A stretch of DNA of 48,531 bases from Acidobacteriota bacterium. Its GTDB lineage: Bacteria; Actinomycetota; Acidimicrobiia; Spongiisociales; UBA5794. The notes under the pieces are model-generated. The model had not been told where the DNA came from. It searched no databases and saw nothing but the letters and a program-made list of their open reading frames with translations. The stretch spans positions 1 to 48,531 of the forward strand of contig JADFQA010000024.1 in NCBI GenBank assembly GCA_022562055.1. Direction: 5' to 3'. Of the stretch, positions 1-48,531 are shown one piece after another. How positions within the stretch are numbered: position 1 is the first letter of the stretch; every line of letters begins with the position of its first letter. Both the position numbers and the translations under genes were made by a program.

Positions 1-169
1 CAACCCGCCAGGGCACGATCTAGACTCAGGAATCCAAGTTCCAGGAGTCTGAAGTGCTCACCGGCGGGCGGCTCGGCAACCAGCCTGGCACACCAGGCCG
101 GTCAACACCCATTAGGAGTCCATCGCTCCGAAGTAATTGTCGCACTGTCCCTACAAGGAGGTACACACA

Positions 170-497
170 GTGCGTATCAACCAGAACATTGCGGCGTACA
201 ACGCGTTCCGCAACCTGTCGATAGCCAACCTTGCGTTGGGAAAGTCTCTGGAAAAGCTCTCCTCGGGGTTCCACATCAACCGTGCGGCAGATGATTCTGG
301 TGGTCTTGCGAAATCCGAAGGTCTGCGTTCGGAGATCCGAGGAAACCGTCAGGCAATTCGGTAATGCTCAAGACGGCGTGAGCTTCGTGCAAACCGCTGA
401 AGGTGCGTTGAACGAAGTTACCGTAATGCTCCAGCGTATACGTGAGCTTGCTGTCGATGCTCCCAGTACGGGAACACCCGTGAATAATCGGGGTTAG
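170..497 (+). pseudogene. fliC: flagellin 5' fragment, frameshifted and truncated
   Basis: A GTG start at 170 follows a strong AAGGAGG ribosome binding site (154-160) and opens the classic flagellin N-terminus (RINQNIAAYNAFRNL, then the [25 protein letters not shown] block). The frame closes at 362-364. Homology continues one frame over with [19 protein letters not shown] and [12 protein letters not shown], so about one extra base near 361-362 breaks the gene. The second frame ends at 495-497 after roughly 110 residues. The variable centre and the C-terminal D0/D1 helices needed for polymerisation are absent. It cannot make a filament subunit as read. The neighbouring flgE remnant and flbD show this was once a flagellar locus. 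One base could be a consensus error, but the missing 3' part could not. Confidence 0.9.
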
Positions 498-520
498 GTG
501 CTTCTGAGCAGGAGGGGAGT

Positions 521-559
521 CCCGGCCGAGTACATCTAGTAATACAAGTCGGCCCCGGG
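521..559 (+). terminator. possible stem-loop after the flagellin remnant
   Basis: CCCGGCCGA (521-529) pairs with TCGGCC-C-CGGG (549-559) with one bulged base around a 19-base loop. No T-run follows. It lies just downstream of the flagellin fragment and could be its old terminator. The rest of 498-677 shows no coding signal that I can identify. Confidence 0.3.
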
Positions 560-677
560 TCGCTTGCCTTCAGGATGTGGGGTACGATTTCGTTCGGGTT
601 TCCTTATGTGTGCGCAGTGGAGGCCGACGTTACCACATGGGTTGGGTACAGCCCGGAGACCGCATCGGAGGGCAACT

Positions 678-1268
678 ATGTCAACATTGGACGAGCGGAT
701 CGCTGACCTCGAAGGTCAGATCGACGAACTTCGAATCGAAAACGGCACCCTGCGTCTCCAGCTCGATGTCCTATCTTCAACGGACATCGTCACCGGTCTC
801 CCGAACACGAACGGCATCCTCCAAACACTGGATTCGGTGATCGCTCGACACGAAAGGTCCGGAGAAGCCTTTGGTGTGATGTTGGTGAGAGTTGGCGCCA
901 TTGCGGAGGTTGGTGAACGTCACGGCCGTGCGGGCGTGAACGATGCGTTGCGCCACGCAGGTGCACTGATCGCTGCCGGGCTCCGTCGCCTAGATACCGT
1001 CGGTCGTTTCGACGACAGCGCATTTCTGGCAGTGCTCCCAATGCTTGACGCGGAAGGTTGTGACACGGTTGTCACTCGTCTTTGCAAGTTGCTAACTTCA
1101 GTTCCTATGACGTTCGAGCGCGATCGGCTCACCATCGAGCCGCAAGTAACGATTGCGTTGTCTTCGCCGGGTGTGCACATCGACTCGCAGGTGATCCTGG
1201 CCGGGTTGCTTGGCATGTCGGAGACGACAACCGAGGTTGCGCCTCAGATCTACGCACTCACCGAATAG
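678..1268 (+). CDS. degenerate GGDEF-domain protein
   Basis: A 196-residue soluble protein. Residues 1-33 form a short coiled coil (LDERIADLEGQIDELRIEN). A GGDEF-like fold follows, opening with TDIVTGLPNTNGIL, the counterpart of the usual LTGLPNR segment. Where active diguanylate cyclases carry (G/S)GDEF or GGEEF, this protein reads FDDSAF (111-116), so the catalytic metal and substrate residues are missing and no cyclic-di-GMP synthesis is expected. It may act as a scaffold or nucleotide sensor. The ATG at 678 follows GGAGGG (668-673) at normal spacing; earlier in-frame starts give a prefix that looks noncoding. It sits between a flagellin and an flgE remnant, suggesting a former role in motility control, which is inference. 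Confidence 0.72.
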   Translation: MSTLDERIADLEGQIDELRIENGTLRLQLDVLSSTDIVTGLPNTNGILQTLDSVIARHERSGEAFGVMLVRVGAIAEVGERHGRAGVNDALRHAGALIAAGLRRLDTVGRFDDSAFLAVLPMLDAEGCDTVVTRLCKLLTSVPMTFERDRLTIEPQVTIALSSPGVHIDSQVILAGLLGMSETTTEVAPQIYALTE

Positions 1269-1347
1269 CGCGTCTCCAGTAGTCGAGACAACTACTCGAG
1301 ATAGTCTTGGAGCTGCCGATAGGAGCAGCGAGCGTTCTCTGAAATAG

Positions 1348-1425
1348 CGTGGCTTCCAGGCCAACAGTCGAATTATCACAGCTTCCGACGAGATTCTCCA
1401 AGACCTGGTGAACATCAAGCGGTAA
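1348..1425 (+). pseudogene. flgE: flagellar hook protein FlgE, C-terminal remnant
   Basis: The 349-base interval between the GGDEF-like gene and flbD is not empty. Reading from 1348 gives RGFQANSRIITASDEILQ followed by DLVNIKR and a stop at 1423-1425. This is the highly conserved C-terminal D0 helix of hook and rod proteins, best matching FlgE. An in-frame stop lies immediately upstream (1345-1347). A neighbouring frame just before it reads FSEIA, resembling the preceding (E)QFSEMIVAQ segment, so the remnant is also frameshifted. The rest of the hook gene is gone. The flgE then flbD order is the normal flagellar operon order, which supports the identification. Confidence 0.85.
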
Positions 1426-1451
1426 GCGGGGACTACCCGTTCGCACAACGA

Positions 1452-1484
1452 GAAGGTAGGGCCATTGGCGGTGGCCCTACCTTC
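1452..1484 (+). terminator. perfect 13-bp stem-loop downstream of the flgE remnant
   Basis: GAAGGTAGGGCCA (1452-1464) and TGGCCCTACCTTC (1472-1484) are perfect inverted repeats with a 7-base loop. There is no U-tract. It probably ended the old flgE transcript. The remaining bases to 1617 show no gene. Confidence 0.6.
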
Positions 1485-1617
1485 CGTCGCGATGGCCCCG
1501 GCGGAGTCGAGGGCCGGTACACAACGGTCGCCTTAACCAGACCGGCGAGTCGCCGGCAGTCAACACAAGCAGCGCGACGGGCTGGGCAGCGTTCCATACG
1601 GCAACTGAGCAAGAGAT

Positions 1618-1872
1618 ATGATTGTTGCACATCGTCTAAAAGGGGAACAGTTCTTTCTGAACGCCGACCTTGTCGAATCGGTTGAAGCTACGCCAAACAC
1701 CATCGTGACACTGGTGGGTGGTCGCCGGCTGGTGGTCAGTGATTCCCCGAAAGACATTGTGCACCGGGTTGTCGAGTTCAGGGCGGCGATTCTCGTGAGT
1801 GCTTCGCAGCTTCGTGACGAACACCGAGGCTCCATTGTGGCGCTCCGTGACGACAACGGCGCGTCTCGATAG
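1618..1872 (+). CDS. flbD: flagellar FlbD/SwrD family protein
   Basis: An 84-residue protein whose first 50 residues match the FlbD family: MIVAHRLKGEQFFLNADLVE, then TPNTIVTL, GGRRLVV and a DSP segment. FlbD/SwrD proteins are small cytoplasmic factors encoded between flgE and motA. In Bacillus the homologue SwrD raises flagellar motor power. The C-terminal tail from about residue 60 (LVSASQLRDEHRG) is longer than in many homologues. The gene looks intact, but both flagellar neighbours are wrecked and no motA, motB or fliL follows, so it is probably an orphan left behind by loss of the operon. The start is set by family alignment; the ribosome binding site is weak. Confidence 0.82.
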   Translation: MIVAHRLKGEQFFLNADLVESVEATPNTIVTLVGGRRLVVSDSPKDIVHRVVEFRAAILVSASQLRDEHRGSIVALRDDNGASR

Positions 1873-1957
1873 CGGCCGACCTGTTGCAATTCACCCTACT
1901 CTGAACGTCGTTTCTTGGTATGTTTAGGGCAGTTTCGCGCATGCTAGGAGAATGCAC

Positions 1958-2389
1958 ATGGAACGAACTGTCCTACACCTATTGGGAGACAAAGGCCGCG
2001 ACGTCTGGTCTGTCACATCTGACACCACCATTTATGACGCCCTCGGGTTCATGGCAGATCGAGGAATTGGTGCCGTTGTCGTTATCGACGATGGCGAGCT
2101 GTCCGGGATCTTCTCTGAACGTGACTACGCCCGCAAGGTCGTTCTAAAGGGTCTTGAGTCGAAAAACACTACGGTTCAACAGCTTATGAGCACCGACGTA
2201 GTGACCGTGACACCGTCCGATACAGTGATGACCTGTATGACTCTCATGACTGAGCGGAGATTTAGGCACCTGCCGGTGGTCGACGATGGAGCGGTTGTCG
2301 GGGTTATCTCCATTGGAGACGTTGTCCGCAACGTGATCGACGAACAGCGTTACTTGATCGACCAGCTACAGCAGTACATTTCGTCTTAG
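1958..2389 (+). CDS. tandem CBS-domain protein
   Basis: A 143-residue protein made almost entirely of two CBS repeats. The first includes DVWSVTSDTTIYDALGFMAD and GAVVVIDDGELSGIFSERDYARK; the second includes STDVVTVTPSDTV, RRFRHLPVVDDG and VVGVISIGDVVR. Such stand-alone CBS pairs dimerise and bind adenosyl ligands (AMP, ATP, SAM or NAD), acting as energy or redox sensors. The conserved acidic residue of the nucleotide-ribose site is present in both repeats (SERDY and SIGDV). The start is placed at 1958 because AGGAG (1946-1950) is 7 bases upstream. The ATG at 1952 would sit almost on top of the ribosome binding site. The target cannot be deduced from context. Confidence 0.88.
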   Translation: MERTVLHLLGDKGRDVWSVTSDTTIYDALGFMADRGIGAVVVIDDGELSGIFSERDYARKVVLKGLESKNTTVQQLMSTDVVTVTPSDTVMTCMTLMTERRFRHLPVVDDGAVVGVISIGDVVRNVIDEQRYLIDQLQQYISS

Positions 2390-2402
2390 GAGGCGCGCCT
2401 CC
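2389..2402. terminator. 14-bp perfect palindrome between convergent genes
   Basis: GGAGGCGCGCCTCC begins in the stop codon of the CBS gene and lies between it and the convergent ferredoxin gene. It could fold as a short hairpin in either transcript and act as a bidirectional terminator, but there is no T-run. Confidence 0.3.
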
Positions 2403-2432
2403 CGCCGTTACCGGGCCGTGGCTGCGCCGGTG

Positions 2433-2741
2433 TCACGCGCCCCTGTTTGCGATTGCGTCTGCGTCCAGCGGTTCGATCATGATGCATTCTCCGGGGCATT
2501 CCTCGGCCGCCTCGACCACGTCGCTGAGTATGGATTCGGGCACACGAGCCACCCCTCGGGACCCATCGGGAGCTGCTTCGCCGTCAAACACAATGGTCGT
2601 CCCGAAATGTGAGGCGTCCTCGCGAACGACCCAGAGGCCGTCATCTCGACCCTCAAATACGTCCGGAGCTATCTCTTGGCAGATCCCATCTCCAGTACAT
2701 AGATCCTGGTCGATCCACACCATTAATTTGCTATCAGCCAC
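2433..2741 (-). CDS. single-cluster ferredoxin (Fer4_15 / 3Fe-4S type)
   Basis: A 102-residue acidic ferredoxin. VWIDQDLCTGDGICQEIAP gives the C-x5-C motif (Cys15, Cys21), and a C-terminal EECPGECIM segment supplies the Cys-Pro ligand and one further Cys. This is the pattern of actinobacterial ferredoxins that carry one [3Fe-4S] or [4Fe-4S] cluster and often pass electrons to cytochromes P450 or oxygenases. A GTG start at 2741 is chosen because AAAGGAGG lies 5 bases upstream on the minus strand; the ATG 45 bases further out lacks this. The protein has a roughly 35-residue insertion (GRDDGLWVVREDASHFGTT onward) between the cluster halves. No redox partner is adjacent. Confidence 0.85.
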   Translation of the reverse strand: MADSKLMVWIDQDLCTGDGICQEIAPDVFEGRDDGLWVVREDASHFGTTIVFDGEAAPDGSRGVARVPESILSDVVEAAEECPGECIMIEPLDADAIANRGA

Positions 2742-2844
2742 GTTGGCCTCCTTTGCGCGCCACGCCTGTACAGCACAACACTGCATCGGCTATCGATTGT
2801 TCACGGACCCTTATCGATCACGAAATCCTGCCGGCAGGTTCCGC

Positions 2845-3279
2845 ATGAAAACCGAGCGTCATGTACTGATCATTGATGACGACCAGGACTTCGTTCACCT
2901 GACGTCAGTTTACCTGAAACGTTCTGGCTGCCGGACGTCGGTGGCGACCGACGACATGCAGGGTCAGCGTATTGTCCGCACAGAGCGCCCCGATGTCATC
3001 CTCATCAACTATCAAATGCCGGGCGGCAACGGCCTTCTCATCGCCGAACGTTTGACGGCGAGTTCAGCCACCGGCCACATACCGATTCTGATGCTCACAG
3101 GTACCCAGATTGAGGATCTCGATACGTGGATCCTGCGTTCGGGCATCGAGCGCGTTCTGCACAGGGTGAGTCTTTTTGAGGAGAACCTCGTACGGGTCCT
3201 TGAGCAAGCAGTCAGCGGGGCGTTCCTTCCAGCGAAAAACACCAATGCGCTCTTCCTGGCAGCGGCGGCCCGGCGGTAG
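2845..3279 (+). CDS. atypical response-regulator receiver protein (Asp to Asn)
   Basis: A 144-residue protein consisting of a CheY-like receiver domain and a short tail, with no output domain. The acidic pocket is present (HVLIIDDDQD, Asp11-13) and so is the switch Thr (LMLTGT, Thr85). The phospho-acceptor position in PDVILINYQMPGGNG is Asn55, not Asp. The Lys of the usual YLxKPF motif is Arg (VLHRVSLF). Phosphorylation is therefore unlikely, and the domain may be locked in one state. The gene lies 25 bases before a broken histidine kinase, consistent with a degenerated two-component pair. The start at 2845 is set by the onset of receiver homology; the ribosome binding site is weak. Confidence 0.85.
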   Translation: MKTERHVLIIDDDQDFVHLTSVYLKRSGCRTSVATDDMQGQRIVRTERPDVILINYQMPGGNGLLIAERLTASSATGHIPILMLTGTQIEDLDTWILRSGIERVLHRVSLFEENLVRVLEQAVSGAFLPAKNTNALFLAAAARR

Positions 3280-3304
3280 GGCAGGATTCGGGAGGCCCTG
3301 GGCC

Positions 3305-4010
3305 ATGGATCTACTGTGGGTGCTCGCCGTCATCGTTCTTGCCGTTGTCGTCGGACGCTGCACGAACGCTCAATGCCTTTGGCACAGGCGATTGGGCGGC
3401 GGTGCAGCCGCTCGCGGCACGAGCAACGAGACATCTGTCCGGCGCAATTGACAGCGTTTCAACGATGGTTTGCGAACGTGAGGCTGCACTCAAGGAAGCC
3501 CTACAACGCGAACGGAGCCACACGCTCGAGGTCGAAGTCTCTGAGATGGCCTACGTGGCGCCCATCAACGTCTGGCTGAGGTCAACGCTGAACTTGAGGG
3601 CCTCACATACTCGGCATCGCACGATCTCGCCGTGCGCACGGGTTTGTCCGATTCTTCAGAACGTCATCCAAAACGGTTTCAAGTACAACGACTAGACAAA
3701 GCCGCGGATTACGATCTCCGGCTTTCGAGACGGCGATCAGGTGATCATCCAAGTCGCCGACAACGGGATCGGTGTTCCCCTCGAAAAAGGGGAGGATATG
3801 TTTGCTTTCTTCACCAGGCTGGAATCGAAACTCGACACCCCGGGCAGCGGTGCGGGTCTTGTGATTGCCAGACGCGCCGCTCGTTCGCTCGGTGGCGACC
3901 TGTGGCTTGAGGAAAGTTCGGACTCCGGATCGGTGTTCATACTTGCGCTCCCTGACCAGCTCGGTGTTGGACCGGTCGTAAAACCTGCGCAGATCCGCGT
4001 CGAACTCTGA
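3305..4010 (+). pseudogene. sensor histidine kinase, multiply disrupted
   Basis: Kinase landmarks appear in order but in different frames. A membrane helix (MDLLWVLAVIVLAVVVG) starts at 3305. A coiled segment (CEREAALKEALQRE) is in a second frame. The H-box ELEGLTYSASHDLAVRT, with its phospho-accepting His, is back in the first frame at about 3584-3640. The N-box ILQNVIQNGFKYND follows almost at once in the second frame, so most of the DHp and early CA domain is deleted. A TAG at 3693-3695 interrupts the frame before the G1 box (VADNGIGV), F-box (FAFFTRL) and G2 box (GSGAGLVIARR). At least three frame changes, a deletion and an in-frame stop make it nonfunctional. It was probably the partner of the adjacent receiver protein. 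Confidence 0.88.
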
Positions 4011-4023
4011 GCCTCTCGATATT

Positions 4024-4118
4024 TGGCGGAGGTGGACGGGAATCGAACCCGCCAGGGAGCTTTCGCCCCCTCGACGGTTTTGAAGACCGCGGGACCCACC
4101 AGGCATCCTGACACCTCC
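4024..4118 (-). tRNA. selC: tRNA-Sec (anticodon TCA)
   Basis: On the minus strand the 95 bases start GGAGGTGTC and end CACCTCCGCCA with an encoded CCA. The anticodon loop is CTTCAAA, giving anticodon TCA (complement of 4081-4083), which reads UGA. The T-arm is GGGTTCGATTCCC. A long variable arm (GAGGGGGCGAAAGCTCCCTG) and a total length near 95 are the hallmarks of bacterial selenocysteine tRNA. One acceptor-stem pair near the junction appears mismatched. The gene implies selA, selB and selD elsewhere in the genome; none is in this window. Confidence 0.93.
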
Positions 4119-4275
4119 GCTCGTGAGTGTAGAGACTTCAAGCCGTTGTGAGACCAGCGCCGGGTCCACTCGTCGTCGCAGCGAGACCCAGAAATGTTTG
4201 CCGGAACTCATCTGATACCGGTATTCGTTGTCTCATCGGATAGGCTTAAGGGCGTTCACGACAATCACAGGTCTC

Positions 4276-5019
4276 ATGTCAGAAGCGTTTGCACTAATTG
4301 TTCGCGAAAAGCGACTCAGCCTCGGTCTGTCGCTCGGGCAGCTTGCCAGTCAGGTCTCGCGCACGGCTACAACCGTGCGTGCGTGGGAACGCGCCGAGCA
4401 CGGTCCCGATGACGCGACCATCCGTCGGCTTGCCTCGGTGCTCGCCATCGATGTTGAGGAGTTGCGCGCTGCCGCCAATATCTCGACACCGGAGGTAACT
4501 GTGGAATCTGCCGATCCTGAGGTCGCGGTCACGGACGAGACGGGTGCAGCCGGGGCAGTGGCATACTTCACCGCCGCCGCTGCTGACCCGGGACCAGGGG
4601 ACACGGGTTTGAGCGAGGCGAGTAACGACCAACTCCTTCTGGACCACCCGACCGAAGCGGTAAACATCGTTGAGATTGCCGACGTCCCCCGACAGGGATC
4701 GGCTGGTGGCGACTCCGTCGATGCGACACCGCCCGCGCCGCCCCCGATCGTCGCCGACCAGATATCGAGTGCGAGTTCGCTACACCAGATCGTTGCCGGT
4801 GTCCGCAAGGTGTACGACACCATCTTTGATCCGGAGAAGCGGTATCTCTACTGGATTCGGGCGGTTCTGCTCGTCATCGGATTTGTCGTGCTGCTCAGGG
4901 TTGGCAAGGACGCTGCGTCGAATCTGTCCGAGGCGCTGGGAGACTTTCTAGACACCTTTGGTACGGGCGCGGGTGATGACCCGACTGTGGATTCGCTTGC
5001 CGTGCTTCTCACGCTGTGA
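4276..5019 (+). CDS. XRE-family HTH protein with C-terminal membrane helix
   Basis: A 247-residue protein. Residues 1-65 are a Cro/C1-type helix-turn-helix (LIVREKRLSLGLSLGQLASQ, ATTVRAWERAEHGPDDATIRRLASVL). A long acidic, Ala/Pro-rich and probably disordered linker follows. Near residues 180-215 is a membrane-proximal segment (VYDTIFDPEKRYLYWIR) and one transmembrane helix (AVLLVIGFVVLLRVG), then a short acidic tail. The architecture of cytoplasmic HTH, linker and single membrane helix recalls RodZ, but the usual extracellular RodZ domain is missing. DNA binding and membrane tethering are inferred from the domains. It is convergent with the TauE-like gene and separated from it by 17 bases. 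Confidence 0.78.
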   Translation: MSEAFALIVREKRLSLGLSLGQLASQVSRTATTVRAWERAEHGPDDATIRRLASVLAIDVEELRAAANISTPEVTVESADPEVAVTDETGAAGAVAYFTAAAADPGPGDTGLSEASNDQLLLDHPTEAVNIVEIADVPRQGSAGGDSVDATPPAPPPIVADQISSASSLHQIVAGVRKVYDTIFDPEKRYLYWIRAVLLVIGFVVLLRVGKDAASNLSEALGDFLDTFGTGAGDDPTVDSLAVLLTL

Positions 5020-5036
5020 GGTTCCAGCACCGCGAG

Positions 5037-5762
5037 TCATTGAACAACGGTTCGCACCGCGAGTGCCAGCGCTGATCCGGACGACAACCATAAAATTGCT
5101 GCTCGCGCCTTCGACTGGGGCAGTCGTGCTGTGAGCCGCGTCGACATCAAGAACCCACCGGCAAGTGCCGGGACGAGGATCGCTGCGATCTTTGCGTCTA
5201 GTCTCGTGATCTCCCCCGCAGCTAGGCGTGTAATCAGGGTGATCGTGAGACCGACGATGAAGAGTGCCGCCATATTGGCCCGAATCGTGGGGGGCTTTTC
5301 GCGCGAAAACAGCAGTGCTAGGGGCGGTCCACCGATGCTCGAGATCAGCGAAGAGATGCCCGAAAAGGTTCCTGCCAAAAAGTCGACTTTCGGTGATCTT
5401 GCAAGCGCTACTCCGGATGCGAGGGCGCTAACCGCAATGAGGACGATGCCCGCGATCATCAGGGACAGGGTCGTTTCGGTGGCGATCTTTAACAGGGCAA
5501 GACCAATGAGTGCCCCTGGGATCCGACCGGCGAGAATCCATCTGAGACCTCTGAATTCGATGTGCTGGCGTTCCCGATATGCCATCGTCACGATGAGTGG
5601 GATCGATACGAGCAGTTGTGGAACCGGCGCCAGACGAGGGTCAACGATGGATAGGAGCGGTACAGAGACAATCGCAAACCCCATTCCAACCGTTCCCTGG
5701 ATCGCCGCGGCGAAGAAGGTCACGGCGAACGCGATCACCAGGTCGATTGTTGCAACGGGCAT
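5037..5762 (-). CDS. TauE/SafE family membrane transporter
   Basis: A 241-residue polytopic membrane protein with about eight hydrophobic helices. It starts FAVTFFAAAIQGTVGMGFAI, the family signature (FxAxxxQGxxGxGxG), and has the second-half repeat ISSLISSIGGPPLALLF. TauE/SafE proteins export or import sulfite, sulfoacetate or other small organic and sulfur anions across the cytoplasmic membrane. Its ATG shares one base with the TAA of the upstream malic enzyme (TAATG at 5760-5764), so the two are translationally coupled. That context suggests a small organic acid or sulfonate substrate, which is inference. Confidence 0.88.
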   Translation of the reverse strand: MPVATIDLVIAFAVTFFAAAIQGTVGMGFAIVSVPLLSIVDPRLAPVPQLLVSIPLIVTMAYRERQHIEFRGLRWILAGRIPGALIGLALLKIATETTLSLMIAGIVLIAVSALASGVALARSPKVDFLAGTFSGISSLISSIGGPPLALLFSREKPPTIRANMAALFIVGLTITLITRLAAGEITRLDAKIAAILVPALAGGFLMSTRLTARLPQSKARAAILWLSSGSALALAVRTVVQ

Positions 5763-7087
5763 TACACCGCTGCTCGGCGGACTCGTTCGGCAACAACCGA
5801 GTGCACGTTTCGGTCGAGTGGGTTGGGCAACAACTCCCCTGGAGGTGCGAGATCGGTCAAGGCCTCCGCCGCGCTCCGTTTCATGGGCGAGGTGATTTGC
5901 GAAACGTGGGCGTCAAGGGCTCCCCGAAAGATCCCTGGGTATGCAAGCACGTTGTTCACGACCGATCCGTCGGTCGCGAGTGCGGCGCCTGCGTCTAGCG
6001 CAGCGTGGCGATCGATCTCGGGGTTGGGATTGCTAAGCGACATAATGAGTTGGCCGTTGCGGATCAGCGAGGGAGAAAGCAGGTTTGGGCGCCCAGTTGT
6101 GAGTACGACAATGTCGGCTGTCGCCATGACTTCCTCGAGACCCTTCTCAGCCGACGTCGTGGTGAGCGGAGCCGTCCCACCGCTGAGGCCTTCGAGGCGG
6201 GCGGCCGCGGCGGCAGAGGGGTCGAACGCGGTGATACCTCGAAACGGGAACTGGCGTGCGAGGTTGGCGATCGCCGAGCCTGCGGCGCCCAGACCGATCT
6301 GGCCAAACGTCATGTCCTCGATTCTTCTATCAAGCATGCGCGCAGCCGATAGCACTGCCGCCATCAGCACGACGGCCGTTCCGTGTTGGTCGTCGTGGAA
6401 CACCGGGACGTCCAGTCGGGCCTCCAAAGTTTCCTCGACGTGATAGACGCCAGGAGATGCGATGTCTTCAAGATGAATGCCGCCGAAACCAGGCGCGATG
6501 TTGATGACGGTCTCGATGATTTCATCGGGGTCCTGGGTGTCCAGGACGATCGGAACCGCGTTGAGTTCAACGAACTTGGCGTAGAACAGGGCCTTGCCCT
6601 CCATCACCGGCAAGGCGGCTTTCGGACCGATGTTGCCGAGACCGAGCACACGGCTGCCGTCGGAAATCACCGCGATCGTTCTTCCTCGCCAGGTGTAGAT
6701 GTCAGCAAGCGACTCGTCTTCGGCAATCGCCTGACAGACACGAGCGACACCCGGCGTGTAAATCTCGCGCATGTCTTGGAGGGTGCGTAGCTCTACATCC
6801 GGCAAGATCTTCAGCTTTCCACCGCGGTGTCTGTCGAATGCGCGGTCGATCGGGTCGGCGACGATTTCAACATCGGGCACCGCACGAATCGACTCGGTGA
6901 TTCTGGCGACGACTTCGTCGCCGCGCGCTATCACCACGATCTCTCTAATCGTGTAGTCGGGCGTAATAGCGATCGTGGCGATCTCACCGATGTTGGCGTC
7001 GTGCTGGGAAATCGCCGTGAGCACTTCGGCGAGTTTGCCCGGTCGGCGAAGCGTCTTGATCCGGTAAACCTCGTCACGTTCGATCAT
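5762..7087 (-). CDS. malic enzyme with N-terminal ACT domain
   Basis: A 441-residue enzyme. Residues 1-80 form an ACT-like regulatory domain ([30 protein letters not shown]). The malic enzyme fold follows: catalytic Tyr in [15 protein letters not shown], the [20 protein letters not shown] segment with the catalytic Lys, and metal ligands in HLEDI and [12 protein letters not shown] Rossmann NAD(P) site is seen as [15 protein letters not shown]. It oxidatively decarboxylates malate to pyruvate in the cytoplasm, feeding gluconeogenesis or NAD(P)H supply. The length matches the short bacterial malic enzymes plus ACT. Cofactor preference cannot be read with confidence. It is the first gene of a two-gene unit with the TauE-like transporter. 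Confidence 0.93.
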
Positions 7088-7318
7088 GGGCGTCCTGTCG
7101 TCTGGGTGTTGCCATGTTACAAACGCTCGGTGAGGGGTTGGCGGACAACTTCTCGCCGAGGGTAGTGCCCAGTGGTGACGGTTCGTTCAGCGATCGACGC
7201 GGATCCCAAGAACACATATGGCTGCCGTCGCTCGACTGTTGGCCTGTTTTACACCACCCATCGGAGTGTCCTCACTACACGATCGCCGGTACGTCCATGG
7301 CGGCGCTAGCGTCGGGGC

Positions 7319-8164
7319 ATGCTCCGCGTTTCACTGCTTCTTGCGTCAGCCTTGGTTTTTGCGGCGTGTGGAGGTTCAACCTCGTCGGCGCAAGAAACCA
7401 CCTTTCCGGCTGAGTCTTTGGCTTTCAGAGCCATCACCGACGTGGGACTTGGAACCGAGCGGCTGCTATTCGGTGTCATAGGTCCCGAAGGTGAGCGTCT
7501 GGGATCTCCGGACCAGACTGTCGTCATTACGGTTTCACCGGTGGATGAGCCCGAAAATGTGCAGACGGCGGACGCTGTCTTCGTATGGATTCTGGAAGAC
7601 GTCCTCGGGCTCTATCGGGTCACATTTGAGTTCGATACGCCCGGTGTTTGGCGCGCCTTGTTACAGCCGTCGTCTGGGGATGCAATGGAGGCGTTCTTCG
7701 ATATTTTGGAAAACCCGTCCGCGCCGTCGCTCGGCGAGTTTGCACCGGTGGTCGCCTCCCCTACGATTGACAATCGTCCGCTTGAGGAGTTGACGACCGA
7801 CCCTGACCCGCGGCCGGATCTCTACGAGCTTTCCCTCGACACGGCTCTCACGAACGGCAAGCCGACCGTGGTCATCTTTTCGACCCCCGCGTATTGCACG
7901 TCTTCAGCTTGCGGTCCGATTCTCGACAACGTAAAGCTCGTAGTCGATGACTTTCCCGAGGTCGATTTTGTCCACGTCGAGGTGTATGAGGGATTCACTC
8001 GACCGGGATTTCAGCCGGGTCCAGAGTTTCTGTCGCCTACAGTCGCGGCGTGGACGCTTCCGTCTGAGCCTTGGGTTTTTGTTATCGATGAGGCTGGCGT
8101 CGTCATTCGCCGTTACCAAGGTTTACTTGATCCCGAGGAACTCAGAGAAGCTTTGACGCGATGA
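7319..8164 (+). CDS. lipoprotein with C-terminal thioredoxin-like domain
   Basis: A 281-residue lipoprotein with a clear signal and lipobox (LLLASALVFAAC, Cys17). Residues 30-150 look like an immunoglobulin-type beta domain (DQTVVITVSPVDEPEN, GVWRALLQPSSGD). The last 110 residues are a thioredoxin-like fold (KPTVVIFSTPAYCTSSACGP) with two Cys spaced C-x4-C, then PSEPWVFVIDEAG, equivalent to the cis-Pro region. The site differs from classic CxxC oxidoreductases and is compatible with a copper-handling or reductase role outside the membrane. It lies directly before ctaC, so a part in CuA-centre assembly is plausible but unproven. Confidence 0.8.
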   Translation: MLRVSLLLASALVFAACGGSTSSAQETTFPAESLAFRAITDVGLGTERLLFGVIGPEGERLGSPDQTVVITVSPVDEPENVQTADAVFVWILEDVLGLYRVTFEFDTPGVWRALLQPSSGDAMEAFFDILENPSAPSLGEFAPVVASPTIDNRPLEELTTDPDPRPDLYELSLDTALTNGKPTVVIFSTPAYCTSSACGPILDNVKLVVDDFPEVDFVHVEVYEGFTRPGFQPGPEFLSPTVAAWTLPSEPWVFVIDEAGVVIRRYQGLLDPEELREALTR

Positions 8165-8208
8165 TTTCTCCCCGGCGTGTTGCCTAGGTAACCTTGCTAC
8201 GTTCAAGC

Positions 8209-9357
8209 ATGAGATTCGCACCAACATCGGAGTCCGTCGGACGCGTGGATAGTCGAGCACACCCTCAGCCGCGGAGCGCTGGTCGACGAAGGTTGGCGCT
8301 GTTCTTCGTCGTGTCGTTTGCGGTCCTTCTGGGGGCTTGTACCGGAGCAGGCCCACAGAGCACGCTTGAACCAGCCGGCAAAATGGCTGAAGATATCGAC
8401 AAGATATGGGACCTTGTTCTGATTCTCGCCACCATCGTCTTCGTGCTCGTCGAGGGCGCCCTTGTTGTCACTATTTGGAAGTGGCGGCACAAAAAGGACA
8501 GTGTGTACCGCCCGAAGCAGATTCACGGCAACACTACGGTTGAGATCATCTGGACGGTGATCCCTGCCCTCATCCTGGCCGCCGTTGCGATCCCGAACGT
8601 CAAGGGCATAATCGATCTGCGGACGATTCCAACCGGTGACGATGTCCTTCAGGTTGAGGTGATTGGCCATCAATGGTGGTGGGAGTTTAGGTATCCCGAC
8701 CTGGTAGACGACCAGGGCAATGTGCTCATCACGGCAAGCGAGCTGTACATACCCGAGCAAACTACGGTGAACCTGACAATGACATCTGTCGATGTGATTC
8801 ACTCCTTCTGGGTCCCCAAGCTCAACGGAAAACGTGACGTTGTGCCAAACCGGATTACCAACCTGACCTTGATTGCAGATGTCGCCCAGGAGGAACCGCT
8901 CTTTGGTCAATGCGCCGAGTTCTGCGGGTTGTCGCACGCTGACATGCGTCTCAAGGTGTATGTGAAGACCGTCGCCGACTTTGATATTTGGGTTGCTGGT
9001 CAGCTTGAGCCTGCAGAGATCCCGACCGAGGCTAGCGCAAGCGTTGGGTACGACACGTTCGTCTCGACGTGTACTGCTTGCCACTCTGCAAAGGTGCGCA
9101 CGGCGAACGGTGTTGAGGTTCTTGGCAAGCCCTACGCACCAAACTTAACCCACTTCGCAAGTCGCAACACTTTCGCCGGGTCAACACTTGAGAACACGAC
9201 CGAGTTGTTGACACAGTGGATCCACGACCCGTCGAGTCTCAAGCCAATGAACCCCGATGCAAACATCATCCCAGACCGCATTTTGGGTATGCCGAGCTAC
9301 GGGCTGGATGACGAGACCGTTGACGGTCTCGTGCAAATGCTGGAAGGATGGAAGTAG
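8209..9357 (+). CDS. ctaC: cytochrome c oxidase subunit II with fused cytochrome c (caa3 type)
   Basis: A 382-residue subunit. The signal region ends in a lipobox (FAVLLGAC), so the N-terminus is probably lipid-anchored. Two membrane helices follow (LVLILATIVFVLVEGALVV; EIIWTVIPALILAAVAIP). The CuA cupredoxin domain has GHQWWWEFRYP, the His ligand in VDVIHSFWVP, and CAEFCGLSHADM with two Cys, His and Met. A C-terminal cytochrome c domain has the haem motif CTACH and a likely distal Met in GMPSYG. It accepts electrons from a reduced cytochrome or the bc complex and passes them to subunit I. ATG 8209 is preferred over TTG 8194; neither has a strong ribosome binding site. It overlaps ctaD. Confidence 0.96.
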   Translation: MRFAPTSESVGRVDSRAHPQPRSAGRRRLALFFVVSFAVLLGACTGAGPQSTLEPAGKMAEDIDKIWDLVLILATIVFVLVEGALVVTIWKWRHKKDSVYRPKQIHGNTTVEIIWTVIPALILAAVAIPNVKGIIDLRTIPTGDDVLQVEVIGHQWWWEFRYPDLVDDQGNVLITASELYIPEQTTVNLTMTSVDVIHSFWVPKLNGKRDVVPNRITNLTLIADVAQEEPLFGQCAEFCGLSHADMRLKVYVKTVADFDIWVAGQLEPAEIPTEASASVGYDTFVSTCTACHSAKVRTANGVEVLGKPYAPNLTHFASRNTFAGSTLENTTELLTQWIHDPSSLKPMNPDANIIPDRILGMPSYGLDDETVDGLVQMLEGWK

Positions 9358-11252
9358 TGACAGCGGGAACCCTTGCTCCGCCGATGGACATGCCCGAACC
9401 GACCGGCGGCCCGGCGATGACACGAACCGGTCCCAAGGGCATCTGGTCCTGGGTAACGACAGTCGATCACAAACGTATCGGCATTATGTACGCCATCGCG
9501 GCGCTGTTGTTTTTCTTGACCGGTGGCCTCGAAGCGCTTCTCATTCGCATTCAGTTGGGCCGTCCCGACGGTACTGTGTTGAGCGCTGACGCATACAACC
9601 AACTGTTCACCATGCACGGACTCACGATGGTGTTTCTGGTGATCATGCCGATCGCAGCGGCCTTTACCAACTACTTCTTGCCGATCATGATCGGAGCTCG
9701 CGACGTTGCGTTTCCGCGCCTAAACGCGTTCAGCTTCTGGCTGTTCACGTTCGCCGGCGTCTTTATGGCTTCGTCCTTCCTATTGGGTGGAGCGCCTGAC
9801 GGCGGGTGGACTGGGTATGCCCCGCTGTCCATTCAGGTGAAGGAGTACATCCGGATGGACTTCTTTTCCATCGGTGCGCAGCTACTCGGCGTCGCATCCT
9901 TGGCTGCCGCCGTGAACTTCATAACCACTGTGTTCACGATGCGTGCGCCTGGTATGTCGATGCTTCGTATGCCGGTGTTTGTGTGGATGGCGCTTGTTGT
10001 CCAGTTCCTGTTGCTATTCTCGCTGCCGTTGATCGCCATTGGATTGTTCCAGCTTTACTTTGACCGCAACCTCGGCACGGTATTCTATGCTGCAGCAGCA
10101 GGTGCGGACCCGCTGTTGTGGCAACACCTGTTCTGGTTGTTCGGGCATCCTGAGGTGTATGTGCTGGTTCTGCCGGCGATGGGCATCGTGTCCGAGATAT
10201 TGCCGGTGTTTTCGCGCAAGCCGTTGTTTGGGTACTCCTTCGTTGTTTTCGCCGGGGTTGCGATCGGTTTTCTCGGTTTTGGAGTGTGGTCGCACCACAT
10301 GTTCACTGCCGGACTCGGACCCTTGGCGGAAGTTGGTTTTGGCCTCTCGACGATGGTGATTGCGATCCCGACGGGTATCAAGGTCTTCAACTGGATCGGT
10401 ACGTTGTGGGGTGGTGATCTGCGGTTTACGACCCCGATGCTGTACTCCATCGCGTTCATAGCAATGTTTGTCGTGGGCGGTCTTTCGGGTGTCACCCACG
10501 CCATCGTGCCGACTGACACCCAGCAACATGACAGCTACTACGTTGTAGCGCACTTGCACTATGTGCTTGTTGGCGGCGCGGTCATGGGATACATTGCCGG
10601 TGTGCACTACTGGTTCGGCAAGTGGACCGGCAGGATGATCAGCCAGAAGATCGGAAAGATCGAGTTCTGGATCTTTGTAGTTGGTATAAACATGACGTAC
10701 GGTCCGATGCACGCACTCGGACTCAACGGGATGCCGCGGCGCACATACCGGTACGGGCCAGGTCTCGGATTCGATTTCTGGAACCTCTTTGCAACCGTCG
10801 GAGCTTTTATCCTCTCTGTGGGTGTGTTGCTGTTCGTGTACAACATGGTGTGGTCGTACTTCAAGGGCGAGGTCGCAGGAAATGACCCATGGGACGCTCG
10901 TACGTTGGAGTGGTCAACTCCGTCGCCGACTCCGGTGTACAACTTCGACGTAGAACCCGATGTGCATGGGCTCGACGAGTGGTGGCATCAAAAGTACCAA
11001 GAGGACGAAGATGGTCGGCCCGTGCTCCGACAGGATCAACCGGTCCCTTCGGTCGCACTTGATGACTACTCGCACATCCACATGCCTTCTGAATCGTTCT
11101 ATCCCTTTCTCACTGCGTTTGGTCTCGTTGTTCTCGGGTACGGGCTGCTGTACGCTCCCGTCGGGTTCTGGTTTTCGGGTCTTGGTGTACTTACCGCGCT
11201 ATGGGGTTTCTTCGGATGGAGTTTGGAACCCGTCACGAAAGGAGAGCACTAA
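9348..11252 (+). CDS. ctaD: cytochrome c oxidase subunit I
   Basis: A 634-residue haem-copper oxidase core subunit. Landmarks are the haem a His region (LFTMHGLTMVFLVIMPI), the CuB His plus His-Tyr cross-link site (WLFGHPEVYVLVLPA), the CuB pair (GVWSHHMF) and the haem a/a3 His segment (YYVVAHLHYVLVGGAV). TYGPMHALGLNGMPRR is typical of A-family oxidases. It reduces O2 to water and pumps protons. After the usual twelve helices a roughly 90-residue tail carries one or two more helices (FYPFLTAFGLVVLGYGLLYA; FSGLGVLTALWGFFGW). ATG 9348 overlaps the end of ctaC by 10 bases; a GTG at 9357 sits better behind GGAAGG and may be the true start. Confidence 0.97.
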   Translation: MEVVTAGTLAPPMDMPEPTGGPAMTRTGPKGIWSWVTTVDHKRIGIMYAIAALLFFLTGGLEALLIRIQLGRPDGTVLSADAYNQLFTMHGLTMVFLVIMPIAAAFTNYFLPIMIGARDVAFPRLNAFSFWLFTFAGVFMASSFLLGGAPDGGWTGYAPLSIQVKEYIRMDFFSIGAQLLGVASLAAAVNFITTVFTMRAPGMSMLRMPVFVWMALVVQFLLLFSLPLIAIGLFQLYFDRNLGTVFYAAAAGADPLLWQHLFWLFGHPEVYVLVLPAMGIVSEILPVFSRKPLFGYSFVVFAGVAIGFLGFGVWSHHMFTAGLGPLAEVGFGLSTMVIAIPTGIKVFNWIGTLWGGDLRFTTPMLYSIAFIAMFVVGGLSGVTHAIVPTDTQQHDSYYVVAHLHYVLVGGAVMGYIAGVHYWFGKWTGRMISQKIGKIEFWIFVVGINMTYGPMHALGLNGMPRRTYRYGPGLGFDFWNLFATVGAFILSVGVLLFVYNMVWSYFKGEVAGNDPWDARTLEWSTPSPTPVYNFDVEPDVHGLDEWWHQKYQEDEDGRPVLRQDQPVPSVALDDYSHIHMPSESFYPFLTAFGLVVLGYGLLYAPVGFWFSGLGVLTALWGFFGWSLEPVTKGEH

Positions 11253-11254
11253 CA

Positions 11255-11869
11255 ATGTCGACTGCAACGGTCGAAGAGAGCCGCCCTGGCGCCGAAGGTC
11301 ATCACGAAGGCTCGCACGACGTGGTGCCCGTCCGCCGGACCGCGATGTGGATCTTCCTTGGCTCCGAGAGTATGTTCTTTGGAGCGATGATTGCGACGTT
11401 CTTGCTGTATCGCAACACGACGAATGGCGGCCCTGGATCCGAGATATTCGCCATCCCATTTACCTCGGCGAGTTCGTTCGTTCTTCTGATGAGTTCGCTC
11501 ACAATGGTGCTTGCCCACCACTCGTTTGGGAACAAAGATCTGCGGCAGACCAGGGTGTGGCTCGTAGCGACGGCCCTGCTTGGCGCCACCTTTATTGCTG
11601 GGCAGATATTCGAGTTCACACGGTTTGTTGACGAAGGTCTACGGCTCGGCACGAGTCCGTTCAGCTCGGCGTTCTACATGCTCACCGGTTTCCACGGACT
11701 CCACGTTTTCATCGGGGTGCTGTTGTTATCTGCCATGGTCATCCTGTCGGCGACCGGCAGGCTCAAGGAAGACAGCGGTCTCAACGTCGAGCTTGTCGGT
11801 TTGTACTGGCACTTCGTCGATATCGTGTGGATCGTTATTTTCACCGTCGTGTATCTGCTTCAGGTTTGA
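11255..11869 (+). CDS. ctaE: cytochrome c oxidase subunit III
   Basis: A 204-residue protein with five hydrophobic helices, matching the short five-helix bacterial subunit III. Family segments are RTAMWIFLGSESMFFGAMIA, SSFVLLMSSLTMVLAHHS, FYMLTGFHGLHVFIGVLLL and VELVGLYWHFVDIVWIVIF. The conserved His and Glu residues that bind lipid and stabilise subunit I are present. It supports proton uptake and complex stability. A good GAAAGGAG ribosome binding site lies 11 bases before the ATG, and only two bases separate it from the ctaD stop. Confidence 0.96.
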   Translation: MSTATVEESRPGAEGHHEGSHDVVPVRRTAMWIFLGSESMFFGAMIATFLLYRNTTNGGPGSEIFAIPFTSASSFVLLMSSLTMVLAHHSFGNKDLRQTRVWLVATALLGATFIAGQIFEFTRFVDEGLRLGTSPFSSAFYMLTGFHGLHVFIGVLLLSAMVILSATGRLKEDSGLNVELVGLYWHFVDIVWIVIFTVVYLLQV

Positions 11870-11871
11870 GC

Positions 11872-12180
11872 ATGACCGACGCTGCCTCCGTGACTGACAC
11901 CGCCTCGGACGCATCAATTGGGCCGAAGCAATACTGGCTACTCGCTCTAGTGTTAGGAGTAGTCACCGGTGTAGAGGTCCTCGTGCTGCAGGTCGAGGTA
12001 CTCGAGAACGTAAAATTGCCTCTTCTGCTCGGATTATCGCTGTTCAAGTTCGGTGCGGTCGTCACGATATTTATGCACCTCAAGTTTGGTACTGCTGCAC
12101 AGAAGTTTGTGTTTCTGATGGGTTTGACGGCAGCGACAGTGCTGTTCGGCGTGGTGTTGTTGACTCTTAGGGCATTCTGA
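11872..12180 (+). CDS. ctaF: cytochrome c oxidase subunit IV-like small membrane protein
   Basis: A 102-residue protein with three predicted helices (YWLLALVLGVVTGVEVLVL; LPLLLGLSLFKFGAVVTIF; KFVFLMGLTAATVLFGVVLL) and the motif FMHLKF, typical of prokaryotic COX IV/CtaF proteins. It is a structural accessory subunit of the caa3/aa3 oxidase. The ATG lies two bases after the ctaE stop, so it is cotranscribed and probably coupled. Identification rests on topology, the MHLKF motif and position. Confidence 0.86.
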   Translation: MTDAASVTDTASDASIGPKQYWLLALVLGVVTGVEVLVLQVEVLENVKLPLLLGLSLFKFGAVVTIFMHLKFGTAAQKFVFLMGLTAATVLFGVVLLTLRAF

Positions 12181-12184
12181 AACC

Positions 12185-13075
12185 ATGCCAGCGTACTTTC
12201 TAGCAATGTTCGCCGTCACACCCATCGTTTCAGACGTACCACGCTCGATAGACGAGGTGCTCGCTTTCCACGTTCATCCTGATGTTCTCGTGCTTGTCGC
12301 GGGCATGCTTGCAGTGTTCCACATTGGCGTTCGCAGGTTCGGTCCGGCCATGACTCCGCAAGGCGAGCCGACCGTGACGCGCAGCCAGAGCATACGTTTT
12401 CATGCGGGCGTATTTGCGATTCTGCTGGTGAGCGGTTGGCCGATACATGATATTGGCGCGCGCAGCCTCTTCTTGTTCCACATGATCGAGCATCTCACCC
12501 TTGCGTTCGTCATCCCACCACTGTTGCTCACGGGGTTGCCAAGGTGGCTTCTGAGTGCGATCGTGAGACCAGTGCTCCCGGTGGTGCGCTTCTTTGCTAA
12601 ACCTGTGCTCGCGTTGGTGCTGTTCAACGCGGTCCTCGCCCTGTTGCACGTCCCCGCGGTGCTAAACCTGATGTTGACTAACGATATTGTGCACATCGCA
12701 ATCCATTCCGCGTTGATGGGAACTGCATTGTTCCTGTGGATACCAATCCTGGGGCCGATCCAGGAATTGCCGGGACTTCCGCCGTTCTACAAACTCGGCT
12801 ATCTGTTCCTGCAATCTCTTGTGCCGACCATTCCAGCCAGCTTTCTCACTCTCGGGAGCGCTCCGCTATACCCGATCTACGAGCAGTTCCCACGGATGTG
12901 GGGGATTGGTGTGTTTGAAGACCAGGTGTTTGCAGGACTCATCATGAAGATCGGCGGCGGTTTTCTACTATGGACCTACATCACGTACTACTTCTTCAAG
13001 TGGCATGCTGAGGAGCACGCCATTTCTATCAGAAGTACTCGTCCTGCGACAAGGCCGCGCCAAGGTACCTCGTAG
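12185..13075 (+). CDS. ctaG: cytochrome c oxidase assembly factor, Caa3-type CtaG
   Basis: A 296-residue polytopic membrane protein with about seven to nine helices. Family features are the His-rich start (FHVHPDVLVLVAGMLAV), FHAGVFAILLVSGWPIHDIG, LFLFHMIEHLTLAFVIPPLL and LLTGLPRWLL. In Bacillus, CtaG is needed for formation of active caa3 oxidase and is thought to help copper insertion; the conserved His and Met residues would be ligands. It is the last gene of the oxidase cluster, four bases after the subunit IV gene, and converges on a minus-strand gene ten bases away. Confidence 0.92.
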   Translation: MPAYFLAMFAVTPIVSDVPRSIDEVLAFHVHPDVLVLVAGMLAVFHIGVRRFGPAMTPQGEPTVTRSQSIRFHAGVFAILLVSGWPIHDIGARSLFLFHMIEHLTLAFVIPPLLLTGLPRWLLSAIVRPVLPVVRFFAKPVLALVLFNAVLALLHVPAVLNLMLTNDIVHIAIHSALMGTALFLWIPILGPIQELPGLPPFYKLGYLFLQSLVPTIPASFLTLGSAPLYPIYEQFPRMWGIGVFEDQVFAGLIMKIGGGFLLWTYITYYFFKWHAEEHAISIRSTRPATRPRQGTS

Positions 13076-13085
13076 GAGGGCTTGG

Positions 13086-13811
13086 CTACTTGCCGGATTC
13101 CCACGGCCTCGCAGCGAGTAACGCTGCCGAGCCGAGTACAAGGGCACCGACAACAGCGAATAGCACGACCGCTCCTGTCTCCGTGGACGCCAGCAAGAGT
13201 CTTGAAAAGCCAAACGCGAGACCGGCGATCGTCGTGCCCACAAGGATTGGCCGTCCGATCGCCTGCCCGGTTTCGCGGACAAATCTGGTTCGTGAAAGCG
13301 GGACCGCGGCCCCAGAGAATCCGATGGCGCGTGGGTAGGAGAGGTGGTCGGCGACCATTGCGATCATACCGCCGAGGACTGTCCCGACTATCACGACGAT
13401 AAGTGTCATTTTGAGGATCGGAAGCGTAATGGTCCCGCCGTAGGTGGTGTCGCCGGCGAGCGCGAGGAGTCCGCGAGTGAGGGCAAATCCGAGGACCGCC
13501 CCGAGTAGAGCTCCGATGGCGGCAACATAACGTGCGGGGTAGCGCTCGGACGACGACTCGCCTCTGGTGCCGACTGCGTACCCTGCGGTTGCGATGAGCG
13601 CACCGCCGGCCAAGCCGCTGACGATCGATGCCAGGAAGAACGCTCCCTGGGTGATCGTGATTGTGACTCCACCTTGGGTACCGAGCGGCGCCGAGTCGAT
13701 CGACCCTATGGCAGTAAGGGGGCCAAAGAGTGCCAAGGCGCCGACACCGAACAACGCGCCGGCAACCGCGCCGTAACCCATCGCTCGCATTCCGTTTGAC
13801 TGCACGGTCAC
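13086..13811 (-). CDS. uncharacterised polytopic membrane protein
   Basis: A 241-residue protein with about six hydrophobic segments, among them YGAVAGALFGVGALALFGPL, GAFFLASIVSGLAGGALIA, YVAAIGALLGAVLGFAL and LIVVIVGTVLGGMIAMV. Between helices 4 and 5 there is a soluble loop (HLSYPRAIGFSGAAVPLSRT). I do not recognise the family and see no catalytic or binding motif. The listed start is a GTG; the next GTG at 13805 has GGGAG at better spacing and may be the real start. It is convergent with ctaG, so it need not belong to the oxidase cluster. Confidence 0.7.
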   Translation of the reverse strand: MTVQSNGMRAMGYGAVAGALFGVGALALFGPLTAIGSIDSAPLGTQGGVTITITQGAFFLASIVSGLAGGALIATAGYAVGTRGESSSERYPARYVAAIGALLGAVLGFALTRGLLALAGDTTYGGTITLPILKMTLIVVIVGTVLGGMIAMVADHLSYPRAIGFSGAAVPLSRTRFVRETGQAIGRPILVGTTIAGLAFGFSRLLLASTETGAVVLFAVVGALVLGSAALLAARPWESGK

Positions 13812-13901
13812 TCCCGCTGTGGCGTTCGGGTGTGAGTGTAGCCACCGATGCTTGGCGCATCGATTCTCGGCGTTACCTGGTTCATGGGTGCGGCGGGTGT
13901 G

Positions 13902-14876
13902 TTATGTGGGACACGAATCCGGCGAGTAGATGCCACGCACGATACCTTCGGGGGCCGTCGACGTGAGTGGACCCCACAACAGCAGATCACCGGAGCTCTT
14001 CGAGAAGAGTCTGAACACGGTGCCCCCGGTGCTCTCGTCCACGACCTTTTGGAGATCGAACGAGGTGCCATAGATGCTGTCCAGGTCGGACACGCGATCT
14101 GACAACTGGAGGCCGGAAAGCGTTCTCAAGTCCGATCCTGCAGCGTCGCTGGAACCTTGGAACGTGAGGTCGAGGCGGTAGCCGACAAACTTCGCATCGG
14201 ATCCCTCGCCTTGCGCAACCGCCTTGAAAGAACCCCACTGTAGAACTCGTTCGGTTTCTCCTACGCAGACGCCGAGTCCACCGATAGACGCCGTCGGTCC
14301 CGTATCGCTGTCCGGTGCGCCGAGGCTTGAGATCAGGATTCCAAAAGCATCTACCGCCGGAGTACCAAACTTGATTGGCCCAATTCCGTTGGCCTGTAAC
14401 GTGAGGTCGCCGACAGGGATAGGCGTGCCGACCGCGACAAATGGGGCATCGGCGGCCGGCGTTGTTGTGGTCGTCGCACCGTCGGTCGCGCCGTCTGACA
14501 GCGTCGTCGTGGTACTGCTGTCCGTCGGCTCCTGCGACACGTCTCCGGCAGAAGTCGATGTGGTCGTGTCAGCAACAGCGGTGGAGGAGTTGCCACTGGC
14601 GAGTTTTACCGTCGCGAGGCTTAGTGCCACCAACAGCAATCCCACAACGAGGCCGGTCAGGATTGGAGACCGTGGGGGCACCGCAGCCGGAACATCCGCG
14701 TCTTCAAGGTCAAGCACCGGGTCTGCTCCAGTCAGCCCTGCAAGATCGTCGTAGGGGTCGAAGAGCCCGTCGTACAGGTCGTCGGGACCATCATCAACAA
14801 TGTCGCTCATCGGCGCATCACTTTCGTTGCACGCTGGGTTCTCCGCCATCTCGTGGAAGGCGGCCAATGCTCGCAT
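13902..14876 (-). CDS. membrane-anchored protein with a domain shared with the 16879-18264 gene
   Basis: A 324-residue protein with an acidic cytoplasmic N-terminus (VDDGPDDLYDGLFDPYDDL), one membrane helix near residues 72-92 (ILTGLVVGLLLVALSLATV) and a Thr/Ser-rich linker of about 60 residues. A C-terminal extracellular domain begins PIPVGDLTLQANGIGPIKFG and contains SSLGAPDSD, KFVGYRLDLTF, LRTLSGLQL and LLLWGPL, ending in PDSC. This domain aligns block by block with the C-terminus of the other gene. Two Cys (CVGE; PDSC) could form a disulfide. Function unknown. A start at the internal ATG 14810 (MSDIVDDG) is equally possible; none has a clear ribosome binding site. It follows the BY-kinase/LCP fusion and is probably cotranscribed. 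Confidence 0.78.
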   Translation of the reverse strand: MRALAAFHEMAENPACNESDAPMSDIVDDGPDDLYDGLFDPYDDLAGLTGADPVLDLEDADVPAAVPPRSPILTGLVVGLLLVALSLATVKLASGNSSTAVADTTTSTSAGDVSQEPTDSSTTTTLSDGATDGATTTTTPAADAPFVAVGTPIPVGDLTLQANGIGPIKFGTPAVDAFGILISSLGAPDSDTGPTASIGGLGVCVGETERVLQWGSFKAVAQGEGSDAKFVGYRLDLTFQGSSDAAGSDLRTLSGLQLSDRVSDLDSIYGTSFDLQKVVDESTGGTVFRLFSKSSGDLLLWGPLTSTAPEGIVRGIYSPDSCPT

Positions 14877-14912
14877 TGTACGCGGCCGGTGCCAACAAGC
14901 GTGGGCTTTCGG

Positions 14913-16844
14913 TCACGAGAACGTTTTCTCCCGCCGGCCGGGGTATGTTTCGTCGAGGATGTCTTCGAAAGACTTGGTTGGCAAGAGAACAAACTGCACG
15001 TTGCCCTGCGAGTCTTCAGCTCGGTAGTCCTTCACGGGGATCGTGAGCCGATAGATCTCGTCAAGATTGATCGATCTGAACCCCCATGCCAGCGAGACCG
15101 CTTCCGTAAGGCTGAGCTGGTCGTCGAGCACAAATGCGTTCGACATGCTGCGTACGGTTGCCATGAGTTCAGACTGTGAGCTGAAGTTCTTGGCTTTGGC
15201 GAAAAGCGCAAGAATCATTTCTTGTTGGCGCTGGTTTCGAGTGAGATCGGTGACACCGGACATAGTGCGCCAGGTTCCGTTGACGAGTTCTTGCGTTGAG
15301 CGCGAACGCACCCACGCAAGCGCCTGTTTCCCGGTCGCCTGGGTACAGCCTCCGGGGAGATTTAGTTCCGCTTTGCGGTCTCGGACCTGGTACTCGGTGC
15401 AGATCTCGATACCCCCGAGCTGATCGACGATATCCTCGAACCCGTCGAATGTAAAAAGAGCGAAATGATCGACAGGGACGCCCGTAAAGTCTGACACGGT
15501 GAGTGACAGCAGCGTTGGTCCGTTGATCTCATCACGGCAGCCAAAAAACGTTGCGTTTATCCTCGTGAAGTTTTGGCGACAACGGTTGGGAAGATAGAGG
15601 TCCCGCGGCAGCGAGACCATGGCGGGTGTCGACCCATCGTTGGGGAGGAGCAGCAGAACAATCACATCCGCCCGCACCTCGCTCTCATCGGTGCCAACCA
15701 CTAGGAAGGTCGTGAACTCGCTCTGTGGTGCGGGTGGCGAGGTCATGACGGTGATCTCGATTTCGTCTACCTCGGGGAGGATGAACGCGTCTTCTGCGAG
15801 CGGTTCCAATACGCGACGTGCCTCTTCGACGTTGTGGACAGCGGTTCTGCGACCTGCCCACGCTTGGTAGGTTTGGTAGCCGGTGTACCCACCGAAACCA
15901 ACGAGGACCACCAAGAACATTGCAAACGATCTCGCGGCCATGCCTGGCCATGTCACCTTCCCAGACTGTTTTCGAGCAGAGCGAGAGATGAATCCGATGA
16001 CGGGAGCACCGTTGTCGCGATGCGCTGAAACGGCTAACGCAAGCGCATCTGGCGTTGTCTGTTCGTTGATGACGAGGATCGTGCCATCGGCGTGGGCTCC
16101 AATTCCTACACCGACGTGCGACCAGTTCGCCGGCGGAACATCAATAATAATGAGGTCGGTGCCGTCAGCAATCTGGTCCAGCGCTTCGGCAACGGCAGCC
16201 GAGGCCAGCACCGATTCGTCCTCACCGATTTCGCCCGAGGGGATCATGGGTAGCTTCTTGGTCGGGCCAACAGCCCACAGACGCGCAGACCGCGCCAGAT
16301 CGGACTCGCCTCGCGCGAGTTCGGCAAGTCCGGGCGAGATGCCTGTGTGAACGAAGCGAGAGATTCCACGCTGCGACATGTCAGCGTCGACGAGGATGAC
16401 CCGGCGGTCTGCAAGCGTCATCGTGAACGCGAGGTTCATAGCAACCGTCGACGAACCGAGGCCGGGGGAGACACCGGCGATTTGCAGGATCTGTCCGGTG
16501 GTCTTGGCCTCGATGCGTTGTGCGATATCGCGGTATTCGGCAGCGACCGAGCTATCGGGAGCGACGAGTGAAGGGCTTGGCGAATCGGTGTACGCGGAAA
16601 TGTTGCCGAGGTTGACGGTCCCCGAGAGCGGTGCCAGCCTTTTGCGTTGGAAGCGGCGACCGAGTACAAGCCATCCGATTCCCGCAACAATGCCCGCGAT
16701 CGCTCCCACGATGAGGGTGCCGATCGGCGTGTTCCAGCGCGACGTCGCCGCCACGAATAAGGCAAGCGCCGCGACAAGGGGCAGGAGGTTGCGTACCGTG
16801 AAGAACCGATGCAAACGCCTGCGCTTTTTCGATTTGAACCTCAT
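14913..16844 (-). CDS. fusion of ParA/BY-kinase-like domain and LytR-CpsA-Psr domain
   Basis: A 643-residue protein. Two helices (about 20-34 and 40-60) come first, as in Wzz/BY-kinase proteins. A P-loop ATPase-like domain follows: GVSPGLGSSTVAMNLAF (about 124-140) replaces the GxGKST loop and lacks the Lys, although VILVDADMS and LIIIDVPP are kept. A further helix at about 306-323 leads to an extracellular LCP domain (about 378-610) with VVGTDESEVRADVIVLL, SLPRDLYLP, LNLPGGC and ALAWVRSRS, the Arg/Asp residues that bind polyprenyl-pyrophosphate. LCP enzymes transfer glycopolymers from lipid carriers to peptidoglycan or other acceptors. No Tyr-rich tail is seen. Start 16844 avoids overlap with the upstream gene. 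Confidence 0.88.
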   Translation of the reverse strand: MRFKSKKRRRLHRFFTVRNLLPLVAALALFVAATSRWNTPIGTLIVGAIAGIVAGIGWLVLGRRFQRKRLAPLSGTVNLGNISAYTDSPSPSLVAPDSSVAAEYRDIAQRIEAKTTGQILQIAGVSPGLGSSTVAMNLAFTMTLADRRVILVDADMSQRGISRFVHTGISPGLAELARGESDLARSARLWAVGPTKKLPMIPSGEIGEDESVLASAAVAEALDQIADGTDLIIIDVPPANWSHVGVGIGAHADGTILVINEQTTPDALALAVSAHRDNGAPVIGFISRSARKQSGKVTWPGMAARSFAMFLVVLVGFGGYTGYQTYQAWAGRRTAVHNVEEARRVLEPLAEDAFILPEVDEIEITVMTSPPAPQSEFTTFLVVGTDESEVRADVIVLLLLPNDGSTPAMVSLPRDLYLPNRCRQNFTRINATFFGCRDEINGPTLLSLTVSDFTGVPVDHFALFTFDGFEDIVDQLGGIEICTEYQVRDRKAELNLPGGCTQATGKQALAWVRSRSTQELVNGTWRTMSGVTDLTRNQRQQEMILALFAKAKNFSSQSELMATVRSMSNAFVLDDQLSLTEAVSLAWGFRSINLDEIYRLTIPVKDYRAEDSQGNVQFVLLPTKSFEDILDETYPGRREKTFS

Positions 16845-16878
16845 GTTGATTTGGTCTTCATGTTTGTTTCTGTCTTCA

Positions 16879-18264
16879 TCAACCGCACGCATCCGGCGCG
16901 AAGATCCCAAGAATTGCACCGTCGTTGGAGGCAAGGGATATCGGTCCGTACAGCAACAGCCGTTTTGTGTCCGATCTCAGCAATCGGAAGAAGGGTTGGC
17001 CGTCGCGATCGAACACTTCAACGACGGAGTTTGCGTAGACGAATCGCAGCGTTTCCACCGTGTCTCCAAGCGCCACCCCTGACAGCGTCTTCAGCGATGC
17101 CCCCGCATCAGTTTCGTCGATTCCGGTGGTGTCGCCGACTCGATATCCGACGAATCTTGAGACATCGTTTTGCACTCTGAATATCGCGGCGATACCGCCC
17201 CACGTCACAACGGTGCCGACGTCAGTTTCGCACAACCCCCAATTTGTGTCGGCCGGTCCTAAGGCGTCCGGCTGGCCGAGGGTGGCAGTGAGGCGGCCGA
17301 GAACTTGGTCCCCGTCTGACCCGAAAGAGAAGGGTCCAAACGCAAACCCGCCCATGGTCAGGTCGGCGAGATTCAAGGGTGATCCGATGGCGGCTATCGG
17401 AACGAGCGTTGCGGTAGTTGTGGTGCTCGTCGTAGTGGAAGATGTGGTTGTGGAGGACGTGGTCGATGTCGTGGTGGTTGGTTGCGCTGTGGTTGATGGA
17501 GCTTGGGTTGCGGTCGTCTGGGCGACGACGATTGTCGTTGGGGGTGACGTGTCAGTGCCCTGGAACCACGAGAGCCATGCGATGATCGCCAGCGCCGCGG
17601 CGGCGAGAAGACCGAGGGGGAGACGCAGGTTGGAGTCCTTGCGCTCGTACATCGACCGGACGGGTGTCATTGTGACATCGGCCGCGACGCTGGACGACGT
17701 TACGGTTTCGGACATCTCTGCGTCGCTCTCGTCGAAGTCCTCCTCCTCTTCTTGTTCATTGAGTTCGTCGAAGTCTGGTCCTGCTTCTTCCAATGCTTCG
17801 TCTTCGTCCCCGGCGTCGTCGAAATCTTTGTCTCCGTCTATCTCGTCGGAGTCCTGCTCTTCCTCATCCTCGAAATCGTCGTCCTCCACCTCAGAGTCGT
17901 CAAGGTCGTCTTCTTCGACGTCAGCTTCGTTTCCCATGCTGAAATCGCTATCTATGTCCTCTTCTTCCTCTTCATCAAACGCGTCGACACCGATGTCGCC
18001 GTCTCCCCAGGGACCCGCGTCGGTGTCGGTGTCGGCGAGGGTGGCCTCGGCTGGAGATTCTAAAGAACCGCGCTCGTCAGAGACGCTGTCTGGCGCCGCG
18101 TCGTCGATCAGTTCCTCGTCTATGTTGTGGAGATCGACCTGCTCTGGTGGTGGTGGCGTGACGTGTTCGTCGATCCACGCCTCGCCGCACGAAGGACACA
18201 CGGCGTCGTCAGGGCTCCTGAGAGAACCGCAATAAATACACGGTGTTTGGATGTCGTCAACCAC
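16879..18264 (-). CDS. zinc-ribbon, acidic, membrane-anchored protein with shared extracellular domain
   Basis: A 461-residue protein with four parts. Cys9, Cys12, Cys23 and Cys26 form a zinc ribbon (PCIYCGS; AVCPSCGEAW). A roughly 130-residue segment is extremely rich in Asp and Glu (for example DAFDEEEEEDIDSDF). One membrane helix (LGLLAAAALAIIAWLSWF) is followed by a Thr/Ser-rich linker. The extracellular domain of about 165 residues starts IGSPLNLADLTMGGFAFGPF and has TLGQPDA, RFVGYRVG, LKTLSGVAL and LLLYGPI, ending APDACG. That domain matches the protein at 13902-14876. The GTG at 18264 is chosen because the zinc ribbon starts there and the preceding codons overlap the upstream gene. Function unknown; the cytoplasmic ribbon plus acidic tract suggests protein or cation binding. 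Confidence 0.8.
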   Translation of the reverse strand: MVDDIQTPCIYCGSLRSPDDAVCPSCGEAWIDEHVTPPPPEQVDLHNIDEELIDDAAPDSVSDERGSLESPAEATLADTDTDAGPWGDGDIGVDAFDEEEEEDIDSDFSMGNEADVEEDDLDDSEVEDDDFEDEEEQDSDEIDGDKDFDDAGDEDEALEEAGPDFDELNEQEEEEDFDESDAEMSETVTSSSVAADVTMTPVRSMYERKDSNLRLPLGLLAAAALAIIAWLSWFQGTDTSPPTTIVVAQTTATQAPSTTAQPTTTTSTTSSTTTSSTTTSTTTTATLVPIAAIGSPLNLADLTMGGFAFGPFSFGSDGDQVLGRLTATLGQPDALGPADTNWGLCETDVGTVVTWGGIAAIFRVQNDVSRFVGYRVGDTTGIDETDAGASLKTLSGVALGDTVETLRFVYANSVVEVFDRDGQPFFRLLRSDTKRLLLYGPISLASNDGAILGIFAPDACG

Positions 18265-18292
18265 GGCGCACCAGGATACGGTGCGTTGGCCC

Positions 18293-20311
18293 CTATTCGC
18301 TTGCTTTCGGCGAAGCGGCGGCAAGTACCTTGTGCAGCGCCTGCGCGCTGTCGACGGGTAGTTCGCAAACGAAGTCGTAGCATAGATAGCCGAGCGCCAA
18401 GTCTGGAGGCGGCATGCGGTCGGCAAACAGCTCTAGTTGAGACTCCTGCGACGTCGCTGCAATCACAATCCAAGGCCTGAAATCGCTAAGCACGCTCGAC
18501 AACATCTCGCTCACTCCATGGTGGTCGCCAACTAGCGCGAGTTGTGCGGGGTTGTCGCCGGAGCCCACCATGATGGCCATTGCACCGGCGGCGGCAGTCG
18601 GATAGTCGGCCATGATCGACCCGAGTGTCCTTCGCACCCCGGCAAGTGCCTCTGCGTATCGAGGCCTTCCGGTGAGGGCGTACGCGGTGGTTATTGCGTC
18701 GAGTGCCAGCGTCTGAGGCGAAGGGGTTGGATTGTCGAACAGCGGCTTTTGTCTGACGATAAGGTCCTCGCCATCGTGTGCGGTTCGGTAGACGCCCCCG
18801 TGCGGGTCGACGAATCGATCGATAAGTTCGTCAACAGCCTCAAGCCCACTGTCGTAGTACGCCGGGTTGTGGGTGGCGAGAGCCACGGCGAATAGCCCAC
18901 CCGCATAGGCCCCGAAGTCTTCTGCGAAAGCTGGGCCTGATGTCCGGCCTCCACGTGCCGAACGCTGGAGGGAGCCGGCGACTGTGAGATGGTCCCGAAT
19001 AAATGTACAAATTGACTCTGCAGCATCGACGTATTTTCTCTCGCCGAACGCTGCCCCCGCCTGCGCAAGAGACCGCATTGCAAGACAATTCCACTCTGTG
19101 ACAATTTTGTCATCGACACCTGGTCTTACCCGCTTATCGCGTGCTTCTTTCAACGTGGCCCTCAGGGAGCTGACCTCCTTGGGGTCCTCGGCCGGCATGC
19201 CGTGTGGAAGATAGAGATGGTTCATGCCTTCGAAATTGCCGCCATCTGTAACGCCGAACCACGTGCGCGACAAATCGAGTTCCGGGTCGCTGAGCAGTAG
19301 CCGAAGTTCTTCAATGCTCCACAACGCGAATCGGCCTTCGACGCCCTGCGCATCCGCATCTTCCGACGACCAGAGGGCGCCGCTGGGGTCCCTCAGGTCT
19401 GTCAGCATGTAGTCAAGAGTGTCCGTGCAGACTCGGCGGAACACCTCATCCCCGGTCAACTGCCACCCTGCGAGGTAGATCTTCGCGAGCAGCGCGTTGT
19501 CGTACAGCATTTTCTCGAAGTGGGGGATACGCCATTGTGCGTCCACGGAGTAGCGGGCGAACCCACCGTCGATGTGATCGTTGAGACCGCTTGCAGCCAT
19601 GGTGTGCAAGGTTGTTGACAGCATCGACATCGCCTGTGAGCTGGTTTTCGTGCCATCCGTGGCCGCGATCGCTGCGAGCAGATCGAGCATCGGCACCTGG
19701 GGGAACTTGGGGGCGCCACCAAACCCGCCGTTCGTGTTGTCGAACCGTTGGACGAGGATGTCCATCAGCGCGACGGTGTCCACCGCCGAATCGTCGATCG
19801 CTGTCGGTGGAGGTTGGATCTGTAGAGCTTTCACAAGCTTTCCTGCTTGCTCATTGACCGCCGGGCGGTTTTCCGTCCACATGTGGTACGTTGCGTCGAG
19901 GACTCGTCTGAAAGACGGGTGACCGGGTCGGTCCGTGGGCGGGAAGTACGTGCCGGCGAAAAAGGGCCGTCCGTCGGTGTCGAGGAACATGGTCATCGGC
20001 CAGCCGCCGTGCCCGCTCATCGCTTGGAGCGCCTCCATATAGATTCCATCGATGTCGGGTCGTTCTTCTCGGTCGACTTTGATGTTGACAAAGTTCTTGT
20101 TCATCAGGGCCGCTGTCGATGCGTTCTCGAAGCTTTCATGTGCCATGACGTGACACCAGTGGCAGGCCGCGTAACCAACTGAAAGAAGAACCGGCACGTC
20201 GCGTGCACGAGCTTCGTCAAACGCATCTTCGCCCCACTCGAACCAATCGACCGGGTTGTCCTTGTGCTGTCGCAGATACGGCGATGTAGCGTTTGCGAGT
20301 CGATTGCTCAT
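18293..20311 (-). CDS. YyaL/SPATA20-family protein (thioredoxin-like plus alpha/alpha barrel)
   Basis: A 672-residue cytoplasmic protein. The N-terminal thioredoxin-like DUF255 domain begins SNRLANATSPYLRQHKDNPV and has the CHWC motif in VGYAACHWCHVMAHESF, then KVDREERPDIDGIYM and GHGGWPMTMFLD. The remainder is an (alpha/alpha)6 barrel resembling glycan epimerases or cellobiose epimerases (GGFARYSVDAQWRIPHFEKM; YDNALLAKIY; TEWNCLAMRSLAQA). The family is very widespread, yet its reaction is not established. Length agrees with homologues. The start at 20311 is set by the conserved MSNRLAN-like opening. It is 28 bases upstream of the zinc-ribbon gene and may be cotranscribed with it. Confidence 0.92.
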   Translation of the reverse strand: MSNRLANATSPYLRQHKDNPVDWFEWGEDAFDEARARDVPVLLSVGYAACHWCHVMAHESFENASTAALMNKNFVNIKVDREERPDIDGIYMEALQAMSGHGGWPMTMFLDTDGRPFFAGTYFPPTDRPGHPSFRRVLDATYHMWTENRPAVNEQAGKLVKALQIQPPPTAIDDSAVDTVALMDILVQRFDNTNGGFGGAPKFPQVPMLDLLAAIAATDGTKTSSQAMSMLSTTLHTMAASGLNDHIDGGFARYSVDAQWRIPHFEKMLYDNALLAKIYLAGWQLTGDEVFRRVCTDTLDYMLTDLRDPSGALWSSEDADAQGVEGRFALWSIEELRLLLSDPELDLSRTWFGVTDGGNFEGMNHLYLPHGMPAEDPKEVSSLRATLKEARDKRVRPGVDDKIVTEWNCLAMRSLAQAGAAFGERKYVDAAESICTFIRDHLTVAGSLQRSARGGRTSGPAFAEDFGAYAGGLFAVALATHNPAYYDSGLEAVDELIDRFVDPHGGVYRTAHDGEDLIVRQKPLFDNPTPSPQTLALDAITTAYALTGRPRYAEALAGVRRTLGSIMADYPTAAAGAMAIMVGSGDNPAQLALVGDHHGVSEMLSSVLSDFRPWIVIAATSQESQLELFADRMPPPDLALGYLCYDFVCELPVDSAQALHKVLAAASPKASE

Positions 20312-20671
20312 GGAAGCCAATGTAGCCGCAACCAGGGTCGGGCCATACGGTGGCTTGCAGCCCTTGCCGCACTCGCATTCCGAGCGGACGTTGCGACCAC
20401 GCGGGCTGGTCAATTCAGGTGATCCGGGACCGCATCCGCGTTAACTCAGCGTCGTATTGGCGGGGTCGCCGGCCAATAGTGGACAAATCTCGCAAAGTTG
20501 TGAGAAAAAGGGGTTCACAAAACGCCAAGACTGTGAAATAGTAGGGACGAACAGCGGCTTGTGAATAGTTTCACAAACTCGGGCTTGGTCTTAAGGTGAC
20601 GGACGAGACGGGTGATGCGCAACTTGTCGGCGGCGAGCTGTTGATACATCCCTCTGCGTTGGAGGCTTACC
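20312..20671 (+). promoter_or_regulatory. upstream region of the sigma factor gene with repeated TTGTGA/TTCACAA motifs
   Basis: This 360-base gap separates the divergent YyaL-like and sigma factor genes. Between 20499 and 20576 it has five copies of a TTGTGA-like element in both orientations: TTGTGAG (20499), TTCACAA (20514), CTGTGAA (20531), TTGTGAA (20559) and TTCACAA (20570). The stretch is more AT-rich than its surroundings. I cannot place the -10 and -35 elements with confidence. No further gene is seen. Confidence 0.55.
20559..20576. promoter_or_regulatory. perfect CRP/FNR-type operator palindrome
   Basis: TTGTGAA-TAGT-TTCACAA is a perfect inverted repeat containing TGTGA-N6-TCACA (20560-20575), the consensus of CRP-family regulators including actinobacterial Crp/GlxR. 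It lies about 96 bases before the sigma factor start codon. The match is directly visible; the identity of the regulator is inference. Confidence 0.65.
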
Positions 20672-21721
20672 GTGGCACCCGGTAGCAAAACCTTAGAATC
20701 TGTAGTAAAGCGCGCTAAGCGTGAGCGTGAGGACGCAAAAGACCGTCTCGATCGCGACACCCTGACGCGTTCGTTGCGCGACCGCGATCGCAACAAGCTG
20801 ACCGACGACCGCGGCCGTCTAACCACCGACTTGGTGAGCCAATACCTCACCGCAATCGGCGAGTACGAACTCTTGACCGCCGAGCGTGAAGTCGACTATG
20901 CGCAAAAGATCGAGAGCGGTCAAAGCGCCGCTGAAGCGCTCGAAGCGGGAAAGTTCAAGACGAAGGCTGAAGAGATCGGCTTGCGCCGCAAGGTACGTCA
21001 CGGCCGAGAAGCCAAGGACGCCTTCCTCACAGCCAACCTTCGCCTCGTTGTCGCCAACGCCCGCCGGTACGCCAACACTTCTGGGATCGACTTCCTCGAC
21101 CTCATCCAGGAAGGCAACCTGGGGCTGATTCGCGCTGTGGAGAAATTCGACTGGCGCAAAGGGTTCAAGTTTTCAACCTATGCAACATGGTGGATTCGTC
21201 AGGCAATCACGCGAGCGATCGCTGACAAGTCACGCACCGTCCGCATTCCGGTTCATCTCCACGACACGCTTGCTGCTGTGCGCGCTGCTCAGGCCAGCCT
21301 CAAGGCCGAGCTCGGTCGCGAGCCTAAGCCCGAAGAGATTGCTGAGGAGGCAGGTGTCAACGTCGACAAAGTCGAGCTTGCACTGAGCGTGGCCGATACG
21401 GTGTCACTCGAACAGCCCGTCGGCGAGGATGGCGCTCAGTTGGGTGACTTCATACAGGACGAAGATGCCGCCGACCCGATGAAGGTCACCGAAGAGATGG
21501 ACATCGCAGACAGTCTGCGCAAGTCGATCGACCGGCTGCCAAATCGCGAGGGTCGTATTCTTGCCCTCCGCTACGGGTTCCACGACGGTGTTCCGCGGAC
21601 GCTCGAAGAAATCGGTGAGGAGTTCAACCTCACACGCGAGAGAATCCGCCAGTTGGAGAAGTTGGCATTGTGCCGTCTTCGCCACCCATCATTCGGCATC
21701 CGCGAGCAAGACCTTATCTAG
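20672..21721 (+). CDS. RNA polymerase sigma-70 factor, RpoD/SigA family
   Basis: A 349-residue sigma factor starting with GTG after TTGGAGG. A basic N-terminal segment rich in Arg and Asp replaces region 1.1. Region 1.2 ([20 protein letters not shown]), region 2 ([57 protein letters not shown]), region 3 ([16 protein letters not shown]) and region 4 ([33 protein letters not shown]) are complete. Region 2.4 ([11 protein letters not shown]) reads like a housekeeping-type -10 recogniser. The length and missing region 1.1 fit either a short primary sigma or a group 2 factor; the sequence alone does not decide. A possible CRP-type site lies upstream and a strong terminator follows. Confidence 0.93.
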
Positions 21722-21745
21722 AGAGGCACCGCTGCCTTTTGCTGA

Positions 21746-21771
21746 GAACGGTCCACTTCGGTGGGCCGTTC
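21746..21771 (+). terminator. rho-independent-type terminator after the sigma factor gene
   Basis: GAACGGTCCAC, loop TTCG, GTGGGCCGTTC: an 11-bp stem with one T/G wobble and a stable UUCG tetraloop, followed by TTGCG. It lies 25 bases after the sigma factor stop codon. Confidence 0.8.
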
Positions 21772-21796
21772 TTGCGTAGGTTTTCGGTGACCGGCC

Positions 21797-22183
21797 TCAG
21801 AGGACCGTGGCGATGCGGCGGTTGAGGGCGTCTAGTACTGCACGAACGGTGGCTGCCGCTTCGTCGTCTGAGCGAATCAGCGATGACCCGACGAGCGGGT
21901 CGGGATCTCCATCCATCAATACCTGGGCCATGGCGACTTGAGCGTTACCAAGATCAGTGGTTGCGACTGCTGCAAGCGACAGTTGCAGCCTGTCTTCGGT
22001 CACGGCTTCCACTGCTCGCAGTGTTGCTTCACCGACGAGACGCGGCCGCGATATTGGGTTGGCGCTGCCGACGGAATCGCCGTGGAACTCCTCATCTGAC
22101 CACCCGAGGGTGATGACAACCCGAATCTGGACATCCGATTCGGCGGACTGGGTGATCTGGACAATGGCGGGGCGTTCGTTCAT
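21797..22183 (-). CDS. small conserved-looking hypothetical protein
   Basis: A 128-residue soluble protein that I do not recognise by name. It has a beta-rich N-terminal half (AIVQITQSAESDVQIRVVI) and an alpha/beta C-terminal half (RLVGEATLRAVEAV, LQLSLAAVATTDLG, RSDDEAAATVRAVLDALN). The pattern of short strands and two long helices, with no Cys and no membrane segment, suggests a small dimeric alpha/beta fold. It follows the broken HerA-like gene on the same strand with about 63 bases between and could be the last gene of that operon. Confidence 0.65.
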   Translation of the reverse strand: MNERPAIVQITQSAESDVQIRVVITLGWSDEEFHGDSVGSANPISRPRLVGEATLRAVEAVTEDRLQLSLAAVATTDLGNAQVAMAQVLMDGDPDPLVGSSLIRSDDEAAATVRAVLDALNRRIATVL

Positions 22184-22246
22184 GCGCAGGAGCGTACCAA
22201 CGAATGTGCTGATCAGATGGGTTTTCTTCTCGCAGGTACCGCGGTG

Positions 22247-23250
22247 TCAATCGATCTTCACCGGGATCCACACGAGAACGAAGTCGTCAACACTGATGTC
22301 CATCTTTTCGAGACCAATCTCTACCTCCTCGATCTCGAGAGAAACGATTTCCCATGTGTCGTTGATTTCGGCTACTTCATCGGTGAGATCCTGTTCGAGC
22401 GTCGCAATGACGTTCCACTTGTCCATCGCCTTTTCTTGGGCTGTAACCAACCTCTGCTCCTTCGAGCGTGTCACCTGTCGCCGGCGTGCGCTAGAGGCCA
22501 TTGACCGCGCAGATTTACGGCCGCTGAGCATGCCAAGGAGCGATCCGGCCAGATTGAAGCCTTCGGTTTGTCTGGCACCCCGAACGTCGGTTTCGAGTTC
22601 AGACACGCGCCGGTCGGCGTTGGCGTACTGATCCTTCGCTCGCTTCACCTTCACCCGGTACTTGTCGCGTAGTTTTGCAACCGATGCGTCGGCAGCGTTC
22701 TGGGCCGCCATATCGCAGCGTTCGAGGAACTCGGATCGACTCTCGCCCGGCCGCGAATAGAGCTTGAGTTTTGCATTCTTGAAGATCGTGATGGTTCGTG
22801 TGCGATACAGGTGATCTTTCAGCTTGGTCTGCGCAGCTCTGAACCATGAGGCTTTGGCGAGGTTGGCATCCGGTATTTCGTAGGTAGCACTGTCTGGACG
22901 GTCGACTTCGAAGTCGCGATCGTCGTAGTCGACCGCGACACCAGATTCGGGATCGAACCTGTCGCCGAGATCCGTGAAGATGGTTTCGTATTCTTCGACG
23001 TGCGAAAGTTTCGCAGAGGTATCGTCGAACACGACAGTGACACGCGCCGCAATCGCGGCCCTGAAGGTAGCGGCATCTGGGTCGCCAAGATCGGCCACCC
23101 ATGGGGCGCCGGGGCTGGCGTAGTACACACTCACCGATTCGGTCACGGTCGGCATGACCGGTGTCGTACTTTCGTCTTCAATCTGATCCGGATCGGTATC
23201 GGATTCCACTGATTCGATTCGTTTCGCTGACGCCGAGGCACATAGTTCGT
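22247..23250 (-). pseudogene. HerA-type ATPase, C-terminal fragment
   Basis: The C-terminal part of the gene whose earlier parts lie at 23143-24618. It opens in a new frame (DELCASASAKRIE, about 23250). An accessory region follows (TESVSVYYASPGAPWVADLG), then a long coiled coil (SEFLERCDMAAQNAAD, KLRDKYRVKVKRAKDQY) and an end (IGLEKMDISVDDFVLVW) typical of bacterial HerA/DUF87-like ATP-binding proteins. A one-base frame change around 23245-23255 separates it from the ATPase core. Coding character stays good to the stop, so the frameshift is recent or a consensus error. Without the core it has no ATPase motifs. Confidence 0.75.
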
Positions 23251-23955
23251 CAGGCCGGAAACCTGTTCCCTCGTAAGCGGTCCGCGAAGATAGGAGAGGG
23301 CCCATCTGGTCGTAAAGATGCTTGGCGCTTTGTCGCGAGTGTTGTGGAGGAGAAACTGGCGCTTCGCCAACCCTGAGATCGTCGCGTCGAGTTCCTTGAC
23401 GTCCGTTGCACCCGATGCGCTCTGAAGAGCCTCAAGGATGCGCGCTTTGTCGCGTTCTGTTTGCAACCGACCGATGCACCAGGTGCCGGCATTCGACATC
23501 GCTTTGTAGTCGAGGTCAACTGGATTTTGGGTGGAGAGTAGAAGTCCGACACCAAACGCTCTGGCTTGCTTGAGGAGGGTCAAAATAGGCTTCTTCGCTG
23601 GAGGCTCGGCCGTAGGGGGCACAAAGCCAAAAACTTCGTCCATGTAAATCAATGCGCGCAGGTCACCGGTCCCCGCCTTGGTTTGCATCCAGGTGATGAC
23701 CTTCGATAGAAGCAGTGTTACGACAAACTGGCGCTCGTCGTCAGACAGGTGTGCGAGATACACGATTGCCGCCCTGGGCCTGCCGTCCTTCCAAAGCATT
23801 GTTTCGATATCCAACGGTTCACCTTCGACCCACGAAGCAAACGATGGTGATGCCACCAGACCGTTGATCGTCATTGCGAGCGCAGTGCGGTCCTTTGGCG
23901 GGAAAAAGTCGTCAACCTCGAATACGCCGAGTTTGCGCAAGGGCGGCCGCTGGAT
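23143..23955 (-). pseudogene. HerA-type ATPase, central fragment
   Basis: Continues in the same frame directly after the TAG at 23956-23958. IQRPPLRKLGVFEVDDFFPP begins the segment. A Walker B-like strand and acidic residues (LRALIYMDEVFGFVPP), a sensor segment (FGVGLLLSTQNPVDLDYKAM) and an arginine-finger-like GRLQTERDKARI follow. Homology to HerA/DUF87 ATPases stops near 23250 (LRGPLTREQVSGLT), where the frame slips; the remaining 35 residues of this frame look random. Homologues usually read Q at the position of the amber codon (GQIQ), so one CAG to TAG change explains the interruption. Confidence 0.82.
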
Positions 23956-24618
23956 CTACCCGAGCAGGGTCGCAAGATCCAGCGACTTGCCCGCCCTCCA
24001 TGAACGTTCGATGAGGTTGGCGATCAGGATGTGCTCGCGCGACGAAATCGGATCGGCGTCAATGCCGACAAGTCCGAGCAGGCCAGATACCCAACCTTCT
24101 ATCTCGTCTCGTGCTGTCTCAGCATCTGAGTCCCAATCGATCTCTGGCGCATCGAGAGAGCCCACAATATTAAGGGGAACCCCAGCACTGGATCCCGGCG
24201 TGTAGATCGTGAAATCGGTGCCCGAACGGAGTGCTGCAATGTCTGACCCGCCGAGACCCCAGTCCGCGAGGCCCCGTGTCCACAGTGTCGACTTTTCCTC
24301 AGCGAGGGTCGCAACGGATTTGTCTTCCGATTTCGCCTCGCCAGGGTCGATCCACAGCTCGAAGTCAGCCGGGGAGAGTTCAGGAAACGTCAGGAGCAGG
24401 TTTGTCATGTCGCCCTTGGGGTCGATGACGAGCGTCGGTATCCCTGCCCGGAGCGCTTCTTCGAGGAAAATGATGCCTAAACCGGTTTTACCCGATCCTG
24501 TCATCCCGACGATCACACCGTGTGTCGTGAGATCACTGGGGTCGTATTCCTGCTTGTCACCAGAACGGTCGCCGGTATTCGCGTCGATCAGTCCGCCAAG
24601 AAAAAAGTCGTTCGCCAT
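23956..24618 (-). pseudogene. HerA-type ATPase, N-terminal fragment ending at an amber codon
   Basis: A 220-residue fragment starting at ATG 24618 (ANDFFLGGLIDANTG). It carries the Walker A motif GMTGSGKTGLG, then PTLVIDPKGDMTNLLLTFPE, both typical of HerA/DUF87 and VirB4-like DNA-translocase ATPases. It ends SLDLATLLG followed by TAG at 23956-23958. The next codons in the same frame continue the family without a gap. Intact homologues are hexameric ATPases of about 780-800 residues; some couple to nucleases in DNA end processing. As annotated it cannot form a full ATPase unless the amber codon is read through and the downstream frameshift is absent. Confidence 0.85.
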
Positions 24619-24673
24619 GTGTGACCTTGTGGTGTCGAGAGCTGAAAGGAGTGTAGGCAATCGTGCTGTACGT

Positions 24674-25255
24674 CTACCGCTGCTCGAAGTGTCTGAGTAG
24701 TTCGGAGACAGCACTATCGGCGCTGTCTACACACGTCACCAGCTGGCGGTCGGTGGCAAGCTGAGATGCGAGCGAATCGATGATCGTGCGCCATTGTTCG
24801 CCGACAGCGATGACCGGCTTCGGTTCGGTTGCGGAGAATCTTGCAACGTATGCAACGTTCCACGCCACGATGAGCTCGGTGAGTGTTCCGAGCGAGCCAC
24901 CGAGTGCAATTGTCGCGTCGGACATCGTCACTAGCTCATGGATGCGTTCCGTGATCGATCGCGCTGTCCTTTCGTCGTGGATGTACTCATTTGCTCGAGC
25001 TCGCTCGGCGAACACCTGTGGGGCGGTTACGGCAACGACGTGGCCGCCGGCGCGACGCGCCCCTTTCGAAACCGCTTCCATGATGCCGGCGTATCCGCCG
25101 GTCACGACTGTTGCTCCGGCCAACGCCAGCGCTTCGCCGCATCGTTTGCCCGTCTCGTAGCTGGGGTCACCGGGCGCTGCCATCGACGAGCCGAAGACGG
25201 TTACCGTTCGTCCGCTTAAAGACGACACCGACGTAGGTTTGTTGTGCTGGTCCAT
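24674..25255 (-). CDS. LOG-family (lysine decarboxylase-like) nucleotide hydrolase
   Basis: A 193-residue Rossmann-like protein. TVTVFGSSMAAPGDPSYETG begins the fold, VVTGGYAGIMEAVSKGA gives the first glycine-rich loop, and IALGGSLGTLTELIVAWN is the LOG signature (PGGxGTxxE) with Pro replaced by Leu. The catalytic Arg/Glu pair is represented by the Glu in TLTE and Arg in NEYIHDERTARS. LOG proteins hydrolyse nucleoside 5'-monophosphates to free base and ribose 5-phosphate. Substrate here is unknown. Its ATG shares one base with the stop of the upstream zinc-ribbon/DUF4328 gene (TGATG), so the two are coupled. The HerA-like gene follows after 55 bases. Confidence 0.85.
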   Translation of the reverse strand: MDQHNKPTSVSSLSGRTVTVFGSSMAAPGDPSYETGKRCGEALALAGATVVTGGYAGIMEAVSKGARRAGGHVVAVTAPQVFAERARANEYIHDERTARSITERIHELVTMSDATIALGGSLGTLTELIVAWNVAYVARFSATEPKPVIAVGEQWRTIIDSLASQLATDRQLVTCVDSADSAVSELLRHFEQR

Positions 25256-26415
25256 CAGCGCAACTTGCCTTGGACGCGATCTTGATGGCGTTGGGTCACG
25301 CCGCCGACACAGCGCACGAAAGCCAACAGTGCAACGCTGAGGGCAACGAGGCCAAGAGTTTGAACCAGCCGGTTCACTGTTGAATTGAGATCAGTAAGAC
25401 CCGAAAACAGGGTCGGTGCCCCAATCAGCACACCCGCTGCTACAAGAGCAGCCCAGGCCACATCGATGGCGGTATTTCCGTCACGTTGTTCCCAGGGGAC
25501 GTTGCTCCACGAGTCCGGCTCAGCTGCGGTCCACAGGCGATTGATGACCTGGCGAGTCCACGGGACCTGCATCACCGGCACAACCCACGCCCAGGCCGCG
25601 AATGCTTGCCCTCTTTCGAGGTTTTCGCGTCCGAGCGATTCGAAATTCGACGCAGTCGTCCATGTCCACCACATCAACAAAAGCAAGCTGGCAATCACGG
25701 CGGCGATGAGCGGGACAGTGGTCGCGTTGTACAACGATCCGTTCGGCACCGAGTTTGCGAATTTGCTCACGCCTATCGTTCGCAGGAATGTCAGAACCGC
25801 TGCGACTAGTAGTACGAGCTGGGTTATGTGCGCGGGTAACCCAGGATCAGTGAAGGCGTGCGGTCTGAGCACCCGGTCCTCGTCGCCAGTCTCTGGCGGC
25901 GAGGTTGGACGCGACCGCCGGAAAGTTGGCGATTCAAACGGGACTGCAGGCGGCCGTGTCGGCTCGATATCGACTTGTGCATCGTCGTCCTCTTCGGCGG
26001 CTACTTCAACAATGTCGATCGCGTCGACCACACCTGAGGTTGCTGGTCCAGGCCCGGCGGCTGCGGAGGCAGGGCCAGGCTGGGCCGGCTCGACCGCGTT
26101 ATCCCAGCCACGCGAGATCAGTTCGACACCGTCCCCTGGGGCGCCCGAGACTCCGCCCGCCGGATCGGGCCGCTTGGAGATCGTCTGATGTCTGAAATGC
26201 TCTGCCGCTATCTCGTCCGACGCCTCGGTGCCGCATTTGATGCAATGTTTCCAGTTGCCGGCGAGACCGTTTCCGCATGCAATACAGAACTTGGTGCGAC
26301 TCGCTGAATCTATCGTGTCCAGCGCGGTGCCACAGTTGCGACATGCGCGCCGCGAGAGGTCTTCGTGGGAACCGCACGTAAAGCAATATCCCTGCTGGGT
26401 GTCTTGGTCGGTCAC
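25255..26415 (-). CDS. double zinc-ribbon DUF4328-like membrane protein
   Basis: A 386-residue protein. The N-terminus holds two zinc ribbons (CFTCG...CRNCG and CIACG...CIKCG, residues 11-65). A disordered Pro/Ala/acidic linker runs to about 190. A membrane domain with about four helices follows (ITQLVLLVAAVLTFLRTI; VPLIAAVIASLLLLMWWTW; VAWAALVAAGVLIG; LGLVALSVALLAFV). The segment WWTWTTASNFESLG, then GQAFAAWAWVVPVMQVPWTR, matches the DUF4328 pattern. Function is unknown; the ribbons suggest that a cytosolic partner is recruited to the membrane. It heads the apparent operon that includes the LOG and HerA-like genes. Confidence 0.82.
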   Translation of the reverse strand: MTDQDTQQGYCFTCGSHEDLSRRACRNCGTALDTIDSASRTKFCIACGNGLAGNWKHCIKCGTEASDEIAAEHFRHQTISKRPDPAGGVSGAPGDGVELISRGWDNAVEPAQPGPASAAAGPGPATSGVVDAIDIVEVAAEEDDDAQVDIEPTRPPAVPFESPTFRRSRPTSPPETGDEDRVLRPHAFTDPGLPAHITQLVLLVAAVLTFLRTIGVSKFANSVPNGSLYNATTVPLIAAVIASLLLLMWWTWTTASNFESLGRENLERGQAFAAWAWVVPVMQVPWTRQVINRLWTAAEPDSWSNVPWEQRDGNTAIDVAWAALVAAGVLIGAPTLFSGLTDLNSTVNRLVQTLGLVALSVALLAFVRCVGGVTQRHQDRVQGKLR

Positions 26416-26465
26416 GGCGTCACGTTAGCGCACGGGGTGCTGGTAGGTGATGCTACGATCGCGCG

Positions 26466-26597
26466 ATGCCGCACCAGACGTCGTACCTTGAGTATCCCGA
26501 CAGCGATCTATCTCGGATTCTCGGGTGGGCCGTTACGGTTCTATTCGCCGTTAGCGCGATCGGAATCGGATTCGCCGTCGGTCTGGTCCTCTTCTAA
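26466..26597 (+). CDS. possible 43-residue single-helix membrane protein
   Basis: A short frame starting at ATG 26466, 50 bases from and divergent to the zinc-ribbon gene. It encodes a polar start (PHQTSYLEYPDSDLSRI) and one strong membrane helix (GWAVTVLFAVSAIGIGFAVG, then LVLF) ending exactly at the stop. The 3' end overlaps the convergent gene at 26541 by 57 bases. A neat N-in helix with flanking charge is unlikely by chance, but support is limited to this. A GGTAGG-like ribosome site lies about 13 bases upstream. Confidence 0.42.
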   Translation: MPHQTSYLEYPDSDLSRILGWAVTVLFAVSAIGIGFAVGLVLF

Positions 26598-26984
26598 CGG
26601 CGTGGCCACCCACTGGAGACTTAAGGTCTCCTCGGTGGTCTCTGACGGCGCGACGTTATCGGCGACCTGCCACCGTAGTTGCGATCGGTCCGCTGCTTTC
26701 ATATCCGTTGTTGCATCCCGATGCCAGGTCTTGAGGACCGTTGCGAGCGGCAGCCCTTCGCTTGTTTGTATCGAATACAGACCAAGCTCTTCGGCCTCGA
26801 TTTCAGCGACCTGTGAAACTGTCAGCGGTTCGGGTAGCGGATCGAGATGTCTTGCATGTTTGCTGGGACGCCGAGACCTGTGTCCTGTAGTCGCTGGGTC
26901 TCTCACTGATCTGGCGACGAGAAATCCGACGAACAGAAAAGCCAGGATGAACACAAGTCCTGCAGCAAAGGCTTGTGTATTCAC
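26541..26984 (-). CDS. hypothetical membrane-anchored protein
   Basis: A 147-residue protein with one N-terminal helix (FAAGLVFILAFLFVGFLVA), a basic stretch (RSRRPSKHARHL), and a soluble domain with QVAEIEAEELGLYSIQTSEG and SQLRWQVADNVAPS; the tail is acidic. I do not recognise the family. The GTG start overlaps the TGA of the upstream mannose-1-phosphate guanylyltransferase gene (GTGA), which strongly supports the start and cotranscription. A role tied to sugar-nucleotide or envelope glycan metabolism is only suggested by that coupling. Confidence 0.68.
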   Translation of the reverse strand: MNTQAFAAGLVFILAFLFVGFLVARSVRDPATTGHRSRRPSKHARHLDPLPEPLTVSQVAEIEAEELGLYSIQTSEGLPLATVLKTWHRDATTDMKAADRSQLRWQVADNVAPSETTEETLSLQWVATPLEEDQTDGESDSDRANGE

Positions 26985-28306
26985 GAGTGACCCTCCGTGT
27001 GAGTGACGACAATGCGAGCCGGAAGTCCCGCGTGGGCTTCCACGGCGCGGGCTGTCATCATTGCATACGTGTCCCCTGGCGTGTAGATAGATTCTGAAAT
27101 TGTTACTTCACCACTTTGGATGACGTACGTCCCGAGCGGTGTTGCGTCTTCGTGGACGGTCGATCCGGCGTTGATCGTCATCATCACCACCGCGCCGTCG
27201 GCGGTTAGCTGGCGCATCGACCCCCACAAGTGCTCTGTGACGCGGTGCACGGTGAGTTCGTCCCGGTCTAGGTTTTGGAGATCGTTGAGGACGTCCTTCA
27301 TCCGTTGTGGTTGAGTCCGCGGCACCACGAGGACAGCGTCATCGGTCGCGACAATGACTATGTCGCTCACCCCGGCGACTGCTACCAGTGGGCCGTCTGA
27401 TCGTACGTACGAGTTGCGCACGTCGGTGACCCTCACGTCGCCGACAGTGGCTGTCCCCAAGGAGTCTTTTGCTGTGACCTCCCAAACCGCGTTCCACGAG
27501 CCAACATCGGTCCACCCGGCGTCGAGCGGAACAACGGCCCCACGCGTGGTGTGCTCCATTACCGCGTAGTCGATTGACTTCGATGGACATTTTTCGAAGG
27601 CCGTCGCGTCGAGGACGATGGATCCGTCTGCTTCGTGTCGCGTGCTGGCCCAGGTTTCGTTGACGGCAAGAGAGATTTTTGGGGCATGCCGAGCGAGTTG
27701 GTCAAGATACACGTCGCTGCAGAGGGCAAACATGCCACTGTTCCAGAGGTATTTTCCCGAATCTACGTAGTCGTTTGCAGTCTTCAAGTCGGGCTTTTCG
27801 ACAAACTCTTGGAGTTCGTATGCCGTCCCTGTGAGACGGTCCCCGGTGCGGATGTAGCCGTAGCCGGTTTCAGGGTGTGTCGGGATCACTCCGAAAGTCA
27901 CGAGGCGCTGTCGTCTCGCCAGCGCGACCGCTTCGGTCGTCGCGCTGGCGAACGACGCGGAATCGGGGATGAGATGGTCAGCAGGGACCACAATCAAAAC
28001 ATCCTCCGGGTCTGAGGCGAGGGCCGCGAACGCAACCGCCGGTGCCGTGTTGCGACCGAATGGCTCAAGAATGAGTCGAGGTGTGCATCCAGCCGCGCGT
28101 AGTTCGGATGCGACGATGTCGCGGTGCGCCGCGGAACACACGACGATCGGGTCGCTTGCGTCGGCAAGAGCGAGGACTCGGTCAATCGTGGCTCGAACCA
28201 TCGACCTCTCTTCGACCAATGGAAGCAGTTGTTTTGGGTGTTGGGTGCGAGACAGGGGCCACAGACGGGTTCCAGAACCTCCGGAAAGAATGACGGGGAC
28301 GACCAT
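26981..28306 (-). CDS. manC: mannose-1-phosphate guanylyltransferase
   Basis: A 441-residue enzyme. The nucleotidyltransferase domain begins VVPVILSGGSGTRLWPLSR (the GGxGxRLxPxxR loop), followed by PKQLLPLVEERSMV, LEPFGRNTAPAVA, VVPADHLIPD, YGYIRTG, FVEKPDLKTA and WNSGMFAL, all typical of ManC/MPG enzymes. A left-handed helix linker and cupin-like C-terminus (MTINAGSTVHED, GTYVIQSGEVTI) follow; the metal-binding His set of PMI-GMP cupins is incomplete, so isomerase activity is unlikely. It makes GDP-mannose from mannose 1-phosphate and GTP in the cytoplasm for envelope glycans. It is coupled to the downstream membrane protein. Confidence 0.93.
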   Translation of the reverse strand: MVVPVILSGGSGTRLWPLSRTQHPKQLLPLVEERSMVRATIDRVLALADASDPIVVCSAAHRDIVASELRAAGCTPRLILEPFGRNTAPAVAFAALASDPEDVLIVVPADHLIPDSASFASATTEAVALARRQRLVTFGVIPTHPETGYGYIRTGDRLTGTAYELQEFVEKPDLKTANDYVDSGKYLWNSGMFALCSDVYLDQLARHAPKISLAVNETWASTRHEADGSIVLDATAFEKCPSKSIDYAVMEHTTRGAVVPLDAGWTDVGSWNAVWEVTAKDSLGTATVGDVRVTDVRNSYVRSDGPLVAVAGVSDIVIVATDDAVLVVPRTQPQRMKDVLNDLQNLDRDELTVHRVTEHLWGSMRQLTADGAVVMMTINAGSTVHEDATPLGTYVIQSGEVTISESIYTPGDTYAMMTARAVEAHAGLPARIVVTHTEGHS

Positions 28307-28411
28307 GTCTGCCTACTGTTCTGGATGATGAATACGCTGCGTGGCCGGCTTTGGCGCGTCACTGCCCACGTTTGTGGGCGGGTGCGCATCGGCGACGCCT
28401 GTAGGCGAAGA

Positions 28412-30430
28412 CTACTCGTCCGACTCGTCATCCTCGCTATGACCGAGAATCCACGCAAGCTTCTCTCGTGACTCGCCGGTTCCGAAGGCGGTCACGACAT
28501 CGCCGACCCGTAAGGTCGTGTCCCCGTGGGGGATGATGACCGCCGAGCCGCGGCGAACCGATACCAAGGTCGCCGAGTCTGGCCAACGGATGTCGCGTAC
28601 CGTCTTCGATGCGCAAGCACTATTGGCGGGGATGGGTATTTCGTAAAAGCCCGCGCCGGCTAGTGCGCGTTGTTTTGCCCGCTCGCGATACAGTTGGCGT
28701 CCGGTTGTGTCGGCGAGCGCCTGGTGATAGGCCCGTACGACGCTCTCTCGTCTAAACATCCCGACATGTGTCGAGCGGTCGTCGTCTGCCACCACTGGGA
28801 GGCGGCCGTAGTTCAATGCGGCCATACGGGCGAGGGCTGCAGAAACAGGCATGCTCGGAACCACCGTAATTGGCTTCTTGGTCATGAGATCTTCGATAAG
28901 GATGTCGTCTAGGGAACCGGTGTAGTGCGCCAGGTCCGTGAGTGTGAGGATGCCGACAAGGTGTTCTCCTTCGACGACTGGTAGACCATGGTGTCGTCCA
29001 TCACTGATTTCGCTGAGGGCCTCAGAACCCGTCAACGTGGGCGCTAGAGTGCCGGGTTGACTCATGACTTCGCCGACTGTGACCATGTCGAGGAGGTCTA
29101 TGTCCTCGGGTCTTTGCAGATGGATACCTTTTAGGGTCAGCGGCATGGTGTACGCGCTATCAGAGGAGAAGTATTCCGCGACCAATATTGATGCGGTCGT
29201 TGCCAGCATCAGGGGCAACACCAGCCCGTAGTCGCCGGTTATTTCAAACACGATGATGATGGACGTCAGTGGGGCGCGCGCCACTGCTGCGAAGGTCGCC
29301 GCCATTCCCACGACAGCAAATGCGCCCGGGTTTGGCGTGTCAAGTGGCCAGCCGATCTCGACGATCTTGGCGAACGAAGCACCGAGCGCTGCGCCGGCGA
29401 ACAGGCTGGGCATGAACACCCCGCCTGCGCCGTAGCCGGCTTCGGTGACTGCAGCCATCACAAGCTTGAGCACGCCGATGAACAGGAGTGTGGTCCACGC
29501 GAACTGGGCGGGACTGTCGAAGCCCAGCGTCTGTTCAACAACCCGCCGCCCAACACCGAGGATCTCTGGGCGTACTGCACTCACTGATGCGAGGATGAAT
29601 CCGGCGGCCAGTGGGCGAGTCCAGCTGGGCAGTGAACCCGGGACTTTCACGGTATGGGCCACCTTCAGCATCTTCACAAATGCGACCCCCAAAACCCCTG
29701 CTAGACCGCCCAGAACGAGATACAGGGCAAGTTCGGGTGCGTTTTGAAGGTTGTGCGCAGGAGCTGAGAGAAGTTTGTCGTCCCCGAGCAACGACTGTGC
29801 GGTTACCGCGGCTGAGACCGATGCGATCACGACCGCATTGATGTGTCGCAGTGCGAAGTTACCGAGGATGACCTCCATGGCGAAGAGCATGCCGGCGATC
29901 GGCGCATTGAACGACGCCCCAATGCCTGCGCCGGCTCCGGCGGCCAGGAGGCTGCGAATGCGGTCCTCTCCGAAGTTGGTGTAGCGCGCCAGCGACGACC
30001 CGATGGTGGCGCCGATCTGTACCGCGGGACCCTCAGAACCGAGGGATCCGCCAGACCCGACAGTCGCTACGGTTGCGGCCAGCTTTGCCTGTACCGAACG
30101 CGTTGGCAGGTATCCGGCGTGGAGGTTGAACCCGACCATCGTCTCGGTGATACCGCTGCCTTTGATTCCCGGACCCCATCGATTATGGATGAACCAGGAA
30201 ATCCCGATCCCGATCGGTGTGATGACGGCGATGAAGAGGAGACCGTACTGGAGCGCTCGCACGCTGAACAGCCGTCCGTCGGCCCATTCGATTGCGAGGA
30301 TAAGAGCGCTGCTCGCTAGGCCGACGAGAACCCCGACAACCGCGGCTGCGATAAGAAACCCCGCCGACCCTCTGGTCTTTTGCTTTCGGCGACTCAGCAG
30401 CGCGAGGGGAGACAATCGTTGCATTCTCAT
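28412..30430 (-). CDS. ClC-family chloride channel/antiporter with CBS and TrkA-C domains
   Basis: A 672-residue protein. The ClC membrane domain (about residues 20-440) has GPGIKGSGITETM, GSGGSLGSEGPAVQIGA (with the gating Glu), NAPIAGMLFAMEV and GYGAGGVFMPSLFAGAALGA. Two CBS domains follow (about 455-570: VGEVMSQPGTLAPTLTGSEA; IEDLMTKKPITVVPS). The C-terminus is an RCK/TrkA-C-like domain (IRWPDSATLVSVRRG, GDTTLRVGDVVTAFG). ClC proteins are homodimeric Cl- channels or Cl-/H+ exchangers; the CBS and TrkA-C parts probably gate by nucleotide or ligand. The start is at the ATG 30430, with a second in-frame ATG at codon 3. Confidence 0.94.
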   Translation of the reverse strand: MRMQRLSPLALLSRRKQKTRGSAGFLIAAAVVGVLVGLASSALILAIEWADGRLFSVRALQYGLLFIAVITPIGIGISWFIHNRWGPGIKGSGITETMVGFNLHAGYLPTRSVQAKLAATVATVGSGGSLGSEGPAVQIGATIGSSLARYTNFGEDRIRSLLAAGAGAGIGASFNAPIAGMLFAMEVILGNFALRHINAVVIASVSAAVTAQSLLGDDKLLSAPAHNLQNAPELALYLVLGGLAGVLGVAFVKMLKVAHTVKVPGSLPSWTRPLAAGFILASVSAVRPEILGVGRRVVEQTLGFDSPAQFAWTTLLFIGVLKLVMAAVTEAGYGAGGVFMPSLFAGAALGASFAKIVEIGWPLDTPNPGAFAVVGMAATFAAVARAPLTSIIIVFEITGDYGLVLPLMLATTASILVAEYFSSDSAYTMPLTLKGIHLQRPEDIDLLDMVTVGEVMSQPGTLAPTLTGSEALSEISDGRHHGLPVVEGEHLVGILTLTDLAHYTGSLDDILIEDLMTKKPITVVPSMPVSAALARMAALNYGRLPVVADDDRSTHVGMFRRESVVRAYHQALADTTGRQLYRERAKQRALAGAGFYEIPIPANSACASKTVRDIRWPDSATLVSVRRGSAVIIPHGDTTLRVGDVVTAFGTGESREKLAWILGHSEDDESDE

Positions 30431-30634
30431 ACGCTAACGTCGTCGCGAGGCCTTGCGGTTGGATGCGGATGGAATCTCGCGTTGCCGGTGCACCGATGGT
30501 ATTGAGGAGTTCTCATGTCGGGAATACAACATGTGCCCATGTGACAGGATGTGTGCGTGCAGGTCTGAGCGAGCGTCGGTTGCCCCGCGCTCTTGTGCTG
30601 TAAATTCCGTGTTCCTTGTCTGGACGTTCAGCCG

Positions 30635-31024
30635 ATGAGCGAATTTCCCATCACACCGGCGGACTGGCAGCGCGCTGCGCAAGAGAAAATGGAGTCCTCG
30701 GCGTTTGACTACTACGCGAGCGGTGCAGATTCCGAAACGACGGTTGTTGAAAACATCCGTGCCTGGGAACGGTATCAACTACATCCCAAGGTACTCGCAG
30801 GCGTGGACCAGATTGATACACACGTCGAAGTGCTCGGCGAACGCTTCTCCTCCCCTGTGATGATTGCTCCTACGGCCTATCACAAACTTGCTGACCCCGA
30901 GGGGGAGTGCGCCACCGCACGGGCGGCTGCTCTTGCACAATCGGTGATGGTTGTGTCGACGCTTGGGACGACGACCCTTGAGAGGATCGCAGAAGCGGCT
31001 CCCGACGGACGGCGATGGTTCTAG
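30635..31024 (+). pseudogene. FMN-dependent alpha-hydroxyacid dehydrogenase, N-terminal part ending at TAG
   Basis: The first 129 codons of a lactate/glycolate oxidase-type gene: SAFDYYASGADSETTVVEN (the YYxSGA flavin segment), FSSPVMIAPTAYHKLADPEG (the PxxIAPxAxxxLxHPEGE block) and VVSTLGTTTLERIAEAAPDG. The frame ends GRRWF then TAG at 31022-31024 and immediately resumes with LYVLRDRALT. Homologues have Gln in the invariant WFQLY motif, so TAG replaces CAG. The start ATG 30635 is set by family alignment. The enzyme family oxidises 2-hydroxyacids such as L-lactate using FMN. Either the gene is recently inactivated or the codon is read through or miscalled. Confidence 0.88.
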
Positions 31025-31711
31025 CTATATGTGCTCCGTGATCGGGCGTTGACCGAGTCGTTGATTGACCGTGCCGAGGCAGCCGGATATACGGCGCTAG
31101 TGCTGACTGCCGACACGCCGCTCTTGGGTCACCGGATCAAGGATGAGGCGAACAGCTTCACCCTTCCCGATGGTCTCACAATGGAGAACCTTGCCGCGGC
31201 TGTCCCGAGCACTAACGGGTCTGGGCTTGCCGAATACGCCGCTTCGCAGCTCGATGCCTCGTTGACGTTCGAGGCGCTTGAGTGGTTGTGCAAGCGAACG
31301 TCGCTACCCGTTGTGGTGAAAGGTGTGCTGCGCGCTGACGATGCGTTGCGCTGTGTGTCGGCTGGCACCCGTGCCATCATCGTGTCGAATCACGGGGGAC
31401 GCCAGCTTGACCATGCAGTCGCGACAGCGGACGCATTGGCGGTTGTCCGCGACGCGGTACCGACAGACATCGACGTGCTCGTCGATGGGGGGATCCGCAC
31501 AGGTACCGATGTCGTCAAGGCAGTAGCGCTTGGTGCTTCGGCGGTGTTGATAGGCCGGTCGGTGCTGTGGGGCCTCGCCGTCCATGGTGAGAAAGGCGTC
31601 GGTGCTGTACTCGCTCAGATGCAGACTGAGCTCGAACTCGCTCTTGCGCTGGTCGGCGCCCCGAGCGTTGCCGGCCTCGACCGGTCTTTCGTTAGTCTCC
31701 GACCGTCGTGA
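31025..31711 (+). pseudogene. FMN-dependent alpha-hydroxyacid dehydrogenase, C-terminal part
   Basis: Continues in frame after the TAG at 31022-31024. It includes AAGYTALVLTADTPLLGHR (substrate and FMN loop), LPVVVKGVLRADDALR (the catalytic-barrel Lys), IIVSNHGGRQLDHAVAT (the catalytic His and Arg) and DVLVDGGIRTGTDVVKA with GASAVLIGRSVLWGLA (the FMN phosphate site). All active-site residues of the family are present and there is no further lesion, so the amber codon is the only defect. A GTG at 31031 could start a C-terminal fragment, but that would lack the first barrel strands. The next gene begins 13 bases downstream. Confidence 0.88.
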
Positions 31712-31724
31712 CTACTCTCGCGGT

Positions 31725-33140
31725 ATGAAGACACCTCCCCACGACCACGGTCGTGACATCTTTGTGAACCGCACGCTCAACTTCCGTTCGCTCGACGCCA
31801 TCGGGTACGACATGGATTACACGCTGGTCCACTACGACCCGGTGGTTTGGGAGGGGTTTGCGTTCCAGCACGCGGTCGACGCGTTGAGCGACAGCGGGTG
31901 GCCCGTCGAGGGGATGTCGTTCGATGCCGATGGCGTGATACGCGGGCTTGTGCTCGATCTCGAATTGGGCAACCTGTTGAAAGCAACTCGATTCGGCTAC
32001 GTGATCCGTGCTTCGCACGGTGGGTCACCGCTGACCTTTGATGAGGTGCGAGACGCCTATGTAGCAAGTCTGGTGAGCCTCTCGGATCGACGATTTGTTT
32101 TTCTCAACACGCTCTTCTCTCTTTCGGAGGCGAGCCTGTTTATGCAACTTGTCCACCGATACGACTCGGGACGTCTACCGCAGGTCAAGTCCTACGCAGC
32201 GCTGTATGGAGGTGTGCAGAACGCCCTCCGTTCCGCTCATCTAGACGGAAGTTTGAAGAAAGACATCCTCGGCGATCTCGAGAAGGCTGTGATCCTCGAC
32301 CCCGAAGTGCCGCTGGCATTGCTCGATCAGAAGTCTGCGGGAAAACGTCTTGTGATGATTACGAACTCTGAGTGGAGTTATGCAAGCAAGATAATGTCGT
32401 ATGCGTTCGACAGGTATTTGAAGAGCGACATGACCTGGCGCGATCTATTTGATGTCGTGATCGTGCAGGCCGACAAACCCGGGTTCTTTGATCGCAACAA
32501 CCGGTTTTATCGCGTGGTCGATGAGGATCAGGCAATGCTGCGACCCCACTCCGGTGATCTGGTTCCCGGTGAAGTGTATTTTGGCGGGAATGCGAGCCAC
32601 ATGGAGGCGAGCCTCGGTGTCGCAGGAGATCGGTTTCTCTATGTCGGTGACCACCTATACGGCGATGTGCAGTTCCCCAAGGCCGAGATGAGTTGGAGAA
32701 CAGCGCTCATCTTGCGGGAACTCGAAACCGAGGTCCATGCTCTTGATGACTTTTTGGACTCGCAAGCCGAACTCTCTGAGTTGATGCGCCAAAAGGAAAT
32801 CCTCAACGCCGCTATTGCACAGGCACGTCTTGGCGAACTTCGTTCCGAGTTTGGGTACGGCCCGCAGGCGGACGTAGATGACGGTGCGGTTGATCGTTTG
32901 CAACGCGAAGTCAATGATCTGGATCAGCGAATCGCGCCCATCGCGATAGCGTCTGGGAAACTTCGTAATCAGACCTGGGGGCCCCTCATGCGCGCCGGTA
33001 TTGACAAGAGCTTGTTCGCCCGGCAGGTCGAACGATATGCGGATGTGTACACGTCTCGAGTCTCGAATTTTGTCAACGCCACGCCGTTTGCGGTTCTCAA
33101 GGCGTCGAGGACAACAATGCCGCACGACATACGGGACTGA
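31725..33140 (+). CDS. HAD-superfamily 5'-nucleotidase (cytosolic purine nucleotidase type)
   Basis: A 471-residue cytoplasmic enzyme of the 5_nucleotid family. The HAD nucleophile motif is DAIGYDMDYTLVHYDP, with the DMDYT aspartates. Motif III is seen in GKRLVMITNSEWSYASKIM (motif II Thr/Asn) and LYVGDHLYGDVQFPKAEMSW (the acidic GDHxxGD motif). A C-terminal helical region (LDQRIAPIAIASGKLRNQ) follows. The family dephosphorylates IMP, GMP and related nucleotides. The length fits bacterial members. The start at ATG 31725 is 13 bases after the preceding stop; upstream codons belong to the other gene's frame region. Substrate specificity is inferred from family only. Confidence 0.9.
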   Translation: MKTPPHDHGRDIFVNRTLNFRSLDAIGYDMDYTLVHYDPVVWEGFAFQHAVDALSDSGWPVEGMSFDADGVIRGLVLDLELGNLLKATRFGYVIRASHGGSPLTFDEVRDAYVASLVSLSDRRFVFLNTLFSLSEASLFMQLVHRYDSGRLPQVKSYAALYGGVQNALRSAHLDGSLKKDILGDLEKAVILDPEVPLALLDQKSAGKRLVMITNSEWSYASKIMSYAFDRYLKSDMTWRDLFDVVIVQADKPGFFDRNNRFYRVVDEDQAMLRPHSGDLVPGEVYFGGNASHMEASLGVAGDRFLYVGDHLYGDVQFPKAEMSWRTALILRELETEVHALDDFLDSQAELSELMRQKEILNAAIAQARLGELRSEFGYGPQADVDDGAVDRLQREVNDLDQRIAPIAIASGKLRNQTWGPLMRAGIDKSLFARQVERYADVYTSRVSNFVNATPFAVLKASRTTMPHDIRD

Positions 33141-33183
33141 GAAGTCGGTTCACATTCGGGCGTCAGACGCGCAAACGGTGGCG

Positions 33184-34200
33184 CTACTCGTGGGCTCCTA
33201 CCGTCGAGATGGGATGGTTGGTGCCCTCTGACACGGTGATCAGACGGTCCCCTGAGTTGGCGAAGGTGATCGCTTCTCCTTGGATTTCGTCGGGCGACGC
33301 CGCTTTGCATGGTGTGGAGTTCAGCACCGGCCCCCAGTCAAGGTCAGTTCGTGGCCACATCCACACCGAGTTGTACCCGCGTAATACGAAGAGGTCACCG
33401 GTCGGTGAAATCGCGGCACTGGTCACCTCAAGATGATCCTCACCGAGTGCGAGGTCGGCGACCTTTTCGAGCATCACTTCGGCGCCGTCTACGAACGAGT
33501 CCGCGCTCGCTCGATAAACCGAGCCGGGGCCGTTCCGAGTTTTTGTTATGACAAACATATCGCCAGTGACAGGATCGACGGCGAGCGCCTCGGCGTCTGC
33601 TCGCTCATCGGGATACGTGAGCGTAATGAACTCGACTGGCGCTGTCTCGGTGTCAGACAGCGCCGGTATCGGGACGCGATAGATCGTGATTGAAATGCGG
33701 AACTGGAAGTTGTCTCCAATGTCACCAATGAAGATCGCCGGTTCACCGGCTGCCGTTGGTCCAATCGAGATGTCCTCCCAATCGGCTGCGCGAGCACCGA
33801 CCACTTCCCATGTCGCCAGCGTCTTGCCGGCGTCGTCAATGACATAGAGCCGCGCTGCGTCACCTGAATCGTTGTGGACGACGTACGCGTTTTCCTGCTG
33901 GGGGAGCGCGGCAATGCCGGACAATTCAAAGAGTTCTGGGGCGACCAAGGCTCCTGTTGCAGATACGTGTTCGAAGGCCACACATGGTGTGCCCGCAAAT
34001 GGTCTCACCTCGGGCATGACCGGCATCGTCGCGACCGGGGTGGTCTCACCGAGGGGAGCCGTCGGTGCGGTATCAACGGCTGGGGGCGCTCCAGATGAGC
34101 ATGCTGACATAAAGAGAGCTGCGCCAACAATGGCTGCAGCGGTCGACATCGTCCGGTGGCTTTTGAGTGACGTATTTCGGCGCTGCGCGCAGAACATCAT
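33184..34200 (-). CDS. secreted lipoprotein, probable beta-propeller
   Basis: A 338-residue protein starting at ATG 34200. A basic N-region and hydrophobic stretch lead to a lipobox (IVGAALFMSACSSG). The mature part has repeated propeller-like strands: LFELSGIAALPQQENAYVV, DAARLYVIDDAGKTLATWEV, AIFIGDIGDNFQFR, EALAVDPVTGDMFVITKT and VTSAAISPTGDLFVLRGYN. A nucleotide- or sugar-binding motif is not obvious. The reading frame stays open upstream for another 106 codons into the remnant M20 gene, so automated calls could wrongly fuse the two. Function unknown; it is probably anchored to the outer face of the membrane. Confidence 0.8.
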   Translation of the reverse strand: MMFCAQRRNTSLKSHRTMSTAAAIVGAALFMSACSSGAPPAVDTAPTAPLGETTPVATMPVMPEVRPFAGTPCVAFEHVSATGALVAPELFELSGIAALPQQENAYVVHNDSGDAARLYVIDDAGKTLATWEVVGARAADWEDISIGPTAAGEPAIFIGDIGDNFQFRISITIYRVPIPALSDTETAPVEFITLTYPDERADAEALAVDPVTGDMFVITKTRNGPGSVYRASADSFVDGAEVMLEKVADLALGEDHLEVTSAAISPTGDLFVLRGYNSVWMWPRTDLDWGPVLNSTPCKAASPDEIQGEAITFANSGDRLITVSEGTNHPISTVGAHE

Positions 34201-34210
34201 TCGTTCACGC

Positions 34211-34518
34211 CTAGCGTGCCATAAGGCGCAGGGCGATTGCCTCGGCGAGGATTGAACGTTGCAGATCTCCGAGGTCGACCGACTCGTTGGGTCCGTGATC
34301 TCTCCGAACACCGCCGGGTGTGCTCCGTCGATTTCGAGGAGCCGGACGTTCGCAAACCCGGCGGCTTCCAAACGTCGTGCCACGTCGGTTGCCGTAGCAC
34401 GCACGTGGGTTGCGTCGAACCCATCGGCGCTCACAGACGGAATACGGATGAGTTCCTCGAGATCGATCTGTAATCGAGGGAACAGGCTCGCCACCTTGGA
34501 GATTAGGTCTTCGTGCAT
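34211..34518 (-). pseudogene. M20-family metallopeptidase with the catalytic middle deleted
   Basis: ATG 34518 opens a typical M20 dipeptidase N-terminus (LEELIRIPSVSADGFDATHV, RLEAAGFANVRLLE, GAHPAVFGEI). Near 34293-34302 the reading jumps to another frame that gives HGPNESVDLGDLQRSILAEA and IALRLMAR before a stop at 34211-34213. That is the extreme C-terminus of the same family. About 350 codons with all metal ligands and the dimerisation domain are missing, and the junction is out of frame. This is a clean internal deletion rather than scattered decay. The remnant reads straight into the neighbouring lipoprotein gene. Confidence 0.85.
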
Positions 34519-34628
34519 GGCCGCAAGCGTAACAATGACCGAAGCCGACTAGGCGCTGCGAGGCGAATACCACTTTTTGTGGTGGTCGATGCGCTACCGT
34601 CGGTGTCGTATTCGAGGAGAGGACCACC

Positions 34629-34862
34629 ATGGGTTTCAGATCCTTTTGGCCGGGAAAGTGGTTCCGTCGCGGCGGCGGACACATCGACATAGGATCGATG
34701 GAGGTCGGCAAGATCCCGATCTCGTCGTTCGAGTCCGATGTCGATGACGTTGGAGAATCTCGGTACCAGAAGCATTCCGGTTTGGCGCAGCGCATCGCGG
34801 ATGCACAGAACGTCGACGAGATGTCCATAGACGCGGCGGACGATTCCAACGAGCAGGCCTAA
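34629..34862 (+). CDS. small hypothetical protein
   Basis: A 77-residue protein with a good ribosome binding site (GAGGAGAGGA, about 34613-34622) before ATG 34629. It starts with an aromatic, basic segment (GFRSFWPGKWFRRGGGH) and continues with an acidic, helical second half (SRYQKHSGLAQRIADAQNV, then DEMSIDAADDSN). There is no signal peptide or membrane helix. I do not recognise it. The downstream 259 bases to 35121 show no further gene. Confidence 0.55.
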   Translation: MGFRSFWPGKWFRRGGGHIDIGSMEVGKIPISSFESDVDDVGESRYQKHSGLAQRIADAQNVDEMSIDAADDSNEQA

Positions 34863-35121
34863 GCCGAACTGCACGCTGCTTTCTACGGGTGCGCTGGGCG
34901 TGTCGTGCCGCCGTAGACCGCGGCTGGCATTGATGAAGCACGCCGAGACGCGGCCGACAGTGTGTGCGGCTTGTTCATTGGGCACGGGACACCGTTACGC
35001 GCGAGTTTCGCGAACTACTACTTAAGGGTGACACGGGAATGGCAGAAATCGACGCTGGGAATGGATTAGTGGCCATCGCCGCGGATGGACACGATCATAT
35101 ATGTGTCGATAGGAGAACCCT

Positions 35122-35578
35122 ATGCGTATTGGAGCGAACGCGCTCTCAAGTCCATCGAGAGCGTCTATGAGCCGCATGGCGACGGTGCTTTTGGCTGTAC
35201 CTTGGTTGGCTTACTTACATTGAGCGGTTCGCGGGCTGCTTTTTCGGATACCACAAGCAACACGAACAACAGCCTTGGCACCGGCACTGTCACCCTGACC
35301 GGCGATGACACCGGCCTTGCAATGTTCGCGGTGACCGACATGGCGCCACGTTTGGCGATTGTTCGACTTTTGTAGGTTTGAGCATCGTGTCCGGTGGGAC
35401 GGTTGCTGACTTTGGTGCAGGCAACTTCGACTACGCCAACAGTGTGGCCACATCATGGACGCCGGCCGCCGCTGGGGAAACTCGCGCCTTCCGTATCACC
35501 GTGACCTTGCAGGATGACAATGCTGCACAGGGTCTTGTTGGTCAACCAACGTTCACCTAGGAAATCCAGAGCAACTAG
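35122..35578 (+). pseudogene. TasA/camelysin-like SipW-dependent secreted protein, decayed
   Basis: An AGGAG (35111-35115) precedes ATG 35122. The signal peptide (SRMATVLLA) shifts frame near 35197-35202 to LVGLLTLSGSRAAFSDTTSN, the hallmark of camelysin/TasA proteins cleaved by SipW-type signal peptidases. LGTGTVTLTGDDTG and MFAVTDMAP follow, then another shift to GGTVADFGAGNFDY, TSWTPAAAGETRAFRITVTL and QPTFT. A TAG (35558-35560) stands where homologues have Trp, with EIQSN after it. Homologues form surface fibres or biofilm matrix components. Two frame changes, a short lost segment and a stop codon make this a pseudogene. Confidence 0.82.
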
Positions 35579-35766
35579 CTCTACCCCTGTGGACGGGTTC
35601 AAACCGAATATTTGGTTGCTGTAGGGTCGGAGAATTGGGCGAATCGGTCCGTGGTGTGGTCGAGAATCACTGACGCCCTGAGGGCTGGTTGGGTGCGGTC
35701 CCGCACCGGTTCTGCCGGGGCGATCTGGTGCCAGGTACACGACTTCGCCACCGTCGTTCTCGCGAA

Positions 35767-36717
35767 TCACAACGCGACCGTTGTGCCGATGCCTTGTGCC
35801 TTGGCCGCCCTATAGATCTCATCCGCAATGGCGATGTCTTGAGCGGCGTGGCCCATAGACTTGAAGATAGTGCGCCGGTGCCCGGCGAGCCTTGCTTCAC
35901 CGGCGATGAGCGCTCCAAGTTCGATGAGAACATCTGGGCCGATCACTTTTTGGTCGAGCGCATCGTTGATTTCACCCGATTCCGCAATAGCGCTTGCGCG
36001 GTGCTCGACTACAACGTCGGCGTCCGCAAAGCAGTCGGCGGGTAGCTCACGCATCTCCAGGCTGTACGACCCAATTGCCGAGATATGGACGGGCGATTTC
36101 AACATGGCCGTCGCGAAGAGCGGCTCGGTCGAAGGTGTTGCAGTGATCACGATATCGGCGCCGTCGAGCGCTTTCCTTGCATCGACGAACGCCGCAGACG
36201 ATGTCGCCTGCTGCGCAGCGAGCCGCTGCGCCGACGATCCACCTTTTGATACCACACGGATCTCTTCGATCGGTCTCACCGCTTGGGCGCCGTCTATCAG
36301 AGCCTGTGCCTGGCCGCCCGCACCGAAGATGGTGAGCACCGCCGCGTCAGGTGGGGCGAGTAAGTCGGTGGCCAGCCCAGCGGTCGCCCCCGTGCGCAGC
36401 GCCGTCATATAGATCGCATCCATTACTGCTACCGGGACACCGGTCTCGTGATCGACAAGAACGTACACACCATTGATAACTGGTAGGCGATTCTTGGGGT
36501 TGTCGCCGAACACGGACACAATCTTGATGCCCACAGAGTCCATTGAGGCTGCCGGCATGAAGAGCGAAACCCCGGCCGGTTGGCTGATCGGGCTGCGTAG
36601 CGGGGCGTCGATCTCTCCGCGAAACAGCGCCTCCATACCGCGTCGCATTGCGGCTATGGCACGCGGCATCGTCGTGACGGCTCGTACGTCGGCGGCGCTA
36701 AGCATCAGAATTTCCAC
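35767..36717 (-). CDS. ornithine cyclodeaminase / mu-crystallin family reductase
   Basis: A 316-residue protein of the OCD/mu-crystallin family. Family segments are LSAADVRAVTTMPRAIAAMR, LFMPAASMDSVGIKIVSVF, GVYVLVDHETGVPVAVMDA, YMTALRTGATAGLATDLLA and the NAD-binding loop LTIFGAGGQAQALIDGA. HISAIGSYSLEMRELPADCF is the conserved active-site region. Members deaminate ornithine to proline or reduce cyclic imines and keto acids with NAD(P)H. The exact substrate cannot be told; the conserved Lys of the active site appears as the KIVSVF segment. The 188 bases downstream (35579-35766) contain no recognised gene. Confidence 0.9.
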   Translation of the reverse strand: MEILMLSAADVRAVTTMPRAIAAMRRGMEALFRGEIDAPLRSPISQPAGVSLFMPAASMDSVGIKIVSVFGDNPKNRLPVINGVYVLVDHETGVPVAVMDAIYMTALRTGATAGLATDLLAPPDAAVLTIFGAGGQAQALIDGAQAVRPIEEIRVVSKGGSSAQRLAAQQATSSAAFVDARKALDGADIVITATPSTEPLFATAMLKSPVHISAIGSYSLEMRELPADCFADADVVVEHRASAIAESGEINDALDQKVIGPDVLIELGALIAGEARLAGHRRTIFKSMGHAAQDIAIADEIYRAAKAQGIGTTVAL

Positions 36718-36779
36718 GGGCCCATCCTACGAACTGTGTGCGGTCGGCGTGTATAGAGCAGGAAAGATCGAGAAATGCG

Positions 36780-36818
36780 TTCTCAGGTGCTTCTCAGGTT
36801 GGGTTCACAGTCTTCACA
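36780..36818 (+). promoter_or_regulatory. tandem direct repeats, possible OmpR-family response regulator site
   Basis: TTCTCAGGT occurs at 36780-36788 and 36791-36799, 11 bases apart. TTCACA occurs at 36804-36809 and 36813-36818, 9 bases apart. Head-to-tail repeats with about one helical turn spacing are how OmpR/PhoB-type regulators bind. They lie 60-98 bases upstream of the secreted EF-hand-like gene and 63 bases from the divergent cyclodeaminase start. Confidence 0.5.
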
Positions 36819-36877
36819 CAACCGTTACGCATAGTGATGCCATACACACAACGCATCAGGCAATGAAGGAGAAACCA

Positions 36878-37411
36878 ATGCGTAAGAAACTTGCATCAGT
36901 AGCCGCTGCGGCCGCGGTCGCGATGACTGGCGTCACATACGTTGTCACAACCTCGGGAGCGGCGATCGCTCAGGAGGACACGACCATCGTTGCTGAGGAC
37001 GGTCAGGAGAAACCACCGAGACGTGGCCAGGTGCTCGAAGGTGTCCTTGGCAGTCTTGTCGATGACGGCACTATCACCCAGGATCAGTCGGATGCCATCA
37101 CTTCCGCGGTGGCTGCCAAGGTCGACGAGATTCGCGAGCAGTTCCCAGACGGCGGGCGGCGCCATCGTGGACCTCGTGGCAACAGTGTCATCCGTGACAT
37201 GCTTGAGGACGGCGTGATCGACGCCGACGAACTCGCCAGTCTTGGCGCTGATCATCCGTTCAACGATCCTGATGGCCTAGCAGCCCCGTATCTCGACGAC
37301 GGTCAACTGGACCTAGACGAGTTGAAGGCGATGCACGAAGAGCGTCGCGCTAACCGTCCTGACCATCGGATCCGGCCACCAGCCTCGAACACATCGGGTG
37401 AAAGCGCGTAA
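36878..37411 (+). CDS. secreted protein with EF-hand/dockerin-like acidic loops
   Basis: A 177-residue exported protein with a strong GAAGGAGA ribosome binding site. A signal peptide (MRKKLASVAAAAAVAMTGV onward) ends around Ala-Gln-Glu. The mature part has three similar acidic loop-helix units: GSLVDDGTITQDQSDAI, DMLEDGVIDADELASL and PYLDDGQLDLDELKAM. Each has the D-x-D/G-x-hydrophobic-x-x-(D/E)-(E/Q) spacing of calcium-binding EF-hand or dockerin loops, though with fewer ligands than canonical ones. The C-terminus is basic and Pro-rich (RRANRPDHRIRPP). Calcium binding is inferred. Direct repeats upstream suggest control by a two-component regulator. Confidence 0.75.
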   Translation: MRKKLASVAAAAAVAMTGVTYVVTTSGAAIAQEDTTIVAEDGQEKPPRRGQVLEGVLGSLVDDGTITQDQSDAITSAVAAKVDEIREQFPDGGRRHRGPRGNSVIRDMLEDGVIDADELASLGADHPFNDPDGLAAPYLDDGQLDLDELKAMHEERRANRPDHRIRPPASNTSGESA

Positions 37412-37487
37412 CGACTCACTCCATCAACCTTTGACGTCGCGAAGTGGTCGTGCCAAAACCATGTCATGCAGAAGTTAGCAGCGCGTT

Positions 37488-40115
37488 TCAGATGGTGACG
37501 GTGCGGGCGTTGCCGACGTTGGCGTACCGGTCGGGGACGCAGGTCAGGATGATGATCTGACAGTTGTTCGCCGCGCTTGAGATCGCTGCACCCATCCGGG
37601 TGAGACGATCGGGGTCGGTCCAGCCGAGAGCATCGTCAAAGATCACCGGTGCGCCCCCTTCGCTGGATACGAGCATTGCACATGCAAGCCGTGCCAGGAG
37701 TCCGAGCTGTTCTTGGGCGCCTGTACTGAGCTGATCAAAGTCGAGTGTCGTGTGAGCAAGCGTGCGGGTGGTGATCGAGAGGTCATCGCCGAGGGCGACT
37801 TCGAATCCGGAACCGTAGACAATTCTCCCGAGGTTTTCTATCTGCTCGCGGAACGGTTGCGCGTATCGGTCCCTCGCTTTTTGCCGGTGTGCTTTGAAGA
37901 CGGAGTGGAGTAGCTGAGCAGCCGCGGCCCGCATGCTGACACGTTCAAGATGTGCTCTGGCTTCCTCCAGCGAGGTTGTTGCTTCGTCGAGATCTCGTGC
38001 CGGTCCTCGCTCGGTGTCGTGCGTGAGACGTATCTGAAGCTCGGTGCGGCGTTCGGCGTTTTTCTGGAGGTTGTCAGCGTGGCGTTCTTGAGCTGCTTTC
38101 GCGTTTGACAGCAGTGCGTCAAGGCTGTCGGGGTCCGCCTTGTCGAGTTCGTTCTGGGCCGCGCCGTAGGCGGTTTTCGCTGTCTCGGCTGCTACTGAGG
38201 CGGAGTTCTCTTCTTTAGCCAGCACGGCGTCGCTTTCGGTTTCGCGGGCTTCCTCCAGTGTCTGGCCGGCAGAGTCGGCTGTGCTCTTCGCGATGCTGAG
38301 GTTTCCGGCAAGACCAGCGTCCTCGATGTCTAGTTGGCTCGCCTTCGTGGCAGCCTTTTCGGCCACTCGCTCGGTGGTGTCCAACGCTGCTTTTGCGTCG
38401 TCGAGTAGCTGTGCAGCGGTGTGTCCGAGGGCCTGCGCAGCGGTGTGGTCCGTGGGGATTGGGCTCGTCGCCACGCGATCCAGGATATGTTTCTTTGTGC
38501 GTTCCACGAGGTTGACAATCTTTGCGGAGAGCGCCTCGGGTTGCAGGTCCCTGAGGTCTCGGTCCAGCGTTGTGGCGGCGTCATCCAAACTTCGCAGCGC
38601 AGCGGCCCGGGCGTCGAACTGCTTACGCGCCTCCGCAAAGTCAGCGACATGAGCTTGCGCGCATAGAGCTTGGTAGAGCTGGCTGGCCTCTTCCAGTCTC
38701 TCGACGGTAGCGGTGCCTTCGCCCCCGGCCCGAACCGAAACCGAGATAACGCCGGCTACGACAATCCGGGTGAGTTCTTGGGGTGTCGGCGTGTGATCCG
38801 TGTCGTGGTTGAGGTCGAGGTCGGTGTCGTTGATTGTGACCTTCAGGTCTTGCAGGGCGGTGACCACAACCTCTGGCAGGGCCTGACCAGCCGCTGCTCG
38901 CGCCTTTGTGAGACCTAAGTGAGCTTCTTCGATTGCAGACAGGTGCTCTTCGTCGACCGTGAAGGACTCGAGGGCCTTTTCCGCCTCTTGCTGTTGTTGC
39001 AGCGCCTGGTTGATCCGCTCCATACGCTCGGTCATCTGCTCGATCTCGATCAGTTGTCTGAGGTACTCGGTGTCTTCCCGCGCCTGGTCGAACGATGCTT
39101 GTGCCTGTGCCCAATGTGTCCGGGTGACCGCAAGTGCAGCCTTGGTGCTCGCTGCCTCTTCAATGATGATCTTTCGTGTCGGGCCTGCTTGCTCGATTTC
39201 GTTGTTTACCCGATCGAAGATATCAGCAGCTGTCTGGTGGGCTGTGATGAGATCGTCGCGGCGTTGATGACTTTTCTGGGCTGCTGCATGAACCAGGTCT
39301 AGGCGTTCCAGGTCGGTCTTGCAACGTTCGGCTGCACGCCGCAACGTCGCTGTGTCGTCGACTTGTTTTGTCAATGCTGTCAGCTCGGCTGCGGCCTTCA
39401 CGCCGGCTGCTTCGAGGGTCTTTGCCGTTTCGTCGAGACGTTGGATGTCGCGAGCAGTGTCATCAAGGTCGCGGAGATGCGCTTTGGCTTCGTCAGACTT
39501 CTTCTGGGCTGATTCGAGGTCGTCCTCGGCCTGACTCAGATTGTTCTTCGGTTTCCCACCCGGAGTCCAATACTCACCAAATTCGGTTTCGATCCGATCC
39601 CATAGGACGTCTTCGCTATCACCTGCAACGTCGCCTCCCGCCGCTGCGTCGAGCGCTCTACCAAGTGCCGACACTTCGAACGTTGCTTGAGCGAGGCCTT
39701 CTCCCTGGACAAGGCGCAGGGTCTTCCACAGTGCGAGGTCGACAGCTTCATCGAGAATCTCAGAAACGCGATCGTGAGCCTCGCGACCGCTGAGTTGCTC
39801 TCGTTGCGGTTTTGTTACCACAAGGAGGGTCTCGGGTTTGCGTGCCCACCGTTTGGAATAGGTGAATTCATAGGTGCCGGCGACTATCTCGACTTCAACC
39901 CAGGGGCCGACGTCCTTGCCAACAGGGACCACTTGCTTCACCCTGCGGTGGTTCGAGGAATCTTGCAGGTCGAGGATGAGGTCGACGGCGTCCATGAGAG
40001 AGGTCTTGCCTGACTCGTTCGGCCCTTCGACGATCGTGATTCCCTCGTCGGGAAACGTCACCTCGGCCTCCGCAATGCCGGCGTAGTTACGCACCTTGAT
40101 GCGACGAATCCTCAT
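37488..40115 (-). CDS. SbcC/YhaN-like SMC-type ATPase, no zinc hook
   Basis: An 875-residue ATPase. The N-terminal ABC head has KVRNYAGIAEAEVTF and Walker A GPNESGKTSLMDAVDLIL. Two long coiled-coil arms (about 190-410 and 500-740) flank a middle beta segment (TRIVVAGVISVSVRAGGEG). The C-terminal head has signature FDQLSTGAQEQLGLLARL, Walker B PVIFDDALGWTD and the H-loop region QIIILTCVPDRYAN. No CxxC hook is seen in the coils, so dimerisation differs from Rad50/SbcC and resembles YhaN-type proteins. With its partner nuclease it probably processes DNA ends. Its ATG overlaps the partner's stop (ATGA), so the two are translated together. Confidence 0.9.
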   Translation of the reverse strand: MRIRRIKVRNYAGIAEAEVTFPDEGITIVEGPNESGKTSLMDAVDLILDLQDSSNHRRVKQVVPVGKDVGPWVEVEIVAGTYEFTYSKRWARKPETLLVVTKPQREQLSGREAHDRVSEILDEAVDLALWKTLRLVQGEGLAQATFEVSALGRALDAAAGGDVAGDSEDVLWDRIETEFGEYWTPGGKPKNNLSQAEDDLESAQKKSDEAKAHLRDLDDTARDIQRLDETAKTLEAAGVKAAAELTALTKQVDDTATLRRAAERCKTDLERLDLVHAAAQKSHQRRDDLITAHQTAADIFDRVNNEIEQAGPTRKIIIEEAASTKAALAVTRTHWAQAQASFDQAREDTEYLRQLIEIEQMTERMERINQALQQQQEAEKALESFTVDEEHLSAIEEAHLGLTKARAAAGQALPEVVVTALQDLKVTINDTDLDLNHDTDHTPTPQELTRIVVAGVISVSVRAGGEGTATVERLEEASQLYQALCAQAHVADFAEARKQFDARAAALRSLDDAATTLDRDLRDLQPEALSAKIVNLVERTKKHILDRVATSPIPTDHTAAQALGHTAAQLLDDAKAALDTTERVAEKAATKASQLDIEDAGLAGNLSIAKSTADSAGQTLEEARETESDAVLAKEENSASVAAETAKTAYGAAQNELDKADPDSLDALLSNAKAAQERHADNLQKNAERRTELQIRLTHDTERGPARDLDEATTSLEEARAHLERVSMRAAAAQLLHSVFKAHRQKARDRYAQPFREQIENLGRIVYGSGFEVALGDDLSITTRTLAHTTLDFDQLSTGAQEQLGLLARLACAMLVSSEGGAPVIFDDALGWTDPDRLTRMGAAISSAANNCQIIILTCVPDRYANVGNARTVTI

Positions 40116-41245
40116 GAGCCGCTCTCGACGAGCCGGTAGAGAAGCCCGAGCGCGTCCTGGGCAGCGTGCGCCTCATCGTCGTCGCCCTGTGCCAGCGTCG
40201 TGAGTTCGTTGAGTGCATCGTTTGCGAAACCGGACAGTCCGAGCTGGGTGAAGTCCTCATCATCGGGCAGCACGACGAGGTTGTTGTGGCGCTCCCAAGT
40301 GTTGAGCGACGCAAACAAGTCTGCCTCGCTTTCAAGGGCCGAGTCGAGGCGAATCTTGTTGCCAAGTGTGAGCTGTCCGACAAGTTTGAGCTGCACGATC
40401 GATTCTCGTTTGTTCTCGATGTCCGAGAGACTCGACACGAGAAGGTCGACGTCGTTGGCGCTCCGCAGATCGAAATCCAGTGTGTGGAACGTCCACGTCC
40501 CGACCGGGTGCGTCTCGACTGTGACCGTGTCGTCGTCGATCTCGACAATGAGCACGTTTCCCGGATCGATTTCTCGATACCCCGTCGGTACTGGTGCCCC
40601 CGAGTAGTGCACCTTGCCTGTGTCGCCAACGGACGTTGTGGAGTGGCGGTCACCCAGGGCAACGTAGTGGACACTGCCGGCATCGATAGCGGTTTCGAGG
40701 TCAGCGAGGCAAATCGCTGCTGTGTTGGTCGGGTCGGGGTCGAGCGTGTCGACGACGCCGTGGCCGACAACGATGCTGATACCGTCGTGCTGTGGCGCAT
40801 CTGATATCGCCCGTTGGACGAGGTCTTCCAGCGGCTCAACGCTTGTCCACGGCGCCGCGATCAGACGAACTCCCGAAGCTACGTCCACCGCACTGGATCC
40901 ATCGAGGACGACGACGTTGTCTGGCCTCCTATCTGTGAACGTCCGAGATGTGAAGATGGATGACGCGTTCAACGGGTCGTGGTTTCCAGGCAGCAGGTAG
41001 AACGTGACGTTCGGCGTCTTGCGCATCGCGTCAACCGCTCGCACAATCACCTGCCGCTCGACGTGATTCGTCTCGAACACATCTCCGCATACCACGACGA
41101 ACGAACACACCTGCTCGACCGCGAGCTTCCCGATCGTTTCCACAGCCTTGATACGAGCTTCCGAAAATCGCGCCTGCGCCTCACCTGCAAGGAAGTGCCG
41201 CGTCATACCGAGCTGCCAGTCGGCAGTGTGGAGGAACCTAACCAT
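40112..41245 (-). CDS. SbcD/Mre11-like metallophosphoesterase
   Basis: A 377-residue nuclease subunit with all calcineurin-type motifs: HTADWQLG (Asp and His), VVVCGDVFETN (GDxxE), LLPGNHDPLN (GNHD), IVVGHGVVD (GH) and ALGDRHSTT (GDxH). A C-terminal capping region follows (TWTFHTLDFDLRSANDVD). Mre11-family enzymes use two Mn ions to cut DNA ends or hairpins. ATG 41245 is chosen because motif I starts five residues in; an upstream extension of 45 residues is Arg-rich and looks noncoding. It is followed by, and overlaps, the ATPase gene. Confidence 0.92.
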   Translation of the reverse strand: MVRFLHTADWQLGMTRHFLAGEAQARFSEARIKAVETIGKLAVEQVCSFVVVCGDVFETNHVERQVIVRAVDAMRKTPNVTFYLLPGNHDPLNASSIFTSRTFTDRRPDNVVVLDGSSAVDVASGVRLIAAPWTSVEPLEDLVQRAISDAPQHDGISIVVGHGVVDTLDPDPTNTAAICLADLETAIDAGSVHYVALGDRHSTTSVGDTGKVHYSGAPVPTGYREIDPGNVLIVEIDDDTVTVETHPVGTWTFHTLDFDLRSANDVDLLVSSLSDIENKRESIVQLKLVGQLTLGNKIRLDSALESEADLFASLNTWERHNNLVVLPDDEDFTQLGLSGFANDALNELTTLAQGDDDEAHAAQDALGLLYRLVESGS

Positions 41246-41403
41246 CACCAAATCGTACCGCACGCAGAGCTGGGTCAGAAGCCCCGTGCGCGCGCGAGGA
41301 GTTCGCCGGTAGGCACTGACATCTGGCGTTCGGGAACGCGCATGCGGGGTTTTCTTGTTCTGTTGCTCGCCGGGTTCCACTTCGAATCGGGTAGCGTGGT
41401 GGC

Positions 41404-41970
41404 ATGGCTGCCAAGTTCTTTACCCTTGTTGTCGCCCTGGCGTTAGTCGCCGGCGCGTGTAGCGGCGGCAGCGCCGACGACAACACGGATGGAATCGCCA
41501 CGTTGCGGAGTCCGTCCGAACTCGCAGCGGACGACTCGAACACCCTGCGAATCGATATCGAGGAAGCAACGCTCGAATTCACCCGCTGTATGCGCGACAA
41601 GGGCATCGATGTTCCCGACATCCGGTTTGATGCTTCGGGCGCTCCGGTGATCCCTCCTGAGCTTGTCGAGAACGTCGATCTCGGATCCGACGAGTGGAAA
41701 GAGGCTGAGAGCGGGTGTATCTCGATCTTCCAGAACGCATCCGCGCTTCAGTTCAGCTCTGATCCTGAGCTTGAGACGGTCATCCAGGACCAGCTTCGGG
41801 AATTTTCCTCCTGCATGCGCGGCGAAAATTTCACCGACTTCCCGGACCCGGTGGTCGGCAACGGGTTGCCGTATCCGCTGTCAGCCTTTGCGGAGTTTTC
41901 ATCCGATGAGTTTCAGGACGCCTTAGACCTTTGTCAAGACTCCCTGGCCTTTCCAGATTTGGGAGGTTAG
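41404..41970 (+). CDS. lipoprotein of the efflux operon
   Basis: A 188-residue lipoprotein with signal and lipobox (LVVALALVAGACSGG). The mature domain has a duplicated motif around paired Cys: EFTRCMRDKGIDVPD and FSSCMRGENFTDFPDP, plus ESGCISIF and DLCQDSLAF, so four Cys could form two disulfides. CMRxxGxxxFPDP proteins occur widely in actinobacteria beside HlyD/MacB-type transport genes; their function is not known. The stop is directly followed by the adaptor ATG (41971) with no gap, so the genes form one operon and are probably coupled. Confidence 0.85.
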   Translation: MAAKFFTLVVALALVAGACSGGSADDNTDGIATLRSPSELAADDSNTLRIDIEEATLEFTRCMRDKGIDVPDIRFDASGAPVIPPELVENVDLGSDEWKEAESGCISIFQNASALQFSSDPELETVIQDQLREFSSCMRGENFTDFPDPVVGNGLPYPLSAFAEFSSDEFQDALDLCQDSLAFPDLGG

Positions 41971-43014
41971 ATGCGTAAGTTGTTGCTATTCGTCCTAGTC
42001 GTGGTGTTTACCGGGGTTGCGTGGTTTCTGACCCGGCCAGAGACAGTGACCGAGACCGCTGCCCCTGAGACGGCGATTGCAGATCTTGCGACAACGCGCG
42101 TGGTGCGGACAGACATTGTCGAGACCGAAACATTGAACGGGACGCTTCGTTTCGCCAACCCCGCGAGCATTGTTGCCCAGCTACCCGGTACGGTGACAAC
42201 GTTGCGGTCCGAGGGCGACCTCGTCGGACGCGGCGACATGATTCTTGAAATCGACGGGAGCCCGATTGTGCTGTTTATCGGGCGACGCCCGATGTGGCGC
42301 ACACTTCGCCAGGGTGTTTCGGATGGGAGCGATGTGGAGGCGCTGGAAACCAACCTTGCGGTCCTCGGTTTCGACGATGAGGGCAACATGACGGTTGATC
42401 GGGAGTTCACGACTGCCACCCGTCGCGCAATTCGGGACTGGCAGGACTCGCTGGGTGTCGATGACACCGGGATTGTTGAACTCGGTCGTGTGCTGTACCT
42501 CGAAAAACCGGTGCGGATCGGCGTGACTCCACTGCTGGTGGGTGCCCCGGTCGTACCCGGAGCACCTGCGTACACCGTGTCGAGTCCTTCGCAGGAAATC
42601 GTCGTATGGAACGACGCCGACCGGCCCGAACTTCTTGAGCTGCGGAGCCTTGTTGAGGTGACGCTTCCCGACGACCGCGTTGTTGCCGGCGAGGTCGTGA
42701 GTGTTGCGGCCACTGTCACGGTGCTTGGCGACGAGCGTGTCCGCGAGACGATCATCGTGCTGGTCGGCAGGTTAGGCACGTCAGAGTTTGATGAGACGCC
42801 TGTCGAAATCGAGGTCGAGACGAAACGGCTCGACGGCGTGCTCGCTGTGCCGGTGAACTCCCTCCTGGCGCTCGCGGAGGGCGGGTACGGTGTAGAAGTA
42901 AAGAGGTCGAACCAGATCGTCCTGGTGTCGGTTGAGCTGGGCACCTTTGCGGACGGTCTCGTCGAGATCACCGGTGACGTCGCTGAGGGCGAACTCGTCA
43001 TCGTCCCTGAGTAG
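41971..43014 (+). CDS. HlyD/MacA-like membrane fusion protein with peptidoglycan-binding insert
   Basis: A 347-residue protein with one N-terminal anchor (LLLFVLVVVFTGVAWFLT). A first lipoyl/barrel half (TLNGTLRFANPASIVAQLPG, GDLVGRGDMILEIDGSPIV) leads to a PG_binding_1-like segment at about 115-165 (VEALETNLAVLGFDDEG, FTTATRRAIRDWQDSLGVD). The barrel resumes with AYTVSSPSQEIVVWND and a C-terminal domain (VPVNSLLALAEGGYGVEV, VSVELGTFADGLVEIT). In monoderm bacteria such adaptors link an ABC exporter to the wall rather than to an outer membrane channel. It overlaps the ATPase gene by one base (TAGTG). Confidence 0.88.
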   Translation: MRKLLLFVLVVVFTGVAWFLTRPETVTETAAPETAIADLATTRVVRTDIVETETLNGTLRFANPASIVAQLPGTVTTLRSEGDLVGRGDMILEIDGSPIVLFIGRRPMWRTLRQGVSDGSDVEALETNLAVLGFDDEGNMTVDREFTTATRRAIRDWQDSLGVDDTGIVELGRVLYLEKPVRIGVTPLLVGAPVVPGAPAYTVSSPSQEIVVWNDADRPELLELRSLVEVTLPDDRVVAGEVVSVAATVTVLGDERVRETIIVLVGRLGTSEFDETPVEIEVETKRLDGVLAVPVNSLLALAEGGYGVEVKRSNQIVLVSVELGTFADGLVEITGDVAEGELVIVPE

Positions 43015-43763
43015 TGGTTGACGGTGGAGCGGATGAGGTGAGCCATCCCGTCCTCGAGCTCTCCGGTGTCGGCAAGGTGTACCCGGGGCCGCCACCGGTC
43101 GTCGCACTCGATTCGGTCGACCTGGTTGTCAGCAGTGGTGAGCTTGTTGCGGTTGTTGGACCCAGCGGGTCGGGCAAATCGACGCTTCTGCACATCATGG
43201 GCGGTCTCGACCGTCCGACAACGGGCAGTGTCGCAATCGACGGTGTCGACCTCGGCACGCTCAACGACAGGCGAATCTCCGGGCTGCGGGCGCACCGCAT
43301 CGGCTTTGTGTTTCAGGACTTCTTTCTAATGGAGGGCGTGGACGCCGTTCACAACGTTGCTGAGGGGCTGGTGTATCGGGGGGTCGGCTGGCGGCAACGC
43401 CGCGAACGAGCTGTGGGAGCCCTTGAGTCTGTAGGTCTGGGTCATCGGCTCGACCATGTGCCGTCGCAGCTTTCGGGTGGGGAACGGCAACGGGTCGCAA
43501 TTGCGCGGGCGCTTGTCGGAGATCCCGCAATCATGTTTGCGGACGAACCGACCGGCAACCTCGATTCGGCAACGAGTGACGAAATCGCCGACCTTTTCAC
43601 CCGGCTCAACGCCACCGGCTCGACGATCGTCGCGATCACACACGACCGGGACTTTGCTTCCAACTTCCCTCGGGTGGTGCAGCTCTTGGACGGTTCGGTA
43701 GTCGATCCGGCCGCTCCGGTGGATGATCCTGAGGCCGTTGCTCATGATGCGGAGGACGGCTGA
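43014..43763 (+). CDS. MacB/LolD-like ABC transporter ATP-binding protein
   Basis: A 249-residue ATPase with Walker A GPSGSGKSTLLHIMGGLD, Q-loop GFVFQDFFLMEGV, signature QLSGGERQRVAIARAL, Walker B AIMFADEPTGNLDSAT and H-loop VAITHDRD, typical of the LolD/MacB branch. It powers export of peptides, lipids or drugs with the permease encoded next. The GTG at 43014 overlaps the adaptor stop; a second GTG at 43038 (just before SHPVLELSGVG) is an alternative. The C-terminal 20 residues are an acidic extension. It overlaps the permease ATG by one base (TGATG). Confidence 0.93.
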   Translation: MVDGGADEVSHPVLELSGVGKVYPGPPPVVALDSVDLVVSSGELVAVVGPSGSGKSTLLHIMGGLDRPTTGSVAIDGVDLGTLNDRRISGLRAHRIGFVFQDFFLMEGVDAVHNVAEGLVYRGVGWRQRRERAVGALESVGLGHRLDHVPSQLSGGERQRVAIARALVGDPAIMFADEPTGNLDSATSDEIADLFTRLNATGSTIVAITHDRDFASNFPRVVQLLDGSVVDPAAPVDDPEAVAHDAEDG

Positions 43764-44944
43764 TGCGGTCCCGTCTCCGGTTCTTTGACCTGATCGCGCT
43801 TTCGCTGCGCGGGTTGCTTGCTCGTCCGGTCCGTGCGGTCCTCACAGCAGTCGGGATCGCAATCGGGATTGCGGCCATAGTTTCGGTGATCGGCATCTCT
43901 GCTTCAGGTCGCGCTGATTTGCTTGCGACTCTCGACGACCTTGGCACGAACCTTCTGCGGGTGACTCCCGGTGCGGGGATTTTCGGGCAGGCTTCGCAAG
44001 TTCCTGAAGATGCAGTCGCGATGGTCGCCCGTATCGGACCGGTGAATGATGTGGTTGGCATCACCACCGTCGATGCCACGCTGCGCCGCAACGACTTCGT
44101 TTCCAAACTCGACACTGGTGGGCTCACCGTCGTATCCGCAACACCGCGCCTGCTCGATGTGGTCCGCGGTGAGGTCGCAACAGGCCGTTTCCTCCAAGAA
44201 GGATTGGAGGAGATCCCAGTGATTGCACTCGGCTCTGTTGCGGCCGAACGCCTTGGGATCCGTTCGATCAACCCGCCGGTGCGGGTTCTCGTTGGAGACG
44301 AGTGGTTTGGCGTGGTTGGCATTCTGGAGAGCATGCCGATTCACCCCGACCTTGACCGGACCGGCTTCGTCGCTTACTCCGCTGCGGAGGTGTTTCTCGA
44401 TGGCAAACCTGAGCCCACCGCGTTGTACGTAAGGGTCGTGTTGCGGTCCATCAACGATGTGGTCAAGGTGATTCCGGCAACGGTCGCCCCACAGCAACCC
44501 GACACCGTGGAGATCACCCGACCTTCGGACGCGCTTGCGGCGCGCAAGGCAGCGGAGGAGACGCTGACAAGTCTGCTGATCGGTCTCGGGTCGGTGGCGT
44601 TGTTGGTCGCTGGCGTGGCGATTGCAAACATCATGGTTATGTCGATATTGGAGCGAAAGATGGAAATCGGGGTGCGACGATCGCTGGGGGCGACGAGGAT
44701 GCACATTCGCATGCAGTTCATTGTCGAGTCCACAGTGCTTGCTGGCATGGGCGGTGTGATCGGCGTCGGTTTTGGTGCGGCCATCACCGTTGCGTATGCC
44801 GCAAATCGGGACGTTGCCGTTTCGATCCCGATGCTGGGGATCGCCATCAGCGTTGCTGCAGCGTTGCTACTCGGTGCGCTTGCGGGTGTGTATCCGGCGG
44901 TGCGCGCCTCAAGGATCGACCCCGCCGAAGCAGTCCGTCGATGA
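43763..44944 (+). CDS. MacB-like ABC transporter permease
   Basis: A 393-residue permease with the four-helix MacB/FtsX topology: a first helix near residue 25-45 (VLTAVGIAIGIAAIVSVIG), a roughly 220-residue periplasmic MacB_PCD domain (LLRVTPGAGIFGQASQVPED, VVGITTVDATLRRND, GFVAYSAAEVFLDG), and three C-terminal helices (LIGLGSVALLVAGVAIANIM; STVLAGMGGVIGVGFGAAI; ISVAAALLLGALAGVYPA). The coupling motif ERKMEIGVRRSLGATRMHI and the end RASRIDPAEAVRR are diagnostic. It works by mechanotransmission with the ATPase and adaptor upstream. The operon ends here; a propeller gene follows 70 bases later. Confidence 0.93.
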   Translation: MRSRLRFFDLIALSLRGLLARPVRAVLTAVGIAIGIAAIVSVIGISASGRADLLATLDDLGTNLLRVTPGAGIFGQASQVPEDAVAMVARIGPVNDVVGITTVDATLRRNDFVSKLDTGGLTVVSATPRLLDVVRGEVATGRFLQEGLEEIPVIALGSVAAERLGIRSINPPVRVLVGDEWFGVVGILESMPIHPDLDRTGFVAYSAAEVFLDGKPEPTALYVRVVLRSINDVVKVIPATVAPQQPDTVEITRPSDALAARKAAEETLTSLLIGLGSVALLVAGVAIANIMVMSILERKMEIGVRRSLGATRMHIRMQFIVESTVLAGMGGVIGVGFGAAITVAYAANRDVAVSIPMLGIAISVAAALLLGALAGVYPAVRASRIDPAEAVRR

Positions 44945-45014
44945 ATTCTCTGGGCTGTGTTTTCGGTTCGGATGCCTCGGAAACCGTTGCGACCGTGTCG
45001 CGGGCGAAATAACC

Positions 45015-46136
45015 ATGTCGCGAACGGCATCCAAAGTGCGCCGACGCTGGGTCTGGGTTGTTGGTCTGGTCCTGGTGCTCGGGTTTGTTGCAGCAAACCT
45101 TCGCTCCGAACCCCCTGGGTACGTCGTCGTGCTCGACGGTCTCGACGAGCCACGGGGATTGTCGGTTCTTTCAGACGGCAGGTTATGTGTTGCAGAGGCT
45201 GGTCGGCTGGCCGAGGGTCAGAAGGTGGAGGAGGGTCCGACCGCAAATCGAGCCCCAACTGGTGCGGTGAGCTGTGTCGACACGCACGGGATTCGTCAAC
45301 GAATCGTCGAGCAGCTCCCGTATGTCTTTTACAACGTCACGGGGGTCTCTGCGGGTCCCGCTGACATCGCCGAATTGGATGGCGAACTCTATTTGCTGAC
45401 GGGAGAGGGCGAGGGTACGTATTCTCGTTCGCTTCTCAGGGTCACCAACCCGGCAGAGCAGCCTGAAGTGGTGGCGGACTTTCTTGAGTTCGCTGTTACC
45501 AGCGCTGAGCCCAACTTCTTCGATGAAATCGATATCCTTTCGAACCCGTACGCCATGATCGCCGACCCTGCGAACGAACGATTTCTCGTCACCGACGGTG
45601 CCACCGGATTTGTGCTGGCTGCGGGCATCGACGGCAACATCGAAGTGTTCTCGACTGTCGATGGTCACGAGGTACTCACCGGGATCGCGTTCGGTCCAGG
45701 CGCCGTTCATTACGTGACGTCGTTCAGCCAACTCCCGCATGAAACTGGGGACGGTGCGGTACTCCGACTCGCCACCGATGGCGACTTCGCCGTGGTAGCC
45801 GACGGCCTGACAACGCCAATCGACCTGGCATTCGACTCGGCGGGGCGCATGTATGTGCTCGAATTCATCGACGGCACGACGACAGACCATCCGTACATTG
45901 GCAAGGTCGGCCGGTTGTTACGCCTCGAACGTGACGGTGATCGTTGGATCGCACCCGTGGTGCTTGTCGAGAGGCTGCCGTTTCCCACCGCGTTACTCAT
46001 CCATCAAAACAGCGTCTACATCTCAGTCAACGGAGCGTTCAGCGGCCCAGGCACCGGCCTAGTACTGCGCTTCGACGACCTGTTGTCACAACCGTCAAAC
46101 GACCCACCAATCAGATTTGTCGACCCCTCTTCATGA
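45015..46136 (+). CDS. ScyD/ScyE-like secreted beta-propeller protein
   Basis: A 373-residue protein with a basic start and signal anchor (RRRWVWVVGLVLVLGFVAA) without a lipobox Cys. The mature part has propeller-type repeats: VVVLDGLDEPRGLSVLSDG, VTGVSAGPADIAELDGELYL, PYAMIADPANERFLVTDGAT, LTGIAFGPGAVHYVTSF and PTALLIHQNSVYISVNG. The DxxxPRGLxxxxDGRLxVAEAG opening is characteristic of the ScyD/ScyE family. The biochemical role of most members is unknown. Two Cys near residues 58 and 87 may pair. It is related in sequence to the next gene, suggesting duplication. Confidence 0.85.
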   Translation: MSRTASKVRRRWVWVVGLVLVLGFVAANLRSEPPGYVVVLDGLDEPRGLSVLSDGRLCVAEAGRLAEGQKVEEGPTANRAPTGAVSCVDTHGIRQRIVEQLPYVFYNVTGVSAGPADIAELDGELYLLTGEGEGTYSRSLLRVTNPAEQPEVVADFLEFAVTSAEPNFFDEIDILSNPYAMIADPANERFLVTDGATGFVLAAGIDGNIEVFSTVDGHEVLTGIAFGPGAVHYVTSFSQLPHETGDGAVLRLATDGDFAVVADGLTTPIDLAFDSAGRMYVLEFIDGTTTDHPYIGKVGRLLRLERDGDRWIAPVVLVERLPFPTALLIHQNSVYISVNGAFSGPGTGLVLRFDDLLSQPSNDPPIRFVDPSS

Positions 46137-46332
46137 TGCGTCTGGTCCGGCTTGAGTGATCGTTTGTTCGAGCATCGCTGTCCGTCTCTACACTGGCCGA
46201 CCACCGCGGGCGATGGAGGCTTATGACCAGAGACACAGGCAGATGGCGGCTTCTCGCAGCGGCGGGTTCTGGCGGTTTGGCCAAATTGTACGGGTTCGGT
46301 TCTTGGGGCCACGGCTTGTCTTGGGGCCGAGT

Positions 46333-47469
46333 ATGAACCGGTGGATCGGTGTTGCGGTGTTTGCGCTCGCTGTGGCGGCGTGTACAGGATCTGGTGTCGA
46401 GCCGACGGCTGACGTTCAGATAGATGTGATCCTTACCGGTCTCGAGAATCCACGCGGTGTCGCGTTCGATGCGCAGGGCGGCATGCTGGTTGCTGAAGCT
46501 GGCACTGGCAGCGAGCCGGTTGACGTCACGTTACAGACCGGCAAGCTCATCAGATACGTCGACAGAAACGGCGACGGCGACTTTACGGATGCCGGTGAAG
46601 CCGAGCCATGGTTCGAACATTTGCCGAGCTACAACGCCATCTTCCTCTACTCGACTGGTCGTGACGAGGTGTCTGGCCCGAGCGACGTGGCAACACACAG
46701 CGACGGCCGGGCGTTCCTCACCATCGACGGAGGGTTCGAGGCCTTCTCGCTGGCTGAGATCAGCGCCGAGGGTTCGATGGGGCGCAACCTGACAGGCCGC
46801 AGCAACATGACCGGCATCGGCCTCTCGCCGGACGAGCTCAGCATCTTCGTGACTGAGAGCACCCTCAACCAGCTCATCGAGGTGAGACTTGCAGACGCCG
46901 ACAGGCGCGAGATCATCGTGTTTGGGGATCTCGCCAGCGGCCAGCAGTCGGTACCGGCCGGTCTTGCGGTCGACCCTCGCAATGGCGAGGTCCTGGTTGC
47001 ACTCTTCTCCGGCGCCGCCGAGGCTGGCGACGGGACCTTTATTCCGTTTGTGGAGGGTGACGCCAAGGTTGTGCGGGTCGATCCTGTCACCGGACGAGTC
47101 TCGGATGAGATCACGGGTCTCACCACGGTCGTGGATGTCGCCATCGATGCTGCCGGCAATGTTTTCGTGGTCGAGTTGGCGTCCGAGTCCGCCGAGCTGT
47201 TTGTCGGGACCGTTGACTTGTTTGACCCGAACGCCGAACCGTGGGCCGGCGGGTACCTGAGGTTTAGCGGCAAGGTGACTATGTATCCGTCCGACGGCGG
47301 GTCCCCGCGGGTCCTGGCCGATGGCCTTGATGCCCCGACAAACATCACCGTGACCACTGATGGCGCCTTGTACGTTTCCACCGGGCAGGGCACTCCGGGT
47401 AGGCCGATTCTTGGCCCCGACGGGTCCACGGTGATCACTGGACAGGTCATCCGCATCACCGGCTACTGA
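46333..47469 (+). CDS. ScyD/ScyE-like beta-propeller lipoprotein
   Basis: A 378-residue lipoprotein with a lipobox (VFALAVAACTGSG, Cys17). The family opening ILTGLENPRGVAFDAQGGML leads to VAEAGTGSEPVDV and RYVDRNGDGDFTDAGEA, a DxNxDGD loop that could bind calcium. Further repeats are TGIGLSPDELSIFVTEST, AGLAVDPRNGEVLVALFSG, VVDVAIDAAGNVFVVELAS and PTNITVTTDGALYVSTGQG. It is a close relative of the preceding protein but lipid-anchored. The interval 46137-46332 contains no recognised feature. A strong stem-loop lies just downstream. Confidence 0.87.
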   Translation: MNRWIGVAVFALAVAACTGSGVEPTADVQIDVILTGLENPRGVAFDAQGGMLVAEAGTGSEPVDVTLQTGKLIRYVDRNGDGDFTDAGEAEPWFEHLPSYNAIFLYSTGRDEVSGPSDVATHSDGRAFLTIDGGFEAFSLAEISAEGSMGRNLTGRSNMTGIGLSPDELSIFVTESTLNQLIEVRLADADRREIIVFGDLASGQQSVPAGLAVDPRNGEVLVALFSGAAEAGDGTFIPFVEGDAKVVRVDPVTGRVSDEITGLTTVVDVAIDAAGNVFVVELASESAELFVGTVDLFDPNAEPWAGGYLRFSGKVTMYPSDGGSPRVLADGLDAPTNITVTTDGALYVSTGQGTPGRPILGPDGSTVITGQVIRITGY

Positions 47470-47472
47470 GTT

Positions 47473-47520
47473 CCGCAGGGACCTGAGATCTCGTCTGGTT
47501 CCGAGCGCAGGTGTCTGCGG
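47473..47520 (+). terminator. long stem-loop after the ScyD-like lipoprotein gene
   Basis: CCGCAGGGACCTG (47473-47485) pairs with CAGGTGTCTGCGG (47508-47520), 11 of 13 positions complementary. The inner loop holds a further CTCG/CGAG pairing. It starts four bases after the stop codon. No T-run follows. Confidence 0.65.
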
Positions 47521-47567
47521 CTGGTTTGAGACGCAAGACACTCTGCCCACTACCGCAAAAATAGTTC

Positions 47568-47596
47568 TTTACGATCAATAAAACACGGCGTATCAT
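47568..47596 (+). promoter_or_regulatory. candidate sigma-70-type promoter for the protease gene
   Basis: TTTACG (47568-47573), a 17-base spacer and TATCAT (47591-47596) resemble -35 and -10 elements. The stretch is conspicuously AT-rich for this genome and lies 36 bases before the TTG start codon. A small GC hairpin (CCACCGAGGGTGG, 47601-47613) sits between it and the ribosome binding site. Confidence 0.5.
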
Positions 47597-47631
47597 GAAA
47601 CCACCGAGGGTGGTCTTGGAAGGAGCAGGTT

Positions 47632-48531
47632 TTGAAGCGTTTCATGCAAATATTGGTGGTCCTGTCGTTGTTGATCGCCAGCATTGGGTCCGGTTCTGTG
47701 GGAGCTTCGGGAGGAAACAACGTCCGACCCGAAGGCCAGAACGCTCCTGAAGCTCGTTCAGAACATCAAAGGATCATTGATTTTTGGACCGTTGATAAGG
47801 TCAGACAAGCAGTTCCGCGCGACTTTGTATTCGACCGGGCATCGGGCCGCTTCATCCCGGCGGCGCGCGGGGGAAACCCTGGTAAGCCCGGTGGCGGTGG
47901 CGGAGGCGGCGGTGGAGGCGGAGACGACGGTGACACCACGGTCACGGGCGCACCTTGGCTTGGCGGCGGAGCCGTCGTCGAGTCAACCGGAAAGGTTCTG
48001 TTCTCCCTCGGCACTGATGATGGTGGTGGTGACCGGTACTGGGTCTGCTCGGCCAGCGTCGTGATTGACGGGACTGACGACCGGTCGATCGCTGTAACTG
48101 CCGCGCACTGTGTGTATGAAAACAACGCGGGCAATGTTGAGTGGGCGAAGAACTGGATGTACGTTCCAAACTATGAGGCGGCCGTTAGCGATAGCAATCT
48201 AAAAATCGGAGAAGGATCGGCAATCGGAGAAGGATCGTTCTGTGGTGCCGCAGACTCCGGCACTTGCTGGACGGCGATCGCACTGGTTCTGCACGACGGA
48301 TTCGCCGAAGCCGGAGGATTTAACGGCACCGCGATTCAATATGACTTCGCGTTCGCTGTTCTTGACGGCGCCCTCGACGGAGACCACGGAGCGCAGGGAA
48401 TCAATTTCGGAGCCGTGTCAAAGGGTACGTTCGCATACGACTTCGGATACCCCCATAGGGAGTCAAATGGCGATCTGATTCTTGACCCGACGTATTGCGC
48501 GGGGAAGACAAACTTTGACAACCGGTTCTTT
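47632..48531 (+). CDS. trypsin-like secreted serine protease, 3' end outside the window
   Basis: A TTG start at 47632 follows GGAAGGAG (47618-47625); the frame stays open for 300 codons to the window edge. A signal peptide (MQILVVLSLLIASIGSGSV) precedes a pro-region (HQRIIDFWTVDKVRQAVPRD), then a run of eleven Gly (GKPGGGGG...GGDD). The protease domain has the His loop SIAVTAAHCVYEN and the Asp segment IQYDFAFAVLDG; the Ser region lies beyond the window. Cys pairs in YWVCSASV/AAHC and CGAADSGTC fit chymotrypsin-fold disulfides. A tandem duplication gives IGEGSAIGEGS. It is easy to miss because it has no ATG at the start and no stop in the window. Confidence 0.85.
   Translation, partial: MKRFMQILVVLSLLIASIGSGSVGASGGNNVRPEGQNAPEARSEHQRIIDFWTVDKVRQAVPRDFVFDRASGRFIPAARGGNPGKPGGGGGGGGGGGDDGDTTVTGAPWLGGGAVVESTGKVLFSLGTDDGGGDRYWVCSASVVIDGTDDRSIAVTAAHCVYENNAGNVEWAKNWMYVPNYEAAVSDSNLKIGEGSAIGEGSFCGAADSGTCWTAIALVLHDGFAEAGGFNGTAIQYDFAFAVLDGALDGDHGAQGINFGAVSKGTFAYDFGYPHRESNGDLILDPTYCAGKTNFDNRFF

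What the first reader, a model, noticed from the sequence alone, without database searches (positions are those of the whole stretch)
13902..18264. Envelope locus: one ParA/BY-kinase-LCP fusion flanked by two proteins sharing an unnamed extracellular domain
Three co-oriented genes with short gaps. The outer two differ in their cytoplasmic parts (zinc ribbon plus acidic tract versus acidic only). Both have one membrane helix, a Thr/Ser-rich stalk and the same C-terminal domain of about 160 residues (blocks DLT...GP..FG, LG.PD, FVGYR, L.TLSG, LLL.GP, PD.C). The middle gene combines a degenerate chain-length or kinase-like ATPase with an LCP glycopolymer transferase. Together they look like a dedicated surface-polymer attachment module with paired anchored partners. 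I know no described system with this layout.
Basis: partly seen in the sequence, partly recalled or inferred. Interest (0 to 1): 0.65.

Follow-up and report, generated by a model that had tools for sequence, protein, structure and literature searches.

The report
Pseudokinase-fused wall-polymer ligase with paired partners
In a family of uncultured Acidimicrobiia, an enzyme of the kind that attaches sugar polymers to the cell wall is fused to an apparently dead kinase and encoded between two anchored sister proteins that share an uncatalogued outer domain, a conserved layout not found described in the open-access papers searched.

Summary
On the minus strand the order is C (16879-18264), B (14913-16844), A (13902-about 14810). 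B is a membrane BY-kinase-like domain fused to an LCP glycopolymer transferase. The C-terminal domains of A and C are homologous (34% identity, E 3e-28), match no Pfam or NCBIfam family, and give a 96-pLDDT model closest to YfeY and, more weakly, BLIP.

C-B-A lies on one contig in 32 of the 50 family genomes held. The exceptions are mostly contig breaks. The P-loop lysine is absent from all 21 B orthologues examined, while BY-kinase-like paralogues in the same genomes keep it. The aligned LCP catalytic residues are intact. I read B as an LCP transferase with a built-in pseudokinase. A and C are ancient paralogues.

Not in the finding: a co-oriented six-helix protein D (13086-13811) follows A in two families. 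Some relatives have LCP plus one partner, or a partner with no LCP beside it, so the shared domain is not LCP-specific. In one genus a C-type copy is fused to a REC-GGDEF-GT2 glycosyltransferase, an independent link to glycan synthesis. Function is inferred; the substrate is unknown. Verdict: new variant of a known kind.

The parts
16879..18264 (-). Gene C: zinc ribbon, acidic cytosolic tract, one membrane helix, Thr-rich stalk, shared C-terminal domain
   Evidence: translation; Zn_ribbon_3 E 0.0022, below the curated cut-off; C-type conservation
18172..18240 (-). Zinc ribbon and WID motif of C (CIYCG...CPSCGEAWID)
   Evidence: conserved in C-type relatives
17572..17628 (-). Membrane helix of C (residues 213-231)
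   Evidence: hydropathy
16885..17403 (-). Shared extracellular domain, copy in C
14913..16844 (-). Gene B: two-helix hairpin, BY-kinase-like domain, third helix, LCP transferase domain
15969..16499 (-). BY-kinase-like domain of B (residues 116-292)
   Evidence: Wzc 3la6 E 1.4e-16; fold match
16446..16466 (-). P-loop PGLGSST without the Walker A lysine (Ser131 in its place)
   Evidence: 0 of 21 orthologues have Lys; paralogues keep it
15888..15944 (-). Third membrane helix of B (residues 301-319), joins pseudokinase to LCP domain
   Evidence: hydropathy; helix 299-332 in a low-confidence model
14940..15716 (-). LCP domain of B (residues 377-635), catalytic motifs kept
13902..14810 (-). Gene A: short acidic cytosolic part, one membrane helix, Thr/Ser-rich stalk, shared C-terminal domain
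   Evidence: start codon chosen by comparison with relatives
13911..14447 (-). Shared extracellular domain, copy in A
   Evidence: model pLDDT 96.3
13086..13811 (-). Gene D: protein with six predicted membrane helices, conserved directly downstream of A in families f1 and f8
   Evidence: no Pfam family
18293..20413 (-). Upstream neighbour: DUF255/thioredoxin-like protein, often syntenic, probably not part of the function

Best explanation
The locus most likely encodes a membrane complex that attaches a lipid-linked glycopolymer to the cell wall. B's extracellular LCP domain is the transferase. Its cytosolic domain is a BY pseudokinase that cannot phosphorylate; it acts as a scaffold or allosteric input across the membrane, taking the place of the separate kinase (CapB/CpsD) that works near LCP enzymes in Firmicutes. 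C and A are single-pass partners whose shared outer domains, on flexible stalks, dock on the LCP domain or hold its substrate, while their different cytosolic parts connect to different inner partners. D, with six predicted helices, is probably a membrane component. Shown: domain content, loss of the P-loop lysine, intact LCP motifs, conserved gene order, homology of A and C, model of the shared domain. Inferred: physical complex, transferase reaction, substrate, direction of signalling.
For: LCP domain by sequence and fold. The motifs aligned to Cps2A D234/D246/R267/R362/D371/R374/Q378 (listed in PMC7831098) are invariant in 8 fused B proteins (mapping by motif). P-loop Lys replaced by Ala/Ser/Thr in 20 of 21 orthologues and the loop degenerate in the other, while paralogues in the same genomes read GKS/GKT. 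C-B-A on one contig in 32 of 50 f1 genomes (my count). A- and C-type domains form separate supported groups. LCP plus A-type protein without the ATPase in family f8. A C-type zinc-ribbon/domain unit fused to REC-GGDEF-GT2 in genus g12. Precedents: CapA1 enhances LcpC transfer (PMC6441080), EcpK BY pseudokinase as scaffold (PMC12004946), VirR interacts with Lcp1 (PMC11832169).
Against: No interaction, activity or substrate data. The locus has no glycan-synthesis genes beside it; neighbours are cytochrome oxidase, DUF255 and a sigma factor. The shared domain occurs with no LCP beside it in f7, G019 and many lone proteins, so LCP contact need not be its role. Walker A' Asp residues are kept in 21 of 21 and Walker B Asp in 18 of 21, so nucleotide binding is not excluded. 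G015 has the ATPase but no LCP between A and C.
Confidence: 0.5

Rival explanations
1. The shared domain is a general extracellular ligand-binding or structural module, for example glycan or peptidoglycan binding. A and C are envelope sensors that happen to be co-transcribed with B.
For: The domain is found in 99 of 296 sampled class genomes, mostly as lone secreted or lipoprotein-like proteins; f7 has DUF255 plus C only.
Against: A and C flank B in nearly all f1 genomes with an unbroken locus, and the two domain types stay distinct.
Confidence: 0.3
2. The cytosolic domain still binds nucleotide and acts as a switch without the canonical lysine, as a degenerate ParA/MinD-type membrane localiser rather than a dead kinase.
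For: Glycines of the P-loop, Walker A' DxD and most Walker B Asp residues are kept; ParA/MinD-like models also match.
Against: The conserved Walker A lysine is absent from all 21 orthologues; the best solved relatives are Wzc/BceF/CapB kinases.
Confidence: 0.2
3. The module positions an LCP transferase at sites of growth and ligates teichoic-acid-like or arabinogalactan-like polymer as housekeeping, independent of capsule. This is compatible with the best explanation and differs in the substrate.
For: Core-genome synteny next to a sigma factor gene and cytochrome oxidase in many genera; no adjacent glycan cluster.
Against: No direct evidence of localisation or substrate; other LCP genes exist in the genome (5 matches).
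Confidence: 0.3

Closest known systems
Staphylococcus aureus CapA/CapB kinase complex with LcpC (PMC6441080)
   Same: BY-kinase system functionally coupled to an LCP transferase; the membrane partner CapA1 enhances LCP transfer
   Different: Separate proteins; CapA has a Wzz-type ectodomain, absent here; here the kinase domain is fused to the LCP and lacks the catalytic Lys
BY pseudokinases EcpK/EpsV (Myxococcus xanthus) and HfsB/HfsA (Caulobacter) (PMC12004946)
   Same: BY-kinase fold lacking catalytic features in polysaccharide pathways, proposed scaffold
   Different: Partner is a Wzz-type co-polymerase, not an LCP; EcpK lacks all three Walker motifs, here Walker A' and mostly B remain
VirR and Cei, LytR_C-only partners of Lcp1 in Mycobacterium tuberculosis (PMC11832169, PMC7831098)
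   Same: Single-helix accessory protein with an extracytoplasmic domain; interacts with LCP enzymes
   Different: The domain there is LytR_C; no member of the domain family here matches LytR_C
YfeY (2qzb) and BLIP-type folds
   Same: YfeY Z 9.5 over 129 residues; partial BLIP match Z 5.5
   Different: No detectable sequence similarity; no Foldseek match with E under 0.001

Membership tests
LCP (LytR-CpsA-Psr) glycopolymer transferase | LCP domain above curated cut-off | tested here: met
   PF03816 99.4 bits vs 24.6; TIGR00350 84.6 vs 62.3; fold match TagV E 1.9e-17
LCP (LytR-CpsA-Psr) glycopolymer transferase | Conserved catalytic Asp/Arg/Gln residues | tested here: met
   D386, D393, R414, R513, D533, R536, Q540 invariant in alignment A4; assignment to Cps2A numbering by motif
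LCP (LytR-CpsA-Psr) glycopolymer transferase | Transfers polyprenyl-linked glycan to the wall | not testable with these tools
   needs biochemistry
BY-kinase | Walker A lysine | tested here: not met
   0 of 21 orthologues; paralogues keep GKT/GKS
BY-kinase | C-terminal tyrosine cluster | tested here: not met
   The window domain runs into a membrane helix with no cytosolic Tyr cluster; the tail of the one split ATPase protein printed has no Tyr (L185)
BY-kinase | Walker A' and Walker B aspartates | tested here: met
   Walker A' D.D in 21 of 21; Walker B Asp in 18 of 21
Polysaccharide co-polymerase type 2 (Wzz ectodomain plus kinase) | Wzz periplasmic domain between two helices | tested here: not met
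   Only about 11 residues separate the two predicted hydrophobic segments; no Wzz match
LytR_C-only accessory proteins | LytR_C domain | tested here: not met
   No LytR_C match among 40 domain members at E up to 5; sequence test only
BLIP/YfeY-like fold | Two alpha-beta-beta-beta repeats, superposition on a solved member | tested here: inconclusive
   YfeY Z 9.5, rmsd 3.6 over 129; BLIP Z 5.5 over 64; Foldseek best prob 0.82 for YfeY, E 0.086

The most novel reading that the evidence does not exclude
A phosphorylation-independent transmembrane control unit for wall glycopolymer attachment: a pseudokinase replaces the kinase and co-polymerase pair and passes a cytosolic signal straight to the LCP ligase, while two paralogous stalked domains act as opposing regulators or substrate holders.
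Probability: 0.22. Interest if true: 0.72.

Novelty: new variant of a known kind. Interest (0 to 1): 0.52.

Why it matters
How the cytoplasm controls glycopolymer attachment outside the membrane is open. A natural fusion of an LCP ligase with a BY pseudokinase links the two directly and gives a single protein on which that coupling can be tested. It also gives an anchor for an uncatalogued extracellular domain family common in Acidimicrobiia; my literature searches combining Acidimicrobiia with LCP or with cell-wall glycopolymers returned no papers.

Tried and rejected
LytR_C identity of the shared domain: no sequence match. PDB sequence relatives of the domain: only weak matches with E 0.27 or worse, none convincing. 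First profile scan of genome contigs with the diverse alignment failed for lack of conserved blocks; a narrower set worked. Profile self-comparison of the two halves of the domain gave only weak support for an internal repeat (local E 0.019). BY-kinase activity rejected on the P-loop lysine and the missing Tyr tail. Phage origin: no match in phages. The B model has low confidence (pLDDT 64.9, 8 sequences) and serves only to support domain assignment. No described kinase-LCP fusion was found (open-access papers only). Among 396 genomes sampled across the phylum the full-length ATPase-LCP match occurred only in f1.

Full report
What is there. On the minus strand of 13902-18264 lie C, B and A in transcription order, with gaps of 34 bases (C-B) and about 100 (B-A, if A starts at 14810). 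A DUF255 protein lies 28 bases upstream of C, and a protein with six predicted membrane helices, D (13086-13811), lies 90 bases downstream of A, all co-oriented.

B. B has two N-terminal hydrophobic segments separated by about 11 residues, a BY-kinase-like domain, a third segment and a C-terminal LCP domain. The nearest solved relatives are the Wzc kinase domain and the LCP enzymes TagT/TagV/Cps2A, by sequence and by fold of a low-confidence model. There is no Wzz ectodomain. The Walker A lysine is Ala, Ser or Thr in 20 of 21 orthologues and the loop is degenerate in the other. Walker A' DxD is kept in all and Walker B Asp in 18. BY-kinase-like paralogues in the same genomes keep the lysine, so the loss belongs to this lineage. 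The LCP motifs are invariant in the eight fused proteins aligned and kept in the others. Their roles follow Cps2A as reviewed in PMC7831098.

A and C. Their C-terminal domains are homologous (E 3e-28), with two invariant cysteines, and match no Pfam or NCBIfam model. AlphaFold2 with 27 sequences gives pLDDT 96.3 and two successive helix-plus-strands units. The best structural match is YfeY (Z 9.5 over 129 residues), then two secreted SCP-domain proteins (about 7) and BLIP (5.5, partial). I take a YfeY/BLIP-like fold as likely, not proven. The conserved cytosolic part of C is a zinc ribbon followed by WID; that of A is an acidic segment ending in PPRSPLLTG or a close variant. The tree separates an A group (95/84) from a group holding all C types, the f7 proteins and the glycosyltransferase fusions (97/90).

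Conservation. Among the 50 genomes of the family (20 genera), A-B-C lies on one contig in 32: 29 with fused B, 3 (G009, G026, G040) with adjacent separate ATPase and LCP genes (my count). Most of the others end at contig edges; G019 has only C and no locus was found in G024. Family f8 has DUF255-LCP-A, without the ATPase, and in some members the LCP lies elsewhere. Family f7 has DUF255-C with no LCP beside it. D follows A in f1 and f8 and was not found in the f7 loci examined. Named relatives are Acidimicrobiia and other actinobacterial metagenome assemblies. In a sample of 396 genomes of the phylum, a match covering both halves of B occurred only in f1, while the shared domain is in 23 of 396 and in 99 of 296 of the class.

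A further clue. In genus g12 a C-type unit (zinc ribbon, helix, stalk, domain) is fused to a response regulator-GGDEF-GT2 glycosyltransferase in two genomes; in a third the domain ORF directly follows the GT2 ORF, and in a fourth the GT2 gene reaches a contig end. This ties the C-type protein to glycan synthesis independently of the LCP.

Mechanism. The best reading is an LCP transferase with a built-in pseudokinase and two stalked partners. Three published precedents support the parts: CapA1 enhances LcpC transfer (PMC6441080), EcpK is a BY pseudokinase proposed as a scaffold (PMC12004946), and VirR interacts with Lcp1 (PMC11832169). Because the domain also occurs with no LCP beside it, a general glycan-binding or sensing role remains a serious rival. 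The syntenic position beside a sigma factor gene and cytochrome oxidase, with no glycan cluster, suggests a core envelope function rather than a variable capsule; this is inference.

Novelty. LCP enzymes, BY pseudokinases and LCP partner proteins are all known. The direct pseudokinase-LCP fusion, its three- to four-gene arrangement and the domain family were not found in the literature searched, which holds open-access papers only.

Noticed in passing
window 13086-13811: Protein D with six predicted membrane helices, conserved directly downstream of A in families f1 and f8, with no Pfam match.
   Followed up: partly
L153:6600-9953 and L154:2945-6382: Response regulator-GGDEF-GT2 glycosyltransferase fused to zinc ribbon, helix, stalk and the shared domain; seen only in genus g12.
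   Followed up: yes
L156:4559-6124, L157:4161-5714, L158:4451-5935: The shared domain follows a cytosolic part that looks Hsp70/actin-like by eye (L156 has no Pfam match), a membrane helix and a Thr stalk, in other families of the class.
   Followed up: no
L170:4062-10000: Two large secreted-looking proteins with the shared domain at the C-terminus lie divergent to a different LCP gene.
   Followed up: no
L072:5249-5929 (G026): The ATPase and LCP genes are separate and the genome search reports a TAG inside the ATPase match; could be decay or an assembly error.
   Followed up: no
window 18293-20413: DUF255/thioredoxin-like protein beside the locus in families f1, f7 and f8; linkage to C or to LCP unexplained.
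   Followed up: partly
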